Assembly (NCBI GenBank): GCA_004297825.1
Contig: SCSX01000012.1
Coordinates: 1-64,000, forward strand
DNA: 64,000 nt
Reading direction: 5' to 3'
Source of the DNA: Spirochaetota bacterium
Lineage (GTDB): Bacteria; Spirochaetota; UBA4802; UBA5368
Positions 1 to 64,000 of this stretch are shown here, one piece after another. A model generated the notes under the pieces. It saw only the letters and a list, made by a program, of their open reading frames with translations, was not told the origin of the DNA and ran no database searches. The position numbers were made by a program, and so were the translations under genes. The first letter of the stretch is position 1. Every line of letters starts with the position of its first letter.

Positions 1-565
1 ATCGGTCATGACGGTGCTGCTCATGGCCGCCGGATACATAATCGGTTCGGTGGGCCTGCTCAGGGCGGGGGGGATCATGGCGGGGGTGCTCGTGGTGGGG
101 GCGTACCTGGCGGGCCAGAGGTATCCCCAGTTCATGCAATTCCTGGCGATCCAGGCGAAGAGGAGGCGGTATGAGCGCTCGCTGCTCGACGGCATGGATT
201 TCGAGGCGGTAAGCGCGCGCCTTTCGGGACTCATGGAAGAGGGAAGGCTCTATACCCGCGAAGACCTCACGCTCAAGGCGCTTTCCGACTCGCTTGCAAT
301 CACGCCGCACCAGCTTTCACAGCTGCTGAACGAACGCTTCAAAATGAATTTCAAATCCTACGTGAACTCCTACAGGGTAAACGACGCCCGTCGCATCCTC
401 GTGGAAGAACCGGAAAGCTCCGTTATCTCGGTCGCCTACGTGGTAGGATTCAATTCCAAGTCGTCCTTTTACCGCGCTTTTTTGCGCGAGACGGGCACGA
501 CACCGCATGAGTATCGCGCCGCCGCGCTCGACGCCCTCCCGCACAAGGATAGTCCCGGATTATAG
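1..565 (+). CDS. AraC-family regulator, membrane-anchored, 5' end outside the window
   Basis: The frame is open to the window edge, so the gene begins upstream and the Met at base 8 is probably internal. The visible part starts with hydrophobic segments (about residues 1-37), then a linker of about 40 residues, then a C-terminal AraC-type double helix-turn-helix (about residues 80-170). The second HTH carries the typical FNSKSSFYRAFLRETGTTP signature. Seven-transmembrane-AraC regulators of this build are common in spirochaetes. It precedes the Fe-ADH/Mop cluster on the same strand, separated by its own promoter region, so it may regulate that cluster; this is inference. Confidence 0.85.
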   Translation, partial: SVMTVLLMAAGYIIGSVGLLRAGGIMAGVLVVGAYLAGQRYPQFMQFLAIQAKRRRYERSLLDGMDFEAVSARLSGLMEEGRLYTREDLTLKALSDSLAITPHQLSQLLNERFKMNFKSYVNSYRVNDARRILVEEPESSVISVAYVVGFNSKSSFYRAFLRETGTTPHEYRAAALDALPHKDSPGL

Positions 566-580
566 TCCGGTACTCCGGAC
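565..580 (+). terminator. Possible terminator stem-loop after the AraC gene
   Basis: GTCCGG and CCGGAC form a perfect 6-bp stem around a TACT loop right at the AraC stop. No T-tract follows, so intrinsic termination is doubtful. Confidence 0.3.
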
Positions 581-603
581 CGCACGCGCGGGCGTATTCC
601 TTG

Positions 604-633
604 TTGACAATATTACAATATTAACATCATAAT
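604..633 (+). promoter_or_regulatory. Sigma70-type promoter upstream of the Fe-ADH/Mop cluster
   Basis: TTGACA (604-609) and CATAAT (628-633) are 18 bases apart in an AT-rich pocket. Inside the spacer lies AATATT-AC-AATATT (609-622), a symmetric sequence that could be an operator. A leader of roughly 190 bases would separate the transcript start from the Fe-ADH at 829. I saw no clear RNA structure there apart from a short GC-rich hairpin near 713-727. Confidence 0.55.
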
Positions 634-828
634 GTGCAGTGTTGTTGAATAGACCAGAGGCCGGTGCGCGGATTTTACGGCTTACTTCAGAGGATCGGTG
701 CAGGGTGACATCGGGGACGCCCCCGGGACATGCCGCGAATTATTTGTAAAAGGGTTTTAGTGATCAATTCTCCCTCAAGGCACAAAATATATACCTGAGT
801 CGGTTAAATAAAAAATTTCGGAGGTGAT

Positions 829-2025
829 ATGAAGTATCCAAACGTCAAGTTTGAACCGTTATTTTCTTGGGTAAACAGACCAAGAATCATGTATGCGCCC
901 GGGCTGCGGTCCGAGCTGGGATTCGAGATGGAGCAGCTGGGCGGCAAAAAGGCCGCGATCTTCACCGACAAAGGACTGGTGGCTGCCGGGGTTGCCGGTA
1001 TGGTAGCCGACGCGGTGAAGAATTCGGGCCTTGAGCTTGCGGGTATCTTCGATTCCATCATCCAGGACGCGAGGATCGACATCATCAACCAGGGGGCGGC
1101 CTTTTACCGTCAATCCGGCGCCGATTGCATGGTCGCCGTCGGGGGCGGAAGCGTCATGGATACCGCCAAGGCTATCAATATCATGATTGGCGGGGGGAAT
1201 GACGATTTTCAACCGCTGGCGGACCAGGCCGGACTCTGGGAGGGCGCCAAGCCCCTTCCCCCGCATATCGCTTTCCCCACCACGGCCGGGACGGGATGCG
1301 AGGTAACGAGTGCCATGGTGGTGATGGACTCCAAAGCCCATGCCAAGCTGCAGGTCACCCATCCATACTGCAACGCCGACCTTGCCATGCTGGATCCGGA
1401 ACTGACGGCGAAGCTGCCTGCGAAGATCACCGCGTTTACCGGAATGGATGCCCTGACCCATGCTATCGAAGGAATGACCTCCACCGGGGCAGAGCCCATT
1501 TCCGACGCGCTGGGGCTGCATGCCATACGTCTCATCTTCAAGTATCTTCCTGTCGCCGTCAAAAGCCCGGAAGACATTGATGCAAGGGGACACATGCTCA
1601 TCGCGAGTACCCTGGCGGGGATGTGCTTTGGAAATACCATGACCGGCGGGGTCCATGCGACGGCGCACGCCCTGGGCGCGCTTTACGGAATTCCACACGG
1701 GCTCGCCAATTCAATAATGCTTCCCATCGTGATGGATTTTAACGTGCCGGAGGCGGCGGATCGATACATGATGATAGCGGACGCCATGGGGCTCGACGTG
1801 ACCGGTAAGAAGCCGGCCGAAGCGGCGAAAATGGCGGTTAAGGCCGTTGTGGCTCTCAAGAAGAAGATCGGGCTTACAGAAACGCTCAAGGATTTCAAGG
1901 TTCCCAAAGACCAGGAGAAGCTGATGCCGTTGGTCGAACTGGCAGGCGCGGACGGCCAGGTCAGTTATAATCCGCGCTACCTCGAAGAAGCGGATATCTT
2001 AAAGCTTTATTTGAAAGCAATTTAA
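829..2025 (+). CDS. Iron-containing alcohol dehydrogenase
   Basis: A 398-residue group III (Fe-dependent) alcohol dehydrogenase, probably interconverting an alcohol and an aldehyde with NAD(P)H. The cofactor loop VAVGGGSVMDTAKAI is intact. So are the metal ligands: Asp and His in GMDALTHAIEG, and two His in GGVHATAHALG and GIPHGLAN. The start is well supported by a GGAGGTGAT ribosome site just before the ATG. It heads a cluster with an SCP2-like protein and a molybdenum aldehyde oxidoreductase, suggesting that its aldehyde product is passed on. The substrate cannot be told from sequence. Confidence 0.93.
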   Translation: MKYPNVKFEPLFSWVNRPRIMYAPGLRSELGFEMEQLGGKKAAIFTDKGLVAAGVAGMVADAVKNSGLELAGIFDSIIQDARIDIINQGAAFYRQSGADCMVAVGGGSVMDTAKAINIMIGGGNDDFQPLADQAGLWEGAKPLPPHIAFPTTAGTGCEVTSAMVVMDSKAHAKLQVTHPYCNADLAMLDPELTAKLPAKITAFTGMDALTHAIEGMTSTGAEPISDALGLHAIRLIFKYLPVAVKSPEDIDARGHMLIASTLAGMCFGNTMTGGVHATAHALGALYGIPHGLANSIMLPIVMDFNVPEAADRYMMIADAMGLDVTGKKPAEAAKMAVKAVVALKKKIGLTETLKDFKVPKDQEKLMPLVELAGADGQVSYNPRYLEEADILKLYLKAI

Positions 2026-2047
2026 ATAAAATTAATAGGAGAATAAT

Positions 2048-2467
2048 ATGGAATTCTGGAAAGACTCGCAGGAAGCCGTAACCGCGATTAAGAAGATGTG
2101 GGAAGAAATTGGCAATGATGCAGAACTCCGCGCGGCTGCGGGAAAGGTTAATCAGCTTATTGTATTCGATTATACCGAAAGCGGACCCGGCTGTGCCGTA
2201 TGGGTGGACTGCCGCAATGGCGGTTTTACTGTTGGAGCCGGGATACCCGAAGGCAATCCCGACCTGACCATGAGCCTTTCCGCCGACGATGCGCACCGCT
2301 CCTGGTCGGATAAGCTCAATCCGGTCATGGCCATAACGCGCAAGAAGATACGCGTTAAGGGTTCTGCAACAGGGCTCCTCAAGCTGGTTCCAAAACTTAA
2401 AAAAGTTGCGGTTATTTACAGGCAGGTGCTCACCGATCTGGGGATGGCCGATAAAATTATGAAATAG
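2048..2467 (+). CDS. SCP2-like sterol/lipid-transfer domain protein
   Basis: A 139-residue soluble protein that fits a single SCP2 (sterol carrier protein 2) domain. It has the typical pattern of an NPDLTMSLSADDA segment followed by a basic KKIRVKGSATGLLKL segment and a C-terminal helix. SCP2 domains bind hydrophobic ligands such as acyl-CoAs or sterols. It lies 22 bases after the Fe-ADH with a purine-rich ribosome site and precedes the Mop gene. A role as carrier or presenter of a hydrophobic alcohol or aldehyde is inferred from this placement. Assignment rests on pattern recognition of a weakly conserved fold. Confidence 0.7.
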   Translation: MEFWKDSQEAVTAIKKMWEEIGNDAELRAAAGKVNQLIVFDYTESGPGCAVWVDCRNGGFTVGAGIPEGNPDLTMSLSADDAHRSWSDKLNPVMAITRKKIRVKGSATGLLKLVPKLKKVAVIYRQVLTDLGMADKIMK

Positions 2468-2621
2468 TACCACTAAAGCCACCCGTTCTAAGAATAATTC
2501 TGACCGGCGCTGAACACCGGGGAAAGCAGCCGGAATTCGTCTCGTGTGAATTTGGCAGGGAAAACCCTGCTCAGACAAACGGAGTTTTAATCAAAACAAA
2601 AATCATGGAGGAAAGAATCCA

Positions 2622-5282
2622 TTGAAAAGGGTAACATTAAAAATTAATTCAGTTCAGAACGAATTCATTGTCGATGAAAAGCTTGTTCTCATCGATTTGC
2701 TCCGCAGGGACCTTCACCTGACCGGAACGAAACAATCCTGCGATCGAAAAGGACAATGCGGCGCCTGTACCGTGATCGTGAACGGGAAAACCGCTCATTC
2801 CTGTTTGAAAAAGGTCGTGGACCTGGAAGGCGCCGATGTCATTACGGTGGAAGGGTTGGGAACGCCGGACAACCCTCATCTGATACAGGAAGCCTTCGTT
2901 CTTGCGGGAGGAATCCAGTGCGGATATTGTACGCCCGGAATGATAATGGCCGCCAAGGCGCTGCTGGACGTGAATAAGAATCCGAGCGCGGATGACATCA
3001 AGAAAGCCCTGCGCCGCAACCTGTGCAGGTGCACGGGCTATAAAAGCATTATCGAGGCCATCCAGCTTGCCGGCCGCTTCCTGAGGGGCGAGACAACGCC
3101 CGATAAGGTGAGGCCCGCAGCTTCTGCAAAGGCACTCGGGGTATCTCACCCGCGTCCCTGGTCCATGATGAAGGCATGCGGCGTCACCAAGTACAGTGAT
3201 GATATCGTCGTTCCGGGTGCGCTCGAGGCCGCGGCCGTAAGAAGTCCGCACCACAATGCGAGAATCAAGTCTATCGACTTTTCGGAAGCAGAGAAAATGC
3301 CCGGCGTAATCGGTGTCATGACCGCGGAGGATATCAAGGGATCGAACAGCGTCGCCATTATCACCCCGGATGAGCCCATCCTGTGCGCCGAATTCGCAAC
3401 GGTCATGGGATCGCCGGTTGCAGCCGTGGTAGCCCTGACCAGGGAACAGGCCCGGGCCGCGGCAGCAGTGGTACGAGTTGACTATGAAGTGCTCCCGCGG
3501 GTAGCCACTGCGGCGGAAGCCCTTGCAGAGGGGGCGCCCAAGGTTAACCCGGATCCCGATTATCCCAATGAGGTCTATACGGTTGCGCAGATTAAAGGGG
3601 ACGTGAAAAAGGCCATTTCCTCCTCAAAACACGTTATCAAAGAAAAATTCTCAACACAACTGGTCCATCAGGCCTGTCTGGAGCCCGAAGCGGCGGTTGC
3701 TTATATGGATGGCGAAGGGGATGACGCGCAACTGGTGGTCATCGGCCGTTCCATCAGCATTCATATGCACGCGGGGGTTATCTCGACCGCTCTTGGCTGG
3801 GACAATGTGCGCTACATTGAGGCTTTTGCCGGGGGACAGTTCGGGATAAAGATGGATATTACCACGGAGGCCATTGCGGCTGCTGCCGCCCTTCATTTCA
3901 AGCGGCCGGTACGCTACGCAGCCACCCTGGAAGAATCCATGATGATGACCACGAAGAGACACCCATACAGCATGGACGTGCAGTTAGGGGCCGATGCGGA
4001 GGGAAAGATCACGGGATTCGAAATCGATTTTACCGTCGAGAACGGAGCCCATACATCGATTGGTATAGTGATCATGGACCGATCCATAGAAATGCTGAGT
4101 GGCGCCTATAACCTGCCACATGTAAAGGCGGATGGAAGACTCGTCTACACCAATGATGCCTGGGGCGGCGCGGCCCGGGGCGCTGGTCCACCGCAGATAA
4201 ATTTTGCCCTGGAATCGGCCGTTGATATGATGGCCTCGAAACTGAAGATGGATCCCTGGGAATTCCGGATGAAGAATTCTCTTCACCCGGGGGAGCCTAC
4301 TTCCTCCGGACATGTGGTCGATGAATGGGCTTTCCTTGGCTGTATGGAGCGCATGAAGCCTTTATACGAGGCGGCGTGCAAGAAGGCTAAAGGCGAAACC
4401 AAAGGGGACACCGTCAGGGGTGTTGGCCTGGCGGGATCCAGCTTTGGGGTTGGGTCGGCCGGCGACGTATCCTATGTGGCAATCGAGCTGGACGCCGACG
4501 ACGGTCTGACCGTCTATGGATCGGTTGAGGACCCGGGCGAAGGCAATGACGCCATGCTGAGCCAGATCGCCGCGCATTGCATGGGGGTGCCGCTCAATAA
4601 AGTCAGGCTGGTGACCCGCGACACCGATCTTACACCCGACTCGGGCGTATCGGCGTCGTCGCGGCAGACCTATATGTCGGGGGGCGCACTGGTTAAGGCA
4701 TGTGATGAGCTCAAGGCCGCCATGAAGGAGGCGGGGGCAAAGACGCATGCCGACCTGGTCAAGGCGGGTAAACCCACCAAGTACATGGGAAGAAATATTC
4801 TTACCGATGTGGACGGCCTTAACAAGGAAACCGGTCAAGGCCAGGCATGGTCTTCCTTCATACATGGGGCCCAGATGGCCGAGGTTGAGGTCAATACCAA
4901 AACCGGCGAAGTGAAGGTCCTGAAAATGACCACCGTGGTCGACCCCGGCACAATCATCAATCCGCAGGCAGTCACCGGCCAGGTTGAAGGCGGGGCGGAT
5001 ATGGGCGCGGGGTATGCACTCAGGGAACACTTTGTTCTTGGGAAATCAAAGGACTGGATGACCTACAAATTTCCCACCATCGGGATGTCATTTGACCAGG
5101 AGACGGTTCTGCTGGAGTCTCCACGGGCCAAGGGGCCGTTAGGTGCTACCGGTATAGGTGAGTTTACCCTGATGGCCACGCATCCGGCGATCGCCAATGC
5201 GGTATACAACGCTACCGGCACGCGTATCTGCGATCTGCCCATCACTCCGGATAAGGTAGTGGCGGCCCTGGGGAAGAAATAA
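2622..5282 (+). CDS. Mop-type molybdenum aldehyde oxidoreductase (xanthine oxidase family)
   Basis: An 886-residue single-chain enzyme resembling Desulfovibrio gigas aldehyde oxidoreductase (about 907 residues), which oxidises aldehydes to carboxylates with molybdopterin cytosine dinucleotide. Two [2Fe-2S] sites are visible: Cys40, 45, 48, 60 in the plant-ferredoxin domain, and Cys100, 103, 135, 137 in the helical domain. From about residue 180 the molybdenum domain follows, with GGQFGIK and the catalytic Glu847 in GATGIGEF. There is no FAD domain. Translation starts at TTG, supported by GGAGGAAAG at 2607-2615; no upstream in-frame ATG fits better. The maturation genes follow directly. Confidence 0.93.
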   Translation: MKRVTLKINSVQNEFIVDEKLVLIDLLRRDLHLTGTKQSCDRKGQCGACTVIVNGKTAHSCLKKVVDLEGADVITVEGLGTPDNPHLIQEAFVLAGGIQCGYCTPGMIMAAKALLDVNKNPSADDIKKALRRNLCRCTGYKSIIEAIQLAGRFLRGETTPDKVRPAASAKALGVSHPRPWSMMKACGVTKYSDDIVVPGALEAAAVRSPHHNARIKSIDFSEAEKMPGVIGVMTAEDIKGSNSVAIITPDEPILCAEFATVMGSPVAAVVALTREQARAAAAVVRVDYEVLPRVATAAEALAEGAPKVNPDPDYPNEVYTVAQIKGDVKKAISSSKHVIKEKFSTQLVHQACLEPEAAVAYMDGEGDDAQLVVIGRSISIHMHAGVISTALGWDNVRYIEAFAGGQFGIKMDITTEAIAAAAALHFKRPVRYAATLEESMMMTTKRHPYSMDVQLGADAEGKITGFEIDFTVENGAHTSIGIVIMDRSIEMLSGAYNLPHVKADGRLVYTNDAWGGAARGAGPPQINFALESAVDMMASKLKMDPWEFRMKNSLHPGEPTSSGHVVDEWAFLGCMERMKPLYEAACKKAKGETKGDTVRGVGLAGSSFGVGSAGDVSYVAIELDADDGLTVYGSVEDPGEGNDAMLSQIAAHCMGVPLNKVRLVTRDTDLTPDSGVSASSRQTYMSGGALVKACDELKAAMKEAGAKTHADLVKAGKPTKYMGRNILTDVDGLNKETGQGQAWSSFIHGAQMAEVEVNTKTGEVKVLKMTTVVDPGTIINPQAVTGQVEGGADMGAGYALREHFVLGKSKDWMTYKFPTIGMSFDQETVLLESPRAKGPLGATGIGEFTLMATHPAIANAVYNATGTRICDLPITPDKVVAALGKK

Positions 5283-5302
5283 AAGGGCCGGCAGGATTTT
5301 TA

Positions 5303-5695
5303 ATGAGTGAAGACGGATCAACAACGATCAGGCGGCCGCATACCCGCACGATCGCCGGTGTTGATATTTTGTTCAACGGGGAGGGGTTTTTTATATACCC
5401 CTCCCAGTGGACAGAAGAGGTGTTCGAGGTTCTGGCGCATGAAGCGGGCGTGGTGGAGATAAGCGATACGCAGCGCACGGTCGTTCGCTTTATTCATAAA
5501 TTTTACGACGAACAAGGCAAATCCCCCCTTAACCATCACCTGAAAGTCGGGACTACTATGAGCATGGCGGAACTCGAAGCGTTGTTCCCCGGCGGCATCA
5601 AGTACGGGCTGCGCCGGCTGGCAGGGCTGCCGGACCCCAAGGGTTGCAGGAAAGCCGTAGGATGGAACGTAAAGAACGATGATATACCTGGATAA
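5303..5695 (+). CDS. DsrC/TusE-like sulfur-relay protein
   Basis: A 130-residue member of the DsrC/TusE family, recognised by the QW..E..EVLA core, the VVRFIHKFYDEQGKSP segment and the FPGGIKYGLRRLAGLPDPKGC end. In DsrC and TusE the sulfur-carrying Cys is penultimate. Here Cys115 is followed by 15 further residues, and the second DsrC cysteine (the position before the IAGLP-type motif) is absent. It overlaps the cysteine desulfurase start by 17 bases, and no dsrAB or sulfite-reductase genes are nearby. The likely role, inferred, is carrying persulfide sulfur from that desulfurase toward the molybdenum cofactor. Confidence 0.85.
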   Translation: MSEDGSTTIRRPHTRTIAGVDILFNGEGFFIYPSQWTEEVFEVLAHEAGVVEISDTQRTVVRFIHKFYDEQGKSPLNHHLKVGTTMSMAELEALFPGGIKYGLRRLAGLPDPKGCRKAVGWNVKNDDIPG

Positions 5696-6824
5696 CGCCG
5701 CTACCGTCTTTCCAAAGCCCGAAGCTGTTTTAAAAAAAATGATGGATACCTACCAGGCCGTAGGCGTTTCACCCGGCCGCGGCGATTACGACCTGGCGAT
5801 GACGGCCTCGGATCTTGTCATGGACATAAGGGGGCATCTCTGCCGGTTTTTCGGGGGCGATGATCCCGAACGCGTGGTATTCGCTTCGAATGCGTCGGAT
5901 GCGCTCAATTTAATTATCCAGGGAATGATTGAGCCGGGATGTCACGTAGTGAGCTCACGGCTGGAACACAATTCGGTGCTCCGACCCCTGCATCATTTCC
6001 AGAAGCAGGGAATCATTACCTATGACCTGGTAGAATTTGACGGACAAGGGCGTATCGATCCCGAGGACATCGCCCGTGCCATAAAGCCGGCAACCAGAAT
6101 GGTGATCATCAACCACGCGTCCAATATCATCGGAACGATTCAGAATGTGGAAGCGATCGGACGGGTCTGCCAAAATCATGATGTGCCTTTCATCCTCGAT
6201 GCAGCTCAAAGCGCGGGGCTGGCGCCGATACGCATGCGGGAGTGGGGGATAAGCGCATTGGCCTTCACAGGACACAAGTCGCTGATGGGACCGTCGGGAA
6301 TCGGCGGGCTTGTGTTTGCCGGTGATGTCGATATCCGGACGACCCGGTTTGGCGGCACCGGTATCGATTCTGAAAGCCTGGAGCACACGCAGACATATCC
6401 CCACCGTCTGGAGACCGGGACGCCCAACCTTCTGGGAATCATCGGCCTGGGAGCCGGTTTGGAATTCGTGGAACAGGCCGGCATCGATACCACCCGGATC
6501 CGGGAAGCCGCTCTGGCGCAAAGATTGGCCCAGGGTCTATCGGAAATCCCCGCCGTCCGAATACACGGTCCCTCCGGGTGGGACGACCGGTTGGGGGTGC
6601 TCATGATAAATGTCAACAGGATGGTGCCTGAGGATGTGGGCGCCATTCTTGACGGCGACTACGGCATTGCCGTCCGGACCGGGCTGCAATGCGCACCATT
6701 GGTGCATCGGGACCTGAATACATTCCCGTATGGAGGGGTCCGGTTTAGCGTAGGTCCGTTCAATACAGTCAGCGATATTGATGCAGCCATTTCTGCATTA
6801 GCCGAAATCGGCAAGAACAAATAG
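5679..6824 (+). CDS. Cysteine desulfurase family protein (class V aminotransferase)
   Basis: A 381-residue PLP enzyme. Visible features are the N-terminal LDNAATVFPKP motif, Asp174 in LDAAQS, the PLP lysine Lys200 in FTGHKSLMGPSG, and the probable persulfide cysteine Cys338 in RTGLQCAP. This subfamily is known from molybdenum-hydroxylase gene clusters, where it is thought to supply the terminal sulfur ligand of the cofactor. Its start lies inside the DsrC-like gene, indicating translational coupling. XdhC follows after about 110 bases. Confidence 0.9.
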   Translation: MIYLDNAATVFPKPEAVLKKMMDTYQAVGVSPGRGDYDLAMTASDLVMDIRGHLCRFFGGDDPERVVFASNASDALNLIIQGMIEPGCHVVSSRLEHNSVLRPLHHFQKQGIITYDLVEFDGQGRIDPEDIARAIKPATRMVIINHASNIIGTIQNVEAIGRVCQNHDVPFILDAAQSAGLAPIRMREWGISALAFTGHKSLMGPSGIGGLVFAGDVDIRTTRFGGTGIDSESLEHTQTYPHRLETGTPNLLGIIGLGAGLEFVEQAGIDTTRIREAALAQRLAQGLSEIPAVRIHGPSGWDDRLGVLMINVNRMVPEDVGAILDGDYGIAVRTGLQCAPLVHRDLNTFPYGGVRFSVGPFNTVSDIDAAISALAEIGKNK

Positions 6825-6932
6825 GCGCAGGTATTCTCATCCTGCCGTGGCTGACTTTACCGGCGATCGGAAAAATACTATTGCCTCGTGTGAAGCCGCT
6901 CATTTGATACTAGTGGGAGCCGTACGTTACTA

Positions 6933-7988
6933 ATGAAAGATCTATTCCTGGCATGTGCGAATTTATTGGAGGCAGGGGAAGATGTTGTTATGATCACGAT
7001 AATAGATCGTGAAGGGTCGGGGCCGCGTACCGCCGGAAGTAAAATGCTGGTGCGCCGCGACGGCGCCATAGTCGGCACTATCGGAGGAGGCATTTTTGAA
7101 GCCCAGGCGACCCGAATGGCGCAGGAAGTTTTCCAGAGCGGACAGGCGATGACGCGGGAGTTTCGGTTTTCAGGCAGTGAGATAAGCGGCATGGACATGG
7201 TTTGCGGGGGCAGGGCCGAGATATTTGTCGACGTGCTGCGGTCCTGTTGCCCCGAGAATGCTGCGGTATGCAGGGCGATTGGCGAATTGACGTGCAATGA
7301 TTTGAATGCCTGCCTGATCACCAGAATCGTTACGGGTTCGGGAAGCGAGGACTGTGTAAAACTGGCTTTCATTGCCGGGAATGAAAAACCCGTGGGAATG
7401 TCGCTGACCGAAGCGGACCGGGAAGCGCTCGAGCCTGCGTGTAAAGGACGTTTTCCCCTGCGGGTGAAGCGGGAAGAAGCATCGTATCTGATCGAGCCCG
7501 TTCGCCTTCCCGGAACGGTCTATATATTTGGGGCAGGGCACGTATCACAAAAGCTTGCGTATCTGACCCCTTTCCTTGATTTTCAAACGGTTATAGTGGA
7601 TGATCGGAAGGAATACGCCAACGAGAAGCGTTTTCCGCGCGCGGATCGAATTGTCGTTCCCGAGACCATGGAAAATTGTATGAAGGACCTGCGCATTTCC
7701 AGGAACAGCTACCTTGTCATTGTAACCCGCGGACATGCGTATGATGCGGCTGTTCTTGCCCAGGCCCTTGAGACCGACGCCGGTTATATCGGAATGATCG
7801 GCAGCAAGAGAAAACGCGAGACCATATATAATCACCTGCGCCGGTCGGGAGTACAGGAAGCTGCGCTGGCAAGGGTCCATTCCCCGATCGGGATCGATAT
7901 CGAAGCGGAAACCCCGGAAGAAATTGCGGTCAGCATTGCGGGAGAATTAATTCAGAAAAGGGCGGGACTGATCGATGGCCGGGTTTGA
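6933..7988 (+). CDS. XdhC/CoxI family molybdenum-cofactor chaperone
   Basis: A 351-residue protein with both expected parts. The N-terminal XdhC/CoxI domain carries GSGPRTAGSKMLV and the GGGIFEAQ loop. The C-terminal Rossmann domain (from about residue 190) carries YIFGAGHVSQKLAYL, IGMIGSKRKRE and SPIGIDIEAETPEEIA. XdhC proteins bind the molybdenum cofactor, promote its sulfuration together with a cysteine desulfurase, and insert it into xanthine-oxidase-family enzymes. The client here is most likely the Mop-type enzyme three genes upstream. Confidence 0.92.
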   Translation: MKDLFLACANLLEAGEDVVMITIIDREGSGPRTAGSKMLVRRDGAIVGTIGGGIFEAQATRMAQEVFQSGQAMTREFRFSGSEISGMDMVCGGRAEIFVDVLRSCCPENAAVCRAIGELTCNDLNACLITRIVTGSGSEDCVKLAFIAGNEKPVGMSLTEADREALEPACKGRFPLRVKREEASYLIEPVRLPGTVYIFGAGHVSQKLAYLTPFLDFQTVIVDDRKEYANEKRFPRADRIVVPETMENCMKDLRISRNSYLVIVTRGHAYDAAVLAQALETDAGYIGMIGSKRKRETIYNHLRRSGVQEAALARVHSPIGIDIEAETPEEIAVSIAGELIQKRAGLIDGRV

Positions 7989-8652
7989 CGATCATGTGGC
8001 TGCGATCGTTCTCGCGGCAGGATACTCGAGCAGGATGGGAGGAGCCTTCAAGCCGTTATTGAAGCTCGGTGATTATACGGTCGTAGAGCGTGCTGTCATG
8101 GCGCACCTCGATGCGGGTATCCGGGACGTCAGGGTAGTAACGGGTTATCGGGCGGATGAAGTCGCAGCGGCGGTTAAACACCTGGATATCGGCGTAGTAG
8201 TTAATCGCAATTTTGAAAAGGGAATGTTTTCGTCCATACAGGCAGGTGTTGCGACCCTGGCATCCACGGTACAGGCTTTTTTTATCATGCCGGTTGATAT
8301 CCCCTTTATCGAACCGGCTACAATTCGAACTATTCTTGATGCCCATGAAAAGCATGGCTGCGGCATCACCGTTCCGATATACAGGGAGAGGAAGGGGCAT
8401 CCGCCGCTAATCGCCGGCAGATACGCAGCAGAAATAATGAAATCTTCGGCACCGGATGGTTTAAGGGGAATACTAAACAGCCATGAAACCGAGGCACGAA
8501 ACGTTGAAGTGGACGATGAGGCAATACTTTTAGATATTGACACCCCGGAAGACTATCGACGGCTCGCGGGTTTCAGGGAAAGGAGGAATATTCAAAATGA
8601 AGAAGAGTTGAAAGAATCATTGGGTCCAATCTGGAAGAAATACCCTCGATGA
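7975..8652 (+). CDS. MocA-like molybdenum-cofactor nucleotidyltransferase
   Basis: A 225-residue GT-A-fold nucleotidyltransferase with the pyrophosphorylase signature IVLAAGYSSRMGGAFKPLL, and MPVDIPFI for metal and nucleotide binding. MocA makes molybdopterin cytosine dinucleotide, the form used by Mop-type aldehyde oxidoreductases, which matches the neighbour at 2622. It overlaps XdhC by 14 bases. The C-terminus carries a short charged tail (about residues 200-225) beyond the usual domain. Confidence 0.9.
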   Translation: MAGFDDHVAAIVLAAGYSSRMGGAFKPLLKLGDYTVVERAVMAHLDAGIRDVRVVTGYRADEVAAAVKHLDIGVVVNRNFEKGMFSSIQAGVATLASTVQAFFIMPVDIPFIEPATIRTILDAHEKHGCGITVPIYRERKGHPPLIAGRYAAEIMKSSAPDGLRGILNSHETEARNVEVDDEAILLDIDTPEDYRRLAGFRERRNIQNEEELKESLGPIWKKYPR

Positions 8653-9105
8653 AATTGATCGATACATCGGCCGGCGTATCTGACCCCGGGTAATGTAAGA
8701 ATTTGTCAATAATTAGCAGTATCGGTAATATTTAAACTGTTTTTTCCTTGGGTCCGACTATGATATTTTGACTTCAACAATAAACAGCGCGGAGTAAATC
8801 CGAAATAACAAATATGTTGTAATACATATTAAATAAAAATTGACAGGAGCCCAAGTATTTCCATTACATTTATTAATACGTAACGACCGCAGGGAGGCAA
8901 GCTCCTGCATTGTGAAGTAGTTATCGTTGCGGCTTCGCATCCGGATAAATATTTCCGCTGTTTCGAAGGGGATGATTCTGTGAGGGTTCACCTAAACGAG
9001 GTATATTAAAGACGATTCGCGCCGGAAGTGATTCATCAAAGGATATAATAGACCCGTTTAACGCGGATAAGATATTGAAATTAAAATAACGCACCGAGGG
9101 ATATC
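8653..9105 (+). other. Long AT-rich gap and leader before the first AOR
   Basis: I see no convincing gene here. A candidate -35 TTGACA lies at 8840-8845 with a poor -10 (TTACAT, 8864-8869). The remaining stretch could be a leader of about 230 bases. It contains a stem-loop, GCAGGGAG (8889-8896), loop GCAAG, CTCCTGC (8902-8908). The downstream gene is a tungsten/molybdenum-pterin enzyme, so a cofactor-sensing RNA is conceivable but unproven. An AATATG...CATATT inverted repeat lies near 8811-8830. Confidence 0.35.
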
Positions 9106-10974
9106 ATGAAAGCAAATACGGGAAAAATAATAAGGGCGGACCTCACCTCCGGAAAAGTAACAATAGAAACGCTGCCGGAAGACTATTACCTGAAATTTAT
9201 CGGCGGAAGCGGGCTCGCGGCGAAGTATTTCTGGGAAAAAGGGGACTTCAAGGCGGACGCCCTTTCCTCGGAGGCGATGCTTATTTTTATGAACGGGCCC
9301 TTCGCGGGGCTCAAGCTCTCCGGTGCCAGCAGGAACAGCGTCGCGGGCCGCTCGCCCCTTACGGGGCACTGGGCGGATTCCTCCTGCGGCGGGTATTTCG
9401 CGCCGGAGCTCCGCTTCGCGGGTTATGACGGTCTCGTCATTACCGGCAAGGCCTCCACGCCCTCGATCCTTCTCATCGAGGACGATACAATATCGATACT
9501 GGACGGCTCCGCCTACTGGGGCAAGGGAATCGATCAGGTCAACAGGGATTTGAAGGAAAAATACGGAAAGACCTACCGGACGCTGGTAATAGGTCCCGCG
9601 GGCGAGAACCTTGTCAAATACGCCGCCATCCTGAACGAGGGTCACCATGCCTTTGGACGGGCCGGTTTTGGCGCCCTCATGGGCTCCAAGAATCTCAAGG
9701 CGATCGTGCTTAAGGCCTCGAAGAAGGAGATGAGCATCGCCGACCCGGAAAAATACGAAGCGCTCCGGAAGGAGCTCAACCCGAAGTTGAAGGAGGCCCT
9801 CGCGGCGAGCGTGCTGGGCGAGAACGGCACCGCCGCCAACCTCGAGGGGGGAATGTATGCAGGCGATGTGCCGATCAAAAACTGGACCTCGAACTTCTGG
9901 GAGGAGATGGGAGACGCCCTGGGCGGCCCCACGCTTTCCGAGAAGTACCTGACGAAGCATGGGGCGTGCGCGTTCTGCGCGATCGCGTGTAAGCGCGTCG
10001 TCGAGGTGAAGGAAGGACCGTACGCGGTCGACGAGGGACCCGGACCCGAGTATGAAACGATCGTTGCATACGGCGCGCTCATGGGCTCCATGGACCTCGC
10101 GGCCACGTGCAAGGCGAACAGGGTGTGCAACGACCTGGGAATGGACACCATCTCCTCGGGTGTGACGATCGCGTGGGCGATGGAAGCGTTCGAGAAGGGT
10201 GACCTGACAAAGGATGACTGCGACGGGATCGAACTGAAATGGGGCGACCTTGCGACCGTTATCGACAAGGTGCTTCCGGCCCTGGCGAAAAGGGAGGGAA
10301 AACTCGGCGCGCTTCTTGCCGAGGGAAGCGTGGCGGCGGCGGAGAAAACGGGCAAGGGCTCCATCGATTATACGACGCAGAGCAAGGGCATGGAGGCGCC
10401 CATGCATGATCCCCGAGGGGGCGGGCACGGGATGGCGCTTACCTACGCCGTGGGCGCGCGCGGGGCGTGCCACGTGGCAGATCCCATGCTCTTCGTGGAG
10501 ATGGGGGCCTGTTACTGGCCCGAGATCGGCTTCGAGTTCAACCTGGAACCCAAGACCGATGAAAACAAGCCGGAGTCCGCGGTTATATCGATCGCGATGG
10601 GGGCGCTGGAAAACAGCGCGTGCTTCTGCCAGTTCGCGGACAGGGAGATGTCGATCGGTGACTGGCTAGACCTCTTTAACCTCGTACCGGGCTACAATTG
10701 GGAAATTGCGGATATGATGTCGGCGGGGCGCAGGATTTATTACCTGAAAAGGCTCCTGAACTTCAAGTTCGGGCTCACGGCCGCGGACGACGCATTGACG
10801 CCCAGGATGCTCGAACCCGCGCGGGACGGAGAGCCCGAAGGGATAGAGATGAATTTCACGGGCATGAAGGAGAAATTCTACGCGCTCATGGATATGGACC
10901 CTGAGAAGGGAATACCCTCCAGGTCGGCGCTCGAGGAATATGGACTGAACGAAGAGGCAGCCGGGGTCTGGTAG
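9106..10974 (+). CDS. Aldehyde:ferredoxin oxidoreductase family protein (AOR 1)
   Basis: A 622-residue tungsten/molybdenum-bispterin enzyme that would oxidise aldehydes to acids with ferredoxin, or run in reverse. The [4Fe-4S] ligands are Cys288, Cys291 and Cys295, the same numbering as in Pyrococcus furiosus AOR, with the fourth probably Cys506 or Cys508 in ENSACFCQF. AOR domain 1 motifs such as GRSPLTGHW and GSKNLKAIV are present. The ribosome site GAGGG precedes the ATG. A MoaD-like gene follows 10 bases later, as is common for AOR genes. Confidence 0.92.
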   Translation: MKANTGKIIRADLTSGKVTIETLPEDYYLKFIGGSGLAAKYFWEKGDFKADALSSEAMLIFMNGPFAGLKLSGASRNSVAGRSPLTGHWADSSCGGYFAPELRFAGYDGLVITGKASTPSILLIEDDTISILDGSAYWGKGIDQVNRDLKEKYGKTYRTLVIGPAGENLVKYAAILNEGHHAFGRAGFGALMGSKNLKAIVLKASKKEMSIADPEKYEALRKELNPKLKEALAASVLGENGTAANLEGGMYAGDVPIKNWTSNFWEEMGDALGGPTLSEKYLTKHGACAFCAIACKRVVEVKEGPYAVDEGPGPEYETIVAYGALMGSMDLAATCKANRVCNDLGMDTISSGVTIAWAMEAFEKGDLTKDDCDGIELKWGDLATVIDKVLPALAKREGKLGALLAEGSVAAAEKTGKGSIDYTTQSKGMEAPMHDPRGGGHGMALTYAVGARGACHVADPMLFVEMGACYWPEIGFEFNLEPKTDENKPESAVISIAMGALENSACFCQFADREMSIGDWLDLFNLVPGYNWEIADMMSAGRRIYYLKRLLNFKFGLTAADDALTPRMLEPARDGEPEGIEMNFTGMKEKFYALMDMDPEKGIPSRSALEEYGLNEEAAGVW

Positions 10975-10984
10975 GGATGCGCGC

Positions 10985-11206
10985 ATGAGGATCAGGGTGA
11001 AGCCTGTCGGGGTTATCAGGCAGTTCGTGACCGCCCAGGAACTGGAGGCGGTGGAAGGCCTGACCTCCGAGAGGCTCATTCATGATCTGAAGATTCCGAA
11101 AAAGCTGAAGATGGTTTCGTTCGTCAACGGCAAGAGCATCTCCCTGGGGGAGAAGCTGAAGGACGGAGACGAGGTCATCCTGGCGACACTCCTGGGCGGG
11201 GGATAG
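10985..11206 (+). CDS. MoaD/ThiS-like small protein
   Basis: A 73-residue beta-grasp protein ending in LLGGG. The C-terminal Gly-Gly is the thiocarboxylation site in MoaD and ThiS. KDGDEVILATLLGGG matches the usual 'dGDEV.....v.GG' tail. It sits 10 bases behind AOR 1 with AGGGATG as ribosome site. It probably donates dithiolene sulfur in pterin-cofactor synthesis for the AOR partner, or acts as an accessory of it. Confidence 0.82.
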   Translation: MRIRVKPVGVIRQFVTAQELEAVEGLTSERLIHDLKIPKKLKMVSFVNGKSISLGEKLKDGDEVILATLLGGG

Positions 11207-11455
11207 TACTCACCCGGTTATATTTTTGATAAAGTATGTGTTCCGATACACCCGTATTTAATGGCAGCGCCTGACAGTACAACCTGCATGTCATTTCCCC
11301 CAACGGAAGTGCCAGTTTATAATCCGGAACTGCGCAGTAAGACCGTTCCCCGATTCAGCGTTGACATTAGTGCTATAGTATAGAAGAAATGTGCTTCGCT
11401 GCCGTCTGTCGCTGCGGAGTATGCGCGGATAAAATCCTTCGACCCCGGGGAGTGC

Positions 11456-11713
11456 ATGAGACGGGAAATCAACATTACGATAAAGTACTATTCCGGAATT
11501 GCCCGCGAGCTTGGTCTCGAGGGATACGATTCGGCGAAGGGAGTCGTGCTCACCGTGCGCGCGGGAACCAGGTTAAGGACGGTGCTCCGGCGCGCGGGAC
11601 TGCGGCGGCTCGCACGCTATAGTTATTTCCGCGGGGGCGAGCGTATCAGCGCCTGGCGGGTTTTGAAAGACCGGGACGAGGTGAGCTGCCTCAAGCCGTC
11701 GGGCGGGGGCTGA
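11456..11713 (+). CDS. Second MoaD/ThiS-like small protein
   Basis: An 85-residue protein starting with INITIKYYSGIAREL, a typical MoaD first strand, and ending in KDRDEVSCLKPSGGG. It is clearly distinct from the protein at 10985, so two separate sulfur-carrier-like proteins flank the AOR pair. It stands 83 bases before AOR 2, which it probably serves. The 249 bases before it hold no other gene; TTGACA at 11363-11368 lacks a well-spaced -10. Confidence 0.8.
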   Translation: MRREINITIKYYSGIARELGLEGYDSAKGVVLTVRAGTRLRTVLRRAGLRRLARYSYFRGGERISAWRVLKDRDEVSCLKPSGGG

Positions 11714-11796
11714 CACCGGCAGGGAATTCAAGGGCGGGGCGGAAGCACGTTCCGCCGGCCGTTAATATCGGTACATAAAAAACAGGGGTGAAGAAT

Positions 11797-13677
11797 ATGC
11801 AGGAGATCACGGGAACGAGCAACAGGCTTCTGGAGGTGGACCTCACGGCGGGAAAATTCCAGGTATCGGAGATTTCCACCGGGGACCGGGAGATGTACCT
11901 GGGCGGCAAGGGCCTGGGACTCAAGCTCCTGTACGACAGGATGCCCGCGGGAATCGATCCGCTGGGCGGCGACAACATGATCGCGTTCATGACGGGGGTG
12001 CTCATGGGAACGGGGGCTCCCTGCTCGGGAAGGTTCGAGGCGGTGACCAAGTCCCCGCTCACCGGCGTCATGGTGACGGCGTCGTGCGGGGGGCCGTTCG
12101 GGATGGCGCTCAAGTCGAGCGGCTGGGACGGGCTCATCGTGAAGGGCATGTCCGCGAAACCGGTCTATCTCGTGATCGATTCCAAAGGCGCCCATTTCAA
12201 GGACGCCGCGAAGCTGTGGGGAACGGACACGCACGCGGCGCAGGAAGCCGTGAAGGCGGACGGAACGGGCAGCGTCGTGATAGGGCCGGCGGGGGAAAAT
12301 CTTGTGCGCTACGCCAACGTCTGTTCGGGGCACCGCTTCCTGGGGCGCGGCGGCATAGGCGCGGTCATGGGCTCCAAGAATCTGAAGGCGGTCGTCGCGA
12401 AGGGCGGCGAGTTCAAGGTCGTGCCGAAAAACCCGGCGAAGTTCGAAAAGGCCAGGAAGAAGCTCAACAGGCAGATCAACGCGAACAAGGTAACCGCGGG
12501 CTCCTACCGTAGCTTTGGGACCAACGCGAACGTGAACCTGTGCAACGCGGCGGGACTCCTGCCCGTGCGGAATTTCACGCTGGGCGCGCACGGCGAGGCG
12601 CACAAGATTTCGGGCGAGACCATGGACGAGCGCTTCGCCTACAAGTACAACACCTGCAAGCCCTGTTCCATTCTCTGCGGGCACAAGGGCACGATTGGCG
12701 GGAAGGAGCGCCCGATACCGGAATACGAAACGATCGGCCTCATGGGATCGAACCTCGAAATATTCGATCCCGTGCAGATCGCCGAGTGGAACGACATTTG
12801 CAGTCTCATGGGAATGGACACGATATCGGCCGGTGGGACGATCGCGTGGGTCATGGAGGCCGCCGAGAAGGGCCTGTACACGTCGAGCCTCAAGTTCGGG
12901 AATCCCGCGGGCGTTGCCGAGGCGCTCAACGAAATCGCGCGCATGCGCGGCGCGGGAAAGGAGCTTGCAATGGGTTCGCGCTGGCTTTCGGAAAAATACG
13001 GGGGAAAGGAATTCGCCATCCACGTGAAGGGCATGGAGATGGCGGCGTACGATCCGCGCGGGGCGTTTGGTCACGGCCTTTCGTACGCGGTCGCCAACCG
13101 CGGCGCGTGCCACCTCTCGACCTCGCTGTTTACGATCGAGGCGTTTTTCGGCATGGCCAGCCCCAAGGCGGCGCGGGGGAAGGCGACCATGGTGAAATTT
13201 TTCGAGAACGCGTATTCGGCGATGAACTCGCTGCATATCTGCCACTTCACCGCCTTCGCGGTGTTCCTGGAGCCCCCGCTCATCAAGTACACGCCCGTCC
13301 CCGCGCTCAAGCTCATGACGCAGAACCTCACGCCCATCGCGCTGGCGGTCATGGATATCCGCGTGTGGCCGGCGCTCTGGTCCTCCATCACGGGAATCAG
13401 GAAGGGACAGCAGGGCTTCAAGAAGTGCGGGGAGCGGATACACGTTCTGGAGCGCTACATGAACACGCGCGAGGGAATATCGAAAAAGGACGACACCCTG
13501 CCCGGGCGTTTCCTGCACGAGGGAAGGAAGTGCGATCCCCGCGGCCGTACGGTGCCGCTGGAAAAGATGCTCAAGAGGTACTACAAGACGCGCGGCTACG
13601 ACAAAAACGGCATTCCTACGGACCGTACGCTCAGGCGCCTGGGGATCGAGAAGAAACAGGAGGCGCTCATTAAATGA
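11797..13677 (+). CDS. Aldehyde:ferredoxin oxidoreductase family protein (AOR 2)
   Basis: About 626 residues. Cys287, Cys290 and Cys294 form the CxxCxxxC cluster motif (YNTCKPCSILCG), with a later Cys in HICHFTAF as probable fourth ligand. Pterin-binding AOR motifs (KSPLTGVM, GSKNLKAVV) are intact. I choose the ATG at 11797 because GGGGTGA lies 5 bases before it; the in-frame GTG at 11788 has no ribosome site. Its C-terminus differs from AOR 1 (RYMNTREGISKKDDTLPGRF), so it is an old paralogue rather than a recent copy. Its stop overlaps the next start as ATGA. Confidence 0.9.
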   Translation: MQEITGTSNRLLEVDLTAGKFQVSEISTGDREMYLGGKGLGLKLLYDRMPAGIDPLGGDNMIAFMTGVLMGTGAPCSGRFEAVTKSPLTGVMVTASCGGPFGMALKSSGWDGLIVKGMSAKPVYLVIDSKGAHFKDAAKLWGTDTHAAQEAVKADGTGSVVIGPAGENLVRYANVCSGHRFLGRGGIGAVMGSKNLKAVVAKGGEFKVVPKNPAKFEKARKKLNRQINANKVTAGSYRSFGTNANVNLCNAAGLLPVRNFTLGAHGEAHKISGETMDERFAYKYNTCKPCSILCGHKGTIGGKERPIPEYETIGLMGSNLEIFDPVQIAEWNDICSLMGMDTISAGGTIAWVMEAAEKGLYTSSLKFGNPAGVAEALNEIARMRGAGKELAMGSRWLSEKYGGKEFAIHVKGMEMAAYDPRGAFGHGLSYAVANRGACHLSTSLFTIEAFFGMASPKAARGKATMVKFFENAYSAMNSLHICHFTAFAVFLEPPLIKYTPVPALKLMTQNLTPIALAVMDIRVWPALWSSITGIRKGQQGFKKCGERIHVLERYMNTREGISKKDDTLPGRFLHEGRKCDPRGRTVPLEKMLKRYYKTRGYDKNGIPTDRTLRRLGIEKKQEALIK

Positions 13678-14885
13678 GAAGGACAAGAGCCGGGGCAACG
13701 ACCGGGGGGGGCGCAGATATTTACAAGTTCCTGGGACACACCAAGTTCATCTCGGGCGCGCGCGCGATGGAGCACATACCCTACGAGCTCGCGGGTTTCG
13801 ACGCCGGAAGGCCGCTTGTGATCGCGGAGCCGGGCATCGCGAAGAAGGGGCTTGCGAAGAAGTTTCTCTCCGCGCTCGCCGATTCGAACATGACCGTGGG
13901 CGCGCTCTTCGACGATGCGCCCCCCTATGCGAGCGTCGCCGTTATCGGGGACCTCGGCGCGCTCTTCCGTGACCGGGGCTGCGATTCGCTTGTGGCGCTG
14001 GGGGACGGGCCCGCGGTCGATATCGCGAAGGGCGTGAACATGCTCGTCACCACGGGCGTCGATTCTATCATGGAATTTGAAGGGGAGAACCTGCTTTCGA
14101 AACGGCTGAAACCGTCGGTCGTTGTTCCCGCATGCGGCGCGACGGGCCTCGAGGCGGCCAACCGCGCAACGATCGAGGGGAGGACTTTCGTATCGGATTT
14201 CCTCTTTCCCGACCTGGTGTGCATCGATGCGCGGATGGTGAAATCGGCTTCCCCCGAAGCGATCGCCGGGGCGTCCCTGGCCGCATTCGCGCACTGTGTG
14301 GAGGCCGCCGCATTTCCGCACAACAATCCCATGACGGACATGTACGCGCACGCGGCCATCCAGTTCCTCTACGAGCACATGAGAAGGCTTCCGCGGTCCC
14401 CGGGAACGAAGGGATGCGTCGCCCTCGCAAACGCGTTCGCGATGGCGGGCGTGGTCTTTTCGAACGCCCCCGCGGGCATCGTGCACCTTCTCGCCACGGC
14501 GCTCGCGGACGAGACCGGCGTTCCCGCCGGGATCGCCATGGGAATACTGCTGCCCTGTTATCTTGATTATAAGACCGGCGTCATGAAGGAGGATGTTCGC
14601 GAGGAACTCCTGCTCGCGATGGCGGGTATCGACGAGTACTGCGCAACGCCCGAGAAGGAGCGCGCACTAAAGTCGATTGCGCTGCTCAAGGGACTACTTC
14701 GGGGGATGAAGGAAAGCCTTCCGCGAACCCTCGCGGATTTACGCATTCCCCCGTACAAGCTCAAGGCGGCGGCAGAGCTCGCCGCCGCGCGCGGCGACGG
14801 CCGCGTGGACCTGAAAAGCTGTACCGCGATACTCGATCGCGCCTGCAGCGCGGCGTCGACAGGACAGGAGGGGTTCCCGCAATGA
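13674..14885 (+). CDS. Fe-alcohol dehydrogenase homologue lacking metal ligands
   Basis: A 403-residue protein with the overall plan of group III alcohol dehydrogenases but a damaged active site. The Asp/His pair in GMDALTHAIE-type motifs reads LAAFAHCVEA, so the Asp is lost. The PHG histidine reads VPAGIAMG, and one of the two upstream His is now Thr (IVHLLATAL). The cofactor loop GGGS is GDGP. It is translationally coupled on both sides by ATGA overlaps, which argues for a maintained protein and not decay. A regulatory or scaffold partner of the intact Fe-ADH at 15474 is possible. Confidence 0.82.
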   Translation: MRRTRAGATTGGGADIYKFLGHTKFISGARAMEHIPYELAGFDAGRPLVIAEPGIAKKGLAKKFLSALADSNMTVGALFDDAPPYASVAVIGDLGALFRDRGCDSLVALGDGPAVDIAKGVNMLVTTGVDSIMEFEGENLLSKRLKPSVVVPACGATGLEAANRATIEGRTFVSDFLFPDLVCIDARMVKSASPEAIAGASLAAFAHCVEAAAFPHNNPMTDMYAHAAIQFLYEHMRRLPRSPGTKGCVALANAFAMAGVVFSNAPAGIVHLLATALADETGVPAGIAMGILLPCYLDYKTGVMKEDVREELLLAMAGIDEYCATPEKERALKSIALLKGLLRGMKESLPRTLADLRIPPYKLKAAAELAAARGDGRVDLKSCTAILDRACSAASTGQEGFPQ

Positions 14886-15427
14886 TATCGTATAACGATT
14901 ACCCCGAGATGAAGCCGGGGAAGAAGCTCGTAAAGAAAATTTACGTCTGGATCATCATGCTCGTGTTCGGAAGGGCCTTCCAAGCGGCCTCCCGCGTGGA
15001 CAAGGGCGCGAAGGCGGAATTCGACGCGATGCCGAAGGATTTCATGCTGGATTTCTACGTGATGCCGAACGGCCCGCACATGATCGTAGGCAAGGACGAG
15101 AAGGGGCGCATCAGGTATTACGGATGGAACCCGGCTGGGAAGAAGATCACGCTCTACATGGGGATCAAGCACCTGGAGGCGGGCATCAAGATGTTCACCT
15201 TCCAGGAGTCGTCCTGCACGGCGACCGCCCGCGACCGGATCGAGGTGGACGGCGACCTTCCGGTGGCGTGCGGTGTTTTAAGAATAATGGACCTTCTCGA
15301 GGTGCTCCTGCTTCCGAAGATCGTGGCGAAGCTGGGCGTGAAGCGTTATCCCAAGTGGTCGCAGATGTCGCCCCTGCGCAAGTGGACGAGTCGCCTGCTC
15401 GTCTATGTCCGCCTGACGACGGGCTGA
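14882..15427 (+). CDS. SCP2-like protein with N-terminal hydrophobic helix
   Basis: A 181-residue protein of unrecognised family. Its second half resembles an SCP2 fold: RIEVDGDLPVACGVLRIMDL parallels the basic-strand-plus-helix end of the protein at 2048. The N-terminal IYVWIIMLVFGRAF may be membrane-associated. It overlaps the preceding ADH homologue (ATGA) with an AGGAGG ribosome site and is followed by an intact Fe-ADH. This repeats the ADH/SCP2 arrangement of the first cluster. The assignment is tentative. Confidence 0.5.
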   Translation: MISYNDYPEMKPGKKLVKKIYVWIIMLVFGRAFQAASRVDKGAKAEFDAMPKDFMLDFYVMPNGPHMIVGKDEKGRIRYYGWNPAGKKITLYMGIKHLEAGIKMFTFQESSCTATARDRIEVDGDLPVACGVLRIMDLLEVLLLPKIVAKLGVKRYPKWSQMSPLRKWTSRLLVYVRLTTG

Positions 15428-15473
15428 GGCGAAGTGCGCGCGTCAATGAAAACGACCACAAGGAGATAATTCC

Positions 15474-16724
15474 ATGCATTTACCCGGATATTATGAATTC
15501 TGCTGCCGCGTGAAAACGATTTCGGGGCACAGCGCCCTGGAGAAAATCCCCGGGGCGCTCGAGACGCTGGGGGCGAAAAAGCCCATGATCATCACCGACA
15601 AGGGGGTCCAGGGTGCCGGCCTCATCAAGGTGCTGAACGGCGCGATGAAGGGCTCCAGGGTTAAGGTGGGCGCGGTCTACGACAGCGTCCCGCCCGATTC
15701 CGACATCAAGGTGGTGCATACCCTCGCGAAGCTCTACCGCGACAAGGGCTGCGACGCCCTGATCGCGGTCGGGGGCGGCTCGGTGCTCGACACGGCCAAG
15801 GGAACGAACATCCTGGTTTCCCTGGGCGGGGACGACCTCATGCACTACGCGGGAGCCGGCGCCGTTAAGCGCAAGCTCAAGCCGATGATCGCGGTTCCCA
15901 CGACGTCGGGCACCGGTTCCGAGATGACGCTCGTCGCCGTGATCGCGGACTACGAGCGCAACCTCAAGCTCCCCTTCGTATCGTACTTCCTGCTTCCCGA
16001 TATCGCGATACTCGATCCGCGCATGACGAAGACGCTCCCGCCCGCGATCACGGCGTTCACCGCGATGGACGCGATGACGCACGCGATCGAGGCGTATACC
16101 TGCCTCGCGAAGAACCCGCTCTCGGACTCGGCGGCGCTCATCGCCATCCAGCTTATCAGCCAGAACGTGCTGAACGTGATCAAAAACCCCGGCGACATGG
16201 AGGGAAGGCTCGCGCTCGCGAACGCATCGGCGCTCGGGGGAATCGCGTTTTCGAACTCGATGGTGGGCATGGTGCACGCGATAGGCCACGCGACCGGCGG
16301 GGCCTGCCACGTGCCGCACGGCGTGTGCATGAGCATCTACCTTCCCTACGGGCTCGAGTACAACATGCACCGCAACGGTCACCTCACCGCTGAGTTACTC
16401 TACCCGCTCGCCGGGGCGCGCGTGTACCAGGCGACGCCGCGGCGCGAGCGCGCGGAAAAGGCCGTGGCGATAATCCGCCGGCTCAACCAGGACCTGCACG
16501 ACGCGACGAACAAGCGTCACGCCCGCAGTCTCAAGGAGGTCTTCGACCGCGACGGGAAGCAGATGGTCACGAAGGATAAGCTTCCGCTCATCGCGGAGAA
16601 GGCCACGGGGGACGCCTCGCAGTTCTACAACCCGGAGGACCTGGACTTCAAGGACTTCATGTTTGTGCTCGAGGCGGCCTACGAGGGCGTGCCCCTGGAC
16701 CGGCGCAAGGTGAAGAAGGGATAA
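15474..16724 (+). CDS. Iron-containing alcohol dehydrogenase
   Basis: A 416-residue group III alcohol dehydrogenase with all signature elements: VGGGSVLDTAKGTN for the cofactor, AMDAMTHAIEAY with the Asp/His metal ligands, and MVHAIGHATGG plus VPHGVCMS with the other two His. The ribosome site AAGGAG precedes the ATG. It ends the AOR 1 to ADH gene run and probably reduces or supplies the aldehyde handled by the two AORs. Redox direction and substrate are not readable from sequence. Confidence 0.92.
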   Translation: MHLPGYYEFCCRVKTISGHSALEKIPGALETLGAKKPMIITDKGVQGAGLIKVLNGAMKGSRVKVGAVYDSVPPDSDIKVVHTLAKLYRDKGCDALIAVGGGSVLDTAKGTNILVSLGGDDLMHYAGAGAVKRKLKPMIAVPTTSGTGSEMTLVAVIADYERNLKLPFVSYFLLPDIAILDPRMTKTLPPAITAFTAMDAMTHAIEAYTCLAKNPLSDSAALIAIQLISQNVLNVIKNPGDMEGRLALANASALGGIAFSNSMVGMVHAIGHATGGACHVPHGVCMSIYLPYGLEYNMHRNGHLTAELLYPLAGARVYQATPRRERAEKAVAIIRRLNQDLHDATNKRHARSLKEVFDRDGKQMVTKDKLPLIAEKATGDASQFYNPEDLDFKDFMFVLEAAYEGVPLDRRKVKKG

Positions 16725-16955
16725 ATGATGCAAACACGAATAATTGCAGTATCAATTTTCTTTATGCTTGGGGCAGCTTTTACTGGTTGTTCAACTCTTG
16801 AGGAAGTCCTTCAGGCAGTGGATGATAACGCACACAAGAACGCTTTTACCAGTGAAAAGCAATCAAGCGAGGAAGTGTTCTCATATGAAACCCCGAACAT
16901 GAAGACACGACGGGCGAACTGGATGATCTTCCGCTCGCTTAACATCCGTAAATAA
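16725..16955 (+). CDS. Small putative lipoprotein
   Basis: A 76-residue protein with a hydrophobic N-terminus ending in AAFTGCSTL, a plausible spirochaete-type lipobox. The rest is charged with no known domain. It begins directly after the Fe-ADH stop and is clearly less GC-rich than the genes before it. It could be a real small lipoprotein or the remnant of a longer gene. Confidence 0.5.
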   Translation: MMQTRIIAVSIFFMLGAAFTGCSTLEEVLQAVDDNAHKNAFTSEKQSSEEVFSYETPNMKTRRANWMIFRSLNIRK

Positions 16956-17075
16956 AATCCATCCAATCACATAAACTGGCTGCCCACTCCCGGTTATGAC
17001 ACGGGAGACCACTTCGTGAGCATCGTCTCCGGCCTCAAGGGAAGGGCTGTAGAAGAGGTACATGCCACATCACCG

Positions 17076-17107
17076 AAAGCCCCCCTGCTTTTTCCGGGGG
17101 AGGCTTT
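17076..17107. terminator. Stem-loop terminator between convergent genes
   Basis: AAAGCCCCCC pairs with GGGGGAGGCTTT across a T-rich loop, just past the minus-strand receptor stop and downstream of the plus-strand lipoprotein. The stem could stop transcription from either side. Confidence 0.5.
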
Positions 17108-17118
17108 GGGGGGATTAA

Positions 17119-18681
17119 TTATTCTTCGACGATCTGGGTCGTCTCGTGCAACTCGCGCACCATGGAGTCCAGATCGTGAGATTTTACTGACAGCGTCCTG
17201 CCTCCCTCGGAGTAAACCTGCGTTATCTCATTCAGGCTTGTGATGGACTTCACAATTTCGTTCATAAACGTTTTCTGATCCTGCATTGAAAGCTGTATCT
17301 CATCTGTCTTTAACATGACCGAGCCGGCCTTGACGTTGACTGTGTGGTTGATCTTTTTCTGGTCCTCCATTGCGCTCGACACATCGTCTATGCCCGCGCT
17401 GATGGTATTCACTCCCTGGATGATTCGCATGATCGTGGTCACCGTGGTCTCAATGTTGACCATGCCGTAGTTGATCTCCTCTACATTGGCTTTTATAAGC
17501 CCTTCAATTTCTTTGATACTCGTGGCGGTCTGGTCGGCCAGCTTGGATATTTCGTCCGCAACCACCGCAAAACCGCGACCTGCCCCGCCCGCGCGGGCCG
17601 CCTCGATTGCCGCATTCAACGAAAGAAGATGCGTCTTGTCCGAAATATCGACAATCATCCCAACAATACCGGTCATCTTGCGTGAGCTTTCCTTGACCAT
17701 GGTGAAGCTGCTGCTCAGGGAATCGAGGATTTCTCCGCCGCGGCTCGCCACTTCGGAAACCTCGACCGCCATGGAACGAGTGCTCTGTATTCGGTTTGCC
17801 ACTCGCTCGATCGATCCCGACAATGCATTTATGTCTTCCATGAGGGACCGCATGCTGTCGTACTGGTTCGTAACGTTGTCCGTAGCCAAATCCATGCCGC
17901 TGGAGATCTCCTCTACGGTGGCGGCTATCTCCTCAACGGCCGACACCTGGCTCTGGGATTGGAGCGAATAGGTTTCCGATTCCCTGAAAAGCTCGTTTGA
18001 GTGACCGGTCAACTTTCCCGACACTTTCTTGATAGAGTCATACAGGCCCTTGATGACGATATACTGCGACTCGTTTTTCCTTGCCTCATCCTCGGATCGA
18101 TCGAGGGCGATCCTGTTGATCCTGAATATATGGAAACACATGATTCCGACGAAAACTATACCGATACCGGAATCCATCAGGTAATCGACAAAGGCAGCCT
18201 CGCCCAGATTAAACCCGTCCGATTTTAAAAGGAGGAATAAAACGAATATGAACAGGTTAGCCGCAGTGTAGAGGAGAATGGCCGATTTTTTTCTGGTCGT
18301 TACTATAGGCGTCAGAGCCATGAGACCCGGTATGAGCACGATGGTATCCAGAACAGCTATCGTATTTTTGCTATCATCGAAAAACATCGTCATCCATACG
18401 GCGAGCAGCGAAATGATCTGGATCATATGCGCCGCGACGCTGAACCTGCCAGATTTAAGAAACTTGACTGCAATAATAATACTGATTATGAAAATAATAA
18501 TGATGTGAGGTATGTAGCTCCCCGGGGTCAATAGACCAGCGACAGGCAATGTCACCATGAAAACAAGTCCTATGATGAAAAGGACAATACAGATATTCAG
18601 AATTATTCTGGATTTCTGCCGCATGATATATCCCTGATCTTTATATGCGCCAAGAATGTAACCGGTAACCCGCGCGAACAT
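17119..18681 (-). CDS. Methyl-accepting chemotaxis protein with six-helix membrane sensor
   Basis: A 520-residue receptor. The N-terminal half has about six transmembrane segments (within residues 25-190) and no periplasmic ligand domain, so it probably senses a membrane-related or intracellular signal. The C-terminal half is the coiled-coil signalling domain, with the hairpin tip around LLSLNAAIEAARAGGAGRGF and VVADEISKLADQ. No HAMP domain is evident. GGGAGGGCGT precedes the start. The gene is less GC-rich than the flanking AOR clusters. Confidence 0.92.
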   Translation of the reverse strand: MFARVTGYILGAYKDQGYIMRQKSRIILNICIVLFIIGLVFMVTLPVAGLLTPGSYIPHIIIIFIISIIIAVKFLKSGRFSVAAHMIQIISLLAVWMTMFFDDSKNTIAVLDTIVLIPGLMALTPIVTTRKKSAILLYTAANLFIFVLFLLLKSDGFNLGEAAFVDYLMDSGIGIVFVGIMCFHIFRINRIALDRSEDEARKNESQYIVIKGLYDSIKKVSGKLTGHSNELFRESETYSLQSQSQVSAVEEIAATVEEISSGMDLATDNVTNQYDSMRSLMEDINALSGSIERVANRIQSTRSMAVEVSEVASRGGEILDSLSSSFTMVKESSRKMTGIVGMIVDISDKTHLLSLNAAIEAARAGGAGRGFAVVADEISKLADQTATSIKEIEGLIKANVEEINYGMVNIETTVTTIMRIIQGVNTISAGIDDVSSAMEDQKKINHTVNVKAGSVMLKTDEIQLSMQDQKTFMNEIVKSITSLNEITQVYSEGGRTLSVKSHDLDSMVRELHETTQIVEE

Positions 18682-18788
18682 ACGCCCTCCCTTTAAAACA
18701 ACGCTAATGATTTAGGCGGCGACGAGTATTACGAAGTTGTCCCATTTTCCCATCGAAACATATCCCGCGTATTCATTCACTACTCCCT

Positions 18789-19100
18789 TCACCCTCCAGT
18801 GACGATCGAAAAGAAAAGTACGCTATCGCTTTGGGTAAGCTTCGCCCTTGTAAAATCTTTGGGGGGAAGCACTTCGCCGTTACGCTGCATGACGAACCAT
18901 TTTCTATTATGATGTATCTGCGTATACAGCGAAGGGGAGATAATCCCCGCGTCGCGTGACGAGCACAACAGGGCGGCGGGGCTGTCGCCCTCGGCCATTG
19001 TAACCCTTGTCACGACGCTCACGTATTCTCCCGCGATAAAGCCGATGATCTTCATCTCGACCTCGATTTCAGCGGGCGGGTCCTTGTGCCGAAGATTCAT
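18789..19100 (-). CDS. MoaD/ThiS-like protein paired with AOR 3
   Basis: A 103-residue protein ending in FFSIVTGG, which fits the Gly-Gly tail of beta-grasp sulfur carriers. The middle is divergent, so recognition leans on the tail and on context: it overlaps AOR 3 by 4 bases (ATGA). It would be the third such protein next to an AOR here. A different AOR accessory protein is possible. Confidence 0.6.
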   Translation of the reverse strand: MNLRHKDPPAEIEVEMKIIGFIAGEYVSVVTRVTMAEGDSPAALLCSSRDAGIISPSLYTQIHHNRKWFVMQRNGEVLPPKDFTRAKLTQSDSVLFFSIVTGG

Positions 19101-21097
19101 CGCGAACCGATCTCGTCGGCGATCTCATGAAGCCCCAGCTCGCGGAGTTTCCTCCCGCTGGGAGCGCCGGTTTCCCTATCCCAGCCCATTTCACGGAGAA
19201 ATCCGTCCTGGAGCGTCCCGACGTCGAGCGTGATTCCCTTCATGGGACCCGCGTCCAGTGGCGGATTCCCGGCGGCTCGGGCGGGCAGGGCGAAATCCCG
19301 ACGCGGAACGATCCCGTGCTTTACGTTGAACGCCTGACGTATGTTCTGGATGCGTTCCCCGATCGAGAGGTACTCCTCGGGAGAAAACGACCACCCGGTC
19401 GCGGCGTTCGCGTACGCGGGGATGTCCAGTTTTCCCCCCATCTGTACGCCGAAGAGACATATGCCTGCACCGTTGATGAACTGCATATAGCTGCTTCCCG
19501 CGGCCAGAAGCACGTCCTTGTCTTTTGTATTTCTGTACTTGCTTTTCACTGTGAAGAGCGTGGGCGTCTTCGGGAGCTTTTTAAATATGCGGTGAAGCGC
19601 GAACATTTCTATCCATTGATAGCCGTGATTCGTATGCCTGCCCGGCGTGGGTTCCAGCGAATAGGACACCGCGAAACCCGGGTCAAACCGGGTATCGTGC
19701 ATGGGCAGTTCCTGTCCGCCCGAATGAATCGCGAAACGTTCGCTTCCCCTGCCGATGCGCTCCGCCGCCTTCCGTGCCCCGTCCGCCAGCACGTCGCCGA
19801 TCCCTTCACGCCGCGCCATCTTCTCGAGAAGGGCGAGCGCCGCCCCGGCGTTGCCCCACGTGAGATCTAACCCCTCCGTATCCGCCTTCGTGAGAATGCC
19901 GTGCTCGTAGCATTCCATCGCAAAGGCTATCGTGCCGCCGGCGGAGATAGTATCGAAGCCCACCCGATTGCAAAATTCGTTCAGCCGATAAATGGCGTTC
20001 ATGTCGCTGTTCAGCTGGAGCGCGCCGAAAGCGCAGCAGGTTTCGTATTCGGGCTTGTGGGTCTCGGGAAGTCCTGCTTCATCCACGCGCAGGATGCTGC
20101 CGCACCCCAGCGGGCAATTGTAGCAATGGTATTTCTTCACCTGGTGGTCGATGATTCGCTGCGGATTAAGCATATTTGCGTGAGTGGCAATGGGGAAGTC
20201 CCGAAACCCGGCCCCTCTCCAGTTCATGACCGGCGAGTCTCCGTTTTCGGAGGAGAGTACGTTGGCGGAGATGGTACCAAAGCGCCCCATGGCCATCTTA
20301 ATGAGATCGCCGCTCTGCGCCATGGCGATCGGCGACACCCGCATGAATCTCCCCATGAAACTCAGCCCTCCGGATGAAATGATATTGGGGCCGCTCTTGA
20401 GCCATTTCAAAAACCTGGTGTTCAGGTCCTTTACGCGCTCAGGGTCATGTACTTCGATCTTCATTTTCCCGGCCACGGCGACCGCCTTGAGGTTCTTCGA
20501 TCCCATGACCGCCCCGAGACCGGAACGGGCAGCATATCGCCCACGATCGTTCGATATGCCGGTGATGAGCGATTTCTTTTCGGCCGCCGGGCCGATAACG
20601 GCGACGCGAACACCCGGAACGGCCAATTCCGCCGTAATTTTCTTTTCAGCTTCGATGGCGTCAGCTCCCCAAAGGTGGGACGCGTCCCTGAGCTCCGCCT
20701 TACCGTCAATGACGGTCAGATAGACCGGACCGGGCGAGATGCCGCGTATAAGAATCCCGTCATAACCGCAGCGCTTGATCGCGGGGGAGAAGGTGCCGCC
20801 GCAGTTGGCGTCGCCCCATCCTCCCGTGAGCGGGGATTTTCCCGCGACCATCCATCGGCCGCTGAACCATGTGCCCGTCCCGGTGAGCATACCCGACATG
20901 AACGCCAGTATATTGTCCGGTCCCAGAGGGTCCGCCCCCGCGGGAATGCGCCGGTAGAGTAACCACGCTGCGAGACCGATCCCGGAGGTTACGCTACGGT
21001 ACACCTCGTCCGGAATAATTTCTTCGTCGATTGAACCATTAGTTAGATCAACGTTCAGTATTTTTCCCATGTATGCCTTTTTCATATATTCCATCAT
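19097..21097 (-). CDS. Aldehyde:ferredoxin oxidoreductase family protein (AOR 3)
   Basis: A 666-residue AOR family enzyme with Cys325, Cys328 and Cys332 in YHCYNCPLGCG and the pterin motifs KSPLTGGWGDANCGG and GSKNLKAVAV. The C-terminus carries the family-typical RQAFNVKHGI. Three Met codons at the start (21097, 21094, 21085) compete; AAAAGGAT lies closest to the first two. It is the fourth gene of the glycyl radical enzyme operon, after a 96-base gap, and probably oxidises the aldehyde released upstream in the pathway. Identification as a benzoyl-CoA-reductase (BamB) type cannot be excluded. Confidence 0.88.
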   Translation of the reverse strand: MMEYMKKAYMGKILNVDLTNGSIDEEIIPDEVYRSVTSGIGLAAWLLYRRIPAGADPLGPDNILAFMSGMLTGTGTWFSGRWMVAGKSPLTGGWGDANCGGTFSPAIKRCGYDGILIRGISPGPVYLTVIDGKAELRDASHLWGADAIEAEKKITAELAVPGVRVAVIGPAAEKKSLITGISNDRGRYAARSGLGAVMGSKNLKAVAVAGKMKIEVHDPERVKDLNTRFLKWLKSGPNIISSGGLSFMGRFMRVSPIAMAQSGDLIKMAMGRFGTISANVLSSENGDSPVMNWRGAGFRDFPIATHANMLNPQRIIDHQVKKYHCYNCPLGCGSILRVDEAGLPETHKPEYETCCAFGALQLNSDMNAIYRLNEFCNRVGFDTISAGGTIAFAMECYEHGILTKADTEGLDLTWGNAGAALALLEKMARREGIGDVLADGARKAAERIGRGSERFAIHSGGQELPMHDTRFDPGFAVSYSLEPTPGRHTNHGYQWIEMFALHRIFKKLPKTPTLFTVKSKYRNTKDKDVLLAAGSSYMQFINGAGICLFGVQMGGKLDIPAYANAATGWSFSPEEYLSIGERIQNIRQAFNVKHGIVPRRDFALPARAAGNPPLDAGPMKGITLDVGTLQDGFLREMGWDRETGAPSGRKLRELGLHEIADEIGSR

Positions 21098-21193
21098 ATC
21101 CTTTTATTTTGTATCTTCGTACTCCGAGACTCGCAAGTACCAGTCAATTTCCGTCCCGATATAAAATGGAGCAAACATAGTACGAATGCATCA

Positions 21194-22834
21194 TTATTTC
21201 AATATTGTTCCTCCTCGACCGGGACCATCCAAAATTCCGTTTTTCAGGACCTGTATGCCGTTCATAAATACCGCTTCAATGCCTGTCGGCTTCACGTTGC
21301 CGCGTTCTCTGGTGTTGTTGTCCCTGATTTTTGACGGATCGAACACCACGATGTCTGCGGCCTTTTTTTCCTGAAGTACGCCCCTGTCATGCAACCGCAT
21401 GCGTTTGGCCGCAGCGCCGGTCATTTTGCAAACCGCCTCTTCAATGGAGATGCATTTTTCCTCCCTGGCAATCTGCAGAAAGCGGGGAAAGCACCCATAT
21501 GCGGCCGAGTTCTGATGCTCGGCCGGTTCTACCCAAGCATCTGTCATAAAAAGCGAGGCTCGGTGTTTCATCAGCTTCTTTATTATCTCATGCGTGCTGT
21601 ATTTGTGGACAATCATGGCGGCCCTGCCGCCGCTTTTTTCCGAAAAGTCAATAAAGTTATCGATCTCGCTCATGCCCCGTTCGCGGGCGATGTCGTTCAT
21701 GAACATGCCGTTGAAGCGATCCAGGTCCTCGTTATTCGAGCGGATCACCTGCATGTCCTCGAAGCCGATGCCCAATATCGTCTTGAGTATTTTCAGCTCG
21801 AACTTGAGGCGCATCAAAGCCTTCCGGCTACGATAGTTTTTTTCCGTGTTCGAAATAAACCACGACGGCATGAAGCTATTGATTAATGGCGCACCATGGC
21901 TATATGCAAAGGTATCGAATTGCACATCGATGCCGTCGTCTATTGCACGGTCTATCATTTCCAGGGCGTCGTCGCAGGAGGACCATGTCTTCGTGCCCAC
22001 GAAAATAAGGTGGGATAACTGCAAGCGGACTCCCGTGCGCCGTGCCAGCCTGAGAATCTCCTTCAGTGCGATGAGATTATGAGGCGTTCCGAACGGTATC
22101 AAGGGATACGCTGCGGACACGGCTGAGTATGCACGGCTATGCACTGCCAGCATCTTGTCGTGCTTTTTCACAAGCTTCGCAACATTCTCCAGTTCATCAC
22201 TGGGTGCAAACTGCCCCGGCTCGTATTGAAGTCCGAGAGAGACGCCCTTCGCTCCCTCGTCCATCGCTGCTTCCATAAGAGACAGCATCATTTTTTTTTC
22301 ATCTGATGAGAGAGGAGAAGGATCCAGACCCTTTATAGACGCGCGTATGCTGCCATGGCCGGCGAACATGGCAAGATTGTGGGATATCCCCGCGCTCGAA
22401 AGCGATTGAAAAAACTCCGCCATCGATCGCCACGGAAGTCTATCGATCCCCCTGAAGCCTTCCTTGAAGAGGTTGTCGACCACGGCCTTTTCGTTCGAGG
22501 TGCTCATTTCTTTGTTAAGGGCCGCAGGTGAAAAACCGCAGTTGCCGCCCACAAAAGAAGTGATTCCCTGTTCAATGAAAGGGCTGGTGAAACGCTCTCC
22601 GTTTTTCATTGCCACGAACCAGTCAAGATGGGAATGGCAGTCAATGAATCCCGGCGCAATGGCAAGCCCGCTGCAGTCGATCACGCGCCCTTTGTCGTTG
22701 GTTATTCCATAAATTACCTTTTCGATTGATGGTCCGTTTACGAGCACGCTCCCCCTCACTCCCCTGTTTCCGAGACCATCGATAATGATTCCGTCCTTTA
22801 ACAACGTATACTCACCTTTTTTAGCCGATTTCAT
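21194..22834 (-). CDS. N-acyl-D-amino-acid deacylase-like amidohydrolase (copy 1)
   Basis: A 546-residue amidohydrolase-superfamily enzyme of the D-aminoacylase/dihydroorotase branch. It shows PGFIDCHSHLDWF (metal His), the GGNCGF cysteine typical of D-aminoacylases, LSHLIFVG, and MTDAWVEP near the C-terminal catalytic Asp. The family hydrolyses N-acyl or cyclic amide bonds. It starts 2 bases after the activase, with AAGGAG as ribosome site, so it belongs to the glycyl radical enzyme operon. A close paralogue lies at 32432. Confidence 0.88.
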   Translation of the reverse strand: MKSAKKGEYTLLKDGIIIDGLGNRGVRGSVLVNGPSIEKVIYGITNDKGRVIDCSGLAIAPGFIDCHSHLDWFVAMKNGERFTSPFIEQGITSFVGGNCGFSPAALNKEMSTSNEKAVVDNLFKEGFRGIDRLPWRSMAEFFQSLSSAGISHNLAMFAGHGSIRASIKGLDPSPLSSDEKKMMLSLMEAAMDEGAKGVSLGLQYEPGQFAPSDELENVAKLVKKHDKMLAVHSRAYSAVSAAYPLIPFGTPHNLIALKEILRLARRTGVRLQLSHLIFVGTKTWSSCDDALEMIDRAIDDGIDVQFDTFAYSHGAPLINSFMPSWFISNTEKNYRSRKALMRLKFELKILKTILGIGFEDMQVIRSNNEDLDRFNGMFMNDIARERGMSEIDNFIDFSEKSGGRAAMIVHKYSTHEIIKKLMKHRASLFMTDAWVEPAEHQNSAAYGCFPRFLQIAREEKCISIEEAVCKMTGAAAKRMRLHDRGVLQEKKAADIVVFDPSKIRDNNTRERGNVKPTGIEAVFMNGIQVLKNGILDGPGRGGTILK

Positions 22835-22836
22835 TA

Positions 22837-23763
22837 TTAACTCCTTGTCTCATATGAGTTGTTCAAACACTTAAATATGCATTTACATGCTTCCACGACT
22901 GCGGGCGGCAACCATTCTCGCAAGGGACTATCTTCCATAAATCTATCGGAAATCCCGAGGGAAAAACATTTCTCATGCCAGGTGGGATTATTAGGCAGTA
23001 GCCGGATTTCCTTTACCTGATAGGACTTGAGGAAACGAGCGATTGCAGCGAGGTTCTCCTCCGTATCCGTAATGCCGGGAATGAGGGGCGTTCGTGGTAC
23101 TATCTCGAAGCCGCCCTGGATGGAAAGCTCATGGAGCCTAATGAAATTTTCCAGGATGACCGCGTTGTCGACGCCGCAGTAGCGCTTATGCTGCTTCGGG
23201 TTAAAGAGCTTGATGTCCATGTATATCATGTTAATATGAGGGAGAACGGCTTCCCTGAACTCATCGAAATTAAAATAACCGCATGTTTCTATAAGCGTAT
23301 GAACGCCGGAATTTTTCAATGCCATGGCAAGCCCCGAGAGAAAATCCATGTGCAACGTGGGCTCCCCCCCTGAGAACGTAACTCCTCCTCCCGATGAATC
23401 TAAAAACGGCTTGTCTTTGAGCACTTTTTCGATTATCTCCTCCCGCGACATTTCGCTTCCAATCCGGCTGAGTGCGACGGCCGGGCACTCCCCAACACAG
23501 GCGAAGCAGCGCGTACATCTGTTCCTGTCGACAAAAAAGGGGTTATCCCGGGAAAGAGCGCCGGATGGGCACTTCTCGATGCAGCTATCGCAGGCGATGC
23601 ATTTCTGCCGATCAAAAGATATCTCGCCAAAGGGACGTTTGCTCTCCGGATTGTGACACCACGCACAGGAGAGGGGGCACCCCTTGAAGAAGACAACAGA
23701 CCGGATACCCGGTCCGTCGTCCAGTGAATTTCCCTTGATGTCGATGATCAGCGGAGTTCTCAT
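22837..23763 (-). CDS. Glycyl radical enzyme activase (radical SAM)
   Basis: A 308-residue radical SAM protein that installs the glycyl radical on its partner. CPLSCAWC gives the SAM-cluster CxxxCxxC. Two further [4Fe-4S] ferredoxin motifs follow (CIACDSCIEKCP and CTRCFACVGECP, about residues 54-100), as in activases of dehydratase or decarboxylase-type glycyl radical enzymes but not of pyruvate formate-lyase. SGGEPTLH is the SAM-binding GGE motif. It lies 5 bases downstream of its target. Confidence 0.93.
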   Translation of the reverse strand: MRTPLIIDIKGNSLDDGPGIRSVVFFKGCPLSCAWCHNPESKRPFGEISFDRQKCIACDSCIEKCPSGALSRDNPFFVDRNRCTRCFACVGECPAVALSRIGSEMSREEIIEKVLKDKPFLDSSGGGVTFSGGEPTLHMDFLSGLAMALKNSGVHTLIETCGYFNFDEFREAVLPHINMIYMDIKLFNPKQHKRYCGVDNAVILENFIRLHELSIQGGFEIVPRTPLIPGITDTEENLAAIARFLKSYQVKEIRLLPNNPTWHEKCFSLGISDRFMEDSPLREWLPPAVVEACKCIFKCLNNSYETRS

Positions 23764-23768
23764 AATGC

Positions 23769-26700
23769 TTATATCCTGTATTCGGCCCGACGGATGACTT
23801 CAAGCTGGAGATCACGCTGGAGCTTGGTGAAATAGGCCACATACCCCGAGATTCTCACCATGAGATCCTGATATAATTCGGGATTTGCCAGTGCGTCTTT
23901 CAGCGTATCCGTCGTGACCACGTTGAACTGCGTCTGCATGCCCCCCATATCGAAATACGCCTTCGCGTAATGCGACATGGTATCGACTATCTGCTCGTGA
24001 GTGTCCGAAGATCCGGGAACAAGCTTTACGTTGAAGGCTATATTGTTGTCCAGGTTCCTGGGGTCCAACCGCGCCACATCGCGCAGGTTGTCCAGCAGGT
24101 TGACCGAAGCGCTCGGATGCGGCGTAAGCCCCGGGGTAAAGGGCTCGCCGGCGAGCCTTCCGGAGGGGAGCGCTCCGGTAACGCGGCCGTATACCGCATG
24201 GTTCGCCATAGACCACCATCCGCTGGTGTAAATTCCGCCTCGATAATTCCTTTGACTGTTGTAGTAATTGTGCACGAATCCGGTAACCCGGTTGGCCATC
24301 TCTACGGCCTCATCACTACCTGAACCAAACCGCGGGACTCTTGATTTCACAATCGCGTGCAATTTCCGATTAGAGTTAAAATTATCATCAATTGCCTCTT
24401 TCAATTCCTTAAAAGAAACGGAAGTTTCATCGAAAACCAGCTTTTTAATTGACATGAGAGAATCTACAACATCCGCAAGTCCGATCATGGAAACGCCGGT
24501 TGAGTTGTATTGTGCACCTCCCCTGGTGACGCCTCTGCCTTTTTGAATGCAGTTATCAACCAGAACCGATAGAAGTGGTGCCGGTTGATGTTTCTGATAC
24601 ACTTCACCGAGCTGGTTGTTTCCGATAACGGACAGATCAAGTAGAAACCTGCATTGTTCAGCAAAGGCGTCCCAAAATTGTTCAAAGGTGCTGAAATCTC
24701 CGTTTTCAATCCTGCCTGTTTTTGGCCCAATATCCCAATTCATGAGAGGATGTTTTCCGTTGTTCATTGCCATTTCGAGCGGTGCAACGAGATTGATTTC
24801 AAGGCTTGAGGTTGCACTTGAATGCTTTCCGGGTATAGATGGTTCCACACATCCGTTTGCCACCCAGTCCCTTACATCTTCAAGCCGCCAGCCATGATTT
24901 ACCAGCGCAGTGATAACAGCATCATCTCCATGAATGCACGGCGTCGCGCCGGTGATATAGTTCACGTCGCACGCGCGCTTTAAAAAATGTACGCTGTTCT
25001 TATCGTGCTTATACCGGACATGCATGTTGGGATCGTTCAATCCAAGAAGCTCGGTTACCTTAAGAATGACATAGGTCATGTCGTTAACGGCGTCTTCGCC
25101 TTCGGCGGTGACGCCACCAAGCGTGATGGTCACATTGGGAGCAGATCCTGAGTTCTGCCAGTTGCCGATATCGGGTATGAGAAGCTGGTGGCTGGCTTCC
25201 TTCATAAACAGGCATCCTAAAAGATCGATGACGTGTTTTATGTACTCCTCCCTTTCCTTACCCGTCATGAGCTTTTCGATATCGGATATGAAGTAAGGCT
25301 GCAGCATTTGGTCGAGCCTGCCGAACATCGGGCCGTCATCGGAGTTCTCCATATCGAGACAGAGATGCATGATAGCAAGCGACTGAACCGCCTCATCCAT
25401 GGTCGCGGCGGGATTTTCCGGCACTTTTAAAAGTATTTTTTCCATGTGCTCAAGCTCGGCCTTTCTTTGAGGCTTTTGTTCTGCCATGGCCTCCTGCGCC
25501 GCCTGACCGGCGAGGTTACGAGCGTATATATTAGCCGCCTCAAGGCTGATAATCATCGCATTCAAAGTATTTTTCTTTTCATCATCCGCGTCATGATCGC
25601 TTTTCAATTCATCCTTGATCATCTTTATCAATCCGCGTGTGCCGTGTTTCAAAATTTTATCGTGCCCAGGCGTGATTTCCGACATCGATACGGTCTTCCA
25701 GTAATAAATGGAAAAAAACCTGTCATGGACGCGGACAGGCAGCGCATTACCTGTCTCCTTTCGCCATAATTCGTGAATGTTCTTTCGCGCCCAGAATGGG
25801 AACACGTGCCTGTGTAAAATCCGGATGGTTTCTTCGCTGATGTCATACGGCATGAGTTCGCGGTTTGCGAAGGATCTGAGTTCCCCCCAACTATAAAGCC
25901 CCACGGAAAATGGATGGCAGATACAGCCGGATACGGGGTCCGTGGTGAATGTTCCGGCGAGAAGATCACCTTCTCTGATGATAGGCTTTCTTCTTTCGAG
26001 AATATATTTCAGGCTCTTCGCCTTACGGAGATTCGGGTCCCAGGGTTTGCCATTATTATCAACTTCATAACCGTGTTTAAGGTGGAAGTCGGTAATGAGT
26101 TTTCCGTACTCATGGCAGACCACCGCTTCTTTTTTCCTGTTAAAATACTCGGTGCGAAAACGTTCGAGCCGCGGGAAATCCTCAAGCCCGTAATCAGCCA
26201 GGTGCGGATCTTCGAGATGAAGGACCCCGGGATCCACCCTGCTCCCGCGGATACGTGAAATTCTTCTGACGGATCGCTCATTTCTGCAAAGAGTCGAGTC
26301 TTTAACGTCCATCCCCGCGATTTTATTCGCTTCCCTGTGTTTATTGATCTGCCTGTCCACTGATTTCTGCTGGTCCTTCCCGATAACCAGATTCACGTAG
26401 TAATTAAACAACCCGACAAGCATGAGGTTTCCTTCTGTCCTCACTCTGCCTGTGAGAATCATCCGGTATGCCTCATCAGGGCTCGCGTCCATTTGTTCAA
26501 TAAGATCCTTTGGGGTGGAAAAAATAAGGGTGCAATCGACATTATCCGGTATGTCGTCAAGAACGCGGACTTTCCCGTCATTGAAAATGATGGCTCCTTT
26601 CGCGGAATCATCATCAGCTTTCATTCCGATGGAAAGGTTTATCCATCCCCGGGTCCCCATCATCTCACACCGCAGAGCGGAATTCGTGTTAAACATTGAC

Positions 26701-26834
26701 GCGATGTATCCGAGAAAGCCGCTAAGAATCATCTGCTGTTTATGAAGCAGTTTCCCGGTGAGAAATCGTGATGAGCTCGTCAGAAGATTAGCGTATCCGC
26801 GTACTCGATCATGTAGTGAAGATTGAACTTGCAT
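23769..26834 (-). CDS. Glycyl radical enzyme with N-terminal SCP2-like domain
   Basis: About 1021 residues, roughly 200 longer than usual family members. Residues 37-157 look like an SCP2 domain (GKVRVLDDIPDNVDCTLIFS, then AYRMILTGRVRTEGNLML). The pyruvate-formate-lyase-like domain starts near residue 200. The thiyl cysteine is Cys662 and the general-base Glu is Glu664 in NGCVEP, the signature of dehydratase, C-N/C-S lyase and decarboxylase members. Gly997 in VRISGYVAYF is the radical site. The reading frame extends to 26903, but a -24/-12 promoter lies at 26870-26885, so the true start must be the ATG at 26834, preceded by GGGGGG. The substrate is unknown. Confidence 0.92.
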   Translation of the reverse strand: MQVQSSLHDRVRGYANLLTSSSRFLTGKLLHKQQMILSGFLGYIASMFNTNSALRCEMMGTRGWINLSIGMKADDDSAKGAIIFNDGKVRVLDDIPDNVDCTLIFSTPKDLIEQMDASPDEAYRMILTGRVRTEGNLMLVGLFNYYVNLVIGKDQQKSVDRQINKHREANKIAGMDVKDSTLCRNERSVRRISRIRGSRVDPGVLHLEDPHLADYGLEDFPRLERFRTEYFNRKKEAVVCHEYGKLITDFHLKHGYEVDNNGKPWDPNLRKAKSLKYILERRKPIIREGDLLAGTFTTDPVSGCICHPFSVGLYSWGELRSFANRELMPYDISEETIRILHRHVFPFWARKNIHELWRKETGNALPVRVHDRFFSIYYWKTVSMSEITPGHDKILKHGTRGLIKMIKDELKSDHDADDEKKNTLNAMIISLEAANIYARNLAGQAAQEAMAEQKPQRKAELEHMEKILLKVPENPAATMDEAVQSLAIMHLCLDMENSDDGPMFGRLDQMLQPYFISDIEKLMTGKEREEYIKHVIDLLGCLFMKEASHQLLIPDIGNWQNSGSAPNVTITLGGVTAEGEDAVNDMTYVILKVTELLGLNDPNMHVRYKHDKNSVHFLKRACDVNYITGATPCIHGDDAVITALVNHGWRLEDVRDWVANGCVEPSIPGKHSSATSSLEINLVAPLEMAMNNGKHPLMNWDIGPKTGRIENGDFSTFEQFWDAFAEQCRFLLDLSVIGNNQLGEVYQKHQPAPLLSVLVDNCIQKGRGVTRGGAQYNSTGVSMIGLADVVDSLMSIKKLVFDETSVSFKELKEAIDDNFNSNRKLHAIVKSRVPRFGSGSDEAVEMANRVTGFVHNYYNSQRNYRGGIYTSGWWSMANHAVYGRVTGALPSGRLAGEPFTPGLTPHPSASVNLLDNLRDVARLDPRNLDNNIAFNVKLVPGSSDTHEQIVDTMSHYAKAYFDMGGMQTQFNVVTTDTLKDALANPELYQDLMVRISGYVAYFTKLQRDLQLEVIRRAEYRI

Positions 26835-26869
26835 GATTACCCCCCATAATGCATTAATAAACATACAGA

Positions 26870-26885
26870 GGCAATAATCGTGCCA
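26870..26885 (-). promoter_or_regulatory. Sigma54 (-24/-12) promoter of the glycyl radical enzyme operon
   Basis: The minus strand reads TGGCAC-GATTA-TTGCC, matching TGGCAC-N5-TTGC exactly, with ten bases between GG and GC. Transcription would start near 26859, giving a leader of about 25 bases before the ATG at 26834. The divergent neighbour is a sigma54 activator. Confidence 0.88.
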
Positions 26886-27023
26886 ATTTGAATCATTGCA
26901 CAATTATTGTTCGAATTAAGTGATTAAACAGCCAACAATTCTCATTGTAGTTAATGGGAATAGTCCAAGGTGAGAGAATAAAGTAAATAGGGACTTGACA
27001 ATTCAAGCAATAATAGCTAATGA

Positions 27024-27049
27024 TTCAACATAATTGCAACATTGTTGAA
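27024..27049. promoter_or_regulatory. Candidate upstream activator site (inverted repeat)
   Basis: TTCAACA (27024-27030) and TGTTGAA (27043-27049) form a perfect 7-bp inverted repeat, with a nested CAAC-ATT-GTTG (27037-27047). It lies about 150 bases upstream of the -24/-12 promoter, a normal enhancer distance, and close to the regulator's own start, which would allow autoregulation. Confidence 0.45.
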
Positions 27050-27101
27050 ACATAATAAGTGATATATTTGACTTAAACACAGAAAATTAAAAGGGATACC
27101 C

Positions 27102-28865
27102 TTGAAACTTGATAACGAAATCATAAATCTGTTGAACACGCTGAACATTGGCTTTATCCATTTGGACATGGATTTCGGCATACTTGAGGTAAACGAAAAA
27201 ATAATCGAATGGTATGGCGGCACACGCAGAGATTTAGTGGGACATAACTGCAGGGAGTTCTTCACTCCTGAAGACTTTAACCGTTTGAGGACTATTGATC
27301 TTGAATACCTCCATAAAGGATTTCAACACTATCAATACGAATTCGAACTTCCCACAAGCAAAGGAGGGCGCACCCCGTTTCTCATCAATCTGTCGGTGAA
27401 CAAGGACGCGGGAGGAGCCCCTGACTCAACCAATGTTTTATTAACGGACATCAGCGAACAGAAACGCATGCAGGAGGAGCTGACGAGGACAAATATCGCG
27501 CTGGCCGCAAGTCAAGAAGCGCTGGGAAACGAGAAGAAAATGATCGAAGCGATTCTTTTCGGCATTGGCGACTGTGTTACCATTTTCGATCATGAGGGAA
27601 ACCTTCTACTGAGCAACCCGATGGGAAAGGAAATCAGGGGGGACCGTATCACGCCACTCATTGACCTTGATTCGACTATTGAAAAGATCATTAACTTTGA
27701 AATTTCCGGAGAGCACCGCCAGTTCGCGGGACGAATAGAGAATATCCATGACAATTTTGGGCGGGTAAAAGCCTATGCAGAGATACTCAAAGAAATAACC
27801 GACCAGATCAAGCTGGAAGAGCGGGAAAACGAACTTCGACTAATCAAGCGTAGGATGCAGCGGGGCGAGATCGAATCAGAAATGATTGGGGTAAGCCCTG
27901 CAATGGGGAAAGTGTTCGATCTTATCCTGCGGTGCGCCGAAGTGGATTCATCCATTTTGATCTTAGGTGAAACGGGAGTGGGGAAAGAGCTCGCCGCCCG
28001 GGCAATGCATACCCGCAGCAAGCGAAAGGGAAGCAAGTTTGTTGCCGTAAACTGCGGCTCAATACCGGAGGCCCTACTGGAGTCAGAGCTTTTCGGCCAT
28101 GAGAAAGGAGCGTTCACGGGCGCGGTGACTTCTCGAATTGGCCTGTTCAGGGAGGCCGATGGAGGAACGCTGTTTCTTGACGAGGTCGGGGACCTTAACG
28201 TCGCACTACAGGTAAAACTCCTGAGGGCTCTTCAGGAAAAGGAAATACGGCCGGTTGGCGGCAACCGCACGTTTCCGATAAACGTACGCATTATTTCCGC
28301 CACAAATCGTAACCTGACGGATCTTATTTCCAGGGGACTTTTCCGCGAGGACCTGTATTACCGTATCGCGGTGATTCCCATTGTCATTCCGCCCCTAAGG
28401 GAGCGCCGCGAGGATATTCTATATCTTGCCGATCACTTCATAAAAAAGCACTGTAAGAAGGACGAAAAAACGTGTAAGCGGCTTGAAGCCGATGCCCGAC
28501 AGCTCCTGTTGAGCCATCAGTGGCCGGGCAATATCCGCGAACTGGAAAATGCGATTGAGTACGCCATCGCGATGAGCGCCGATACCATTATTAAACCGAA
28601 TGACTTTCCGCTCCAGATTATCGCAAGCCGGACTTTACCGGAAAGCTCCAATGGGACTATTCAAACTGCTCTAACACCACTTCATCAAGCGCCCTCTCTG
28701 GATCGATTTGAAATAGCACATCTCAGATCTTGGGAACAGGATGATCGGAGGCTAATTGCAGAGACACTGGAAAATTGTAGGGGAAACAGGAAAGAGGCGG
28801 CCGAAAAGCTGTCAATATCCCGGAGCACACTCTGGAGAAAGATAAAGACGTATCATATTACATGA
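27102..28865 (+). CDS. PAS-domain sigma54-dependent transcriptional activator
   Basis: A 587-residue bacterial enhancer-binding protein. It has an N-terminal PAS domain (about 10-118), a coiled-coil linker, a second PAS-like region (about 150-235) and the AAA+ domain. Walker A is GETGVGKE (289-296), the sigma54-contact loop is GAFTGA (336-341) and Walker B is near LFLDEVGD. The C-terminal Fis-type HTH reads GNRKEAAEKLSISRSTLWRK. There is no phosphoreceiver domain, so a ligand or redox signal sensed by the PAS domains is likely. The start is TTG with AAGGGAT upstream. It is divergent from the glycyl radical operon and almost certainly controls it. Confidence 0.92.
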   Translation: MKLDNEIINLLNTLNIGFIHLDMDFGILEVNEKIIEWYGGTRRDLVGHNCREFFTPEDFNRLRTIDLEYLHKGFQHYQYEFELPTSKGGRTPFLINLSVNKDAGGAPDSTNVLLTDISEQKRMQEELTRTNIALAASQEALGNEKKMIEAILFGIGDCVTIFDHEGNLLLSNPMGKEIRGDRITPLIDLDSTIEKIINFEISGEHRQFAGRIENIHDNFGRVKAYAEILKEITDQIKLEERENELRLIKRRMQRGEIESEMIGVSPAMGKVFDLILRCAEVDSSILILGETGVGKELAARAMHTRSKRKGSKFVAVNCGSIPEALLESELFGHEKGAFTGAVTSRIGLFREADGGTLFLDEVGDLNVALQVKLLRALQEKEIRPVGGNRTFPINVRIISATNRNLTDLISRGLFREDLYYRIAVIPIVIPPLRERREDILYLADHFIKKHCKKDEKTCKRLEADARQLLLSHQWPGNIRELENAIEYAIAMSADTIIKPNDFPLQIIASRTLPESSNGTIQTALTPLHQAPSLDRFEIAHLRSWEQDDRRLIAETLENCRGNRKEAAEKLSISRSTLWRKIKTYHIT

Positions 28866-29050
28866 TGGATTACGACGCCTCATCGCCTATAGCCTGATCG
28901 AGGGAGACAGGACCGAACTGGTGCTCAAGGCGCGGGCAGAGACGCCGGACGGTTGGAATAATCGAACACGTTGAAAACATCCAGGCATTAGCTCTTAATG
29001 CGTCAGCCGGGATAAAATTGTAAAGCCCGTGCAGGACAAACGAAAGTTTC

Positions 29051-29077
29051 TTGACATATATGTTTAGAAGCTAAACA
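29051..29077 (+). promoter_or_regulatory. MarR promoter with palindromic operator
   Basis: TTGACA (29051-29056) is followed by the perfect palindrome TGTTTAG-AAG-CTAAACA (29061-29077), which covers the -35/-10 spacer 9 bases before the MarR start. The same palindrome recurs at 29581, so autorepression plus control of the next gene is likely. Confidence 0.7.
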
Positions 29078-29085
29078 TTGTTCAT

Positions 29086-29565
29086 ATGAACACGCGCGAA
29101 GGTAAAATCGCCGAAACGATCGGGCGCTTTTTCAGGATCATCAACAAGGTCAACAGCCGGGACCGTATCCCCACGGACTTCGGGACGGGGGAGCTCCTTT
29201 GTATGGGGGAGATCCACATGATCGAGGCGATCGGGAGTAAGCCGGGCGCAAACGTCACCGCGGTCGCCCAGGGGCTGGGCGTGACGAAGGGGGCTGTCTC
29301 GCAGATGGTGTCCCGGCTCGCAAAGAAAGGCTATGTGCGCGGCGAAACAATGAGGGGGGGAGGGAACGAGGTTTCCCTGGGTCTCACGGCAAAGGGAAAA
29401 ACGGTGTACGCGGGTCACGCGAAGTACCATGCCGTAATGTATGCGAGTGTATTCAAGGGCATGACCGACGAAGAACTTGCAGTGTTGGACAAGGTGCTCG
29501 GAAAAACCGAATTCCAGCTCGACGCGACAAACCCCCGGGCGGGAAGAAAACGGGCCGGGGTGTGA
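29086..29565 (+). CDS. MarR-family regulator
   Basis: A 159-residue winged-helix protein. The recognition region is VTAVAQGLGVTKGAVSQMVS followed by RLAKKGYVRGE, and the wing contains GGGNEVSLGLTAKGK. The C-terminal tail is basic. It is preceded and followed by copies of one palindrome, so it probably represses itself and the hydrolase downstream. The inducer is unknown. Confidence 0.88.
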   Translation: MNTREGKIAETIGRFFRIINKVNSRDRIPTDFGTGELLCMGEIHMIEAIGSKPGANVTAVAQGLGVTKGAVSQMVSRLAKKGYVRGETMRGGGNEVSLGLTAKGKTVYAGHAKYHAVMYASVFKGMTDEELAVLDKVLGKTEFQLDATNPRAGRKRAGV

Positions 29566-29580
29566 ATTTTTTTACCGCGG

Positions 29581-29597
29581 TGTTTAGTTGCTAAACT
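29581..29597 (+). promoter_or_regulatory. Second MarR operator, before the hydrolase
   Basis: TGTTTAG-TTG-CTAAACT repeats the operator at 29061, with identical arms except for the last base and with the same 3-base spacing. It sits between the MarR stop and the hydrolase start. Confidence 0.7.
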
Positions 29598-29658
29598 AAG
29601 TCGCATGAAGCGAGGCGGCGCACGGGGCGCCGCACCATCAACTAAAAGGAGGAGGATC

Positions 29659-30936
29659 ATGACTCTTAAGAAAAAGGTTTTATGGGGAGCGTGCGTAGCG
29701 GCGGTTATCGTGTTTCTTTACATGCTGCTTGCGCCGGCAGGGACGGGGACGTCGCGCTTCTATGCGGACCAGCCGTACCATTTCCAGGTAATGCGCGCCA
29801 TGGGGGACATTCCCTTCGGGGCGGGCGAGGCGGGGGAGATTCTTTCGACGATCAAGAACATTCCTGAGGGGGATGACGAAGCCTGGTTCCGGGAATGGGA
29901 TAAGACGGCCGTGCGCGTGGAAAAGGCGGCGCGCGGTTATCGTAACGCGACGAGCAAGGGTTACGGGCTGCTGCGCGCGCACAGCTATTATCGAACGGCT
30001 GAGTTTTTCATGGGTCCCGGCGACGACAGGAGGCTCGCGTCCTTCGACAGGAACAGGAGGGCGTTCTATGATGGACTGGACGCGCTCGGTGTGCGGTATA
30101 CGGTCGTATCGGTCCCCTATGGAAATAATACCCTGAAGGCGATCTATTATCCGGGGGACGCACGCGCCGTGGGAAAGCCGCTCATCCTCATGTGCGGGGG
30201 CTACGATTCCACGCTCGAGGAGCTCTATTTCATGCTTGCACGCGGGGCGCTCGATCGCGGGTATTCATGCCTCACCTTCGAAGGCCCGGGGCAGGGTTCG
30301 ATTATCCGCGAGCAGGGACTGCAGTTCACGCACGAATGGGAGAAACCCACCGGCGCGGTTCTTGACGCATTCCTTGCACGGTATCCGAAGCCTCCAAAAA
30401 TCGTATATGTAGGTGGAAGCCTGGGAGGGTACCTCGCTCCGCGCGCGGCCGCGTTCGATGCGAGGATCGACGGGGTCGTCGCATTCGACGTGTGTTACGA
30501 TTTCCAGGAGGCCGCGCTCCGGCAGGTGCCGTGGGTCATACGCTCGATGTACGGGATGGGCATGACGGGCCTGGTGAACGGCCTGATAAAATTGAAGATG
30601 AAAAACACCCCGGGTGTACGCTGGGGAGTGCAGAACGCGCAATGGACGATGGGGGCGAAAGACCCGGTCGACCTGCTTTCCATTTTTTCAAAGTATTCCC
30701 TGAAGGATGTCTCCGATAAAATTCGCGGCGACGTGCTCATCCTCGCGGGCGAGAAGGATCACTTTTTCCCTGTCACGCAAGTGGAAGAATTCAGGAAGGC
30801 GCTCGTCAACGCCCGCAGCGTCACCACGCGTGTGTTCACCGAGCAGGAGGGCGGGCACGAGCACTGCCAGCTGGGCGCGCTGAGCCTCATGCACGCGGTG
30901 CTTTTTGAATGGGTGGAGGAGAAGTTCGGAAGGTAG
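29659..30936 (+). CDS. Alpha/beta hydrolase with N-terminal membrane anchor
   Basis: 425 residues. I choose the ATG at 29659 because AAAGGAGGAGG lies right before it; the frame is open to 29605 without a ribosome site and across the operator region. An N-terminal hydrophobic helix (about residues 8-24) suggests an anchored or exported protein. The catalytic triad can be placed: Ser in GGSLGGYLA, Asp in AGEKDHFFP and His in GGHEHCQLG. The build resembles FrsA-like or dihydropseudooxynicotine-hydrolase-like esterases. Regulation by the adjacent MarR protein is likely. Confidence 0.85.
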   Translation: MTLKKKVLWGACVAAVIVFLYMLLAPAGTGTSRFYADQPYHFQVMRAMGDIPFGAGEAGEILSTIKNIPEGDDEAWFREWDKTAVRVEKAARGYRNATSKGYGLLRAHSYYRTAEFFMGPGDDRRLASFDRNRRAFYDGLDALGVRYTVVSVPYGNNTLKAIYYPGDARAVGKPLILMCGGYDSTLEELYFMLARGALDRGYSCLTFEGPGQGSIIREQGLQFTHEWEKPTGAVLDAFLARYPKPPKIVYVGGSLGGYLAPRAAAFDARIDGVVAFDVCYDFQEAALRQVPWVIRSMYGMGMTGLVNGLIKLKMKNTPGVRWGVQNAQWTMGAKDPVDLLSIFSKYSLKDVSDKIRGDVLILAGEKDHFFPVTQVEEFRKALVNARSVTTRVFTEQEGGHEHCQLGALSLMHAVLFEWVEEKFGR

Positions 30937-31073
30937 AAGGGACCATAGCGCTGAATAAATCCGGATGGATTCTTTCAGACGGGTCGATTGGTGAGGTGAA
31001 AATGATTCATCGATGAATCACAGTTTTCTGACATCCGGATTTCCAATGAAATGAAACGGCTTATGAAAATGTC

Positions 31074-31104
31074 TTGACAATATAATAGAGTGCTTGTACA
31101 TGCA
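31074..31104 (+). promoter_or_regulatory. Promoter and operator of the second MarR gene
   Basis: TTGACA (31074-31079) and an exact TATAAT (31081-31086) lie immediately before the 14-base near-palindrome TGCTTGTACATGCA (31091-31104). TATAAT probably serves as -10 with a poor -35, or TTGACA serves with a poor -10. The palindrome recurs at 31555. Confidence 0.55.
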
Positions 31105-31109
31105 ATCCT

Positions 31110-31535
31110 ATGGAATGTGAATCTATTTATGATGGCTGTATGTACTTTACCGCAACAAAGCTTTCAAGGATTGTCACGGAGATGGCCGAAGAGGCTTTTA
31201 TGCCATCTGGATTATCCCCATCCCATGCTTTTCTGATGATGACGATATATTCCTGCCCGCAAATAACTCCTATGGAGCTCGGTCAAAGAATGCACCTGGC
31301 TCCTTCAACGGTTACCAGACTCGCGGATAAACTTGAGCTGAAGGGTTACATTAAACGTAAATCGAACGGGCGTAACTCCAACATAAGTGCCACTGAAAAG
31401 GGAATAAAAATTCATGAGGAAATTCAAAAATGCTGGAATGACCTCTATCTCGCACTTAATAGAAAACTTGGGAAAAATAAAAACGATGTTTTTACAAAAG
31501 AATTATTCAGCATAAGCCGGATTCTGGAACAATAA
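31110..31535 (+). CDS. MarR-family regulator
   Basis: A 141-residue winged-helix protein with ITPMELGQRMHLAPSTVTRL as helix-turn-helix and LKGYIKRKSNGRNSNISATE as wing. The first ATG has no visible ribosome site because the operator occupies that place; translation might start at Met12 (31143) instead. The gene is markedly AT-rich compared with flanking genes, as is the flavin-reductase-like gene behind it, suggesting both arrived together. Confidence 0.87.
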   Translation: MECESIYDGCMYFTATKLSRIVTEMAEEAFMPSGLSPSHAFLMMTIYSCPQITPMELGQRMHLAPSTVTRLADKLELKGYIKRKSNGRNSNISATEKGIKIHEEIQKCWNDLYLALNRKLGKNKNDVFTKELFSISRILEQ

Positions 31536-31554
31536 TTTTTTTTAATTCCATATA

Positions 31555-31568
31555 TGCATGTACAAACA
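31555..31568 (+). promoter_or_regulatory. Second operator copy, before the flavin-reductase-like gene
   Basis: TGCATGTACAAACA matches the reverse complement of the operator at 31091 at 13 of 14 positions. It lies 15 bases before the next start, between the MarR gene and its probable target. Confidence 0.6.
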
Positions 31569-31583
31569 AAAAAGGAGAACTTG

Positions 31584-32138
31584 ATGAAAATTGAAGTGAG
31601 AGAAAGAAACGCGCTCTATCCGTTACCAATAGCATTGATAGGGACGGAAATTGACGGGAAAGCGAACTTTATCACAATTGCCCATCTTGGAATAGGCGCG
31701 ATAGATATGGTTACGCTGGGTATGGGAAAGGCGCATTATTCCAACAAGGGAATAATTGCGAACAGGGAATTCAGTATAAATATACCTTCAGATGATATGG
31801 TAATTGAAACCGATTACATCGGCATGGTGAGCGGTTCAAAGATCGATAAAAGCGCTATTTTAAAAGTATTCAGGGGTTTATTGAAACACGCGCCCATGAT
31901 TGAACAAGCCCCTGTTACAATGGAATGTACCCTGGTAGATCATTATGATTATATCACCCATGACCTGTTTGTGGGGAGGGTTGAAAAAATCTATGCTGAA
32001 GAGAATATCCTTACCAATGGCACTATTGATGTCGCAAAAGTAAAACCGATGCTATTTGACATGCATCAGCGCAAATATTGGAAAATCGGGGAACCCTTTG
32101 CCGATGCATGGAGTGTCGGAAAGAATTTTAACAAATAA
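31584..32138 (+). CDS. Flavin reductase-like (FMN-binding split-barrel) protein
   Basis: 184 residues from the ATG at 31584, which has AAAAGGAG upstream; the earlier ATG at 31554 lies within the operator. It matches the flavin reductase/DIM6-NTAB family: PLPIALIGTEIDGKANFITI at the flavin site, FSINIPSDDMV, then TDYIGMVSGSKIDKS. Such proteins bind FMN and serve in redox or stress responses. It is likely controlled by the MarR protein just upstream. The gene is AT-rich. Confidence 0.82.
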   Translation: MKIEVRERNALYPLPIALIGTEIDGKANFITIAHLGIGAIDMVTLGMGKAHYSNKGIIANREFSINIPSDDMVIETDYIGMVSGSKIDKSAILKVFRGLLKHAPMIEQAPVTMECTLVDHYDYITHDLFVGRVEKIYAEENILTNGTIDVAKVKPMLFDMHQRKYWKIGEPFADAWSVGKNFNK

Positions 32139-32210
32139 TTAAAATTCCACAAGAGAGAAAATATGAAAGTGTTACTCATAACCAATATAAATCGGTTCCC
32201 CATGGTTTAT

Positions 32211-32245
32211 ATTTATAACTCCTGGTATATCCAGGAGTTATAAAT
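32211..32245. repeat. Perfect 15-bp inverted repeat
   Basis: ATTTATAACTCCTGG (32211-32225) and CCAGGAGTTATAAAT (32231-32245) are exact reverse complements around TATAT. There is no T-run beyond the AT-rich foot. It could be a terminator for the flavin-reductase-like gene or an operator. The rest of 32139-32431 holds no gene I can support. Confidence 0.7.
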
Positions 32246-32431
32246 CTTCAATGTGGAAAACCAATTTCGAATGGGTATATTTGACAAATATGTACGTTGC
32301 GCACAACCTCTTCACAACGAAAAAAGAACTCAGGGCCAGTCCTTATCGCCAGACCCGACAAGTTCGCCGGGGAATGGCTCCCAGCCTTGCGCTGTAGCAC
32401 AACGCGCAAGGGGAATAGGGGACTGATGCTT

Positions 32432-34033
32432 TTACCGTATCACCATCCCCGCCCTTATCTTCGGAAGCGCCTTCCCCCTTTTCACGACGACCTCCCCGTT
32501 CATGACGACCGTCTCGATCCCGGTTGGCCGCGCGCCCGATGCCTCGGGGGTCGTGTTGTCCCGTATCGTGTGCGGATCGAACACGGTGATGTCCGCGGCA
32601 TACCCTTTTTTCAAGAGGCCCCGGTCTTTGATCTTCATGCGCGCGGCGTTCTTCCCGGTCATGCGGTGCACCGTGTCCTCGATCGTGAGGATGTTTTCGT
32701 CGCGGGCGAGCTCCAGGAAACGCGGGAAGCACCCGAACGCAGCGGGGTTCTGGAGTCCCGACGGCTCGACCCAGGCGTCGGTCATGAAGTGCGAGGCGCG
32801 ATGCTTCATGAGCGCGCGGACGATGTGCGGGTTGCTGTACTTGTAGATGAGCATCCGTGCGGTGCTGTCGCTCCTGTGCGCGATGTCGATGTAGTTTTCG
32901 AAGTCGGTCATTGTGCGCGCGCGGGCGATGTCGCGCAGGAACATGCCGTTGTATCGGTCCAGATCCGGGTGGTTCGCCGATGCAAGCTGCATGTCGGCCA
33001 TGTTGAAGCCCAGGAGCGCGAAAGAGATCTTCATGAGGAGCTTCGTCTTCTTTAAAAGCTTCTTGTCCGTGTAGGCCGCGGGAACCTGCGCCATGAACCA
33101 TTCGGGGAGGATCCCCGTGATGACCGTCGCGCCACAGTGGTGCGCGTAGGTGTCGAAACACACGTCAACCCCGTCGTCGATCGCGCGGTCGATGAGGGCG
33201 AGCGCCTTGTCGAGCGTCTTCCAGGTGCGCGCGCCCACGAAGATGAGATGCGAAATCTGGAGGCGCACGCCCGTCCTGCGCGCGAGGTCCAGGAATTCCC
33301 TGAGCGCGATGAGGTTGTGCGCCTCGCCGAAGGGCTTCAGGGGATAGGCCCCGGAGACCGAGGAGAACGCGCGCACGTGTACCGTGACGATGCCGTCGCG
33401 CTTCTTCACGAGTTTGGCAACCTCCTCCTGTTCGGACGCGGTCGAGAAGATGTCGGGCGCGTAACCCATTCCGAACGATACGCCCCGCGCCCCCTGTTCC
33501 ATGGATTCCTCCGCGAGCCGGAGGAGCTGTTTCATCTCGTCTCCCGTCATGTGTGAGGGATCGTAGCCTTTTATGGAGGCGCGCGTGGTCCCGTGCCCGC
33601 ACAGGTTCACCAGGTTCGCGGACATTCCCTTTTTTGTGAGGTGCGCGTAGTACTGCGCGAGCGAATCCCATTTCAATCCGGAGTGCCCTCCCTTGAACAG
33701 GTTGTTCTCGAGGAGCGCGCGGTGCGCGGTGTTTTTCTTGAATACCGCGGCGCCGAAACCGCAGTTCCCTCCCACGAAGGTGGTGATGCCCTGTTCCAGG
33801 AACGGCGTGATGTATTCGGGTTTTTCGGGCGAGGCGAGGAACCAGTCGTTGTGCGAGTGGAGGTCGATGAAGCCGGGCGCGACCGCTTTGCCCGCGCAGT
33901 CGATCGTCTCGCATTTCGCCTGTATCGCGCCCGGCGAAAGCTCCGCGATTTTTCCGCCCTTGATGAGGACACTTCCGGGGAATCCCTTCTTCCCGCTGCC
34001 GTCGATTATCAGTCCGTTCTTGAGGAGGAGCAT
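32432..34033 (-). CDS. N-acyl-D-amino-acid deacylase-like amidohydrolase (copy 2)
   Basis: 533 residues from the ATG at 34033, where the family N-terminus (MLLLKNGLIIDGSGKKG) begins; the frame runs 30 codons further without homology. It has FIDLHSHNDWF, GGNCGFGAAVF, LQISHLIFVG and MTDAWVEPSG. It is clearly related to the protein at 21194 along the whole length (shared MKHRAS, CFPRFL and NGMF blocks) but is GC-rich like the local sequence. It stands alone, away from any glycyl radical gene. Confidence 0.88.
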   Translation of the reverse strand: MLLLKNGLIIDGSGKKGFPGSVLIKGGKIAELSPGAIQAKCETIDCAGKAVAPGFIDLHSHNDWFLASPEKPEYITPFLEQGITTFVGGNCGFGAAVFKKNTAHRALLENNLFKGGHSGLKWDSLAQYYAHLTKKGMSANLVNLCGHGTTRASIKGYDPSHMTGDEMKQLLRLAEESMEQGARGVSFGMGYAPDIFSTASEQEEVAKLVKKRDGIVTVHVRAFSSVSGAYPLKPFGEAHNLIALREFLDLARRTGVRLQISHLIFVGARTWKTLDKALALIDRAIDDGVDVCFDTYAHHCGATVITGILPEWFMAQVPAAYTDKKLLKKTKLLMKISFALLGFNMADMQLASANHPDLDRYNGMFLRDIARARTMTDFENYIDIAHRSDSTARMLIYKYSNPHIVRALMKHRASHFMTDAWVEPSGLQNPAAFGCFPRFLELARDENILTIEDTVHRMTGKNAARMKIKDRGLLKKGYAADITVFDPHTIRDNTTPEASGARPTGIETVVMNGEVVVKRGKALPKIRAGMVIR

Positions 34034-34190
34034 GGGGTACCTCGCACGTGGGTTTGGTCTGCCTGCGGTGAGGGAAGCCGCATGGCATTTGTTTATTGAT
34101 GAGCGTACGCTCGTTTTTAGCAAGCGATTTTAGGGGATCTGGCGCGGGCGCCGATACGCGTATCGGCGAACGAAGGAAAGCGTGGACCGG

Positions 34191-34730
34191 TCAATACTCT
34201 ATGCCGCGCCGTCCCTGGACACCCGCGGCGTAATAGTGCTTCACTTCCTTCATTTCGGTGACCAGGTCGCAGGCGTCGATAAGCTCCTGCGGCGCGCCGC
34301 GTCCCGTGAGGACGAGCTCCTTCCCGGTGGGCCGGGTGTGTACGAGTTCCAGAATCTCGCCCAGCGTCACGAGCTTGAAGAGGCAGGCCGTGACGATCTC
34401 GTCGAGCACGAGTATATCGATCGTGCCGTAGTGTATCGCCTCGCGCGCACGGGCGATCGCGTTGCGCGCGTGGAGGTAGTGCTCCTTCGCGTCCTGTCCT
34501 TCGGTCACGCAGAACTCCGCGCTCCCGTGCTGTTCGATCGTGACGAGCCCGCCGAGCATCTTCGCCGCATCGAGCTCCCCGTAGTGCTGGCCCTTCATGA
34601 ACTGGATGAAGTGCGTGCGCAGTCCCGATCCCGCCGCCCGCATCGCCAGGCCGAGCGCCGCCGTGGTCTTCCCCTTCCCGTGCCCGGTGTAAAGATGCAC
34701 GAATCCCTTTTCAAGTGTATCGGCGCCCAT
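34191..34730 (-). CDS. cobO: Cob(I)yrinic acid a,c-diamide adenosyltransferase (CobA/CobO type)
   Basis: A 179-residue P-loop protein that transfers the adenosyl group of ATP to cobalt in corrinoid synthesis or salvage. Walker A is YTGHGKGKTTAALGLAMRA, followed by FIQFMKG and ILVLDEIVTACL; the C-terminus ends with MKEVKHYYAAGVQGRRGIEY. Size and motifs fit the CobA/CobO/BtuR family. No other cobalamin genes are nearby, so it probably serves salvage for B12 enzymes encoded elsewhere. Confidence 0.93.
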   Translation of the reverse strand: MGADTLEKGFVHLYTGHGKGKTTAALGLAMRAAGSGLRTHFIQFMKGQHYGELDAAKMLGGLVTIEQHGSAEFCVTEGQDAKEHYLHARNAIARAREAIHYGTIDILVLDEIVTACLFKLVTLGEILELVHTRPTGKELVLTGRGAPQELIDACDLVTEMKEVKHYYAAGVQGRRGIEY

Positions 34731-34884
34731 GCGGCCTCTCTCCCCGTTTGATATCGTCCGAGACTAGCACAGCACCGCGCAATGTCAAGAATTGTCCACG
34801 GGGCGCACGGGATCGAAAATTTTTGTTTCGATTCCCGTACGGTTATGTATGGTGGACCGGATTTCGAGCGGGAGAAGCGGCGGG

Positions 34885-35832
34885 ATGAACGTGGTGGTGA
34901 AATTCCTGGTATTCCAGGTGATAATTATCGGTCCCTTTATCGCCGGGTATGCGCTGAAACGGCGGTTCGATGACCCCGCGCGCTTTTCCCGGACACTCAT
35001 CCGCGCGAATCTTGCTACCATCGAGCCGGCGATCGTGTTCTGGAGCGTCTGGGGACTCGATCTTTCCCGCGGGCTTATGCTGCTGCCGGTCGCGGGACTC
35101 GCGCTGTGCGCGGCGGGACTGGTACTGGGCCTCCCGGCATCGCGCGCGCTCGGTCTCGGGGGGGCGCGCGGGCACATGTTCCGCATCAGCGCGATGCTGG
35201 CCAATCACGGGTTTACGCTCGGGGGATTCGCCTGTTACCTTATCCTGGGGGAACAGGGGCTCGCCTACTCGTTCATTTTCGTATCGTACTTCATGCCCTT
35301 TGTGTTCCTCGCGGTGTTTCCCTATGCGGCGCATGTTTCGAAGACAGCCGCGCCCGCCACGGAGCGAATGCCGATAATCCTCGGGCTTCACAACATGCCG
35401 CTCGCCGCGATTGCGGGCGCGCTGGGATTGCGCGCACTCGGGATCGACAGGCCGGCGATATGGTTTCCGTCGGAGGCGCTCCTTCTCGCTTCAATAAGCG
35501 TCTACTACCTCACGCTGGGCATGAACTTCACGCAGGGGGACGTGCGTTCCTCGTGGAAAGAAATTTCCGCGATGAGCGCGATCAAGTTTCTCCTGGTACC
35601 GGCGGCCGCCTGGATCATCACGGGACTCGCCGGTTTCGAGGGGACCGTGCGCGCGGTGGTGATCGTACAGTCCTTCATGCCCGCGGCGATCTACTCGGTG
35701 GTCGTATCGGTCCTTTACGGCCTGGACGCGCGCCTGGCCTCGGGGCTCTTCGTGGGGACATCGGTCATTTTCCTTGTGCTCGTGTTCCCCCTGATGCTCC
35801 TGGGGGCGCGCCTGCTGGGTGTCGGGATTTAG
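34885..35832 (+). CDS. AEC-family (auxin efflux carrier-like) transporter
   Basis: 315 residues from the ATG at 34885 (GGCGGG upstream); the longer frame from 34792 adds a polar stretch atypical of the family. About ten hydrophobic segments are visible, arranged as two halves as in the AEC/bile-acid-transporter-like fold. Related proteins export small organic anions. It is divergent from cobO and has no informative partner. Confidence 0.78.
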   Translation: MNVVVKFLVFQVIIIGPFIAGYALKRRFDDPARFSRTLIRANLATIEPAIVFWSVWGLDLSRGLMLLPVAGLALCAAGLVLGLPASRALGLGGARGHMFRISAMLANHGFTLGGFACYLILGEQGLAYSFIFVSYFMPFVFLAVFPYAAHVSKTAAPATERMPIILGLHNMPLAAIAGALGLRALGIDRPAIWFPSEALLLASISVYYLTLGMNFTQGDVRSSWKEISAMSAIKFLLVPAAAWIITGLAGFEGTVRAVVIVQSFMPAAIYSVVVSVLYGLDARLASGLFVGTSVIFLVLVFPLMLLGARLLGVGI

Positions 35833-35933
35833 GACCGGGAGCACGGGGACTTTAAGCCTCCGGCAAATACGGACAGGCTGCGCGTTCCAGCTGAAGAAAG
35901 AATGGCGGGGGGTTGATGCAGGAAGTGGTGCGG

Positions 35934-36380
35934 TTAAGGTACGGGTTTCACTGGTTTGGTGCTTTTCCAGATTAAATTCCAGATCACCATGCCGTCAGTG
36001 ACGTTCCGGCGCACTGCATGCCGATCATATGGTGCATAGTTATGTACGCTTCTTTCTCCATCGCGCATAAGGTCATCCAGATATCGTTCAACGCCAATCG
36101 CCACGAGATATGAAACAGTGAATTTACTCAGCCTCCTCAGGTCCGCCCAGAACTCGAACTCTTCCGCTTTAAACCGCACCCCAAAACAATGCCACCTCCC
36201 TTCCGGATCGTCCGGCTGATACTTAACCGTTTCAAACCGGGTGTTATAACGAGGCAAGTCACGCATCACGGTCTTGAGGAGCCGAACCACTATATCCCTT
36301 CGCGAAGTTTGTAATTGAAGCGCCGCCTGCGCGAGTTTGCGCATAATATCCGTGTGAACATTTATTGAGGTCCTGGCCAT
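35934..36380 (-). CDS. Ribbon-helix-helix-like protein of unrecognised family (copy 1)
   Basis: 148 residues from the ATG at 36380 (GGAGAAGGAT upstream). The N-terminus, ARTSINVHTDIMRKLAQAAL followed by SRRDIVVRLLKTVMR, has the strand-helix-helix look of MetJ/Arc-type DNA-binding domains. The middle carries TVKYQPDDPEGRW and EFEFWADLRRLSKFTVSYLV. I do not recognise the family. A paralogue with the same blocks is at 56585. Both are single genes on the minus strand, and a role in regulation is inferred only from the N-terminus. Confidence 0.65.
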   Translation of the reverse strand: MARTSINVHTDIMRKLAQAALQLQTSRRDIVVRLLKTVMRDLPRYNTRFETVKYQPDDPEGRWHCFGVRFKAEEFEFWADLRRLSKFTVSYLVAIGVERYLDDLMRDGERSVHNYAPYDRHAVRRNVTDGMVIWNLIWKSTKPVKPVP

Positions 36381-36522
36381 ATCCTTCTCCCCAGAGCGAG
36401 TGGTGAAGCACTTTCTCTCCATACGTTCCTCTCGCGGAAAATATTAAATATTTTTGGGAAAGCTTCAAAATCCGATACGGCTGCAGGGGAAATCAAAGCA
36501 GGACGTGTGCCCGAACAAAAAT

Positions 36523-36578
36523 CGCCCCTCGAATCTGATTTTTTTCAGATTCCGCGGACCGGATTCGTAATAGGGGCG
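36523..36578. promoter_or_regulatory. Nested inverted repeats upstream of the envelope operon
   Basis: CGCCCCT (36523-36529) pairs with AGGGGCG (36572-36578). Inside lies GAATCTG (36531-36537) pairing with CAGATTC (36546-36552) around a T-rich loop. The structure ends 22 bases before the first lipoprotein start. It could be an attenuator or leader structure, or the terminator of a transcript coming from upstream. Confidence 0.4.
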
Positions 36579-36600
36579 TACATGCGTGCGGGAGGTGGAG

Positions 36601-37368
36601 ATGAAATTTAATTCGGCGTTCATGGTGCTGGTATTCCTGGCTGTTTCATGCGCGGGCCGGGGAAGGCTCGACACGCGTCCCTCCGCCGAGAGGGCGGCCG
36701 TGCGGATCGGCGTGCCCGACGGAATCGCGCGCGAAGAATGCAACTGCGCCCACGCGGACCTCGGGAAAGGGGTTCGGGCGCCGATTCGCAGGGTTGCGCT
36801 CAGGTTCGCCCCTTCACCCGGAAACGAAGGCCGCGAAACGCCCGAGGCGGCGTTGTGGCGCGCGCACCTGGAAAAGGAGCTCCTGAGAAAAGGCTTCGTG
36901 GTGTACGAGGAACCCAGGCGCGACACGCTCAGCATCGAGGAGGAGACGCGCCCCGCCCAGAATATCGACGCCTTCGTAATGGTGGACGCCGCCGCGACAA
37001 GGCCCCTGGGCTCGCGGGGGGAGGTCCGGTTCGACGATGGCCCCGACGGGCTCGTCGGCTACGAGTACCGCTACCATGTCGCGGAGATACGGGGCCGTTT
37101 CATGCTCTCGGGCAATGACATTGTCGCGAGCTGTGGTACGTCGCTCTCGAGTTTTGACCTCGCAACCGGCGGCGCCGAATCGGGGATCGAGCTTGCCGGT
37201 GTGTGCGAATACCGGCACTCGGGGAAGCTCGACGCGTGGGTGAAGGACCGCTGGAAGGTGGAATCGGCACGCATCCTCCCGGCCGGGACCGCGCGCGACG
37301 AGGAAGCGGCAAAGGCGGAACTGATCAAGGCGGCCTCGTCGCGCTTCCTTGAGGGGCTCCTTAAATGA
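36601..37368 (+). CDS. Putative lipoprotein, first gene of the envelope/efflux operon
   Basis: 255 residues from the ATG at 36601 (GGGAGGTGGAG upstream). The signal peptide ends at VFLAVSCAG, a lipobox with Cys17. The middle resembles proteins that prepare an outer-membrane assembly (an ALWRAHLEKELLRKGFVVYE segment), but I recognise no named domain. It overlaps the next gene by 4 bases. Confidence 0.75.
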   Translation: MKFNSAFMVLVFLAVSCAGRGRLDTRPSAERAAVRIGVPDGIAREECNCAHADLGKGVRAPIRRVALRFAPSPGNEGRETPEAALWRAHLEKELLRKGFVVYEEPRRDTLSIEEETRPAQNIDAFVMVDAAATRPLGSRGEVRFDDGPDGLVGYEYRYHVAEIRGRFMLSGNDIVASCGTSLSSFDLATGGAESGIELAGVCEYRHSGKLDAWVKDRWKVESARILPAGTARDEEAAKAELIKAASSRFLEGLLK

Positions 37369-37955
37369 AATTCACTGCAATGCTGGCGCTCGTCCTTGCC
37401 GGAATCTCATGCGCGCAACCCGCATCGGTGGGAGACGAGTATTACCGCAGGGGCGTGGAGCTGTATCTGAAAAAGGATCTCGCGGGCGCCCGCGAGTATT
37501 TTTCGCGGAGCCTGGAATGCCGCGGTTCGCGCCCCGGGGCGCGTGTATTTCTCGCGAAGATAAGTTATTTCCAGGGCGAGGACGCGGAGTTCGAGTCCCA
37601 GGCGGAGCGATGCCTCGAAAACGAGGAAACGAAAAGCGAGGGACTCAGACTCAAGGCCCGGTGGCACCTTCGGCGGGGAGAATATGCCGCGGCGAAGGAA
37701 ACGGTCACGAAGCTTCTTGCACGATCGGGGGAGGATACCGTGGGTCTCTATATAGCAGGCTCCGCATCCCTGGGAGAAGGTGACCACGAAGAAGCGATCA
37801 TCGCATTCACCAGGGCGACCAGCGCGTACCCGTATCTGCAGCAATCTCACCGGAAACTGGAAGAAATCTACACGAAGCTGGGGCTCGCGGCGCGCGCGCG
37901 AAAAAACCGCGCCATGGCCGCGGCCATCACGGAATGGGAGAAGGAGGAAAAATGA
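37365..37955 (+). CDS. TPR-containing lipoprotein
   Basis: A 196-residue protein with signal peptide and lipobox (VLAGISCAQ, Cys16). TPR-like helix pairs follow: YYRRGVELYLKKDLAGAREY, then LKARWHLRRGEYAAAKE and LGEGDHEEAIIAFTRAT. It probably acts as a periplasmic scaffold for the efflux complex encoded downstream. It is coupled to both neighbours by 4-base overlaps. Confidence 0.78.
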   Translation: MKFTAMLALVLAGISCAQPASVGDEYYRRGVELYLKKDLAGAREYFSRSLECRGSRPGARVFLAKISYFQGEDAEFESQAERCLENEETKSEGLRLKARWHLRRGEYAAAKETVTKLLARSGEDTVGLYIAGSASLGEGDHEEAIIAFTRATSAYPYLQQSHRKLEEIYTKLGLAARARKNRAMAAAITEWEKEEK

Positions 37956-38425
37956 AACATAAAGCCTGGGCCGCGGCCGTCCTGACCGCGCTGTGCGCAT
38001 GCGGCGGGATGAGCGCGGAATTCGTGCACACGGGGAAAAAATCGGCGCCCCTGGACGTTATCTACGTCACGCATTCGGCGCGTCACGGGGAAACGCCTGA
38101 CGAGGGAACCGGGGAGCTCGCCGAATCGCTCGTGTTTGCCCTGGCGAAGCGCGGTTTCAAGGCGGCGTCGTTCAACGATCGCGGGGAGCGGGCCGAGGGC
38201 TATCGCCATCACGCGGTACTCTCGGTCTTTCAAAATCTCCCAGAGGATATCCTCGGGCGGCGGGGATCGCTGACCGTACACGTACGCATCATCGATGCGC
38301 GCAGCGGGGAGACGGTATCGATGATACGCATGCAGTGCGACGGGTGCGCGCTTCGCGACGGCGGAAGCACAATGCGTGTCGCGGAAAGGCTCGCGGCGGG
38401 GATCGACGAGGCGTCAAGGAAATGA
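37952..38425 (+). CDS. Putative small lipoprotein
   Basis: 157 residues from the ATG at 37952 (GGAGAAGGAGG upstream). The signal peptide ends at ALCACGGM. The body (YVTHSARHGETPDEGTGELA, then LTVHVRIIDARSGETVSMI) resembles lipoproteins that work beside efflux or assembly systems, but the family is not recognised. It overlaps the TolC gene by 4 bases. Confidence 0.7.
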   Translation: MKHKAWAAAVLTALCACGGMSAEFVHTGKKSAPLDVIYVTHSARHGETPDEGTGELAESLVFALAKRGFKAASFNDRGERAEGYRHHAVLSVFQNLPEDILGRRGSLTVHVRIIDARSGETVSMIRMQCDGCALRDGGSTMRVAERLAAGIDEASRK

Positions 38426-39816
38426 AGTCGATGGCGATCATGGCGCTCGCCTTCGCGCTTCTCGCGACACGGGGTTCGTCCCGGGCGGGAGAGCCCGCGG
38501 AGCGCGTCGATGAATCGACTGCGGTCCGGCTTGCCTGCGCACACAGCCGGGAGCTCGCCGCGGCGCGCGCGCGTATGACGTCCGCCCGCATGGCGATCGG
38601 TGAACGATGGCGGGAATTCCTTCCCGCGGCCTCGGTGCAGTATTCGGAAGACGATACGGTAAGCGCCGGGGGGCCCGATACGCGGAACCGGCAGGTGATG
38701 ATGTCCCTCTCGTACGACCTGCACACGGGCGGCGCGACGGTCGACGCGTACGCAATCGCGCAGATCGAGCACCTGGCGGCGCTCGAAAATTACAGGATGG
38801 AACGCGCGGCCCTTTCGCTGGGCGTGAGGAAGGAATACTACGGGCTCCAGGGCGCGGAGGGCGAGGTCTCGATACAACGGGACCTTTTAGAGAGCCTCCT
38901 GGTACAGAGGAAAATCATAGACGAGGAGTCGCGGCAGGGGATGGCGACCGAGCTCCAGCGCGTTCAGGCCGACGCGCGCATCGCCGAGGTGGAGTACGAG
39001 CTCCTTCGGGCCGAGAACGCGTTTCGTACCGGGACGAAAAATTTTCGTCTGCTGATCGGCGCATCGCGGGAGGTTCGAATCGTCCCGGTAACCGCCGGCG
39101 AATCGGATTCGCCGGCGCGTGAAGCGCGCGGGGGAAAGTCCGGGGCTGTCGCCGGGGCGCTCCTTCGCAGGCCCGAGATGCGCATGGCCGGCCTCGCGGT
39201 GCGGAAGGCCCGTGCCGGGGTGCGGCTGGCGCGGGATTACAGTTTGCCCGTTATCCGGTTTACCGGAAGCTACGGCTACCGGGGCGAGCGGTACCCGCTC
39301 GACGACCGTTTTTGGAACGTGGGGATCACCCTGAGCGCATCCCTTTTTGGAAACGGGGTGAGCAGCGGCATGAGTTACGGCGAAGCCGGGTATGGAAAAG
39401 AGAAGAGCGTCGCGCACAACGCCCAGGCGGACATCTTGGACGATCCATCCGGCGCCAGGCGTACCGCGGAGGCAGAGTTTGCGCTGCGGGACGCCATGGC
39501 GGAAATGGAACGTACGCGTATGAAAATCATCGTCGATGTTGAGCGCGCGTGCGACCGCATGGGTGAAACGGCGGAGCTGGTCCGCCTCGCGCGGCTGAAC
39601 GTGTCCCTGCTTGAGCGCCAGGCGGCCGCGGAGGACGCCCGCGCGCGCGTGGGGGATATCGCGCGCTACGAGGTGCTCCGCACCTATGTCGACCTGGCGA
39701 AGGCGCGCCTGAGACTCCAGGCCGCGGTGGGAGAGCGCCGCGTGTCCTTCGCGGAGCTCGATGCTGCGCTCGGGGAAGACGGCGGCAGCGAAACGCCGGT
39801 GGGCGGCGAATTATAA
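38422..39816 (+). CDS. TolC-family outer-membrane efflux protein
   Basis: 464 residues from the ATG at 38422, which overlaps the preceding stop and gives a proper signal peptide (MALAFALLATRGSSRAG). The two repeated long-helix halves of TolC proteins are visible, with LREHS-like elements such as AVRLACAHSRELAAARARM near the N-terminus and LARLNVSLLERQAAAEDARA near the C-terminus. It would form the outer-membrane exit duct for the RND pump encoded downstream. Confidence 0.87.
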   Translation: MKSMAIMALAFALLATRGSSRAGEPAERVDESTAVRLACAHSRELAAARARMTSARMAIGERWREFLPAASVQYSEDDTVSAGGPDTRNRQVMMSLSYDLHTGGATVDAYAIAQIEHLAALENYRMERAALSLGVRKEYYGLQGAEGEVSIQRDLLESLLVQRKIIDEESRQGMATELQRVQADARIAEVEYELLRAENAFRTGTKNFRLLIGASREVRIVPVTAGESDSPAREARGGKSGAVAGALLRRPEMRMAGLAVRKARAGVRLARDYSLPVIRFTGSYGYRGERYPLDDRFWNVGITLSASLFGNGVSSGMSYGEAGYGKEKSVAHNAQADILDDPSGARRTAEAEFALRDAMAEMERTRMKIIVDVERACDRMGETAELVRLARLNVSLLERQAAAEDARARVGDIARYEVLRTYVDLAKARLRLQAAVGERRVSFAELDAALGEDGGSETPVGGEL

Positions 39817-39836
39817 AGGGAGAGGAGGACTGTCGC

Positions 39837-41252
39837 ATGGAAATATCCATTATGGGGATTATGAAGGTGCATCGGCGGAAGGTCGCGCTCGTGCTCTTGG
39901 TTGCGGGCGTGTGCGGCGCAACGGCCGTGTGTTTCCGCGAGGAGGTGCGCGTGTACCTGGGGAACGGCGCCGGACCGCGCGATGGCGTATCAGCGCCCGA
40001 AATCGAGATTATCAAAGCAGAACGCAAGGATGTGACGCTGGAGATCGAGCTCCTGGGGACGGTGAGTTACCGCGACAAGGCGAGCGTCTCTTCCAGGATC
40101 ACGGGTCGTGTAGAGGAAATTTTCGCCGAGCAGGGGGACCGGGTCGAGAAGGGACAGGAGCTTGCGCGCATTGAGCTGCTGCCGCTCGAGCTGGAGCTCA
40201 AGAGCGCGACGGCGGAGCTGAAATCGTCGGAGGCGGCCTTGCGTCTCGCGCGGGAAAAGGAGGAGCGTGCGGCGCGCGAGGTGGAACGGCATCTCCGGGC
40301 GATCAGTCGCGCGCGGGTCGACCTGAACGACAAGTTCGTGAGCTGGAAAAACGCGGACTCCGTCGTCAGGAAGAAAGGGGAGCTCTTCCGCGCGGGAGCC
40401 GTTACCGAAATGGAGCTCGATGCGCTCAAGGCGGGATGGACCACCGCCCAGGCGAAGTACCTCGCGGCGAAAAAGGAATACGAAATTCTTTCCGTAGGAT
40501 ACCGGGACGAGGATGTCCGGAAGGCGGGATACGAGATCCCGGGAGACGAGCGCGCGAGGACCGCGCTGCTTACAAAGCTCAACACGCGGCTCGAGGCCGC
40601 CGAGACGGACGCGGCGCAGAGCGCGATGAACCGCGCCGAAACCGGGGTGGAGATAATCTCCGTCCATATAAACGAGGCGCATATCCGCGCCCCCATCGCG
40701 GGCGTCGTGGCGGTGCGCGCCGTCGAAAAGGGGGAACGGGTGAGGGACGATACGCCGCTGTTTGTCGTCATGAACCTTGCGGAGACGTATGTCATCGCCG
40801 GCGTGGGGGAGAAAGAGGCGGGTAAGATAACGAAGGGACTGGAAGCGCGATTTACCGTGGACGCCCTTCCCGGGGAAAAATTCCGCGGGGAGGTCAGGCT
40901 GGTGAGCCCGGTTCTGGACGCGGGTTCGCGCACCGTCGAGGTGCGCCTGCTCGCGGACAATGCGCGCGGCATGCTCAAGCCCGGCATGTTCGCCCGGGTG
41001 ACGGTCGCGGCCGAGCGGGCCCGGGACGTGCTCCTGCTTCCCCGCGAGGCGTTAGGCGACATGCGTGACGGAGCCTGCGAGGCGTACCTGTTCCGGGAGG
41101 GCTCGCTTCACCGGGTCACGGTGAAAACGGGAAGGGAGTTCGGCGACGAGATCGAGGTGCTCTCGGGGGTAGACGAGGGCGACCTCGTGGCGCGCGGCGG
41201 AAGCCGGCGCTATTCGGACGGTATGAAGGCGCGCGTCGCGAGGGAGGGATGA
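39837..41252 (+). CDS. RND efflux periplasmic adaptor (HlyD/MFP family)
   Basis: A 471-residue membrane-fusion protein. It has an N-terminal membrane anchor (about residues 14-33), a biotinyl-lipoyl-like half-motif (SSRITGRVEEIFAEQGDRVE), a long coiled-coil hairpin (about residues 110-260) and the returning lipoyl half (HIRAPIAGVVAVRAVEKGER). A beta-barrel domain follows, ending with LLLPREAL. It bridges TolC (38422) and the RND proteins (44257, 47368). Confidence 0.9.
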   Translation: MEISIMGIMKVHRRKVALVLLVAGVCGATAVCFREEVRVYLGNGAGPRDGVSAPEIEIIKAERKDVTLEIELLGTVSYRDKASVSSRITGRVEEIFAEQGDRVEKGQELARIELLPLELELKSATAELKSSEAALRLAREKEERAAREVERHLRAISRARVDLNDKFVSWKNADSVVRKKGELFRAGAVTEMELDALKAGWTTAQAKYLAAKKEYEILSVGYRDEDVRKAGYEIPGDERARTALLTKLNTRLEAAETDAAQSAMNRAETGVEIISVHINEAHIRAPIAGVVAVRAVEKGERVRDDTPLFVVMNLAETYVIAGVGEKEAGKITKGLEARFTVDALPGEKFRGEVRLVSPVLDAGSRTVEVRLLADNARGMLKPGMFARVTVAAERARDVLLLPREALGDMRDGACEAYLFREGSLHRVTVKTGREFGDEIEVLSGVDEGDLVARGGSRRYSDGMKARVAREG

Positions 41253-41253
41253 T

Positions 41254-42699
41254 ATGGAAAAAGCCCCTGCGCTGATACTCATGGCGAAAATTTCAATGCT
41301 GCTCCTTGCGGCCGCATGCCTCGGAGCGCTCTTTTCATGTGAGCTTACGACCCGGCCCCCGTCGGTGGAATGGGTACGTCCCTCCGAGGGGGTGTACGCC
41401 TCGCCCGCGGATTTCGTGGAGATACGCTTTTCCGAGAACATGGAACGGGAAAGCGTCGAACGCCTTTTCGGGCTCGCCTGCGAGGGAGCGGAGACGGAGG
41501 GATCCTTTTCGTGGCCGCAGGGCGCGCGGCTCCTGCGCTTTTCTCCTCATAAAGAAATGGAACGCGGAATGTGCATCGTCACCCTGGCCGCGGGGGCGCG
41601 CGACAGGCAGGGCAGTGAAACGCGCCGTGCGTACACCTCGCGCTTTTTCACTTCGAACGATCTTGCCGCGCCCGTGGTGGCGGAGGTCTTCCCGTCGGAT
41701 TCGATCGCGGGGGTCCGGCCGGATACGCGCATACGCATAAGGTTTTCGGAACCCATGGACGCGCGGAGCGTCGAGCGGGGGCTCAGGATGTACCCTTCCG
41801 CGGAGGGGGCTTTTTCCTGGAACGAGGCGGGTGATACGGTCGAGTTCGCCCCGTTTCTGACGCTCGCGTTTCTTACGGAGTACACCGTATCGATCGGGGC
41901 CGAGTGTGCGGACCGGGCGGGCAATCGTATCGGCGCGCAGCGCGATTTCCGTTTCCGTGCGGGGGAAGAGTTCGTGCGGCCGGTGCTCGTAGAGACGACC
42001 AGCCCCTCAACCGCGGAGAACTGGGTCTCGGCGGGGATGTATTCGGAGCATCACGGCCTTGAGACCGATTCCGTGCTGGAGCTCGCGTTCAGCGAGCGGA
42101 TGGACCGGTCAAGCCTCACGGAAGGGTTCGCGCTTACCCCCGCAGCCGCGGCGGTCATGACCTGGGAATCCGATACGCGGGCGGTGATACGCTTTCCCGC
42201 CGGGCTCGAAAACGAAACCCGTTACGAAATGCGCATAACGGAATCGGTGAAGGACGCCGCCGGGAACCCGCTCGAGTCCGCGTTCACCGCGTACTTCCAC
42301 ACAGACGGGGAGGATTCCCGCGCGCCCGCGGTGAGCGCGGCATCCATCGCGCATGACGGCGGGCCGACAGGACTTATCCACATGGGGCTTGCCCTGCCCG
42401 ACGGGAACATCCTCGTCGATTCCACGGCCGTCTTCGATCTGGTCTTCTGCACCGACATGCGGCGCGCGAGCGTACCCGAGAACGTATCGATTGTGTACGT
42501 TAACGGCGCGGACCCCAATTTCAGCGGCGCAATCAGGCGCTACGAGTGGAGCGGCCGCACGCTCCGGCTGACCGTGGGCTCGCTGCGGCGCGACAACCTG
42601 TACGAGCTGCGCCTGCGCGGCGGCGCCGACGGCATCACGAGCGCAACGGGCGCGACCCGGAGCGGGGACATCCGGTATTTTTTCAGGTTCGGGGAGTGA
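41254..42699 (+). CDS. Lipoprotein with bacterial Ig-like (Big_5-type) repeats, copy 1
   Basis: 481 residues with a lipobox at CLGALFSCEL. It carries at least four Ig-like modules of the SbsA/Big_5 kind, each opening with a phrase like VEIRFSENMERESVERLF or IRIRFSEPMDARSVERGL. GGAGGGATGAT precedes the start, only two bases after the adaptor stop. It is probably anchored in the outer membrane, possibly a surface or periplasmic accessory of the pump. Together with the protein at 42704 it forms a paralogous pair. Confidence 0.85.
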   Translation: MEKAPALILMAKISMLLLAAACLGALFSCELTTRPPSVEWVRPSEGVYASPADFVEIRFSENMERESVERLFGLACEGAETEGSFSWPQGARLLRFSPHKEMERGMCIVTLAAGARDRQGSETRRAYTSRFFTSNDLAAPVVAEVFPSDSIAGVRPDTRIRIRFSEPMDARSVERGLRMYPSAEGAFSWNEAGDTVEFAPFLTLAFLTEYTVSIGAECADRAGNRIGAQRDFRFRAGEEFVRPVLVETTSPSTAENWVSAGMYSEHHGLETDSVLELAFSERMDRSSLTEGFALTPAAAAVMTWESDTRAVIRFPAGLENETRYEMRITESVKDAAGNPLESAFTAYFHTDGEDSRAPAVSAASIAHDGGPTGLIHMGLALPDGNILVDSTAVFDLVFCTDMRRASVPENVSIVYVNGADPNFSGAIRRYEWSGRTLRLTVGSLRRDNLYELRLRGGADGITSATGATRSGDIRYFFRFGE

Positions 42700-42703
42700 C
42701 GGA

Positions 42704-44254
42704 ATGAAAATGAATGATTGCGGCCGCTGTGTGCGCGCGGCGGGTTTGCTAATCACGCTTGTCCTGGTGTGTGCCGGATGCGACCGGCTTCCGGATATGG
42801 GCCAGCCGCGCGTGGTGGATATTTTCCCGGCGAACGGGGCCCGGGACGTCCCGGCTGGTACTCGAATAGTCGTGAGCTTTTCCGAGGAGATGGACAGGGC
42901 CTCCGCGGCGAACGCGGTGCGCGTAAGTTCGGGAGACAGGACCGTGGAATGCGCACCCCGATGGGAGGGCCGCGTGCTTCACCTGGAACCGCGTACGACC
43001 CTGACACATGGTCAATATCGCATAACGGTGAGCAGCGGCGCCGAGGACGCGCACGGCAACGACCTCGAATGCGCGGTCGTATCGGAATTTTTCGCGGGGA
43101 ACGATTTCGTCTCTCCGCGCGTCGTGTCCGTGAGCCCGGCGGACGGCCACCAGGGGACACCGGATGCGATCGTAATCAGCTTTTCGGAACCGGTCCGGGA
43201 TGAAAGCGTAGCGGCGGGGGTGACCCTGTCCCCCGGGACGGCGCTTCTCAGGGAGTATTCGCCGGATGGGACCGTGCTCACACTGCGCCCGTATTACGGG
43301 TTCGAACCGGGGACGCGTTACACGCTGCGCGTTTCTCGCGAGGTATGCGATCTGAAGGGAAATCCCCTTATCGATGAATGGACAAGCGGGTTTGTGGCCG
43401 GTTCGGATATCGAGCCTCCCTGTCTGGAGTGCGTATCGGATCCCGGGCCGGGCATCTATGCGGTAAGGGAGGGGACGCGCGCCCGCCTGAGCCCGGACAA
43501 CTCCGTGATGGGGCTCATGGAAAAGGACGCGGATCTTGAAATATTTTTTTCCGAGCCCATGGATCGGGATGGAACGGCGGACGCTATAAGCATCAGTCCG
43601 TCTATGGGAACAGTCGCAACATGGAGCACGGACGGGCGCGGGGTGACACTCGGACGCGCGCACGGCGAGTTTTACGAACCCATGACCTGGTATACGCTCG
43701 TGGTACGGTCAGGCGCATCGGACCCCGCCGGAAATCCGCTCGGGACCGATCACACCTACCGGTTCCTGATCGACGGTCCGCGCTCGATTCCGCTTGCGCT
43801 TAACGGGAGCCCCGTATTTCAAATCCCTGCGGACGGGGGAGCGCCGCGTGCGCTCCTCGAGGACGCGTGCATCCGGCTGGACGACGCGTACGCGACGGAG
43901 AAAACGATCGGCGGGCTGGGCGAACGGGTGATCGTGTTTCGCGTCGTGTTCCGCAGGGAGGACGGATCGGCGCCGGTTGCGGGAATAGACCCGGTCGCGG
44001 CGGCCTGCGCGGTGTCGTTCGAAAGCGAGACCTACTTCGGGGAATCCGGGAGCGGGATCACGCCGCGCACATGGAAGATTATACCGGTAAAAAGTGCGCC
44101 GGCCGCACCCGTGGACGACGCGATCGACATCCATCTCTACAGGCTGGAGGCGGGACATTACTACCGGCTCCGCGTACGGGGCTCGCGCGAGGGAGTCCGC
44201 GACGGCGCGGGGAATTTCCTCCGCGCGGATTTTACCGTCTACTTCAACAGCTGA
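42704..44254 (+). CDS. Lipoprotein with bacterial Ig-like (Big_5-type) repeats, copy 2
   Basis: 516 residues with a lipobox at LVLVCAGCDR. Three Big_5-like modules are recognisable (IVVSFSEEMDRASAANAV, IVISFSEPVRDESVAAGV and LEIFFSEPMDRDGTADAI), followed by a distinct C-terminal domain of about 150 residues. It is the paralogue of the preceding gene and ends 2 bases before the RND gene. Placement between adaptor and pump genes suggests that it belongs to the same machine. Confidence 0.85.
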   Translation: MKMNDCGRCVRAAGLLITLVLVCAGCDRLPDMGQPRVVDIFPANGARDVPAGTRIVVSFSEEMDRASAANAVRVSSGDRTVECAPRWEGRVLHLEPRTTLTHGQYRITVSSGAEDAHGNDLECAVVSEFFAGNDFVSPRVVSVSPADGHQGTPDAIVISFSEPVRDESVAAGVTLSPGTALLREYSPDGTVLTLRPYYGFEPGTRYTLRVSREVCDLKGNPLIDEWTSGFVAGSDIEPPCLECVSDPGPGIYAVREGTRARLSPDNSVMGLMEKDADLEIFFSEPMDRDGTADAISISPSMGTVATWSTDGRGVTLGRAHGEFYEPMTWYTLVVRSGASDPAGNPLGTDHTYRFLIDGPRSIPLALNGSPVFQIPADGGAPRALLEDACIRLDDAYATEKTIGGLGERVIVFRVVFRREDGSAPVAGIDPVAAACAVSFESETYFGESGSGITPRTWKIIPVKSAPAAPVDDAIDIHLYRLEAGHYYRLRVRGSREGVRDGAGNFLRADFTVYFNS

Positions 44255-44256
44255 AC

Positions 44257-47200
44257 ATGCATATCCAGGAATTTTTCGTCCGCAGGCCGATTACGGTGAT
44301 CATGATTTCGCTCGCCGCGATGCTTTTCGGCGCGATCGCGCTCTCCGGCATGGAACTGGAACTCCTGCCCTCCATGCGCCGGCCCGAGATATCCGTCATC
44401 ACCCTGTACCGCGGTGCCCCGCCGGCGGAAATCGAGACGCTGGTTTCCAGGCCCATCGAGGAGGCGCTCTCGAGCGTGCCGGGCGTGAAGCGCGTCAGGT
44501 CCGAGTCGATCGAGGGGGCGAGCATGGTCGTCGCCGCGTTCGAGTGGGGGACGGACCTGGACTTCGCGGCGATGCGCGTGCGCGAGAAGGCGGACCTCGT
44601 GAAGGGGGCGCTTCCGGAGGACGCGGAAAAATCCGTGATCGCCCGCTTCGATCCGGACTCGCTTCCCGTCATGGGGATCGCCGTCACCGCGCAGGGGGGC
44701 TCCCTGGACGGCCTGCGCGAGGAGGTGGAACAGCACGTGAAGCCCCGGTTCGAGCGTATCGACGGCGTGGGCAACGCGCGGATAAGCGGGGGGAAAACGA
44801 GGGAGATCCAGGTGCAGGTGGACGGCGCGCGCCTCTTCGCGCATAAGCTCTCGATCTTCGAGGTCGCGGAAAAGGTGCGGCTTTCGAACCAGAATTTTCC
44901 CGCCGGGACCGCGCGGCGCGGGGCGCGCGAATACCTGGTGCGCGCCCTGGGCGAGTTCAGGGAGGCGCGCGATATCGGGAACGTGCTCGTGCGATCGGAC
45001 GAAAAGGGAAGGCCCGTGTACGTGAGGGACGTCGCGAAGGTTGAGGACGGGTTCAGGGAGAGCACGAGCTTCTCCTGTTTCGACGGCCGGGAAAGCCTCG
45101 CGATCTCGCTCGTGAAGGAGGCCGGGAGGAACACGGTCGCCGTCTGCGCGGAGGCGCGCCGAATCGTGGATGAGCTGAACGAGCGCTATCGCGGACGGAT
45201 GGAGCTATCCGTGAGCTACGATTCGTCGGTCTATATCAGGAGTGCGGTCAACAACGTGGTGTGTTCGGCCGTGCTGGGCGCGCTCATCACCTTCGCGCTC
45301 GTCTTCGTGTTCCTGGGACAGCTTCGCGTCTCGTTCATCATCATCGCGGTCATGCCGGTGTCGGTGATGGCGACGCTCTTCCTCATGTACCTCAAGGGCG
45401 TGTCCCTGAATATGATGTCCCTGGGCGGGCTCGCGCTCGGAATAGGCGAGGTGCTGGACAAGGGCATCGTGGTGGCGGACGCGATCGAGGCGCGCAGGAC
45501 GGCGGGCGATTCCGTCGCACAGGCGTGCGTGCGCGGCGCCGGGGAGATCGCGGGCGCGCAGCTCGCGTCAACGCTCACGAGCGTGGTGGTGTTCGCCCCC
45601 ATCATCTTCCTGCGCGGCATCGCCGGCGAGGTGTTCGGCGATCTTGCATTTACGGTGGCGGCGTCGCTCCTCGTTTCGTACTGCGCATCGGTGAGCATGG
45701 TGCCCGCGCTCTACGCGGTTACGGAGCGGTCGATGGGGGGCATCGTAAATAAAAAAAGCGCGGGCGCCGATTCGCGATTCGGCCTTCAAAGGATTTTAGC
45801 GCGCGCAGACACGCTGCTTGGGCGTCTCGATGGAATATACGCCGCGTATATAGGAAGCAACCTCGAACGCTTCGGGAAATGCCTGGCGGTGTCGATGGGT
45901 TCCGTGTGTGTCGGCGCCCTAGTCTTTTATTCCATAGATTACTCCCTCCTTCCCGCGACCGATAGCGGGGTCCTTACCCTAAGGGTGACCGGGCGCAAGG
46001 GAGCGCCCTTGGAGGAAACGCGCGAACACATGCTGAAACTCGACGCGGCCGCCGCGGCGAAACCCTACACCGCGCACCGCCTTGCGGACGTGGGATTCAA
46101 CCCGGCCGAGGTCGCGGAATATTTCGGTAGGGAGCGGAACCGCTCGACGGGCGAGCTCCTCGTGACGCTGCGCGATGACCGGTCGCTCGAAACGCGGGAG
46201 GCCGTCGCGGACCTGGCGCGCGCGATCGAACTGCCCGGCGGCGCGAAGCTCGAGGCCTGTACCGACGAGCGCGAATTTTCCGGTTTAATGGGAATGACCG
46301 GGGGCGGGCTCGCACTGGACGTGACCGGGGACGATTTCACCGCGCTGGAGCGCGGTGCCGATGAAGTGATCGCCCGCATGCGCGGCGAGCATGCGCTCGC
46401 CAACCCGCGCGCCGTTTCCGAGCGCGAGACGCCCGAGGTCAGGGTGAGCTTCGACCGCGTGCGCCTCGCGGCGTTCGGGATCACCATGTCCCAGGCGGCC
46501 GAACAGGTGCGCGCCTCGGTCATGGGCGAACACGCGGGGGCCCTGTACCAGGGCGATACGCAGGCCGATATCACCGTGCGCCTGCGCGAAGCGGACCGGC
46601 GGGAGGTGAGGGACCTTCCGCGAATCAACCTGCGCGCCCGGGAGGAGATCGTTCCCCTCGAGGCCGTCGCATCGGCGGCCGTTCACCGCGGCTTCGACAG
46701 GATCGTGCGGAAAAACCAGCGGCGCTGCATCACCGTCGCCGCGGAGGCCGCGCCGGGCGCGAGCGTCTCCTCCGCGGGGGAGGCGCTCGCGCGCGCGGCC
46801 GCGCGCGCGACCCTTCCGGCGGGCGTGAGCGCGGAAATCCCGCCCGAGACGGGGGAGATCCGCGCGTCGCTCGACGAGCTTTTCGGCTCGCTCGCGCTCT
46901 CGGTGCTTCTCATCTACATGATCCTCGCCGCGCAGATGGAATCGCTCGCGCGTCCCCTTCTCGTCATGCTGTCGGTGCCCCTCGCGGTGTCGGGCGTCGC
47001 GCTCGCGCTTTTCGTCACGGGCAACTCCGTGAACATCATCTCGGTAATCGGGATGGTGATGCTCTCGGGCACGGTCGTGAGCGGCGCGATCCTCCTGCTC
47101 GAGTATATCACCATTTACCGCGAATCGGGCGTCCCCGCGCGCGAGGCCGCGGTACGCGCGTGCCGGGAGAGGCTTCGCCCTATACTCATGACCGCGCTCA

Positions 47201-47364
47201 CCACGATCCTGGGGCTCGCGCCGCTCGCCCTGGGCGTCGACCGGGGCTCCGAGATGCAGTCGCCGCTCGCGGTCACGATGATCGGCGGGATGCTCGCCTC
47301 GACGGCGCTCACCCTGGCCGCGGTACCCGTGTTCCACTATAAATTTTTCCGGGACGGGCCCTGA
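44257..47364 (+). CDS. RND-family efflux pump, intact protomer
   Basis: 1035 residues from the ATG at 44257; the frame is open further upstream through the previous gene, but MHIQEFFVRRPITVIMISLA is the true family N-terminus. It shows twelve transmembrane segments and two large periplasmic loops. Proton-relay Asp401 (in LGIGEVLDKGIVVAD) matches AcrB Asp408. In the second half, LSGTVVSGAILLLEYI replaces the usual NNA motif of the partner helix with SGA. It is an inner-membrane transporter powered by the proton gradient; the substrate is unknown. Confidence 0.92.
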   Translation: MHIQEFFVRRPITVIMISLAAMLFGAIALSGMELELLPSMRRPEISVITLYRGAPPAEIETLVSRPIEEALSSVPGVKRVRSESIEGASMVVAAFEWGTDLDFAAMRVREKADLVKGALPEDAEKSVIARFDPDSLPVMGIAVTAQGGSLDGLREEVEQHVKPRFERIDGVGNARISGGKTREIQVQVDGARLFAHKLSIFEVAEKVRLSNQNFPAGTARRGAREYLVRALGEFREARDIGNVLVRSDEKGRPVYVRDVAKVEDGFRESTSFSCFDGRESLAISLVKEAGRNTVAVCAEARRIVDELNERYRGRMELSVSYDSSVYIRSAVNNVVCSAVLGALITFALVFVFLGQLRVSFIIIAVMPVSVMATLFLMYLKGVSLNMMSLGGLALGIGEVLDKGIVVADAIEARRTAGDSVAQACVRGAGEIAGAQLASTLTSVVVFAPIIFLRGIAGEVFGDLAFTVAASLLVSYCASVSMVPALYAVTERSMGGIVNKKSAGADSRFGLQRILARADTLLGRLDGIYAAYIGSNLERFGKCLAVSMGSVCVGALVFYSIDYSLLPATDSGVLTLRVTGRKGAPLEETREHMLKLDAAAAAKPYTAHRLADVGFNPAEVAEYFGRERNRSTGELLVTLRDDRSLETREAVADLARAIELPGGAKLEACTDEREFSGLMGMTGGGLALDVTGDDFTALERGADEVIARMRGEHALANPRAVSERETPEVRVSFDRVRLAAFGITMSQAAEQVRASVMGEHAGALYQGDTQADITVRLREADRREVRDLPRINLRAREEIVPLEAVASAAVHRGFDRIVRKNQRRCITVAAEAAPGASVSSAGEALARAAARATLPAGVSAEIPPETGEIRASLDELFGSLALSVLLIYMILAAQMESLARPLLVMLSVPLAVSGVALALFVTGNSVNIISVIGMVMLSGTVVSGAILLLEYITIYRESGVPAREAAVRACRERLRPILMTALTTILGLAPLALGVDRGSEMQSPLAVTMIGGMLASTALTLAAVPVFHYKFFRDGP

Positions 47365-47367
47365 ACA

Positions 47368-50343
47368 ATGCCGGGTAACGTTATACCGCGTGCGCGGCGA
47401 ATAGCGCCCCTCATGCTCTGCGCGGCGCTCATCATGGGCGGGTCGATATCGGCCCTGCGCCTTCCTGTGGGACTCCTGCCGGAACGCGTGCGCGACTCCC
47501 TCACCATCGCGGTGCGCTACCCGGGCCAGCCCCCCTGGCGCGTCGAGCGGGTGATCACGCGGCCCGTGGAGGAGGCGATCTGCGCGGTGGGAGGGATCGT
47601 CGAGCTCCTCTCGTCGTCCCGCGAGGGAGAGGCGAAGATATACGTGCGCTTCGCGCGCGGCGCGCCCATGAAAAACAAGACGCTCGAGCTGCGCGAGCGG
47701 ATCGACCCCGTGCGCGCCCGCTTCCCCCGTGAAGTCGAGGAGCCCGAGATATACGGCAGCGCCGGCGCGGCGCGCCCCTTCATGGTGCTCTCCCTTGCCG
47801 GGGGCGATCCCGCCGGGCTCAGGGATCTCGCCGAAAACCGGATCAAAAAAAGAATCGAGCGTGTCGAGGGGGTGTCCGAGATCGCCGTAGGCGGAGGGGT
47901 GCGCAGGGAAATCGAGGTCGCGGTGCGCGGGGATCGCCTCGTATCGCACGGCCTTCGGATCGAGCAGGTCATGGAACGAATCCAGGGCGACAACCGTACG
48001 ATGCCGCTCGGCCGGACGGGGGTCCGCACAGGGTATACGGTATCGACGGACGGAAGGTTTCGCTCGCTCGCCGACTTGCGCGCGCTTCCACTGTTCGCGA
48101 CGGCGCACGGATCGCCGGTTCTGCTGGGCGACATCGCGCGCGTGCGCATGCGGGATACGATTCCGGAGGAGATCGCCAGCCGCGGGGGAAAAGAAACAGT
48201 ATCGATATATGTGTTCAAATCGGGAACCGGGGCGCCCCTCGCTGTGTCGCGTGCGCTCGCTGCAATAGCGTGCGAAGAAAGCGGCGTAATCAGGGTCAGC
48301 GTGGACTATGACGAGGCGGAGCGCGTGATGAACGCAATGGCGCGTTTCGGATGCGGTCTTGCCGCGGGACTTGGCGCAGCGATGCTCGTAATCGTCCTAT
48401 CGGCCGGGGGCGTGCGCGCCGGGGCGGGGGCGCTCGCGCGAGCGGGCGTGTCGGCCATGCCCGCGCTCCTGTTCATGTTCGCGCGGGGAATCGGCCTGAA
48501 CCTTGTCTCGCTCCTGGCGCTTGTGACGGGCGTGGTCCTTGCGCTGGCGGAAGCGATTCTTTTCATGCACGTTGCCCGGGGCCGGCGCGCGGGGGACGGC
48601 CCGGGACCCGCATGCGCCAGGGACGCCGCATACAGGATGGGCGCGGCGTTTTCGATCCCGGTGATCGCGGCGTGTCTTGGCATACTCATCACCGGCGGCG
48701 GACCGGACGGCATGTTCGGGGATTTCGCCGTCGTGCTCCTGATAGCGCGCGTGTCCTCGATTCCGTTGATGCGTTTCATTCCCGGGCGGACCGGCAGCGC
48801 GGGGAGTCCGGTTTTGGAACCCGCTGCCGTTGGAAATTTATTTCGTACGATCGAAAGGACGGCGGAATCGCGCCTTCCTGCATCGCTGGTGCGCAGAGGG
48901 CAGAGCTTCCGTGAAAGGTTCGCTTCGATCGCCCCCACGCGGCTCGCGAGCGCCTGTGCGCTCCTCCTGGTTGCCGGCGCGGTCCTGATCGCGCCCACGA
49001 TGTACGGGGGGCCGGCCGGTCCCGATGCGGACGATGAGCTGCAGTGCGCGATCGAGCTCCCGGAAGGGACCACGCTCGATGACACCGCGCGCGCGGTCGC
49101 GAGGGCGGAACGGGCGATCCTCGAAAGCGGACTTGTCCGGGACAACCGTGCGCGCATCAGCGCGTCCCACGCGGACCTCACCATTCAGCCGGCCGAGGGC
49201 GCCGATCCTTTCGATACCAGGGAGAGGCTCCGGGCGCTGATGCGCCTGCAGCCGGGAATCCAGGCCTTCTTCGACGACGGTTCCGGTACGGGGGGGATCG
49301 ATATCGAGGTCCGGGGGAGGGAGCTTACGGCTATCCGCGCCTGTGCGCACGCGCTTGCGGAAAAAATCGCCATCCTCCCCCAGGCCGCTGATGCGGTGCT
49401 CCGCTTCCGCGAGGGAAGGCCGGAGCTCCAGGTGATCATCGACACCCGCAAGGCGCATGCATGCGGCATCCCGCCGGGAGACGCGACCCACGCGGTCCGG
49501 TGCGCCCTGTACGGGCCCGTGGCGGCGAAATTTCTGGACCGGGGCGAGGTCGATATCCGCTGCAGGCAGGACGGTCCCGATATCCCCTCGTTCGACGACG
49601 TGGAAAGGCTGCGAATCGTCAGGGAGGACGGGAAGGCCGTTCCCCTCGCCGAGATCGCGGATTTCCGGGTCGGGACCGGTGTGACCACAATCTGGCGGCG
49701 CGACAAGGAGCGCTTCGAGACCGTAACCGCGATGCCGCGCAGCGGAGAATCAGGGGCGCTGGAACGCGCCGTCGACGGAATCCTGCGCGGGGAGAAAATG
49801 CCGTCGGGAATCACGGCGACGCGTGCCGAACGGGGAGGGGATATCGGCTCCGGCGGCCGGGGGGCGCTTTGGATGGCGGGAAGCGTATTTCTGCTCATAT
49901 TCATGGCGTGCGCCGCAGTGTTTGAATCGCCCCGGATCGCTTTGCGCGTATGCGCGGGTAGCGCGGTCGCCTGCGCGTGCGGCCTCTGGACGCTCAAGCT
50001 CTGCGGCTGCCCGCTCGGTGCTCCCGGGATCGCGGGGCTCGCCGTATCGGCCGGGATCGCGGCGGGGGGACTCTGCGCCCGGGAATTTATCCCGGGCGGG
50101 GGAAGCCGGCGAGCGATGATTCCTGCCCTCATGACGGTCGCGATCTGCGCACTCACCCTGGCCGTCACCGGCGTACCCGTGGTTGCCGAGTTCGCCCTCG
50201 CAGCGCTGGGGACCATTGCCGGGGCCGCGGTATCAGGAGGGCTTGTGCTGATACACAATTTATCAATTGACAGGGGCGTGCCTATCTGCTCCCCTTTGCC
50301 GCACGAGGCACGAGCTTTTTCCCCTGAGAACATGCATGAATGA
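47368..50343 (+). CDS. RND-family protein, divergent partner lacking the proton-relay Asp
   Basis: A 991-residue RND homologue 3 bases after the intact RND gene. The first periplasmic part is family-like (ERVITRPVEEAICAVGGIVE and ENRIKKRIERVEGVSEIAVG). In the fourth membrane helix, however, VTGVVLALAEAILF has Ala394 where the relay Asp should be. The C-terminal membrane half is also atypical (LGAPGIAGLAVSAGIAAGGL). With an open frame and tight coupling it is not simply decayed. It probably forms a mixed trimer with the protein at 44257 as a non-pumping subunit. Confidence 0.85.
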   Translation: MPGNVIPRARRIAPLMLCAALIMGGSISALRLPVGLLPERVRDSLTIAVRYPGQPPWRVERVITRPVEEAICAVGGIVELLSSSREGEAKIYVRFARGAPMKNKTLELRERIDPVRARFPREVEEPEIYGSAGAARPFMVLSLAGGDPAGLRDLAENRIKKRIERVEGVSEIAVGGGVRREIEVAVRGDRLVSHGLRIEQVMERIQGDNRTMPLGRTGVRTGYTVSTDGRFRSLADLRALPLFATAHGSPVLLGDIARVRMRDTIPEEIASRGGKETVSIYVFKSGTGAPLAVSRALAAIACEESGVIRVSVDYDEAERVMNAMARFGCGLAAGLGAAMLVIVLSAGGVRAGAGALARAGVSAMPALLFMFARGIGLNLVSLLALVTGVVLALAEAILFMHVARGRRAGDGPGPACARDAAYRMGAAFSIPVIAACLGILITGGGPDGMFGDFAVVLLIARVSSIPLMRFIPGRTGSAGSPVLEPAAVGNLFRTIERTAESRLPASLVRRGQSFRERFASIAPTRLASACALLLVAGAVLIAPTMYGGPAGPDADDELQCAIELPEGTTLDDTARAVARAERAILESGLVRDNRARISASHADLTIQPAEGADPFDTRERLRALMRLQPGIQAFFDDGSGTGGIDIEVRGRELTAIRACAHALAEKIAILPQAADAVLRFREGRPELQVIIDTRKAHACGIPPGDATHAVRCALYGPVAAKFLDRGEVDIRCRQDGPDIPSFDDVERLRIVREDGKAVPLAEIADFRVGTGVTTIWRRDKERFETVTAMPRSGESGALERAVDGILRGEKMPSGITATRAERGGDIGSGGRGALWMAGSVFLLIFMACAAVFESPRIALRVCAGSAVACACGLWTLKLCGCPLGAPGIAGLAVSAGIAAGGLCAREFIPGGGSRRAMIPALMTVAICALTLAVTGVPVVAEFALAALGTIAGAAVSGGLVLIHNLSIDRGVPICSPLPHEARAFSPENMHE

Positions 50344-50932
50344 ATTCGTAAAAGACCTGTTACTTTCTTTTATTCCGATCTTCGTGGCAGTGGACGCGTT
50401 CGGCGTGCTTCCCGTGTACATATCGCTGGCCGGCTCCCTTGACCACGCGGTGCAGAAAAAAATAATCGTCCAGTCGATGATCACGGCCCTCTGCCTCGCG
50501 CTCGGATTCATCTTCGTGGGACAGGCAATTTTCAGGTTCCTGGGGATCACGGTGGGGGATTTCATGGTCGCGGGGGGCGTGGTGCTTTTCAGCATCGCGA
50601 TCATGGACATCGTGAATCCCCGGCAGAGGAAGAAAATCCCGCACGAGGAAATGGGTGTCGTTCCGCTGGGAACGCCCCTGATCGCGGGGCCGGCGGTGCT
50701 CACCACCACGCTCCTGTGCGTAAGCGAGTTCGGGATGCTGCCGACGATCATATCGGTCATCGTGAACATCGCGATCGCGGGAATCGTGTTCGGGGGGAGC
50801 CGCTGGCTCGGACGCATACTGGGAGATCCGGGTTCGAAGGCCCTTTCGAAGGTGACGAGCCTTTTCCTCGCCGCGATCGCCGTCATGATGGTGCGCAAGG
50901 GCCTCGTATTCCTGATTTCCATTAATCACTGA
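50336..50932 (+). CDS. MarC-family inner-membrane protein
   Basis: 198 residues from the ATG at 50336, overlapping the RND stop by 8 bases. It has the six helices and typical motifs of MarC/UPF0056 proteins: an N-terminal FIPIFVAVDAFGVLPVYISL, and PLGTPLIAGPAVLTT in the fourth region. Function in this family is unsettled (amino acid or small-molecule export has been proposed). Coupling to the efflux operon suggests co-expression. Confidence 0.9.
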   Translation: MNEFVKDLLLSFIPIFVAVDAFGVLPVYISLAGSLDHAVQKKIIVQSMITALCLALGFIFVGQAIFRFLGITVGDFMVAGGVVLFSIAIMDIVNPRQRKKIPHEEMGVVPLGTPLIAGPAVLTTTLLCVSEFGMLPTIISVIVNIAIAGIVFGGSRWLGRILGDPGSKALSKVTSLFLAAIAVMMVRKGLVFLISINH

Positions 50933-50940
50933 TTACTCTT

Positions 50941-52287
50941 GTGCGGAATAATTCCTTGGAATTTGCCGAATCGGATATAAACAGAAAGAGCCTTCGCTTT
51001 TCATTCCTTGACGGGGTCTTCGCGAGCGTGATGATCGGCATCACGCAGGATTACTTCACGCCGTTCCTCCTTTTTCTCGGTGGAACCTCCTTCCAGGTGG
51101 GGCTTCTCTCCGCGTTTCCCAACATGGTCGCCTCGCTTGCACAGCTCCGGACCGCCGAATTCATACGTATGCTTCGTTCCCGGAAGAGAACCATCACCTC
51201 CTTCGTGTTCTTACAGGCGCTCATGATCGGCGCCATCGCGTTCGTCGCACTGGGGGGCTGGAGCTCGGTGACGATCTTCATCTCGCTCGCGGTACTGTTC
51301 ACCACGTTCGGCGCGATCGCGACCCCGGCATGGGGAAGCCTCATGTCGGATATAGTCGCGGGGGACCGCCGGGGGGCCTATTTCGGATGGAGGAACAGCC
51401 TGCTCGGTTGCATCGTCGTGATGGCGTCGTTCGGGGCGGGAATCCTTCTCCACTGGATCGAGCCCGGCCGGCTGCGGGAGGGTTTCTTCGCGCTGTTCGC
51501 GGCGGCGTGCGTCACGCGGGTGGCGTCGTGGTATTTTCTCACCCGCATGCACGATCCGGAACCGGCCCACCACCGGGGGGCGCGGTTCGACCCGTTGACA
51601 TTTTTCGAGAAGCTGCGCTCCAGCAATTTCGCCCGCTTCGTGATGTTCGTGTCGCTCATGAGCTTTTCGGTGTCCATGGCCGCGCCGTTTTTCGCGGTGC
51701 TCATGATACGCGACCTCCGCTTCAACTACCTTGAGTACTCGGTGATCACCGCGACCGCGCCGCTCGTCATGTACCTCATGATGGGAAGGTGGGGAAGGCT
51801 CGCCGACAGGATCGGCAACGTGCGGGTGCTCAAGTTCACGGCGCCCATCATCGCCGGGGTGCCGCTCCTCTGGATCGCGGGGAGGCACCCGGTGTACCTC
51901 TTCTTCGCGCAGGTGATCTCGGGCTTCGCGTGGTCGGGCTTCCAGCTCGCTGCGTCGAATTTCATCTTCGACGCGGTGGCCCCCGACAGGCGCGTGAAAT
52001 ATATTTCCTATTTCAACGTGCTGAACGGCGTGCTCCTGAGCCTGGGAGCCCTCCTGGGCGGCTCGTTGCTTTCGTGGCTCCCGGGCCTCCTGGGCCTTCC
52101 CATCCTGACGCTCTTCGCGATTTCCTCGGGGCTCAGGATCGTGGTTTCCACGGCGCTTCCCGTGGGGCTTAAGGAGGTGCGCGCCGTGGACGCGATCCGC
52201 GGCAACGAGCTTATCTTCAGTCTTATCGGTATGAGGCCTATGGGGATCGAGCGAAAGAACAACGGCGGAAAAGGGCAGGGGGGCTGA
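50941..52287 (+). CDS. MFS transporter
   Basis: A 448-residue major facilitator protein with about 12 membrane segments. The first-half motif region is TPAWGSLMSDIVAGDRRGAY and the second-half loop is MGRWGRLADRIGNVRVLKF. The start is GTG at 50941 without a clear ribosome site, 8 bases after MarC, so the exact N-terminus is uncertain. The substrate cannot be told. Confidence 0.85.
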   Translation: MRNNSLEFAESDINRKSLRFSFLDGVFASVMIGITQDYFTPFLLFLGGTSFQVGLLSAFPNMVASLAQLRTAEFIRMLRSRKRTITSFVFLQALMIGAIAFVALGGWSSVTIFISLAVLFTTFGAIATPAWGSLMSDIVAGDRRGAYFGWRNSLLGCIVVMASFGAGILLHWIEPGRLREGFFALFAAACVTRVASWYFLTRMHDPEPAHHRGARFDPLTFFEKLRSSNFARFVMFVSLMSFSVSMAAPFFAVLMIRDLRFNYLEYSVITATAPLVMYLMMGRWGRLADRIGNVRVLKFTAPIIAGVPLLWIAGRHPVYLFFAQVISGFAWSGFQLAASNFIFDAVAPDRRVKYISYFNVLNGVLLSLGALLGGSLLSWLPGLLGLPILTLFAISSGLRIVVSTALPVGLKEVRAVDAIRGNELIFSLIGMRPMGIERKNNGGKGQGG

Positions 52288-52339
52288 TACGATTGTCGGT
52301 CGCCGCAATGCCTGTGGGAGCTATTCGGAAAGACCCCCT

Positions 52340-54607
52340 TCACTCCTTCGCCCCCGCCTCCTTGAGCACCTTAATAATCTCTGCATATTGATTTTCTGTC
52401 GCGTAGGCGAGTGCGGTTTTGCCGTAGTTGTCCTTTGCCGCGATATCGGCCTTGAGTGCGAGGAGGGCGGTCACGTTTCCCGTTTGACCGGCGAGGGCCG
52501 CCGCCATGAGGCAGGTGAGGCCGTACACGCTTCGATCGTTTACGTTCCCGCCCGCCACGGAGAGGAGCGTTATCAGCCCCGCGCGGTCCTCGTAGGCCTG
52601 TGACGCATAGAGCATCGGGGTCATGCCCGTGCCGTCCCTCTCGTCGATGCGCGCCCGGGCGTTCAGCAACTGCCGTGCGTTTTCCTCCCCGCCGAACGAC
52701 GCCGCGGCCATGAGCGCCGTATAGCCGTTATCGTCCTTCTGGTTCACGAACGCGCCCGCGCCCAGCAAGAGCTTGAGCACGGCGCTGCGGTCAACGGGTG
52801 TCTCGACCGCGTAGATGAGGGCCGGCTTCCCGCCAATATCCTTTTCGTTTACCGGCGCCTTCGCGTTCAGGAGCGCCTGCACGATCCGGGCGTTGCCGGA
52901 AAACGAGGCTGCCATGAGCGGGGTGTAGCCCGCCTCGTTGCGATCCCCGGAGCGTGCCTTGTTTTCAAGAAGGAGATCCACGATGGCGGAATCGTCGCCC
53001 TCGGCCTGGCACGCGTAGAGGAGCGCGCTTGTCCCCTGTTCGTCCTCATCATTGACCGGCACGCCGGCGGCCAGGAGGAGCTTCGCGGCCGGCAGGCTTT
53101 TATTCGAGGACGCGGCCATGAGCCCGTTGAACCCGAGATTGTTTTTGGCAGCGGCGCGCGCGCCCGCGTCCAGGAGCATCTTCACCATCTCGGCGCCGTT
53201 GTCGGCGTGCTGGGCGGCGACGATGAGGGCGGTCATGCCGGTGTCGTCCTGAACATTCGTATCGGCCTTCGCGAGGATGAGCGCTTTCATCATATCGACG
53301 TTGCCGGCCCCGGCGGCTGCCATGAGCGCGGTCGTCCCGTCGTCGTCGCACGCGTTCACGTCCGCCCCCGCGTCCAGGAAAAGCTTTACTGGCGCGGGCT
53401 TTTCCGCCGTTGTTCCCGCGAGCATGATGAGGGGGGTCGCGCCCCGTGTGTCCCGCGCGTTGATATCGGCCCCCTTGTCTAGGAGCAGCTTCACAATATC
53501 GGCGCTCCCGTAGGAGGCGGCGAGCATGAGCGCGGACTGGCCGTCGTCGTTGCGCGCGTCCACGATGGACTTCGCGTCGACAAGGAGCTTCACCATGTCG
53601 GGATGCCCGGCGGTCGCCGCTTCCATAAGCGCGGTCGTCCCGAAATTATTCCTGTCGTTGACCCGGGCGCCCGCGGCAAGGAGTACCCCGGCTATCTCGA
53701 TCGCGCCCGCGGACGCGGCCGCCATGAGCGCGGAATGGCCGTCCCGCGTCCTCTGGTTCACGTCGGCCTTCCGGTCGACCAGGAGCTTCACGATCGCCGG
53801 CGCGCCCGAGTACACCGCGGCCATGAGCGCGGTCTGGCCGTCGTTCGCCTGCTCGTTCACGCCGATATTGGCGTCGAGCAAAAGCTTCACGATGCCGGCA
53901 TCCGCTCCCTGCGATCCGCACACGGCGATGAGTGCGTTGTAGCCGTCCGCGTCACGGTCGTTGACCGCGGCTTTTTTCCCGAGTAAGAACCGGATGAGCT
54001 CGGCGTTGCCGGAGAGCGCGGCCTCGAGAAAGGCGGTGCGGCCCGATACGCTCCTGTCGAAAAGCGGCGCGCCCGCGGCGATGAGCAGCTTCGCTGCCTC
54101 AAGGTTCCCGTACGCCGCGGCGATCATGAGCGCGGTCTTCCCCTCCTGGTTTTTCTCTCCCGGGCGCGCGCCGGCGTTCAATAGAAGCTTGATGATCTCG
54201 GTTCTTCCCTCCCCGGACTCGCAGGCCATCATGAGCGCCGTGTAGCCGTACTGGTTCGTCTCGTCCACCTTCGCCTGCATGCCAATGAGCATGCGTACGA
54301 TCGCGGTGTTTCCCGCCATGCACGCGCCCATCAGGGCGGTGCGGCCGTCTTCCGATTTTTCACCGGTCTTGGCTCCCGCCGCGAGAAGGATCTTCACGAG
54401 ATCGGCGGGATCCCCCGCACGCTCGCTCGCGATCATGAGCGGCGTATACCCCTGCTCGTCCCGGGCGTTCACCTGCGCGCCGCTTTTAAGCGCGGCCTTG
54501 ACCGCATCGGTGTTTCCGGAGCGGACAATGTCGAAGAAGCTCTCGCTTTTAGCGTAAAGCGAAAAGGCGAGCGTGAAAAGGAATACGAGGCTGAATAGTT
54601 TTTTCAT
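52340..54607 (-). CDS. Exported ankyrin-repeat protein, about 22 repeats
   Basis: A 755-residue protein with an N-terminal signal peptide (LVFLFTLAFSLYAKS) and then nothing but ankyrin repeats to the end. Repeats of 33 residues mix with repeats of 35, and from repeat 13 onward the two kinds alternate strictly. Typical units read TALMAAVYSGAPAIVKLLVD. It is probably periplasmic or surface-located as a protein-binding solenoid. No partner gene is evident; the neighbours point the other way or are unrelated. Confidence 0.92.
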   Translation of the reverse strand: MKKLFSLVFLFTLAFSLYAKSESFFDIVRSGNTDAVKAALKSGAQVNARDEQGYTPLMIASERAGDPADLVKILLAAGAKTGEKSEDGRTALMGACMAGNTAIVRMLIGMQAKVDETNQYGYTALMMACESGEGRTEIIKLLLNAGARPGEKNQEGKTALMIAAAYGNLEAAKLLIAAGAPLFDRSVSGRTAFLEAALSGNAELIRFLLGKKAAVNDRDADGYNALIAVCGSQGADAGIVKLLLDANIGVNEQANDGQTALMAAVYSGAPAIVKLLVDRKADVNQRTRDGHSALMAAASAGAIEIAGVLLAAGARVNDRNNFGTTALMEAATAGHPDMVKLLVDAKSIVDARNDDGQSALMLAASYGSADIVKLLLDKGADINARDTRGATPLIMLAGTTAEKPAPVKLFLDAGADVNACDDDGTTALMAAAGAGNVDMMKALILAKADTNVQDDTGMTALIVAAQHADNGAEMVKMLLDAGARAAAKNNLGFNGLMAASSNKSLPAAKLLLAAGVPVNDEDEQGTSALLYACQAEGDDSAIVDLLLENKARSGDRNEAGYTPLMAASFSGNARIVQALLNAKAPVNEKDIGGKPALIYAVETPVDRSAVLKLLLGAGAFVNQKDDNGYTALMAAASFGGEENARQLLNARARIDERDGTGMTPMLYASQAYEDRAGLITLLSVAGGNVNDRSVYGLTCLMAAALAGQTGNVTALLALKADIAAKDNYGKTALAYATENQYAEIIKVLKEAGAKE

Positions 54608-54693
54608 GACATACCTTTTTCCGAGATTTCGACTTGTAGGGGAACCGCGGGAACCGGGCGGCTTGAAATCTTCATCGCGCGGACAGCCCCGAT

Positions 54694-55662
<969 letters not shown>

Positions 55663-55862
55663 GGGACTGGTCTCCTGCCACTGAAAAGGTACCCTAATTT
55701 CTTGCCGGTCGCACCGAGGATTGCAATCATTTTTTCCGGGAAGGGACCGATTCGCATGTCCCGGCAGGCAGCCGTGTTTCGGGAGTGTTCGGTTGTGTAA
55801 CAATCGGGGCTGCCTGCGCCCTGACTCATCGACGGAGAGGAAAAGGCAAGGGGGAGATTGTG

Positions 55863-56588
55863 ATGGTGAAGGAAAAAAGGGCAATAGTTATCGGTGCTAG
55901 CTCGGGGATCGGGCGGGAGCTGGCCATGCGCCTGTCGCGCGATGGATGGGTGGTGGGACTCGCGGCCAGACGGCGAACCATGCTCGAGGATATTCAGCGG
56001 GAGCTTCCCCTGTCTTCTTTCGTCCAGGTCATGGATATCGCGCGCGATGACGAGGTCGAGGATGCATTCAACGACCTGACCGCCCGGATAGGCGGTGCGG
56101 ACCTCGTGGTTATCAGCGCGGGTACGGGCTACCTGAACCCGGAGCTTGATTGGGAAAAGGAGCGCGCGACCATTGAGGTGAATATAAAAGGCTTCGCCGC
56201 CGTGGCGAACGCCGCCATGAAGCATTTCCTGGCCCGTGGCGCGGGCCACCTGGCGGGAATTTCGTCTGTCGCCGGGGTGCGCGGGAACGGGACCGCGCCC
56301 GCATACAGCGCCTCCAAGGCATTCGTGTCTAACTACCTTGAAGGACTTCGCTGCGCGGCTAAAAAATCGGGCGCGGATATTACCGTCACCGATATTGTGC
56401 CGGGCTACGTGGACACCGAAATGGCCAAGGGAGAAGGCCTCTTCTGGGTCGCCTCCCCCGAGACCGCGGCGCGTCAGATCGTACGTGCGCTCATCAGGAA
56501 AAAACCCCGGGTCTACGTTACCCGCCGATGGGCCCTGGTGGCGATGGTGCTCCGGCATCTCCCCGGATGGATGCTTGCGCGGTTCTAG
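55863..56588 (+). CDS. Short-chain dehydrogenase/reductase
   Basis: 241 residues from the ATG at 55863 (GGGGGAG upstream). It has the Rossmann motif VIGASSGIGRELA and the catalytic Ser/Tyr/Lys set in GISSVAGVRG and PAYSASKAF. It is divergent from the MBL-fold gene. The substrate is unknown; the C-terminal hydrophobic stretch (VAMVLRHLPGWML) suggests membrane contact, as in lipid-active SDRs. Confidence 0.9.
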   Translation: MVKEKRAIVIGASSGIGRELAMRLSRDGWVVGLAARRRTMLEDIQRELPLSSFVQVMDIARDDEVEDAFNDLTARIGGADLVVISAGTGYLNPELDWEKERATIEVNIKGFAAVANAAMKHFLARGAGHLAGISSVAGVRGNGTAPAYSASKAFVSNYLEGLRCAAKKSGADITVTDIVPGYVDTEMAKGEGLFWVASPETAARQIVRALIRKKPRVYVTRRWALVAMVLRHLPGWMLARF

Positions 56589-57112
56589 GGACCAGGAAGG
56601 GATAACATCCGGAAATTAGCCGAGAGGGTGGATGGAGCGCGAGACCGTGTATGCCCGTGGCGCAGTGGTTTGGTTTTTTGGGGTCCGCGGTGTCCTCCCC
56701 AGCAGGACAACCAACAGTGAATTTTCCCCATCGATCCCTGGGCTACTAAGTATTCGCGGTAGCTGTAATAGTTATATATACCCCGTTCATATTCTGTAAT
56801 CAATCCGGGCAAGTATTCCTTCACCGCGATTGCGACAAATAGTGAGACGCTATTTTTACAAAATTTCCGCAAATCGGTGAAAAACTCGTACTCAACCCCG
56901 CTGAACCTGATACAGAACGGGCGCCAGTCCCCGTTCGGATCATCCGCCTGATACTTGACCGTGGTAAACGTGCGTTGATACGATGCAGTCCTCGCCATGA
57001 CGCGCATGAGGAGATTTACGATAATATCGCGCCGCGATTTTCCCAGGCGTATCGCCGCGCGGTCCACGGCGGTCCTGGTGCGGCGATGCATGTAAATCGA
57101 AGTGACGGGCAT
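56585..57112 (-). CDS. Ribbon-helix-helix-like protein of unrecognised family (copy 2)
   Basis: A 175-residue paralogue of the protein at 35934. The N-terminal VTSIYMHRRTRTAVDRAAIR and SRRDIIVNLLMRVMA look like a ribbon-helix-helix domain, and the blocks TVKYQADDPNGDWRPF and YEFFTDLRKFCKNSVSLFVA are shared. The last 40 residues (GPQKTKPLRHGHTRSRAPST onward) have no counterpart and overlap the SDR stop by 4 bases, so the end may be an extension after loss of an earlier stop. Confidence 0.65.
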   Translation of the reverse strand: MPVTSIYMHRRTRTAVDRAAIRLGKSRRDIIVNLLMRVMARTASYQRTFTTVKYQADDPNGDWRPFCIRFSGVEYEFFTDLRKFCKNSVSLFVAIAVKEYLPGLITEYERGIYNYYSYREYLVAQGSMGKIHCWLSCWGGHRGPQKTKPLRHGHTRSRAPSTLSANFRMLSLPGP

Positions 57113-57305
57113 TCATCCAACCTCGGGCGCGCGTTAAAGGCATCTGAACCTGATACGAATCCGCGGCCCGATTGATGAATATTTTTCTCATGCACGCCGA
57201 CATTCCGCACCGTATCCGGGCCTGCATCTAAAAAGCGGTTGAGCCGGATATGCTTTGGGGATAGTATGGCGCTGATATTACCGTATTCCCGGGGAGGCTC
57301 ATCCC

Positions 57306-57767
57306 ATGAACACCACACCGCTTCAGGACAGGCTGCCCAAAGACAGCGGCGGGCGCATCTGCTTCGGGTGCGGCGCCGATAATCATCGGGGCCTGCGCAT
57401 CAAGAGCCATATGGAAGGGGATGAGTGCGTCTGCCGATTCACGCCGGAGGAACACCACGCGGCTTTCCCGAATATCCTGAACGGCGGGATCATCGCGACC
57501 ATAATGGACTGTCACGCGATCTGGACATCGGTGGGCGCCCGACATCGGACGCTCGGGTACGACGACACCGGTGAATCGCGTACGATGTTCGTGACGAAAA
57601 AGATGACCGTGGAATTTCTAAAGCCCACCCCCATGGGGACGGAGCTCGAGGTCCGCGCGCGGGTCGTCGAAACCCGGGGAAAATCCTCGCGCGTGATCGT
57701 CGAGCTCCGCGCGAAAGACGGGATCACCGCGCGCGCAGAGGTGACGGCAGTACGGGTCGAGGACTAG
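57306..57767 (+). CDS. PaaI/YdiI-like hotdog thioesterase
   Basis: A 153-residue hotdog-fold protein. The N-terminus reads RICFGCGADNHRGLRIKSHM, typical of a thioesterase subgroup; HAAFPNILNGGIIATIMD holds the active-site helix, and MTVEFLKPTPMGTELEV the central strands. It probably hydrolyses acyl-CoAs or other thioesters and fits the neighbouring acyl-CoA dehydrogenase and crotonase genes, which face it. Confidence 0.85.
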   Translation: MNTTPLQDRLPKDSGGRICFGCGADNHRGLRIKSHMEGDECVCRFTPEEHHAAFPNILNGGIIATIMDCHAIWTSVGARHRTLGYDDTGESRTMFVTKKMTVEFLKPTPMGTELEVRARVVETRGKSSRVIVELRAKDGITARAEVTAVRVED

Positions 57768-57896
57768 TCGTATCAGCCCCCTCCCCGCCGGACGCGCCAG
57801 GTGAGAAGCTCCCCTGCGGCCGGTAGAGAGCTTTCCCCCGGCCATTCCGTCATGACAGGGTGCCGATACCAGCAGCCGGCAGGACGATGCAGCTTG

Positions 57897-59702
57897 TCAA
57901 TCCTCAAAATAGGCCGGCTTCACCGCAACCGTCATGCTTCCCGATTCCTTCAGGATTTTTTCGAGCCCGTACACCGCGGGGAGCTCATACTTAAAGTAAT
58001 ACTCGAGGGTATACATCTTGCCTCCCAGGAATTCCGCGCCATACGCCGCCGTCTTTTGTGCGGGAAGCTCCTGTATCGCGATCCCCTGCGCCAGCCATTG
58101 CCATCCAATGCACAGGATCCCGGAAAGCTCCAGGAAAAGCGCCGCATCGGCAAGGAACCTGTCAATCTCGCCTTTAAGCGCAAATTGAACAAGAATTCCG
58201 GTCACCCCCTGCCACAGCGAGAGCGCGCGTCCGAGCTCGTCGGCGAAACCGGAAAGCGCACTAAACTTCTTTGCTGTGTCGATCGTGCGGTTGATTTCTC
58301 CGATAAACGCCTGCGCAGCCGCGCCGTTTTTCATAGTGACCTTGCGTCCCAGGAGGTCCATGCCCTGGATGCCCGTCGTACCCTCGTGGATAGGGTGGAT
58401 GCGCGCGTCGCGCATGTACTGTTCCACGGGAAACTCGTCCGAATAGCCGTAACCCCCCAGGCACTGGATCGCCTGGCTCGTTGAAACTATGCCCATCTCG
58501 GACGGGTAGGTTTTCACGATCGGGGTGAGTATTTCGAGCAGGAGCTCCAGCCGTGTCTTCTCTTCACCGGAGGAAACCTGTATCAGGTCGACGAGCTTGC
58601 CCGAGTGCACAATCAGCGAGAGGGATCCCTCAACGATGGCCCGCTGTTTCAGCAGCATACGCCGGATGTCGGCATGCTCGATAATGGGCACCTGGGGTTT
58701 CACGGGGTCCTTCTCGGTGATGGACCTTCCCTGGAGTCGCTCGCGCGCATACTCGAGGGAGGCATAATAGGCTGCGCTCGCGATGGCCGCGGCTCCCACT
58801 CCCACATGAATACGCGCCTCGTTCATCATGTGAAACATGTAGGAAAGGCCCCGGTTGGCTTCGCCCACCAGGTAGCCCCTGCAGTCGTCGCTCTCTCCCA
58901 TGGAAAGCTGCGCGATGGGGGAGCCGCGGTATCCCATTTTGTGGTAACAGCCCGCGCAGCTCACGTCGTTGAACTCAAGCTTTCCGCCTTCGCCCTTCCT
59001 ATGCTTCGGTACGATGAAGAGCGAGATTCCCTTGACGCCCGCGGGGGCGCCCTTGATGCGCGCGAGCATCAGGTGCACGATGTTCTCCGCGGCGTCGTGG
59101 TCCCCGGCGGAGATGAAGGTTTTCTGTCCCTTTATAAGGTAGTATCCCTTGTCAGTGGGAAGCGCCATGGTACGCACGTCGGAGAGCGAGCTTCCTGCCT
59201 CGGGTTCCGTGAGGGCCATCGTGCCCTGCCAGTTTCCCGACACCATGGGCGGGGCAAACGATTCCTGGAGTTCCTTCGATGCGAAGCTGTAGATCAGGTT
59301 GAGCGCCCCGGAGGTGAGTCCCGGGTATACGCTCAGCGAATAGTTCGCCGCGGCGAATATGAACATGCAGGCGTTGAAGAGCGTGAGCGGCATCTGCTGC
59401 CCGCCCAGGTCGTACGGAAAGATCGCGTTTATCCACCCCCCCTCGGCCATCTTCCGCACGAACGGGCTCACCGAAGGGTGAACTTTTATTGTAGAGCCCG
59501 TGTATTCGGGGGGCTTCTTGTCCATCTCGGAAAAAACAGGGAACATCATCGCCGCAGCGATATCCCTCGCGGTATCGAGTATCAACTCCGTGCTTTCCAC
59601 GCCGTATTCTGCAAAGCGCTCGTGCTTAAAGAGGTCTGCGATCCCGTGCACGTCGTAGAGAACGAACTTTAAATTTTTCTCGCTGTAGAACCTGGTTGCC
59701 AT
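57897..59702 (-). CDS. Acyl-CoA dehydrogenase (long form, about 600 residues)
   Basis: A 601-residue FAD enzyme introducing the alpha,beta double bond of an acyl-CoA. It contains ALTEPEAGSSLSDVRTMA at the FAD site, AGDHDAAENIVHL, and near the catalytic region IQCLGGYGYSDEFPVEQYMR and HEGTTGIQGMDLLGR. A C-terminal extension of about 150 residues is typical of the long AcdA/FadE-like group. AGGGATGAT precedes the start. It forms an operon with the crotonase gene 18 bases upstream, under probable TetR control. Confidence 0.92.
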   Translation of the reverse strand: MATRFYSEKNLKFVLYDVHGIADLFKHERFAEYGVESTELILDTARDIAAAMMFPVFSEMDKKPPEYTGSTIKVHPSVSPFVRKMAEGGWINAIFPYDLGGQQMPLTLFNACMFIFAAANYSLSVYPGLTSGALNLIYSFASKELQESFAPPMVSGNWQGTMALTEPEAGSSLSDVRTMALPTDKGYYLIKGQKTFISAGDHDAAENIVHLMLARIKGAPAGVKGISLFIVPKHRKGEGGKLEFNDVSCAGCYHKMGYRGSPIAQLSMGESDDCRGYLVGEANRGLSYMFHMMNEARIHVGVGAAAIASAAYYASLEYARERLQGRSITEKDPVKPQVPIIEHADIRRMLLKQRAIVEGSLSLIVHSGKLVDLIQVSSGEEKTRLELLLEILTPIVKTYPSEMGIVSTSQAIQCLGGYGYSDEFPVEQYMRDARIHPIHEGTTGIQGMDLLGRKVTMKNGAAAQAFIGEINRTIDTAKKFSALSGFADELGRALSLWQGVTGILVQFALKGEIDRFLADAALFLELSGILCIGWQWLAQGIAIQELPAQKTAAYGAEFLGGKMYTLEYYFKYELPAVYGLEKILKESGSMTVAVKPAYFED

Positions 59703-59720
59703 ATCATCCCTCGCCTGATT

Positions 59721-60506
59721 TTATTTTCCTTTGAATACCGCTTCCCGGCGTTCCATGAAGGACATCACGCCCTCCATCGCGTCCTCGCTTTTGATGATGG
59801 GCTGAAGGTCGGGGATGAGCCGTGCAAGCGCGGCCTTGGGCCCCTCGACGCGCGCCAGCCGCGCCGACCTGAGCGCCGCCATGACGCCCAGCGGTGCCCG
59901 CTTTGAAATCTCCGTCGCTATCTGCACCGCCCGTTCCAATACCTGCGGCGGTTCGACGACTTCCTGCACGAGCCCCAACCGATACGCCTCCGTGGCGTTG
60001 ATCTCGTCGCCGGTCAGGAGATAGCGCATTGCGTTACCCCAGCCGATCTCCTCGAACAGACGCACGGTTCCCCCGCCCACGGGATAGATGCCCCTCTTTA
60101 CCTCGAGGAGCGCGATGCGGACGGTGGTCGCCGCCACCCGAATGTCCTGGGCGAGGAGAAGCTCGAAACCTATTGTGTAGCAGCGCCCGGTGACGGCCAT
60201 GACCACCGGCTTGGCGCACCGGGCGTCCTCGTGGCTGCCCAGGGGATCGATCGATCCCTCGGGGATGACGATCCCGCTCTTCATGAACACCTCGGCCCAC
60301 TTGTCGAGCTCAAGCCCGGAGGTGAAATGATCGCCGTGCGCGTGCAGCACGCCGCAGCGAAGCTCCGGGTCGCGGTGCAACTCGCCGTACGCGGCGGCGA
60401 GCTCGTAATACATGTCGAGATCGAAGGCGTTCATCTTGTCCGGGCGGTTAAGCCCCATGAGCAGGACGTGGCCGCGCCGTTCGGCCGTGATCTTTTTATA
60501 TTCCAT
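59721..60506 (-). CDS. Enoyl-CoA hydratase/isomerase (crotonase) family protein
   Basis: A 261-residue crotonase-fold protein. The oxyanion-hole segments are HGDHFTSGLEL and GRCYTIGFELLLAQDI. One hydratase glutamate (the one in LLEVKRGIYPVGGGT, matching rat ECH Glu144) is present, but the second (Glu164 position) is Arg in AMRYLLTG, so simple hydration is doubtful and isomerase or another crotonase reaction is possible. GGAGGTGAT lies before the ATG. It is the first gene of the pair with the acyl-CoA dehydrogenase. Confidence 0.9.
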   Translation of the reverse strand: MEYKKITAERRGHVLLMGLNRPDKMNAFDLDMYYELAAAYGELHRDPELRCGVLHAHGDHFTSGLELDKWAEVFMKSGIVIPEGSIDPLGSHEDARCAKPVVMAVTGRCYTIGFELLLAQDIRVAATTVRIALLEVKRGIYPVGGGTVRLFEEIGWGNAMRYLLTGDEINATEAYRLGLVQEVVEPPQVLERAVQIATEISKRAPLGVMAALRSARLARVEGPKAALARLIPDLQPIIKSEDAMEGVMSFMERREAVFKGK

Positions 60507-60823
60507 GCATCACCTCCGCGATTTGCGTTTCATGACGGCGTTTCTCCCGGGGTTCGGGGCCGTCGGGAAAATGCTACTTTGCCATGGTTCCGCGTCAATA
60601 ATTATTTCGAGCGCTCGATAGAAATATTCTTGCGCATCAAACGCCGCGTGCTACGCTGATCATGCCCCGGCGGTTATCAAGGACTGCGCGTTCCGCCCGG
60701 GTACCGGCCCGCGCCTTGCCCGGTTCGAAGCGGAATCCGGGCGGGGACCCATGAGCCGCCGGCACCTTGAAAAACCGTACGCGAATCGGAACCCCTTGCC
60801 GTGAAGCGGGGCTGGAGCTATCG
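60507..60823. promoter_or_regulatory. Divergent control region between crotonase and TetR genes
   Basis: For the minus strand, TTGACG (60593-60598) and TAGCAT (60571-60576) are 16 bases apart and could drive the crotonase operon. Directly upstream is the perfect 12-bp palindrome TCGAGCGCTCGA (60607-60618), a good candidate TetR operator. I saw no gene and no convincing plus-strand promoter in the remaining stretch. Confidence 0.45.
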
Positions 60824-61504
60824 ATGAATTATGATGAATTCAAAACCGAGGTACTGTCCTCGGCGGAAGACGTGTACCGGCAGTATTACCGCGCACATCG
60901 GCAGCGCATAAAAATTAAGAAGGAAGACCTTGCGGTAAAAAATTATATGATGCTCACCAATACCGCCCTGAAACTCTCCGCCGAGAAGGGATTCCAGGCC
61001 ATGACCATGCGCGACCTGGCGCGCGAGGCCGGCATGAGCATGGGAGCGCTCTATTACTATTTTTCCGGCAAGAACGAGATCCTTGAACGCATTCATGACC
61101 AGGGTCACAAGTTCGTCCTGGAAATACTTTTAAAATACATCTCCCTCGCGTCCGGACCGGCGGAAAAACTAAGAACGGCGATCCGGACCCACCTGTACCT
61201 GAGCGAGCTCATGAGGCTGTGGTTCTATTTTTTTTTCATGGAGACGAAACACCTGGGGAAAAAGCACCGTCAAACTCCCATGGAGAGCGAGCTGTGGACC
61301 GAGGGGCTTTACGTGGACCTGCTCGAAGAGGGCAGGCGCGCGGGCGTCTACGCGTTCGATGATCCCGATCTTATCGGCGCGTCGATCAAGTCGCTGCTTC
61401 AAGACTGGTACCTGAAGCGCTGGAAATACGTGCAGCGCGGCGTGACGGTCGAGAAGTATACGGATTTCGTGATTTCGCTCATCGAGGCATATGTGACGGC
61501 GTGA
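60824..61504 (+). CDS. TetR-family regulator
   Basis: 226 residues from the ATG at 60824 (GGAG upstream). The DNA-binding domain begins only near residue 40 (TALKLSAEKGFQAMTMRDLA, then AGMSMGALYYYFSGKNEILE), so there is an unusual N-terminal arm of about 38 charged residues. The C-terminal ligand domain is all-helical. Divergence from the acyl-CoA dehydrogenase/crotonase operon suggests that it responds to an acyl-CoA or fatty acid. Confidence 0.88.
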   Translation: MNYDEFKTEVLSSAEDVYRQYYRAHRQRIKIKKEDLAVKNYMMLTNTALKLSAEKGFQAMTMRDLAREAGMSMGALYYYFSGKNEILERIHDQGHKFVLEILLKYISLASGPAEKLRTAIRTHLYLSELMRLWFYFFFMETKHLGKKHRQTPMESELWTEGLYVDLLEEGRRAGVYAFDDPDLIGASIKSLLQDWYLKRWKYVQRGVTVEKYTDFVISLIEAYVTA

Positions 61505-61622
61505 TCGGGCTTGCACAGGGAACGGGTACCCCGTCCGGATATACCATCGGCGGGTTGTCATGGCGAACGGCGTGTGCCCTGCGCACGAAATGCGCCCCCG
61601 GCAATTAAAGGTCCCGCGCCCG

Positions 61623-61650
61623 TTGACAAAGCGTATCGGCCCCCTATATT
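61623..61650 (+). promoter_or_regulatory. Promoter of typA
   Basis: TTGACA (61623-61628) and TATATT (61645-61650) are 16 bases apart. The leader to the typA start is about 110 bases, and no gene is seen between 61505 and 61769. Confidence 0.6.
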
Positions 61651-61769
61651 TTCCTTATGTGGTCGCTATTGGCGCCATGCCCGGGCCTCGGATCAAGAAG
61701 GAAGCATAAAAAATTCGCTTGACCGTAAAGACCCCCGGCGCTTTGCTCTCCACCCTGTAGGAGTATATC

Positions 61770-63587
61770 ATGGAACTGCGCAATGTAGCGATAATCGCCC
61801 ACGTCGACCACGGAAAAACCACGCTCGTCGACAAGCTTCTCATCCAGTGCCGGGTTTTCAGGGATAACCAGGAGGTGCGGGACTGTTTCCTGGACTCGAA
61901 CGACCTGGAGCGGGAGCGGGGCATCACCATATTCTCGAAGAATATCTCGATCAGCCACGCCGGGGTGAAGGTGAACATCATCGACACACCCGGGCACGCC
62001 GATTTCGGCGGCGAGGTGGAGCGGGTGCTCAGGATGGCCGACGGGGTGCTCCTGCTGGTGGACGCCTTCGAGGGCGCCATGCCGCAGACGCGCTTTGTGT
62101 TACAGAAGGCGCTCGCGCTCAAGCTCATCCCCATCGTCGTCGTGAACAAGATGGACCGCCCCAACCGACGGCCCCGTGAGGTCCTGAACGAGGTCTACGA
62201 CCTCTTCATCGACCTGGACGCGCACGACGCGCAGCTCGATTTCCCCGTGATCTATGCCTCCGGCCGGGAGGGCTGGGCGAGCACCGACCAGGACACCGCG
62301 GGCACCGACCTCCTGCCGCTCCTGGACGCGATCATTAAGCACATTCCCGCGCCCGAGTACCGGGAAGGCCCGGTCCAGATGCAGGTCACCACGATCGATT
62401 ATTCCGAGTACGTGGGGCGAATCGCCATAGGCCGCGTGTTCCGGGGCGAGCTCCGGCGCGACCGGCGCGCCATGCTCCTCAAGCGCGACGGATCCGAGAA
62501 GATTTCGGAAATCAAGGAGCTCTACACCTTCGACGGTGTCGCGCGCACGAAGACCGACCGCGTGCAGTGCGGCGATATCTGCGCGGTGGTGGGCGTCGAA
62601 GACATCGAGATCGGCGATACGATAGCGGATCCGGAGCACCCGGAGCCGCTTCCCATCATACAGGTGGACGAGCCCACCATGAGCATGATCTTTACCATTA
62701 ATACTTCTCCCTTCTATGGCGAAGAGGGCAAGTACGTGACGGGGCGCCATGTCCGCGAGCGGCTTTACCGCGAGATGGAAAGCGATGTCGCCCTTCGCGT
62801 CGAGGAATCGCTCACTACCGATACGCTCAAGGTGTTCGGGCGCGGCATCCTCCACCTCTCCATTCTCATCGAGAACATGCGGCGGGAGGGATACGAGTTC
62901 CAGGTGGGACAGCCCCGCGTCATCTACAAGGAAATCAACGGCCACAAGGCAGAGCCCATCGAGCTGCTGATAGTGGACGTCCCCGTGGAGCACGCCGGCA
63001 AGGTGATCGAGCATGTGAGCCGCAAGCGCGGCGAGCTGAAGCACATCGAGAACATGGGTTCGCGGCAGCGCCTCGAGTTTCACGTGCCCTCGCGGGGCCT
63101 CATAGGCCTGCGTACGCGGCTCCTGAACTCGACCTCGGGCGAGTCCGTTATGCACCACAGGTTTTACCAGTACGAGTTCTTCAAGGGGTCCATCCCGCAC
63201 CGCCAGAACGGCGTGCTCATCTCCATGCAGACCGGCGAGGTGGTTGCGTACGCCCTGGACGGGCTCCAGGCCAGGGGGCGGTTTTTCGTTTCCCCGGGCG
63301 AGCGCGTGTACGAGGGCCAGGTCGTGGGCGAGGCGAACAAGGAAGGGGACATTGTCGTGAACGTCCAGAAGGCGAAAAAGCTCACCAACATGCGCGCCTC
63401 CGGCAGCGATGACGCGGTAAGGCTTACCCCGCGCGTGCAATTCTCGCTCGAAGAGGCGCTTGAGTTTATCAACGAGGACGAGCTCGTCGAGGTGACCCCC
63501 AAATCGATTCGAATCCGCAAGACCGTCCTTGACGAAAACAACAGGAAAAAAGCGGGCATCCGCGCCCGGGAGCTCGCCTCTACGTAG
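61770..63587 (+). CDS. typA: Ribosome-associated GTPase TypA/BipA
   Basis: A 605-residue translational GTPase that binds the 70S ribosome and supports assembly and stress growth. All G motifs are present: AHVDHGKTT, RGITIF, DTPGHADFGGEVERV and VVNKMDRP. EF-G-like domains II, III and V follow, and the TypA-specific C-terminal domain includes FFVSPGERVYEGQVVGE and the MRASGSDDAV segment. Length is normal for the family. It stands alone with its own promoter. Confidence 0.96.
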   Translation: MELRNVAIIAHVDHGKTTLVDKLLIQCRVFRDNQEVRDCFLDSNDLERERGITIFSKNISISHAGVKVNIIDTPGHADFGGEVERVLRMADGVLLLVDAFEGAMPQTRFVLQKALALKLIPIVVVNKMDRPNRRPREVLNEVYDLFIDLDAHDAQLDFPVIYASGREGWASTDQDTAGTDLLPLLDAIIKHIPAPEYREGPVQMQVTTIDYSEYVGRIAIGRVFRGELRRDRRAMLLKRDGSEKISEIKELYTFDGVARTKTDRVQCGDICAVVGVEDIEIGDTIADPEHPEPLPIIQVDEPTMSMIFTINTSPFYGEEGKYVTGRHVRERLYREMESDVALRVEESLTTDTLKVFGRGILHLSILIENMRREGYEFQVGQPRVIYKEINGHKAEPIELLIVDVPVEHAGKVIEHVSRKRGELKHIENMGSRQRLEFHVPSRGLIGLRTRLLNSTSGESVMHHRFYQYEFFKGSIPHRQNGVLISMQTGEVVAYALDGLQARGRFFVSPGERVYEGQVVGEANKEGDIVVNVQKAKKLTNMRASGSDDAVRLTPRVQFSLEEALEFINEDELVEVTPKSIRIRKTVLDENNRKKAGIRARELAST

Positions 63588-63617
63588 CACGCGCCTCACA
63601 AATCTTAGTTCACCCCG

Positions 63618-64000
63618 CTACCGCATGAGCGTGCGGAAAGTCCGCGCATTTCCCGCGCGGTCCGCTATCCGCGCCCACAGGTGGTGAAGCCCGCCTCCGG
63701 CTATCGAAAGGGGCGCTTTCATTTCAATCCACGAGCGATCGCGGTCGTATCCGCCCGGCACCGCCTCGCCGTCCACCAGGCATTCCACGGACTCCGGGTC
63801 AATGTCAGAGAGCGGGTCGAATACATAGAGGCGGATGAGGCGCGCGATCCGGGTATCCTCGGTGAACTCGAATGTCGGAGGCATGGTGAAGACCGGCGCG
63901 TCGCCGTCCCGCATGAGCGCGAAGTAGCCGCATCGATAGGTCGACGAGGTGAAGCTTCCCGTCGCGGCGCTGTATGCAGTCGGAAGAAGCCGGGGACTTT
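63618..64000 (-). CDS. 3' part of an unrecognised, possibly secreted protein
   Basis: The frame is open from the stop at 63618 to the window edge, so the Met at 63914 is probably internal. The visible 127 or so residues end in an Ig-like-looking module (RLIRLYVFDPLSDIDPESVE, then HHLWARIADRAGNARTFRT), as in C-terminal domains of exported proteins. No function can be named. It converges on typA, 30 bases away. Confidence 0.6.
   Translation of the reverse strand, partial: SPRLLPTAYSAATGSFTSSTYRCGYFALMRDGDAPVFTMPPTFEFTEDTRIARLIRLYVFDPLSDIDPESVECLVDGEAVPGGYDRDRSWIEMKAPLSIAGGGLHHLWARIADRAGNARTFRTLMR

Follow-up and report, generated by a model that had tools for sequence, protein, structure and literature searches.

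On the minus strand of the window (the whole 64,000-nucleotide stretch of DNA that was analysed), a gene at 23769-26834 encodes a 1021-residue protein whose catalytic domain (residues about 218-1021, 23772-26183), assigned by Pfam, an AF2 model and Foldseek to the glycyl radical enzymes (GREs), is preceded by a domain of SCP2 fold (residues about 24-150, 26385-26765; Pfam on family members, hhalign, AF2 model and Foldseek). The Cys loop, NGCVEP (24840-24857, minus strand), houses the CxE motif formed by C662 and E664 and aligns with the corresponding loops in glycerol dehydratase and CutC, while the glycyl radical loop, RISGYVAYF, with G997, lies at 23829-23855 on the same strand. C662, E664 and G997 are all invariant in the family alignments. 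The likely start codon is the ATG at 26834, which has a ribosome-binding site, GGGGGG (26840-26845, minus strand), just upstream of it and, further upstream, a sigma-54 (-24/-12) promoter core, TGGCACGATTATTGC (26871-26885, minus strand). A longer reading frame from the TTG at 26903 is disfavoured because that codon would sit upstream of the promoter. The same core, or TGGCAC-N5-TTG, also lies upstream of the GRE gene at loci L021, L049 and L055; the chance expectation for the stricter sigma-54 pattern is 0.006 per 550 nt. Repeats TGTTTCAACA, ATGTTGCAA and ATGTTGAA occur upstream of the core, at 26886-27101, with similar repeats at L049, and are possibly activator sites.

Four further genes follow on the minus strand. 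They encode a radical SAM activase for the GRE, bearing two ferredoxin-type clusters (22837-23763; TIGR02494 above cut-off); an amidohydrolase of the D-aminoacylase type (21194-22834; PF07969; nearest PDB entry a D-aminoacylase); an aldehyde:ferredoxin oxidoreductase (AOR; 19097-21097; AFOR_N and AFOR_C, nearest PDB entry 1aor); and a protein of 103 residues with a terminal GG (18789-19100), which has no NCBIfam match and is MoaD/ThiS-like by its end and its adjacency to AOR. A sigma-54-dependent activator with PAS, AAA+ and Fis-type HTH domains (Pfam) is encoded divergently, on the plus strand at 27102-28865, and this position is kept at L021, L049 and L055. The whole six-gene unit recurs in the same order at L021, in a genome from another family of the window's order, and at L049, in a Desulfosudis MAG from another phylum. 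Identities between the window and these two loci are 79-80% for the GRE, 81% for the activase, 90-93% for the amidohydrolase, 83% for AOR, 76-77% for the activator and 46-47% for the small protein. A second amidohydrolase, 52% identical to that of the operon, is encoded in the window at 32432-34123 (minus strand), 5.5 kb from the GRE gene.

Operon partners vary by subclade across the family, and most subclades carry only a core of TetR regulator, GRE and activase, sometimes with SDR-type dehydrogenases added; TetR was found at 54 loci and the activase at 61. The SCP2-GRE gene itself occurs in up to three tandem copies, and at L118 (6323-16291, plus strand) three such genes lie in a single operon, together with the genes for one activase and a TetR regulator. 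In the Spirochaetota sample an amidohydrolase lies near SCP2-GRE genes above chance (3 loci against 0.14 expected, P 0.0004; P 0.009 when counted as 2 loci, since two of them are homologous operons), by a rough estimate made after the operon was already known. An AOR/FGGY/acyl-CoA-ligase block seen in seven related genomes was not counted as independent evidence, since it is accompanied by FliS and Maf and so looks like shared synteny.

Distribution and phylogeny of the fusion

The fusion is kept in about 100 homologs from several phyla, and such conservation of architecture argues that it reflects more than chance. Strong full-length matches (at least 43% identity) in 59 related genomes include the N-terminal domain; the matches ranking below them are GREs without the fusion, whose identity is about 33% or lower. 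The set of loci retained from named genomes numbers 80, and in almost every one the match extends over the N-terminus; by record label, which may err for single MAGs, the carriers belong to Desulfobacterota, Spirochaetota, Actinomycetota, Chloroflexota, Bacillota and SAR324, and they include the isolate Desulfoluna limicola. The 296 Spirochaetota genomes examined yielded 28 occurrences of the N-terminal domain, spread over 21 of them; almost all are in frames of about 1000 residues, and the others lie at a contig end or close to one.

In a quick tree of the catalytic domain, 32 SCP2-GRE members group together past a single branch with a long stem (SH-aLRT 100); within this group the window's subclade (9 rows) stands beside a larger one. 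HypD, CutC, HpfG, PflD, PflB, glycerol dehydratase and PFL2 were among the 19 references, with BssA, IslA and HpdB absent; glycerol dehydratase and PFL2 were taken from PDB alignments, and HypD, CutC and others from plasmid records and genomes of relatives. The SCP2-GREs are thus a separate clade outside the 19 sampled reference GREs, and the fusion is a trait of the whole clade rather than a one-off. The original prediction had held that known GREs lack such a domain, and this agrees with what was found: among the PDB matches listed none starts before query residue 220, and the NCBIfam GRE models are without it. The subfamily is apparently undescribed so far: no description of it turned up in the open-access literature on GREs in connection with SCP2, sterol carrier proteins or ether lipids.

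The window's genome encodes a second SCP2-GRE, 47% identical (L030, G000:C50:6535-9501), which by its Cys loop and neighbouring motifs is of the larger-subclade type. It also encodes another long GRE (L147, G000:C89:6000-10500), a 1147-residue open frame with about 270 extra N-terminal residues and no strong NCBIfam match, to which comparable long frames exist in related genomes. One related genome shows a striking expansion, with 13 GRE matches at about 27% identity to residues 425-1017 (L150, G015:C56:500-4500, and other contigs of G015).

The N-terminal domain and its possible role

An SCP2-like domain had been predicted at about residues 37-157. The Pfam search did return SCP2 (PF02036), at 16.1 bits (E 0.014, residues 79-140) on the whole protein and 19.5 bits (E 0.0012) on the isolated N-terminal piece; the match is weak, single-sequence scores of 16.1-20.4 bits falling under the gathering score of 21.3. 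A single-sequence search being inconclusive alone, the assignment needed the family profile, hhalign and a fold search. Fifteen of 76 family N-termini match SCP2 at E <= 0.01 (best E 1.9e-5), and hhalign of these 76 sequences against nine SCP2-domain sequences from the same genome gave a probability of 95% (P 3.7e-8) with 92 columns colinear. The AF2 model of residues 24-216 (pLDDT 86), submitted to Foldseek, has as PDB hits 1-45 exclusively SCP2-fold proteins (UbiJ, AF1534 and sterol carrier proteins) or alkylsulfatases, with a best E of 2.4e-6 and UbiJ as top fold match; the N-terminal profile run against PDB sequences matches solely SCP2 chains, at E 0.12-0.17. Model and profiles together establish that the domain does have the SCP2 fold, as originally proposed. 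Elsewhere in the window, a stand-alone SCP2 protein of 139 residues is encoded at 2048-2467 (plus strand) and scores over the Pfam cut-off; the genome as a whole contains at least nine SCP2 domains.

By analogy with other SCP2 proteins, given the fold and precedent, the domain would bind lipid, and it is a reasonable inference that the substrate is lipophilic. Alkylsulfatases such as SdsA1, which carry a fused SCP2-fold domain, act on long-chain alkyl sulfates. We lean, by a modest degree, towards the reading that the window protein is a GRE eliminase whose N-terminal module loads a lipophilic substrate. In its favour are the eliminase structural matches described below, the SCP2 fold, the fused SCP2 domains of alkylsulfatases, the conserved operon and the co-location of the amidohydrolase; against it, SCP2 folds can be scaffolds too, and the operon partners vary among subclades.

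A scaffold role would make the domain a structural or docking module (for dimerisation, activase docking or membrane placement) that carries no substrate, the enzyme acting on an ordinary small diol or alcohol. UbiJ, its best fold match, is an accessory protein of ubiquinone synthesis, and the long helix before the domain and the helix after it show moderate hydrophobicity (median 1.1-1.2 for the best 17-residue Kyte-Doolittle value), which could mean membrane contact, though transmembrane anchoring was rejected because hydropathy is too low in most members. The presence of the fusion throughout the clade, and the loss of the diol-binding residues of glycerol dehydratase described below, argue against such a role, which we regard as rather less probable than substrate loading.

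The catalytic domain and the proposed reaction

Some of the hardest reactions of anaerobic life fall to GREs, whose substrates are for the most part small molecules or hydrocarbons. The original prediction of a complete GRE, here an oxygen-sensitive enzyme of an anaerobic bacterium, is borne out: Pfam finds a PFL-like domain (E 1.1e-158, residues 222-883) and Gly_radical (E 2.7e-19, residues 900-1003), both characteristic loops are present, and a radical SAM activating enzyme is encoded nearby. The full-length AF2 model has a pLDDT of 88, and the nearest Foldseek matches of the catalytic model are glycerol and propanediol dehydratases, HypD and CutC, the best structural matches being eliminases. 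A CxE in the Cys loop is the motif of GRE eliminases (PMC8473560), and C662-x-E664 therefore predicts that the enzyme catalyses a radical 1,2-elimination on an alcohol.

All NCBIfam GRE equivalog models score far under cut-off for the window protein, among them CutC (TIGR04394, 375 bits against 1050) and HypD (NF043068, 422 bits against 1100). Of the alkyl- and benzylsuccinate synthases, BssA shares only 20-21% identity and has a lower TM than the eliminases, so that the CxE-bearing window enzyme is not its close kin in sequence or fold. In a sequence alignment, H164, S282 and D447 of 1r8w, which we take to be the diol-binding His, Ser and Asp of glycerol dehydratase, correspond to E386, G501 and S676 of the window protein, so the pocket appears to differ from that of the diol dehydratases.

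The reaction is most likely a radical 1,2-elimination that converts a lipophilic beta-substituted alcohol into a carbonyl compound oxidised by AOR. In the scheme we infer, the neighbouring activase would generate a radical on Gly997, which would be passed to Cys662 as a thiyl radical; the SCP2 domain would hold the oily tail and present the polar end; Cys662 would abstract a hydrogen atom from the carbinol carbon while Glu664 accepted the hydroxyl proton; and the group on the adjacent carbon (OH, OR or NR) would be expelled, leaving an aldehyde or ketone. For the window operon, an aldehyde would be oxidised by AOR to the acid with reduction of ferredoxin, and the amidohydrolase would cut an amide before or after the GRE step.

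If a C-N bond were the one broken, the enzyme could be a CutC-like C-N lyase of an N-acylated lipid such as N-acylethanolamine, with acetaldehyde passing to AOR and the fatty amide to the amidohydrolase. This would account for all the operon partners, and Glu386 occupies the position of CutC Asp216, as invariant Thr675 does that of CutC Thr502. But the acidic residue is not universal (Gln at L056, His in the larger subclade), the amidohydrolase resembles D-aminoacylases, and hydrolysing the amide directly would be a simpler route; we consider this proposal very improbable.

If an alkoxide were expelled, the enzyme could be an anaerobic ether-lipid lyase, abstracting the C2 hydrogen of 1-O-alkylglycerols (or their phosphates) to give hydroxyacetone (or its phosphate) and a fatty alcohol. 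There is precedent in the GREs YbiW and PflD, which cleave a cyclic C-O ether beside a carbinol in 1,5-anhydroglucitol-6-P (PMC12441222). At L034 an AGPS-family gene, an FGGY kinase and a GlpD-like gene lie near the SCP2-GRE gene, and FGGY with a GlpD-like gene recurs at L024 and L067. Yet in the Spirochaetota sample neither AGPS (P 0.15) nor FGGY (P 0.19) lies near SCP2-GRE genes more often than expected by chance, and the neighbourhood of FGGY kinase, AGPS and GlpD was accordingly dropped as evidence; AGPS homologs are also found in some genomes of the order that have no SCP2-GRE, and all three genes are absent from the window's operon. This substrate is doubtful, somewhat less so than the N-acylated lipid.

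On our preferred reading, elimination from a lipophilic alcohol, the family's probable targets are oily molecules with a hydroxyl group, attacked without oxygen. Sulfate reducers, syntrophs and Spirochaetota carry members of the clade, a single genome having as many as three copies, which suggests that some step by which anaerobes degrade lipids or other oily alcohols has yet to be assigned. That it is a widespread family cleaving C-O (or C-N) bonds of membrane or ether lipids without oxygen, by means of its built-in lipid-holding domain, is a bolder proposition and an unlikely one; if true, alkylglycerol monooxygenase (AGMO), which depends on oxygen, would have its counterpart in anaerobes. 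In 2021 AGMO was described as the sole enzyme known to break alkylglycerols (PMC7911779); it is a monooxygenase, and anaerobic alkylglycerol breakdown is therefore a question that the SCP2-GRE family could help to test.

Among known systems, the B12-independent glycerol and 1,2-propanediol dehydratases (1r8w, 5i2g) are closest to the catalytic half in fold (TM 0.94 and 0.91 by target length) and share the GCVEP Cys loop and glycyl radical loop, but at about 30% identity, with their diol residues replaced in the window protein and without an SCP2 domain. CutC (choline trimethylamine-lyase, 5fau) has the CxE motif and, as noted, the corresponding acidic residue and Thr, but is only 27-28% identical and likewise lacks an SCP2 domain. 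YbiW and PflD are also eliminases, but they act on small phosphorylated substrates, have no SCP2 domain and, in the case of PflD, lie distant in the tree. The N-terminal half resembles UbiJ and other SCP2 proteins in fold and in its colinear profile match, although it is divergent in sequence, fused to a GRE and set between long helices. SdsA1 (2cg2), a fold match in the Foldseek search, likewise joins an SCP2-fold domain to an enzyme that acts on long-chain substrates, but it is a zinc hydrolase of unrelated chemistry that bears the domain at its C-terminus.
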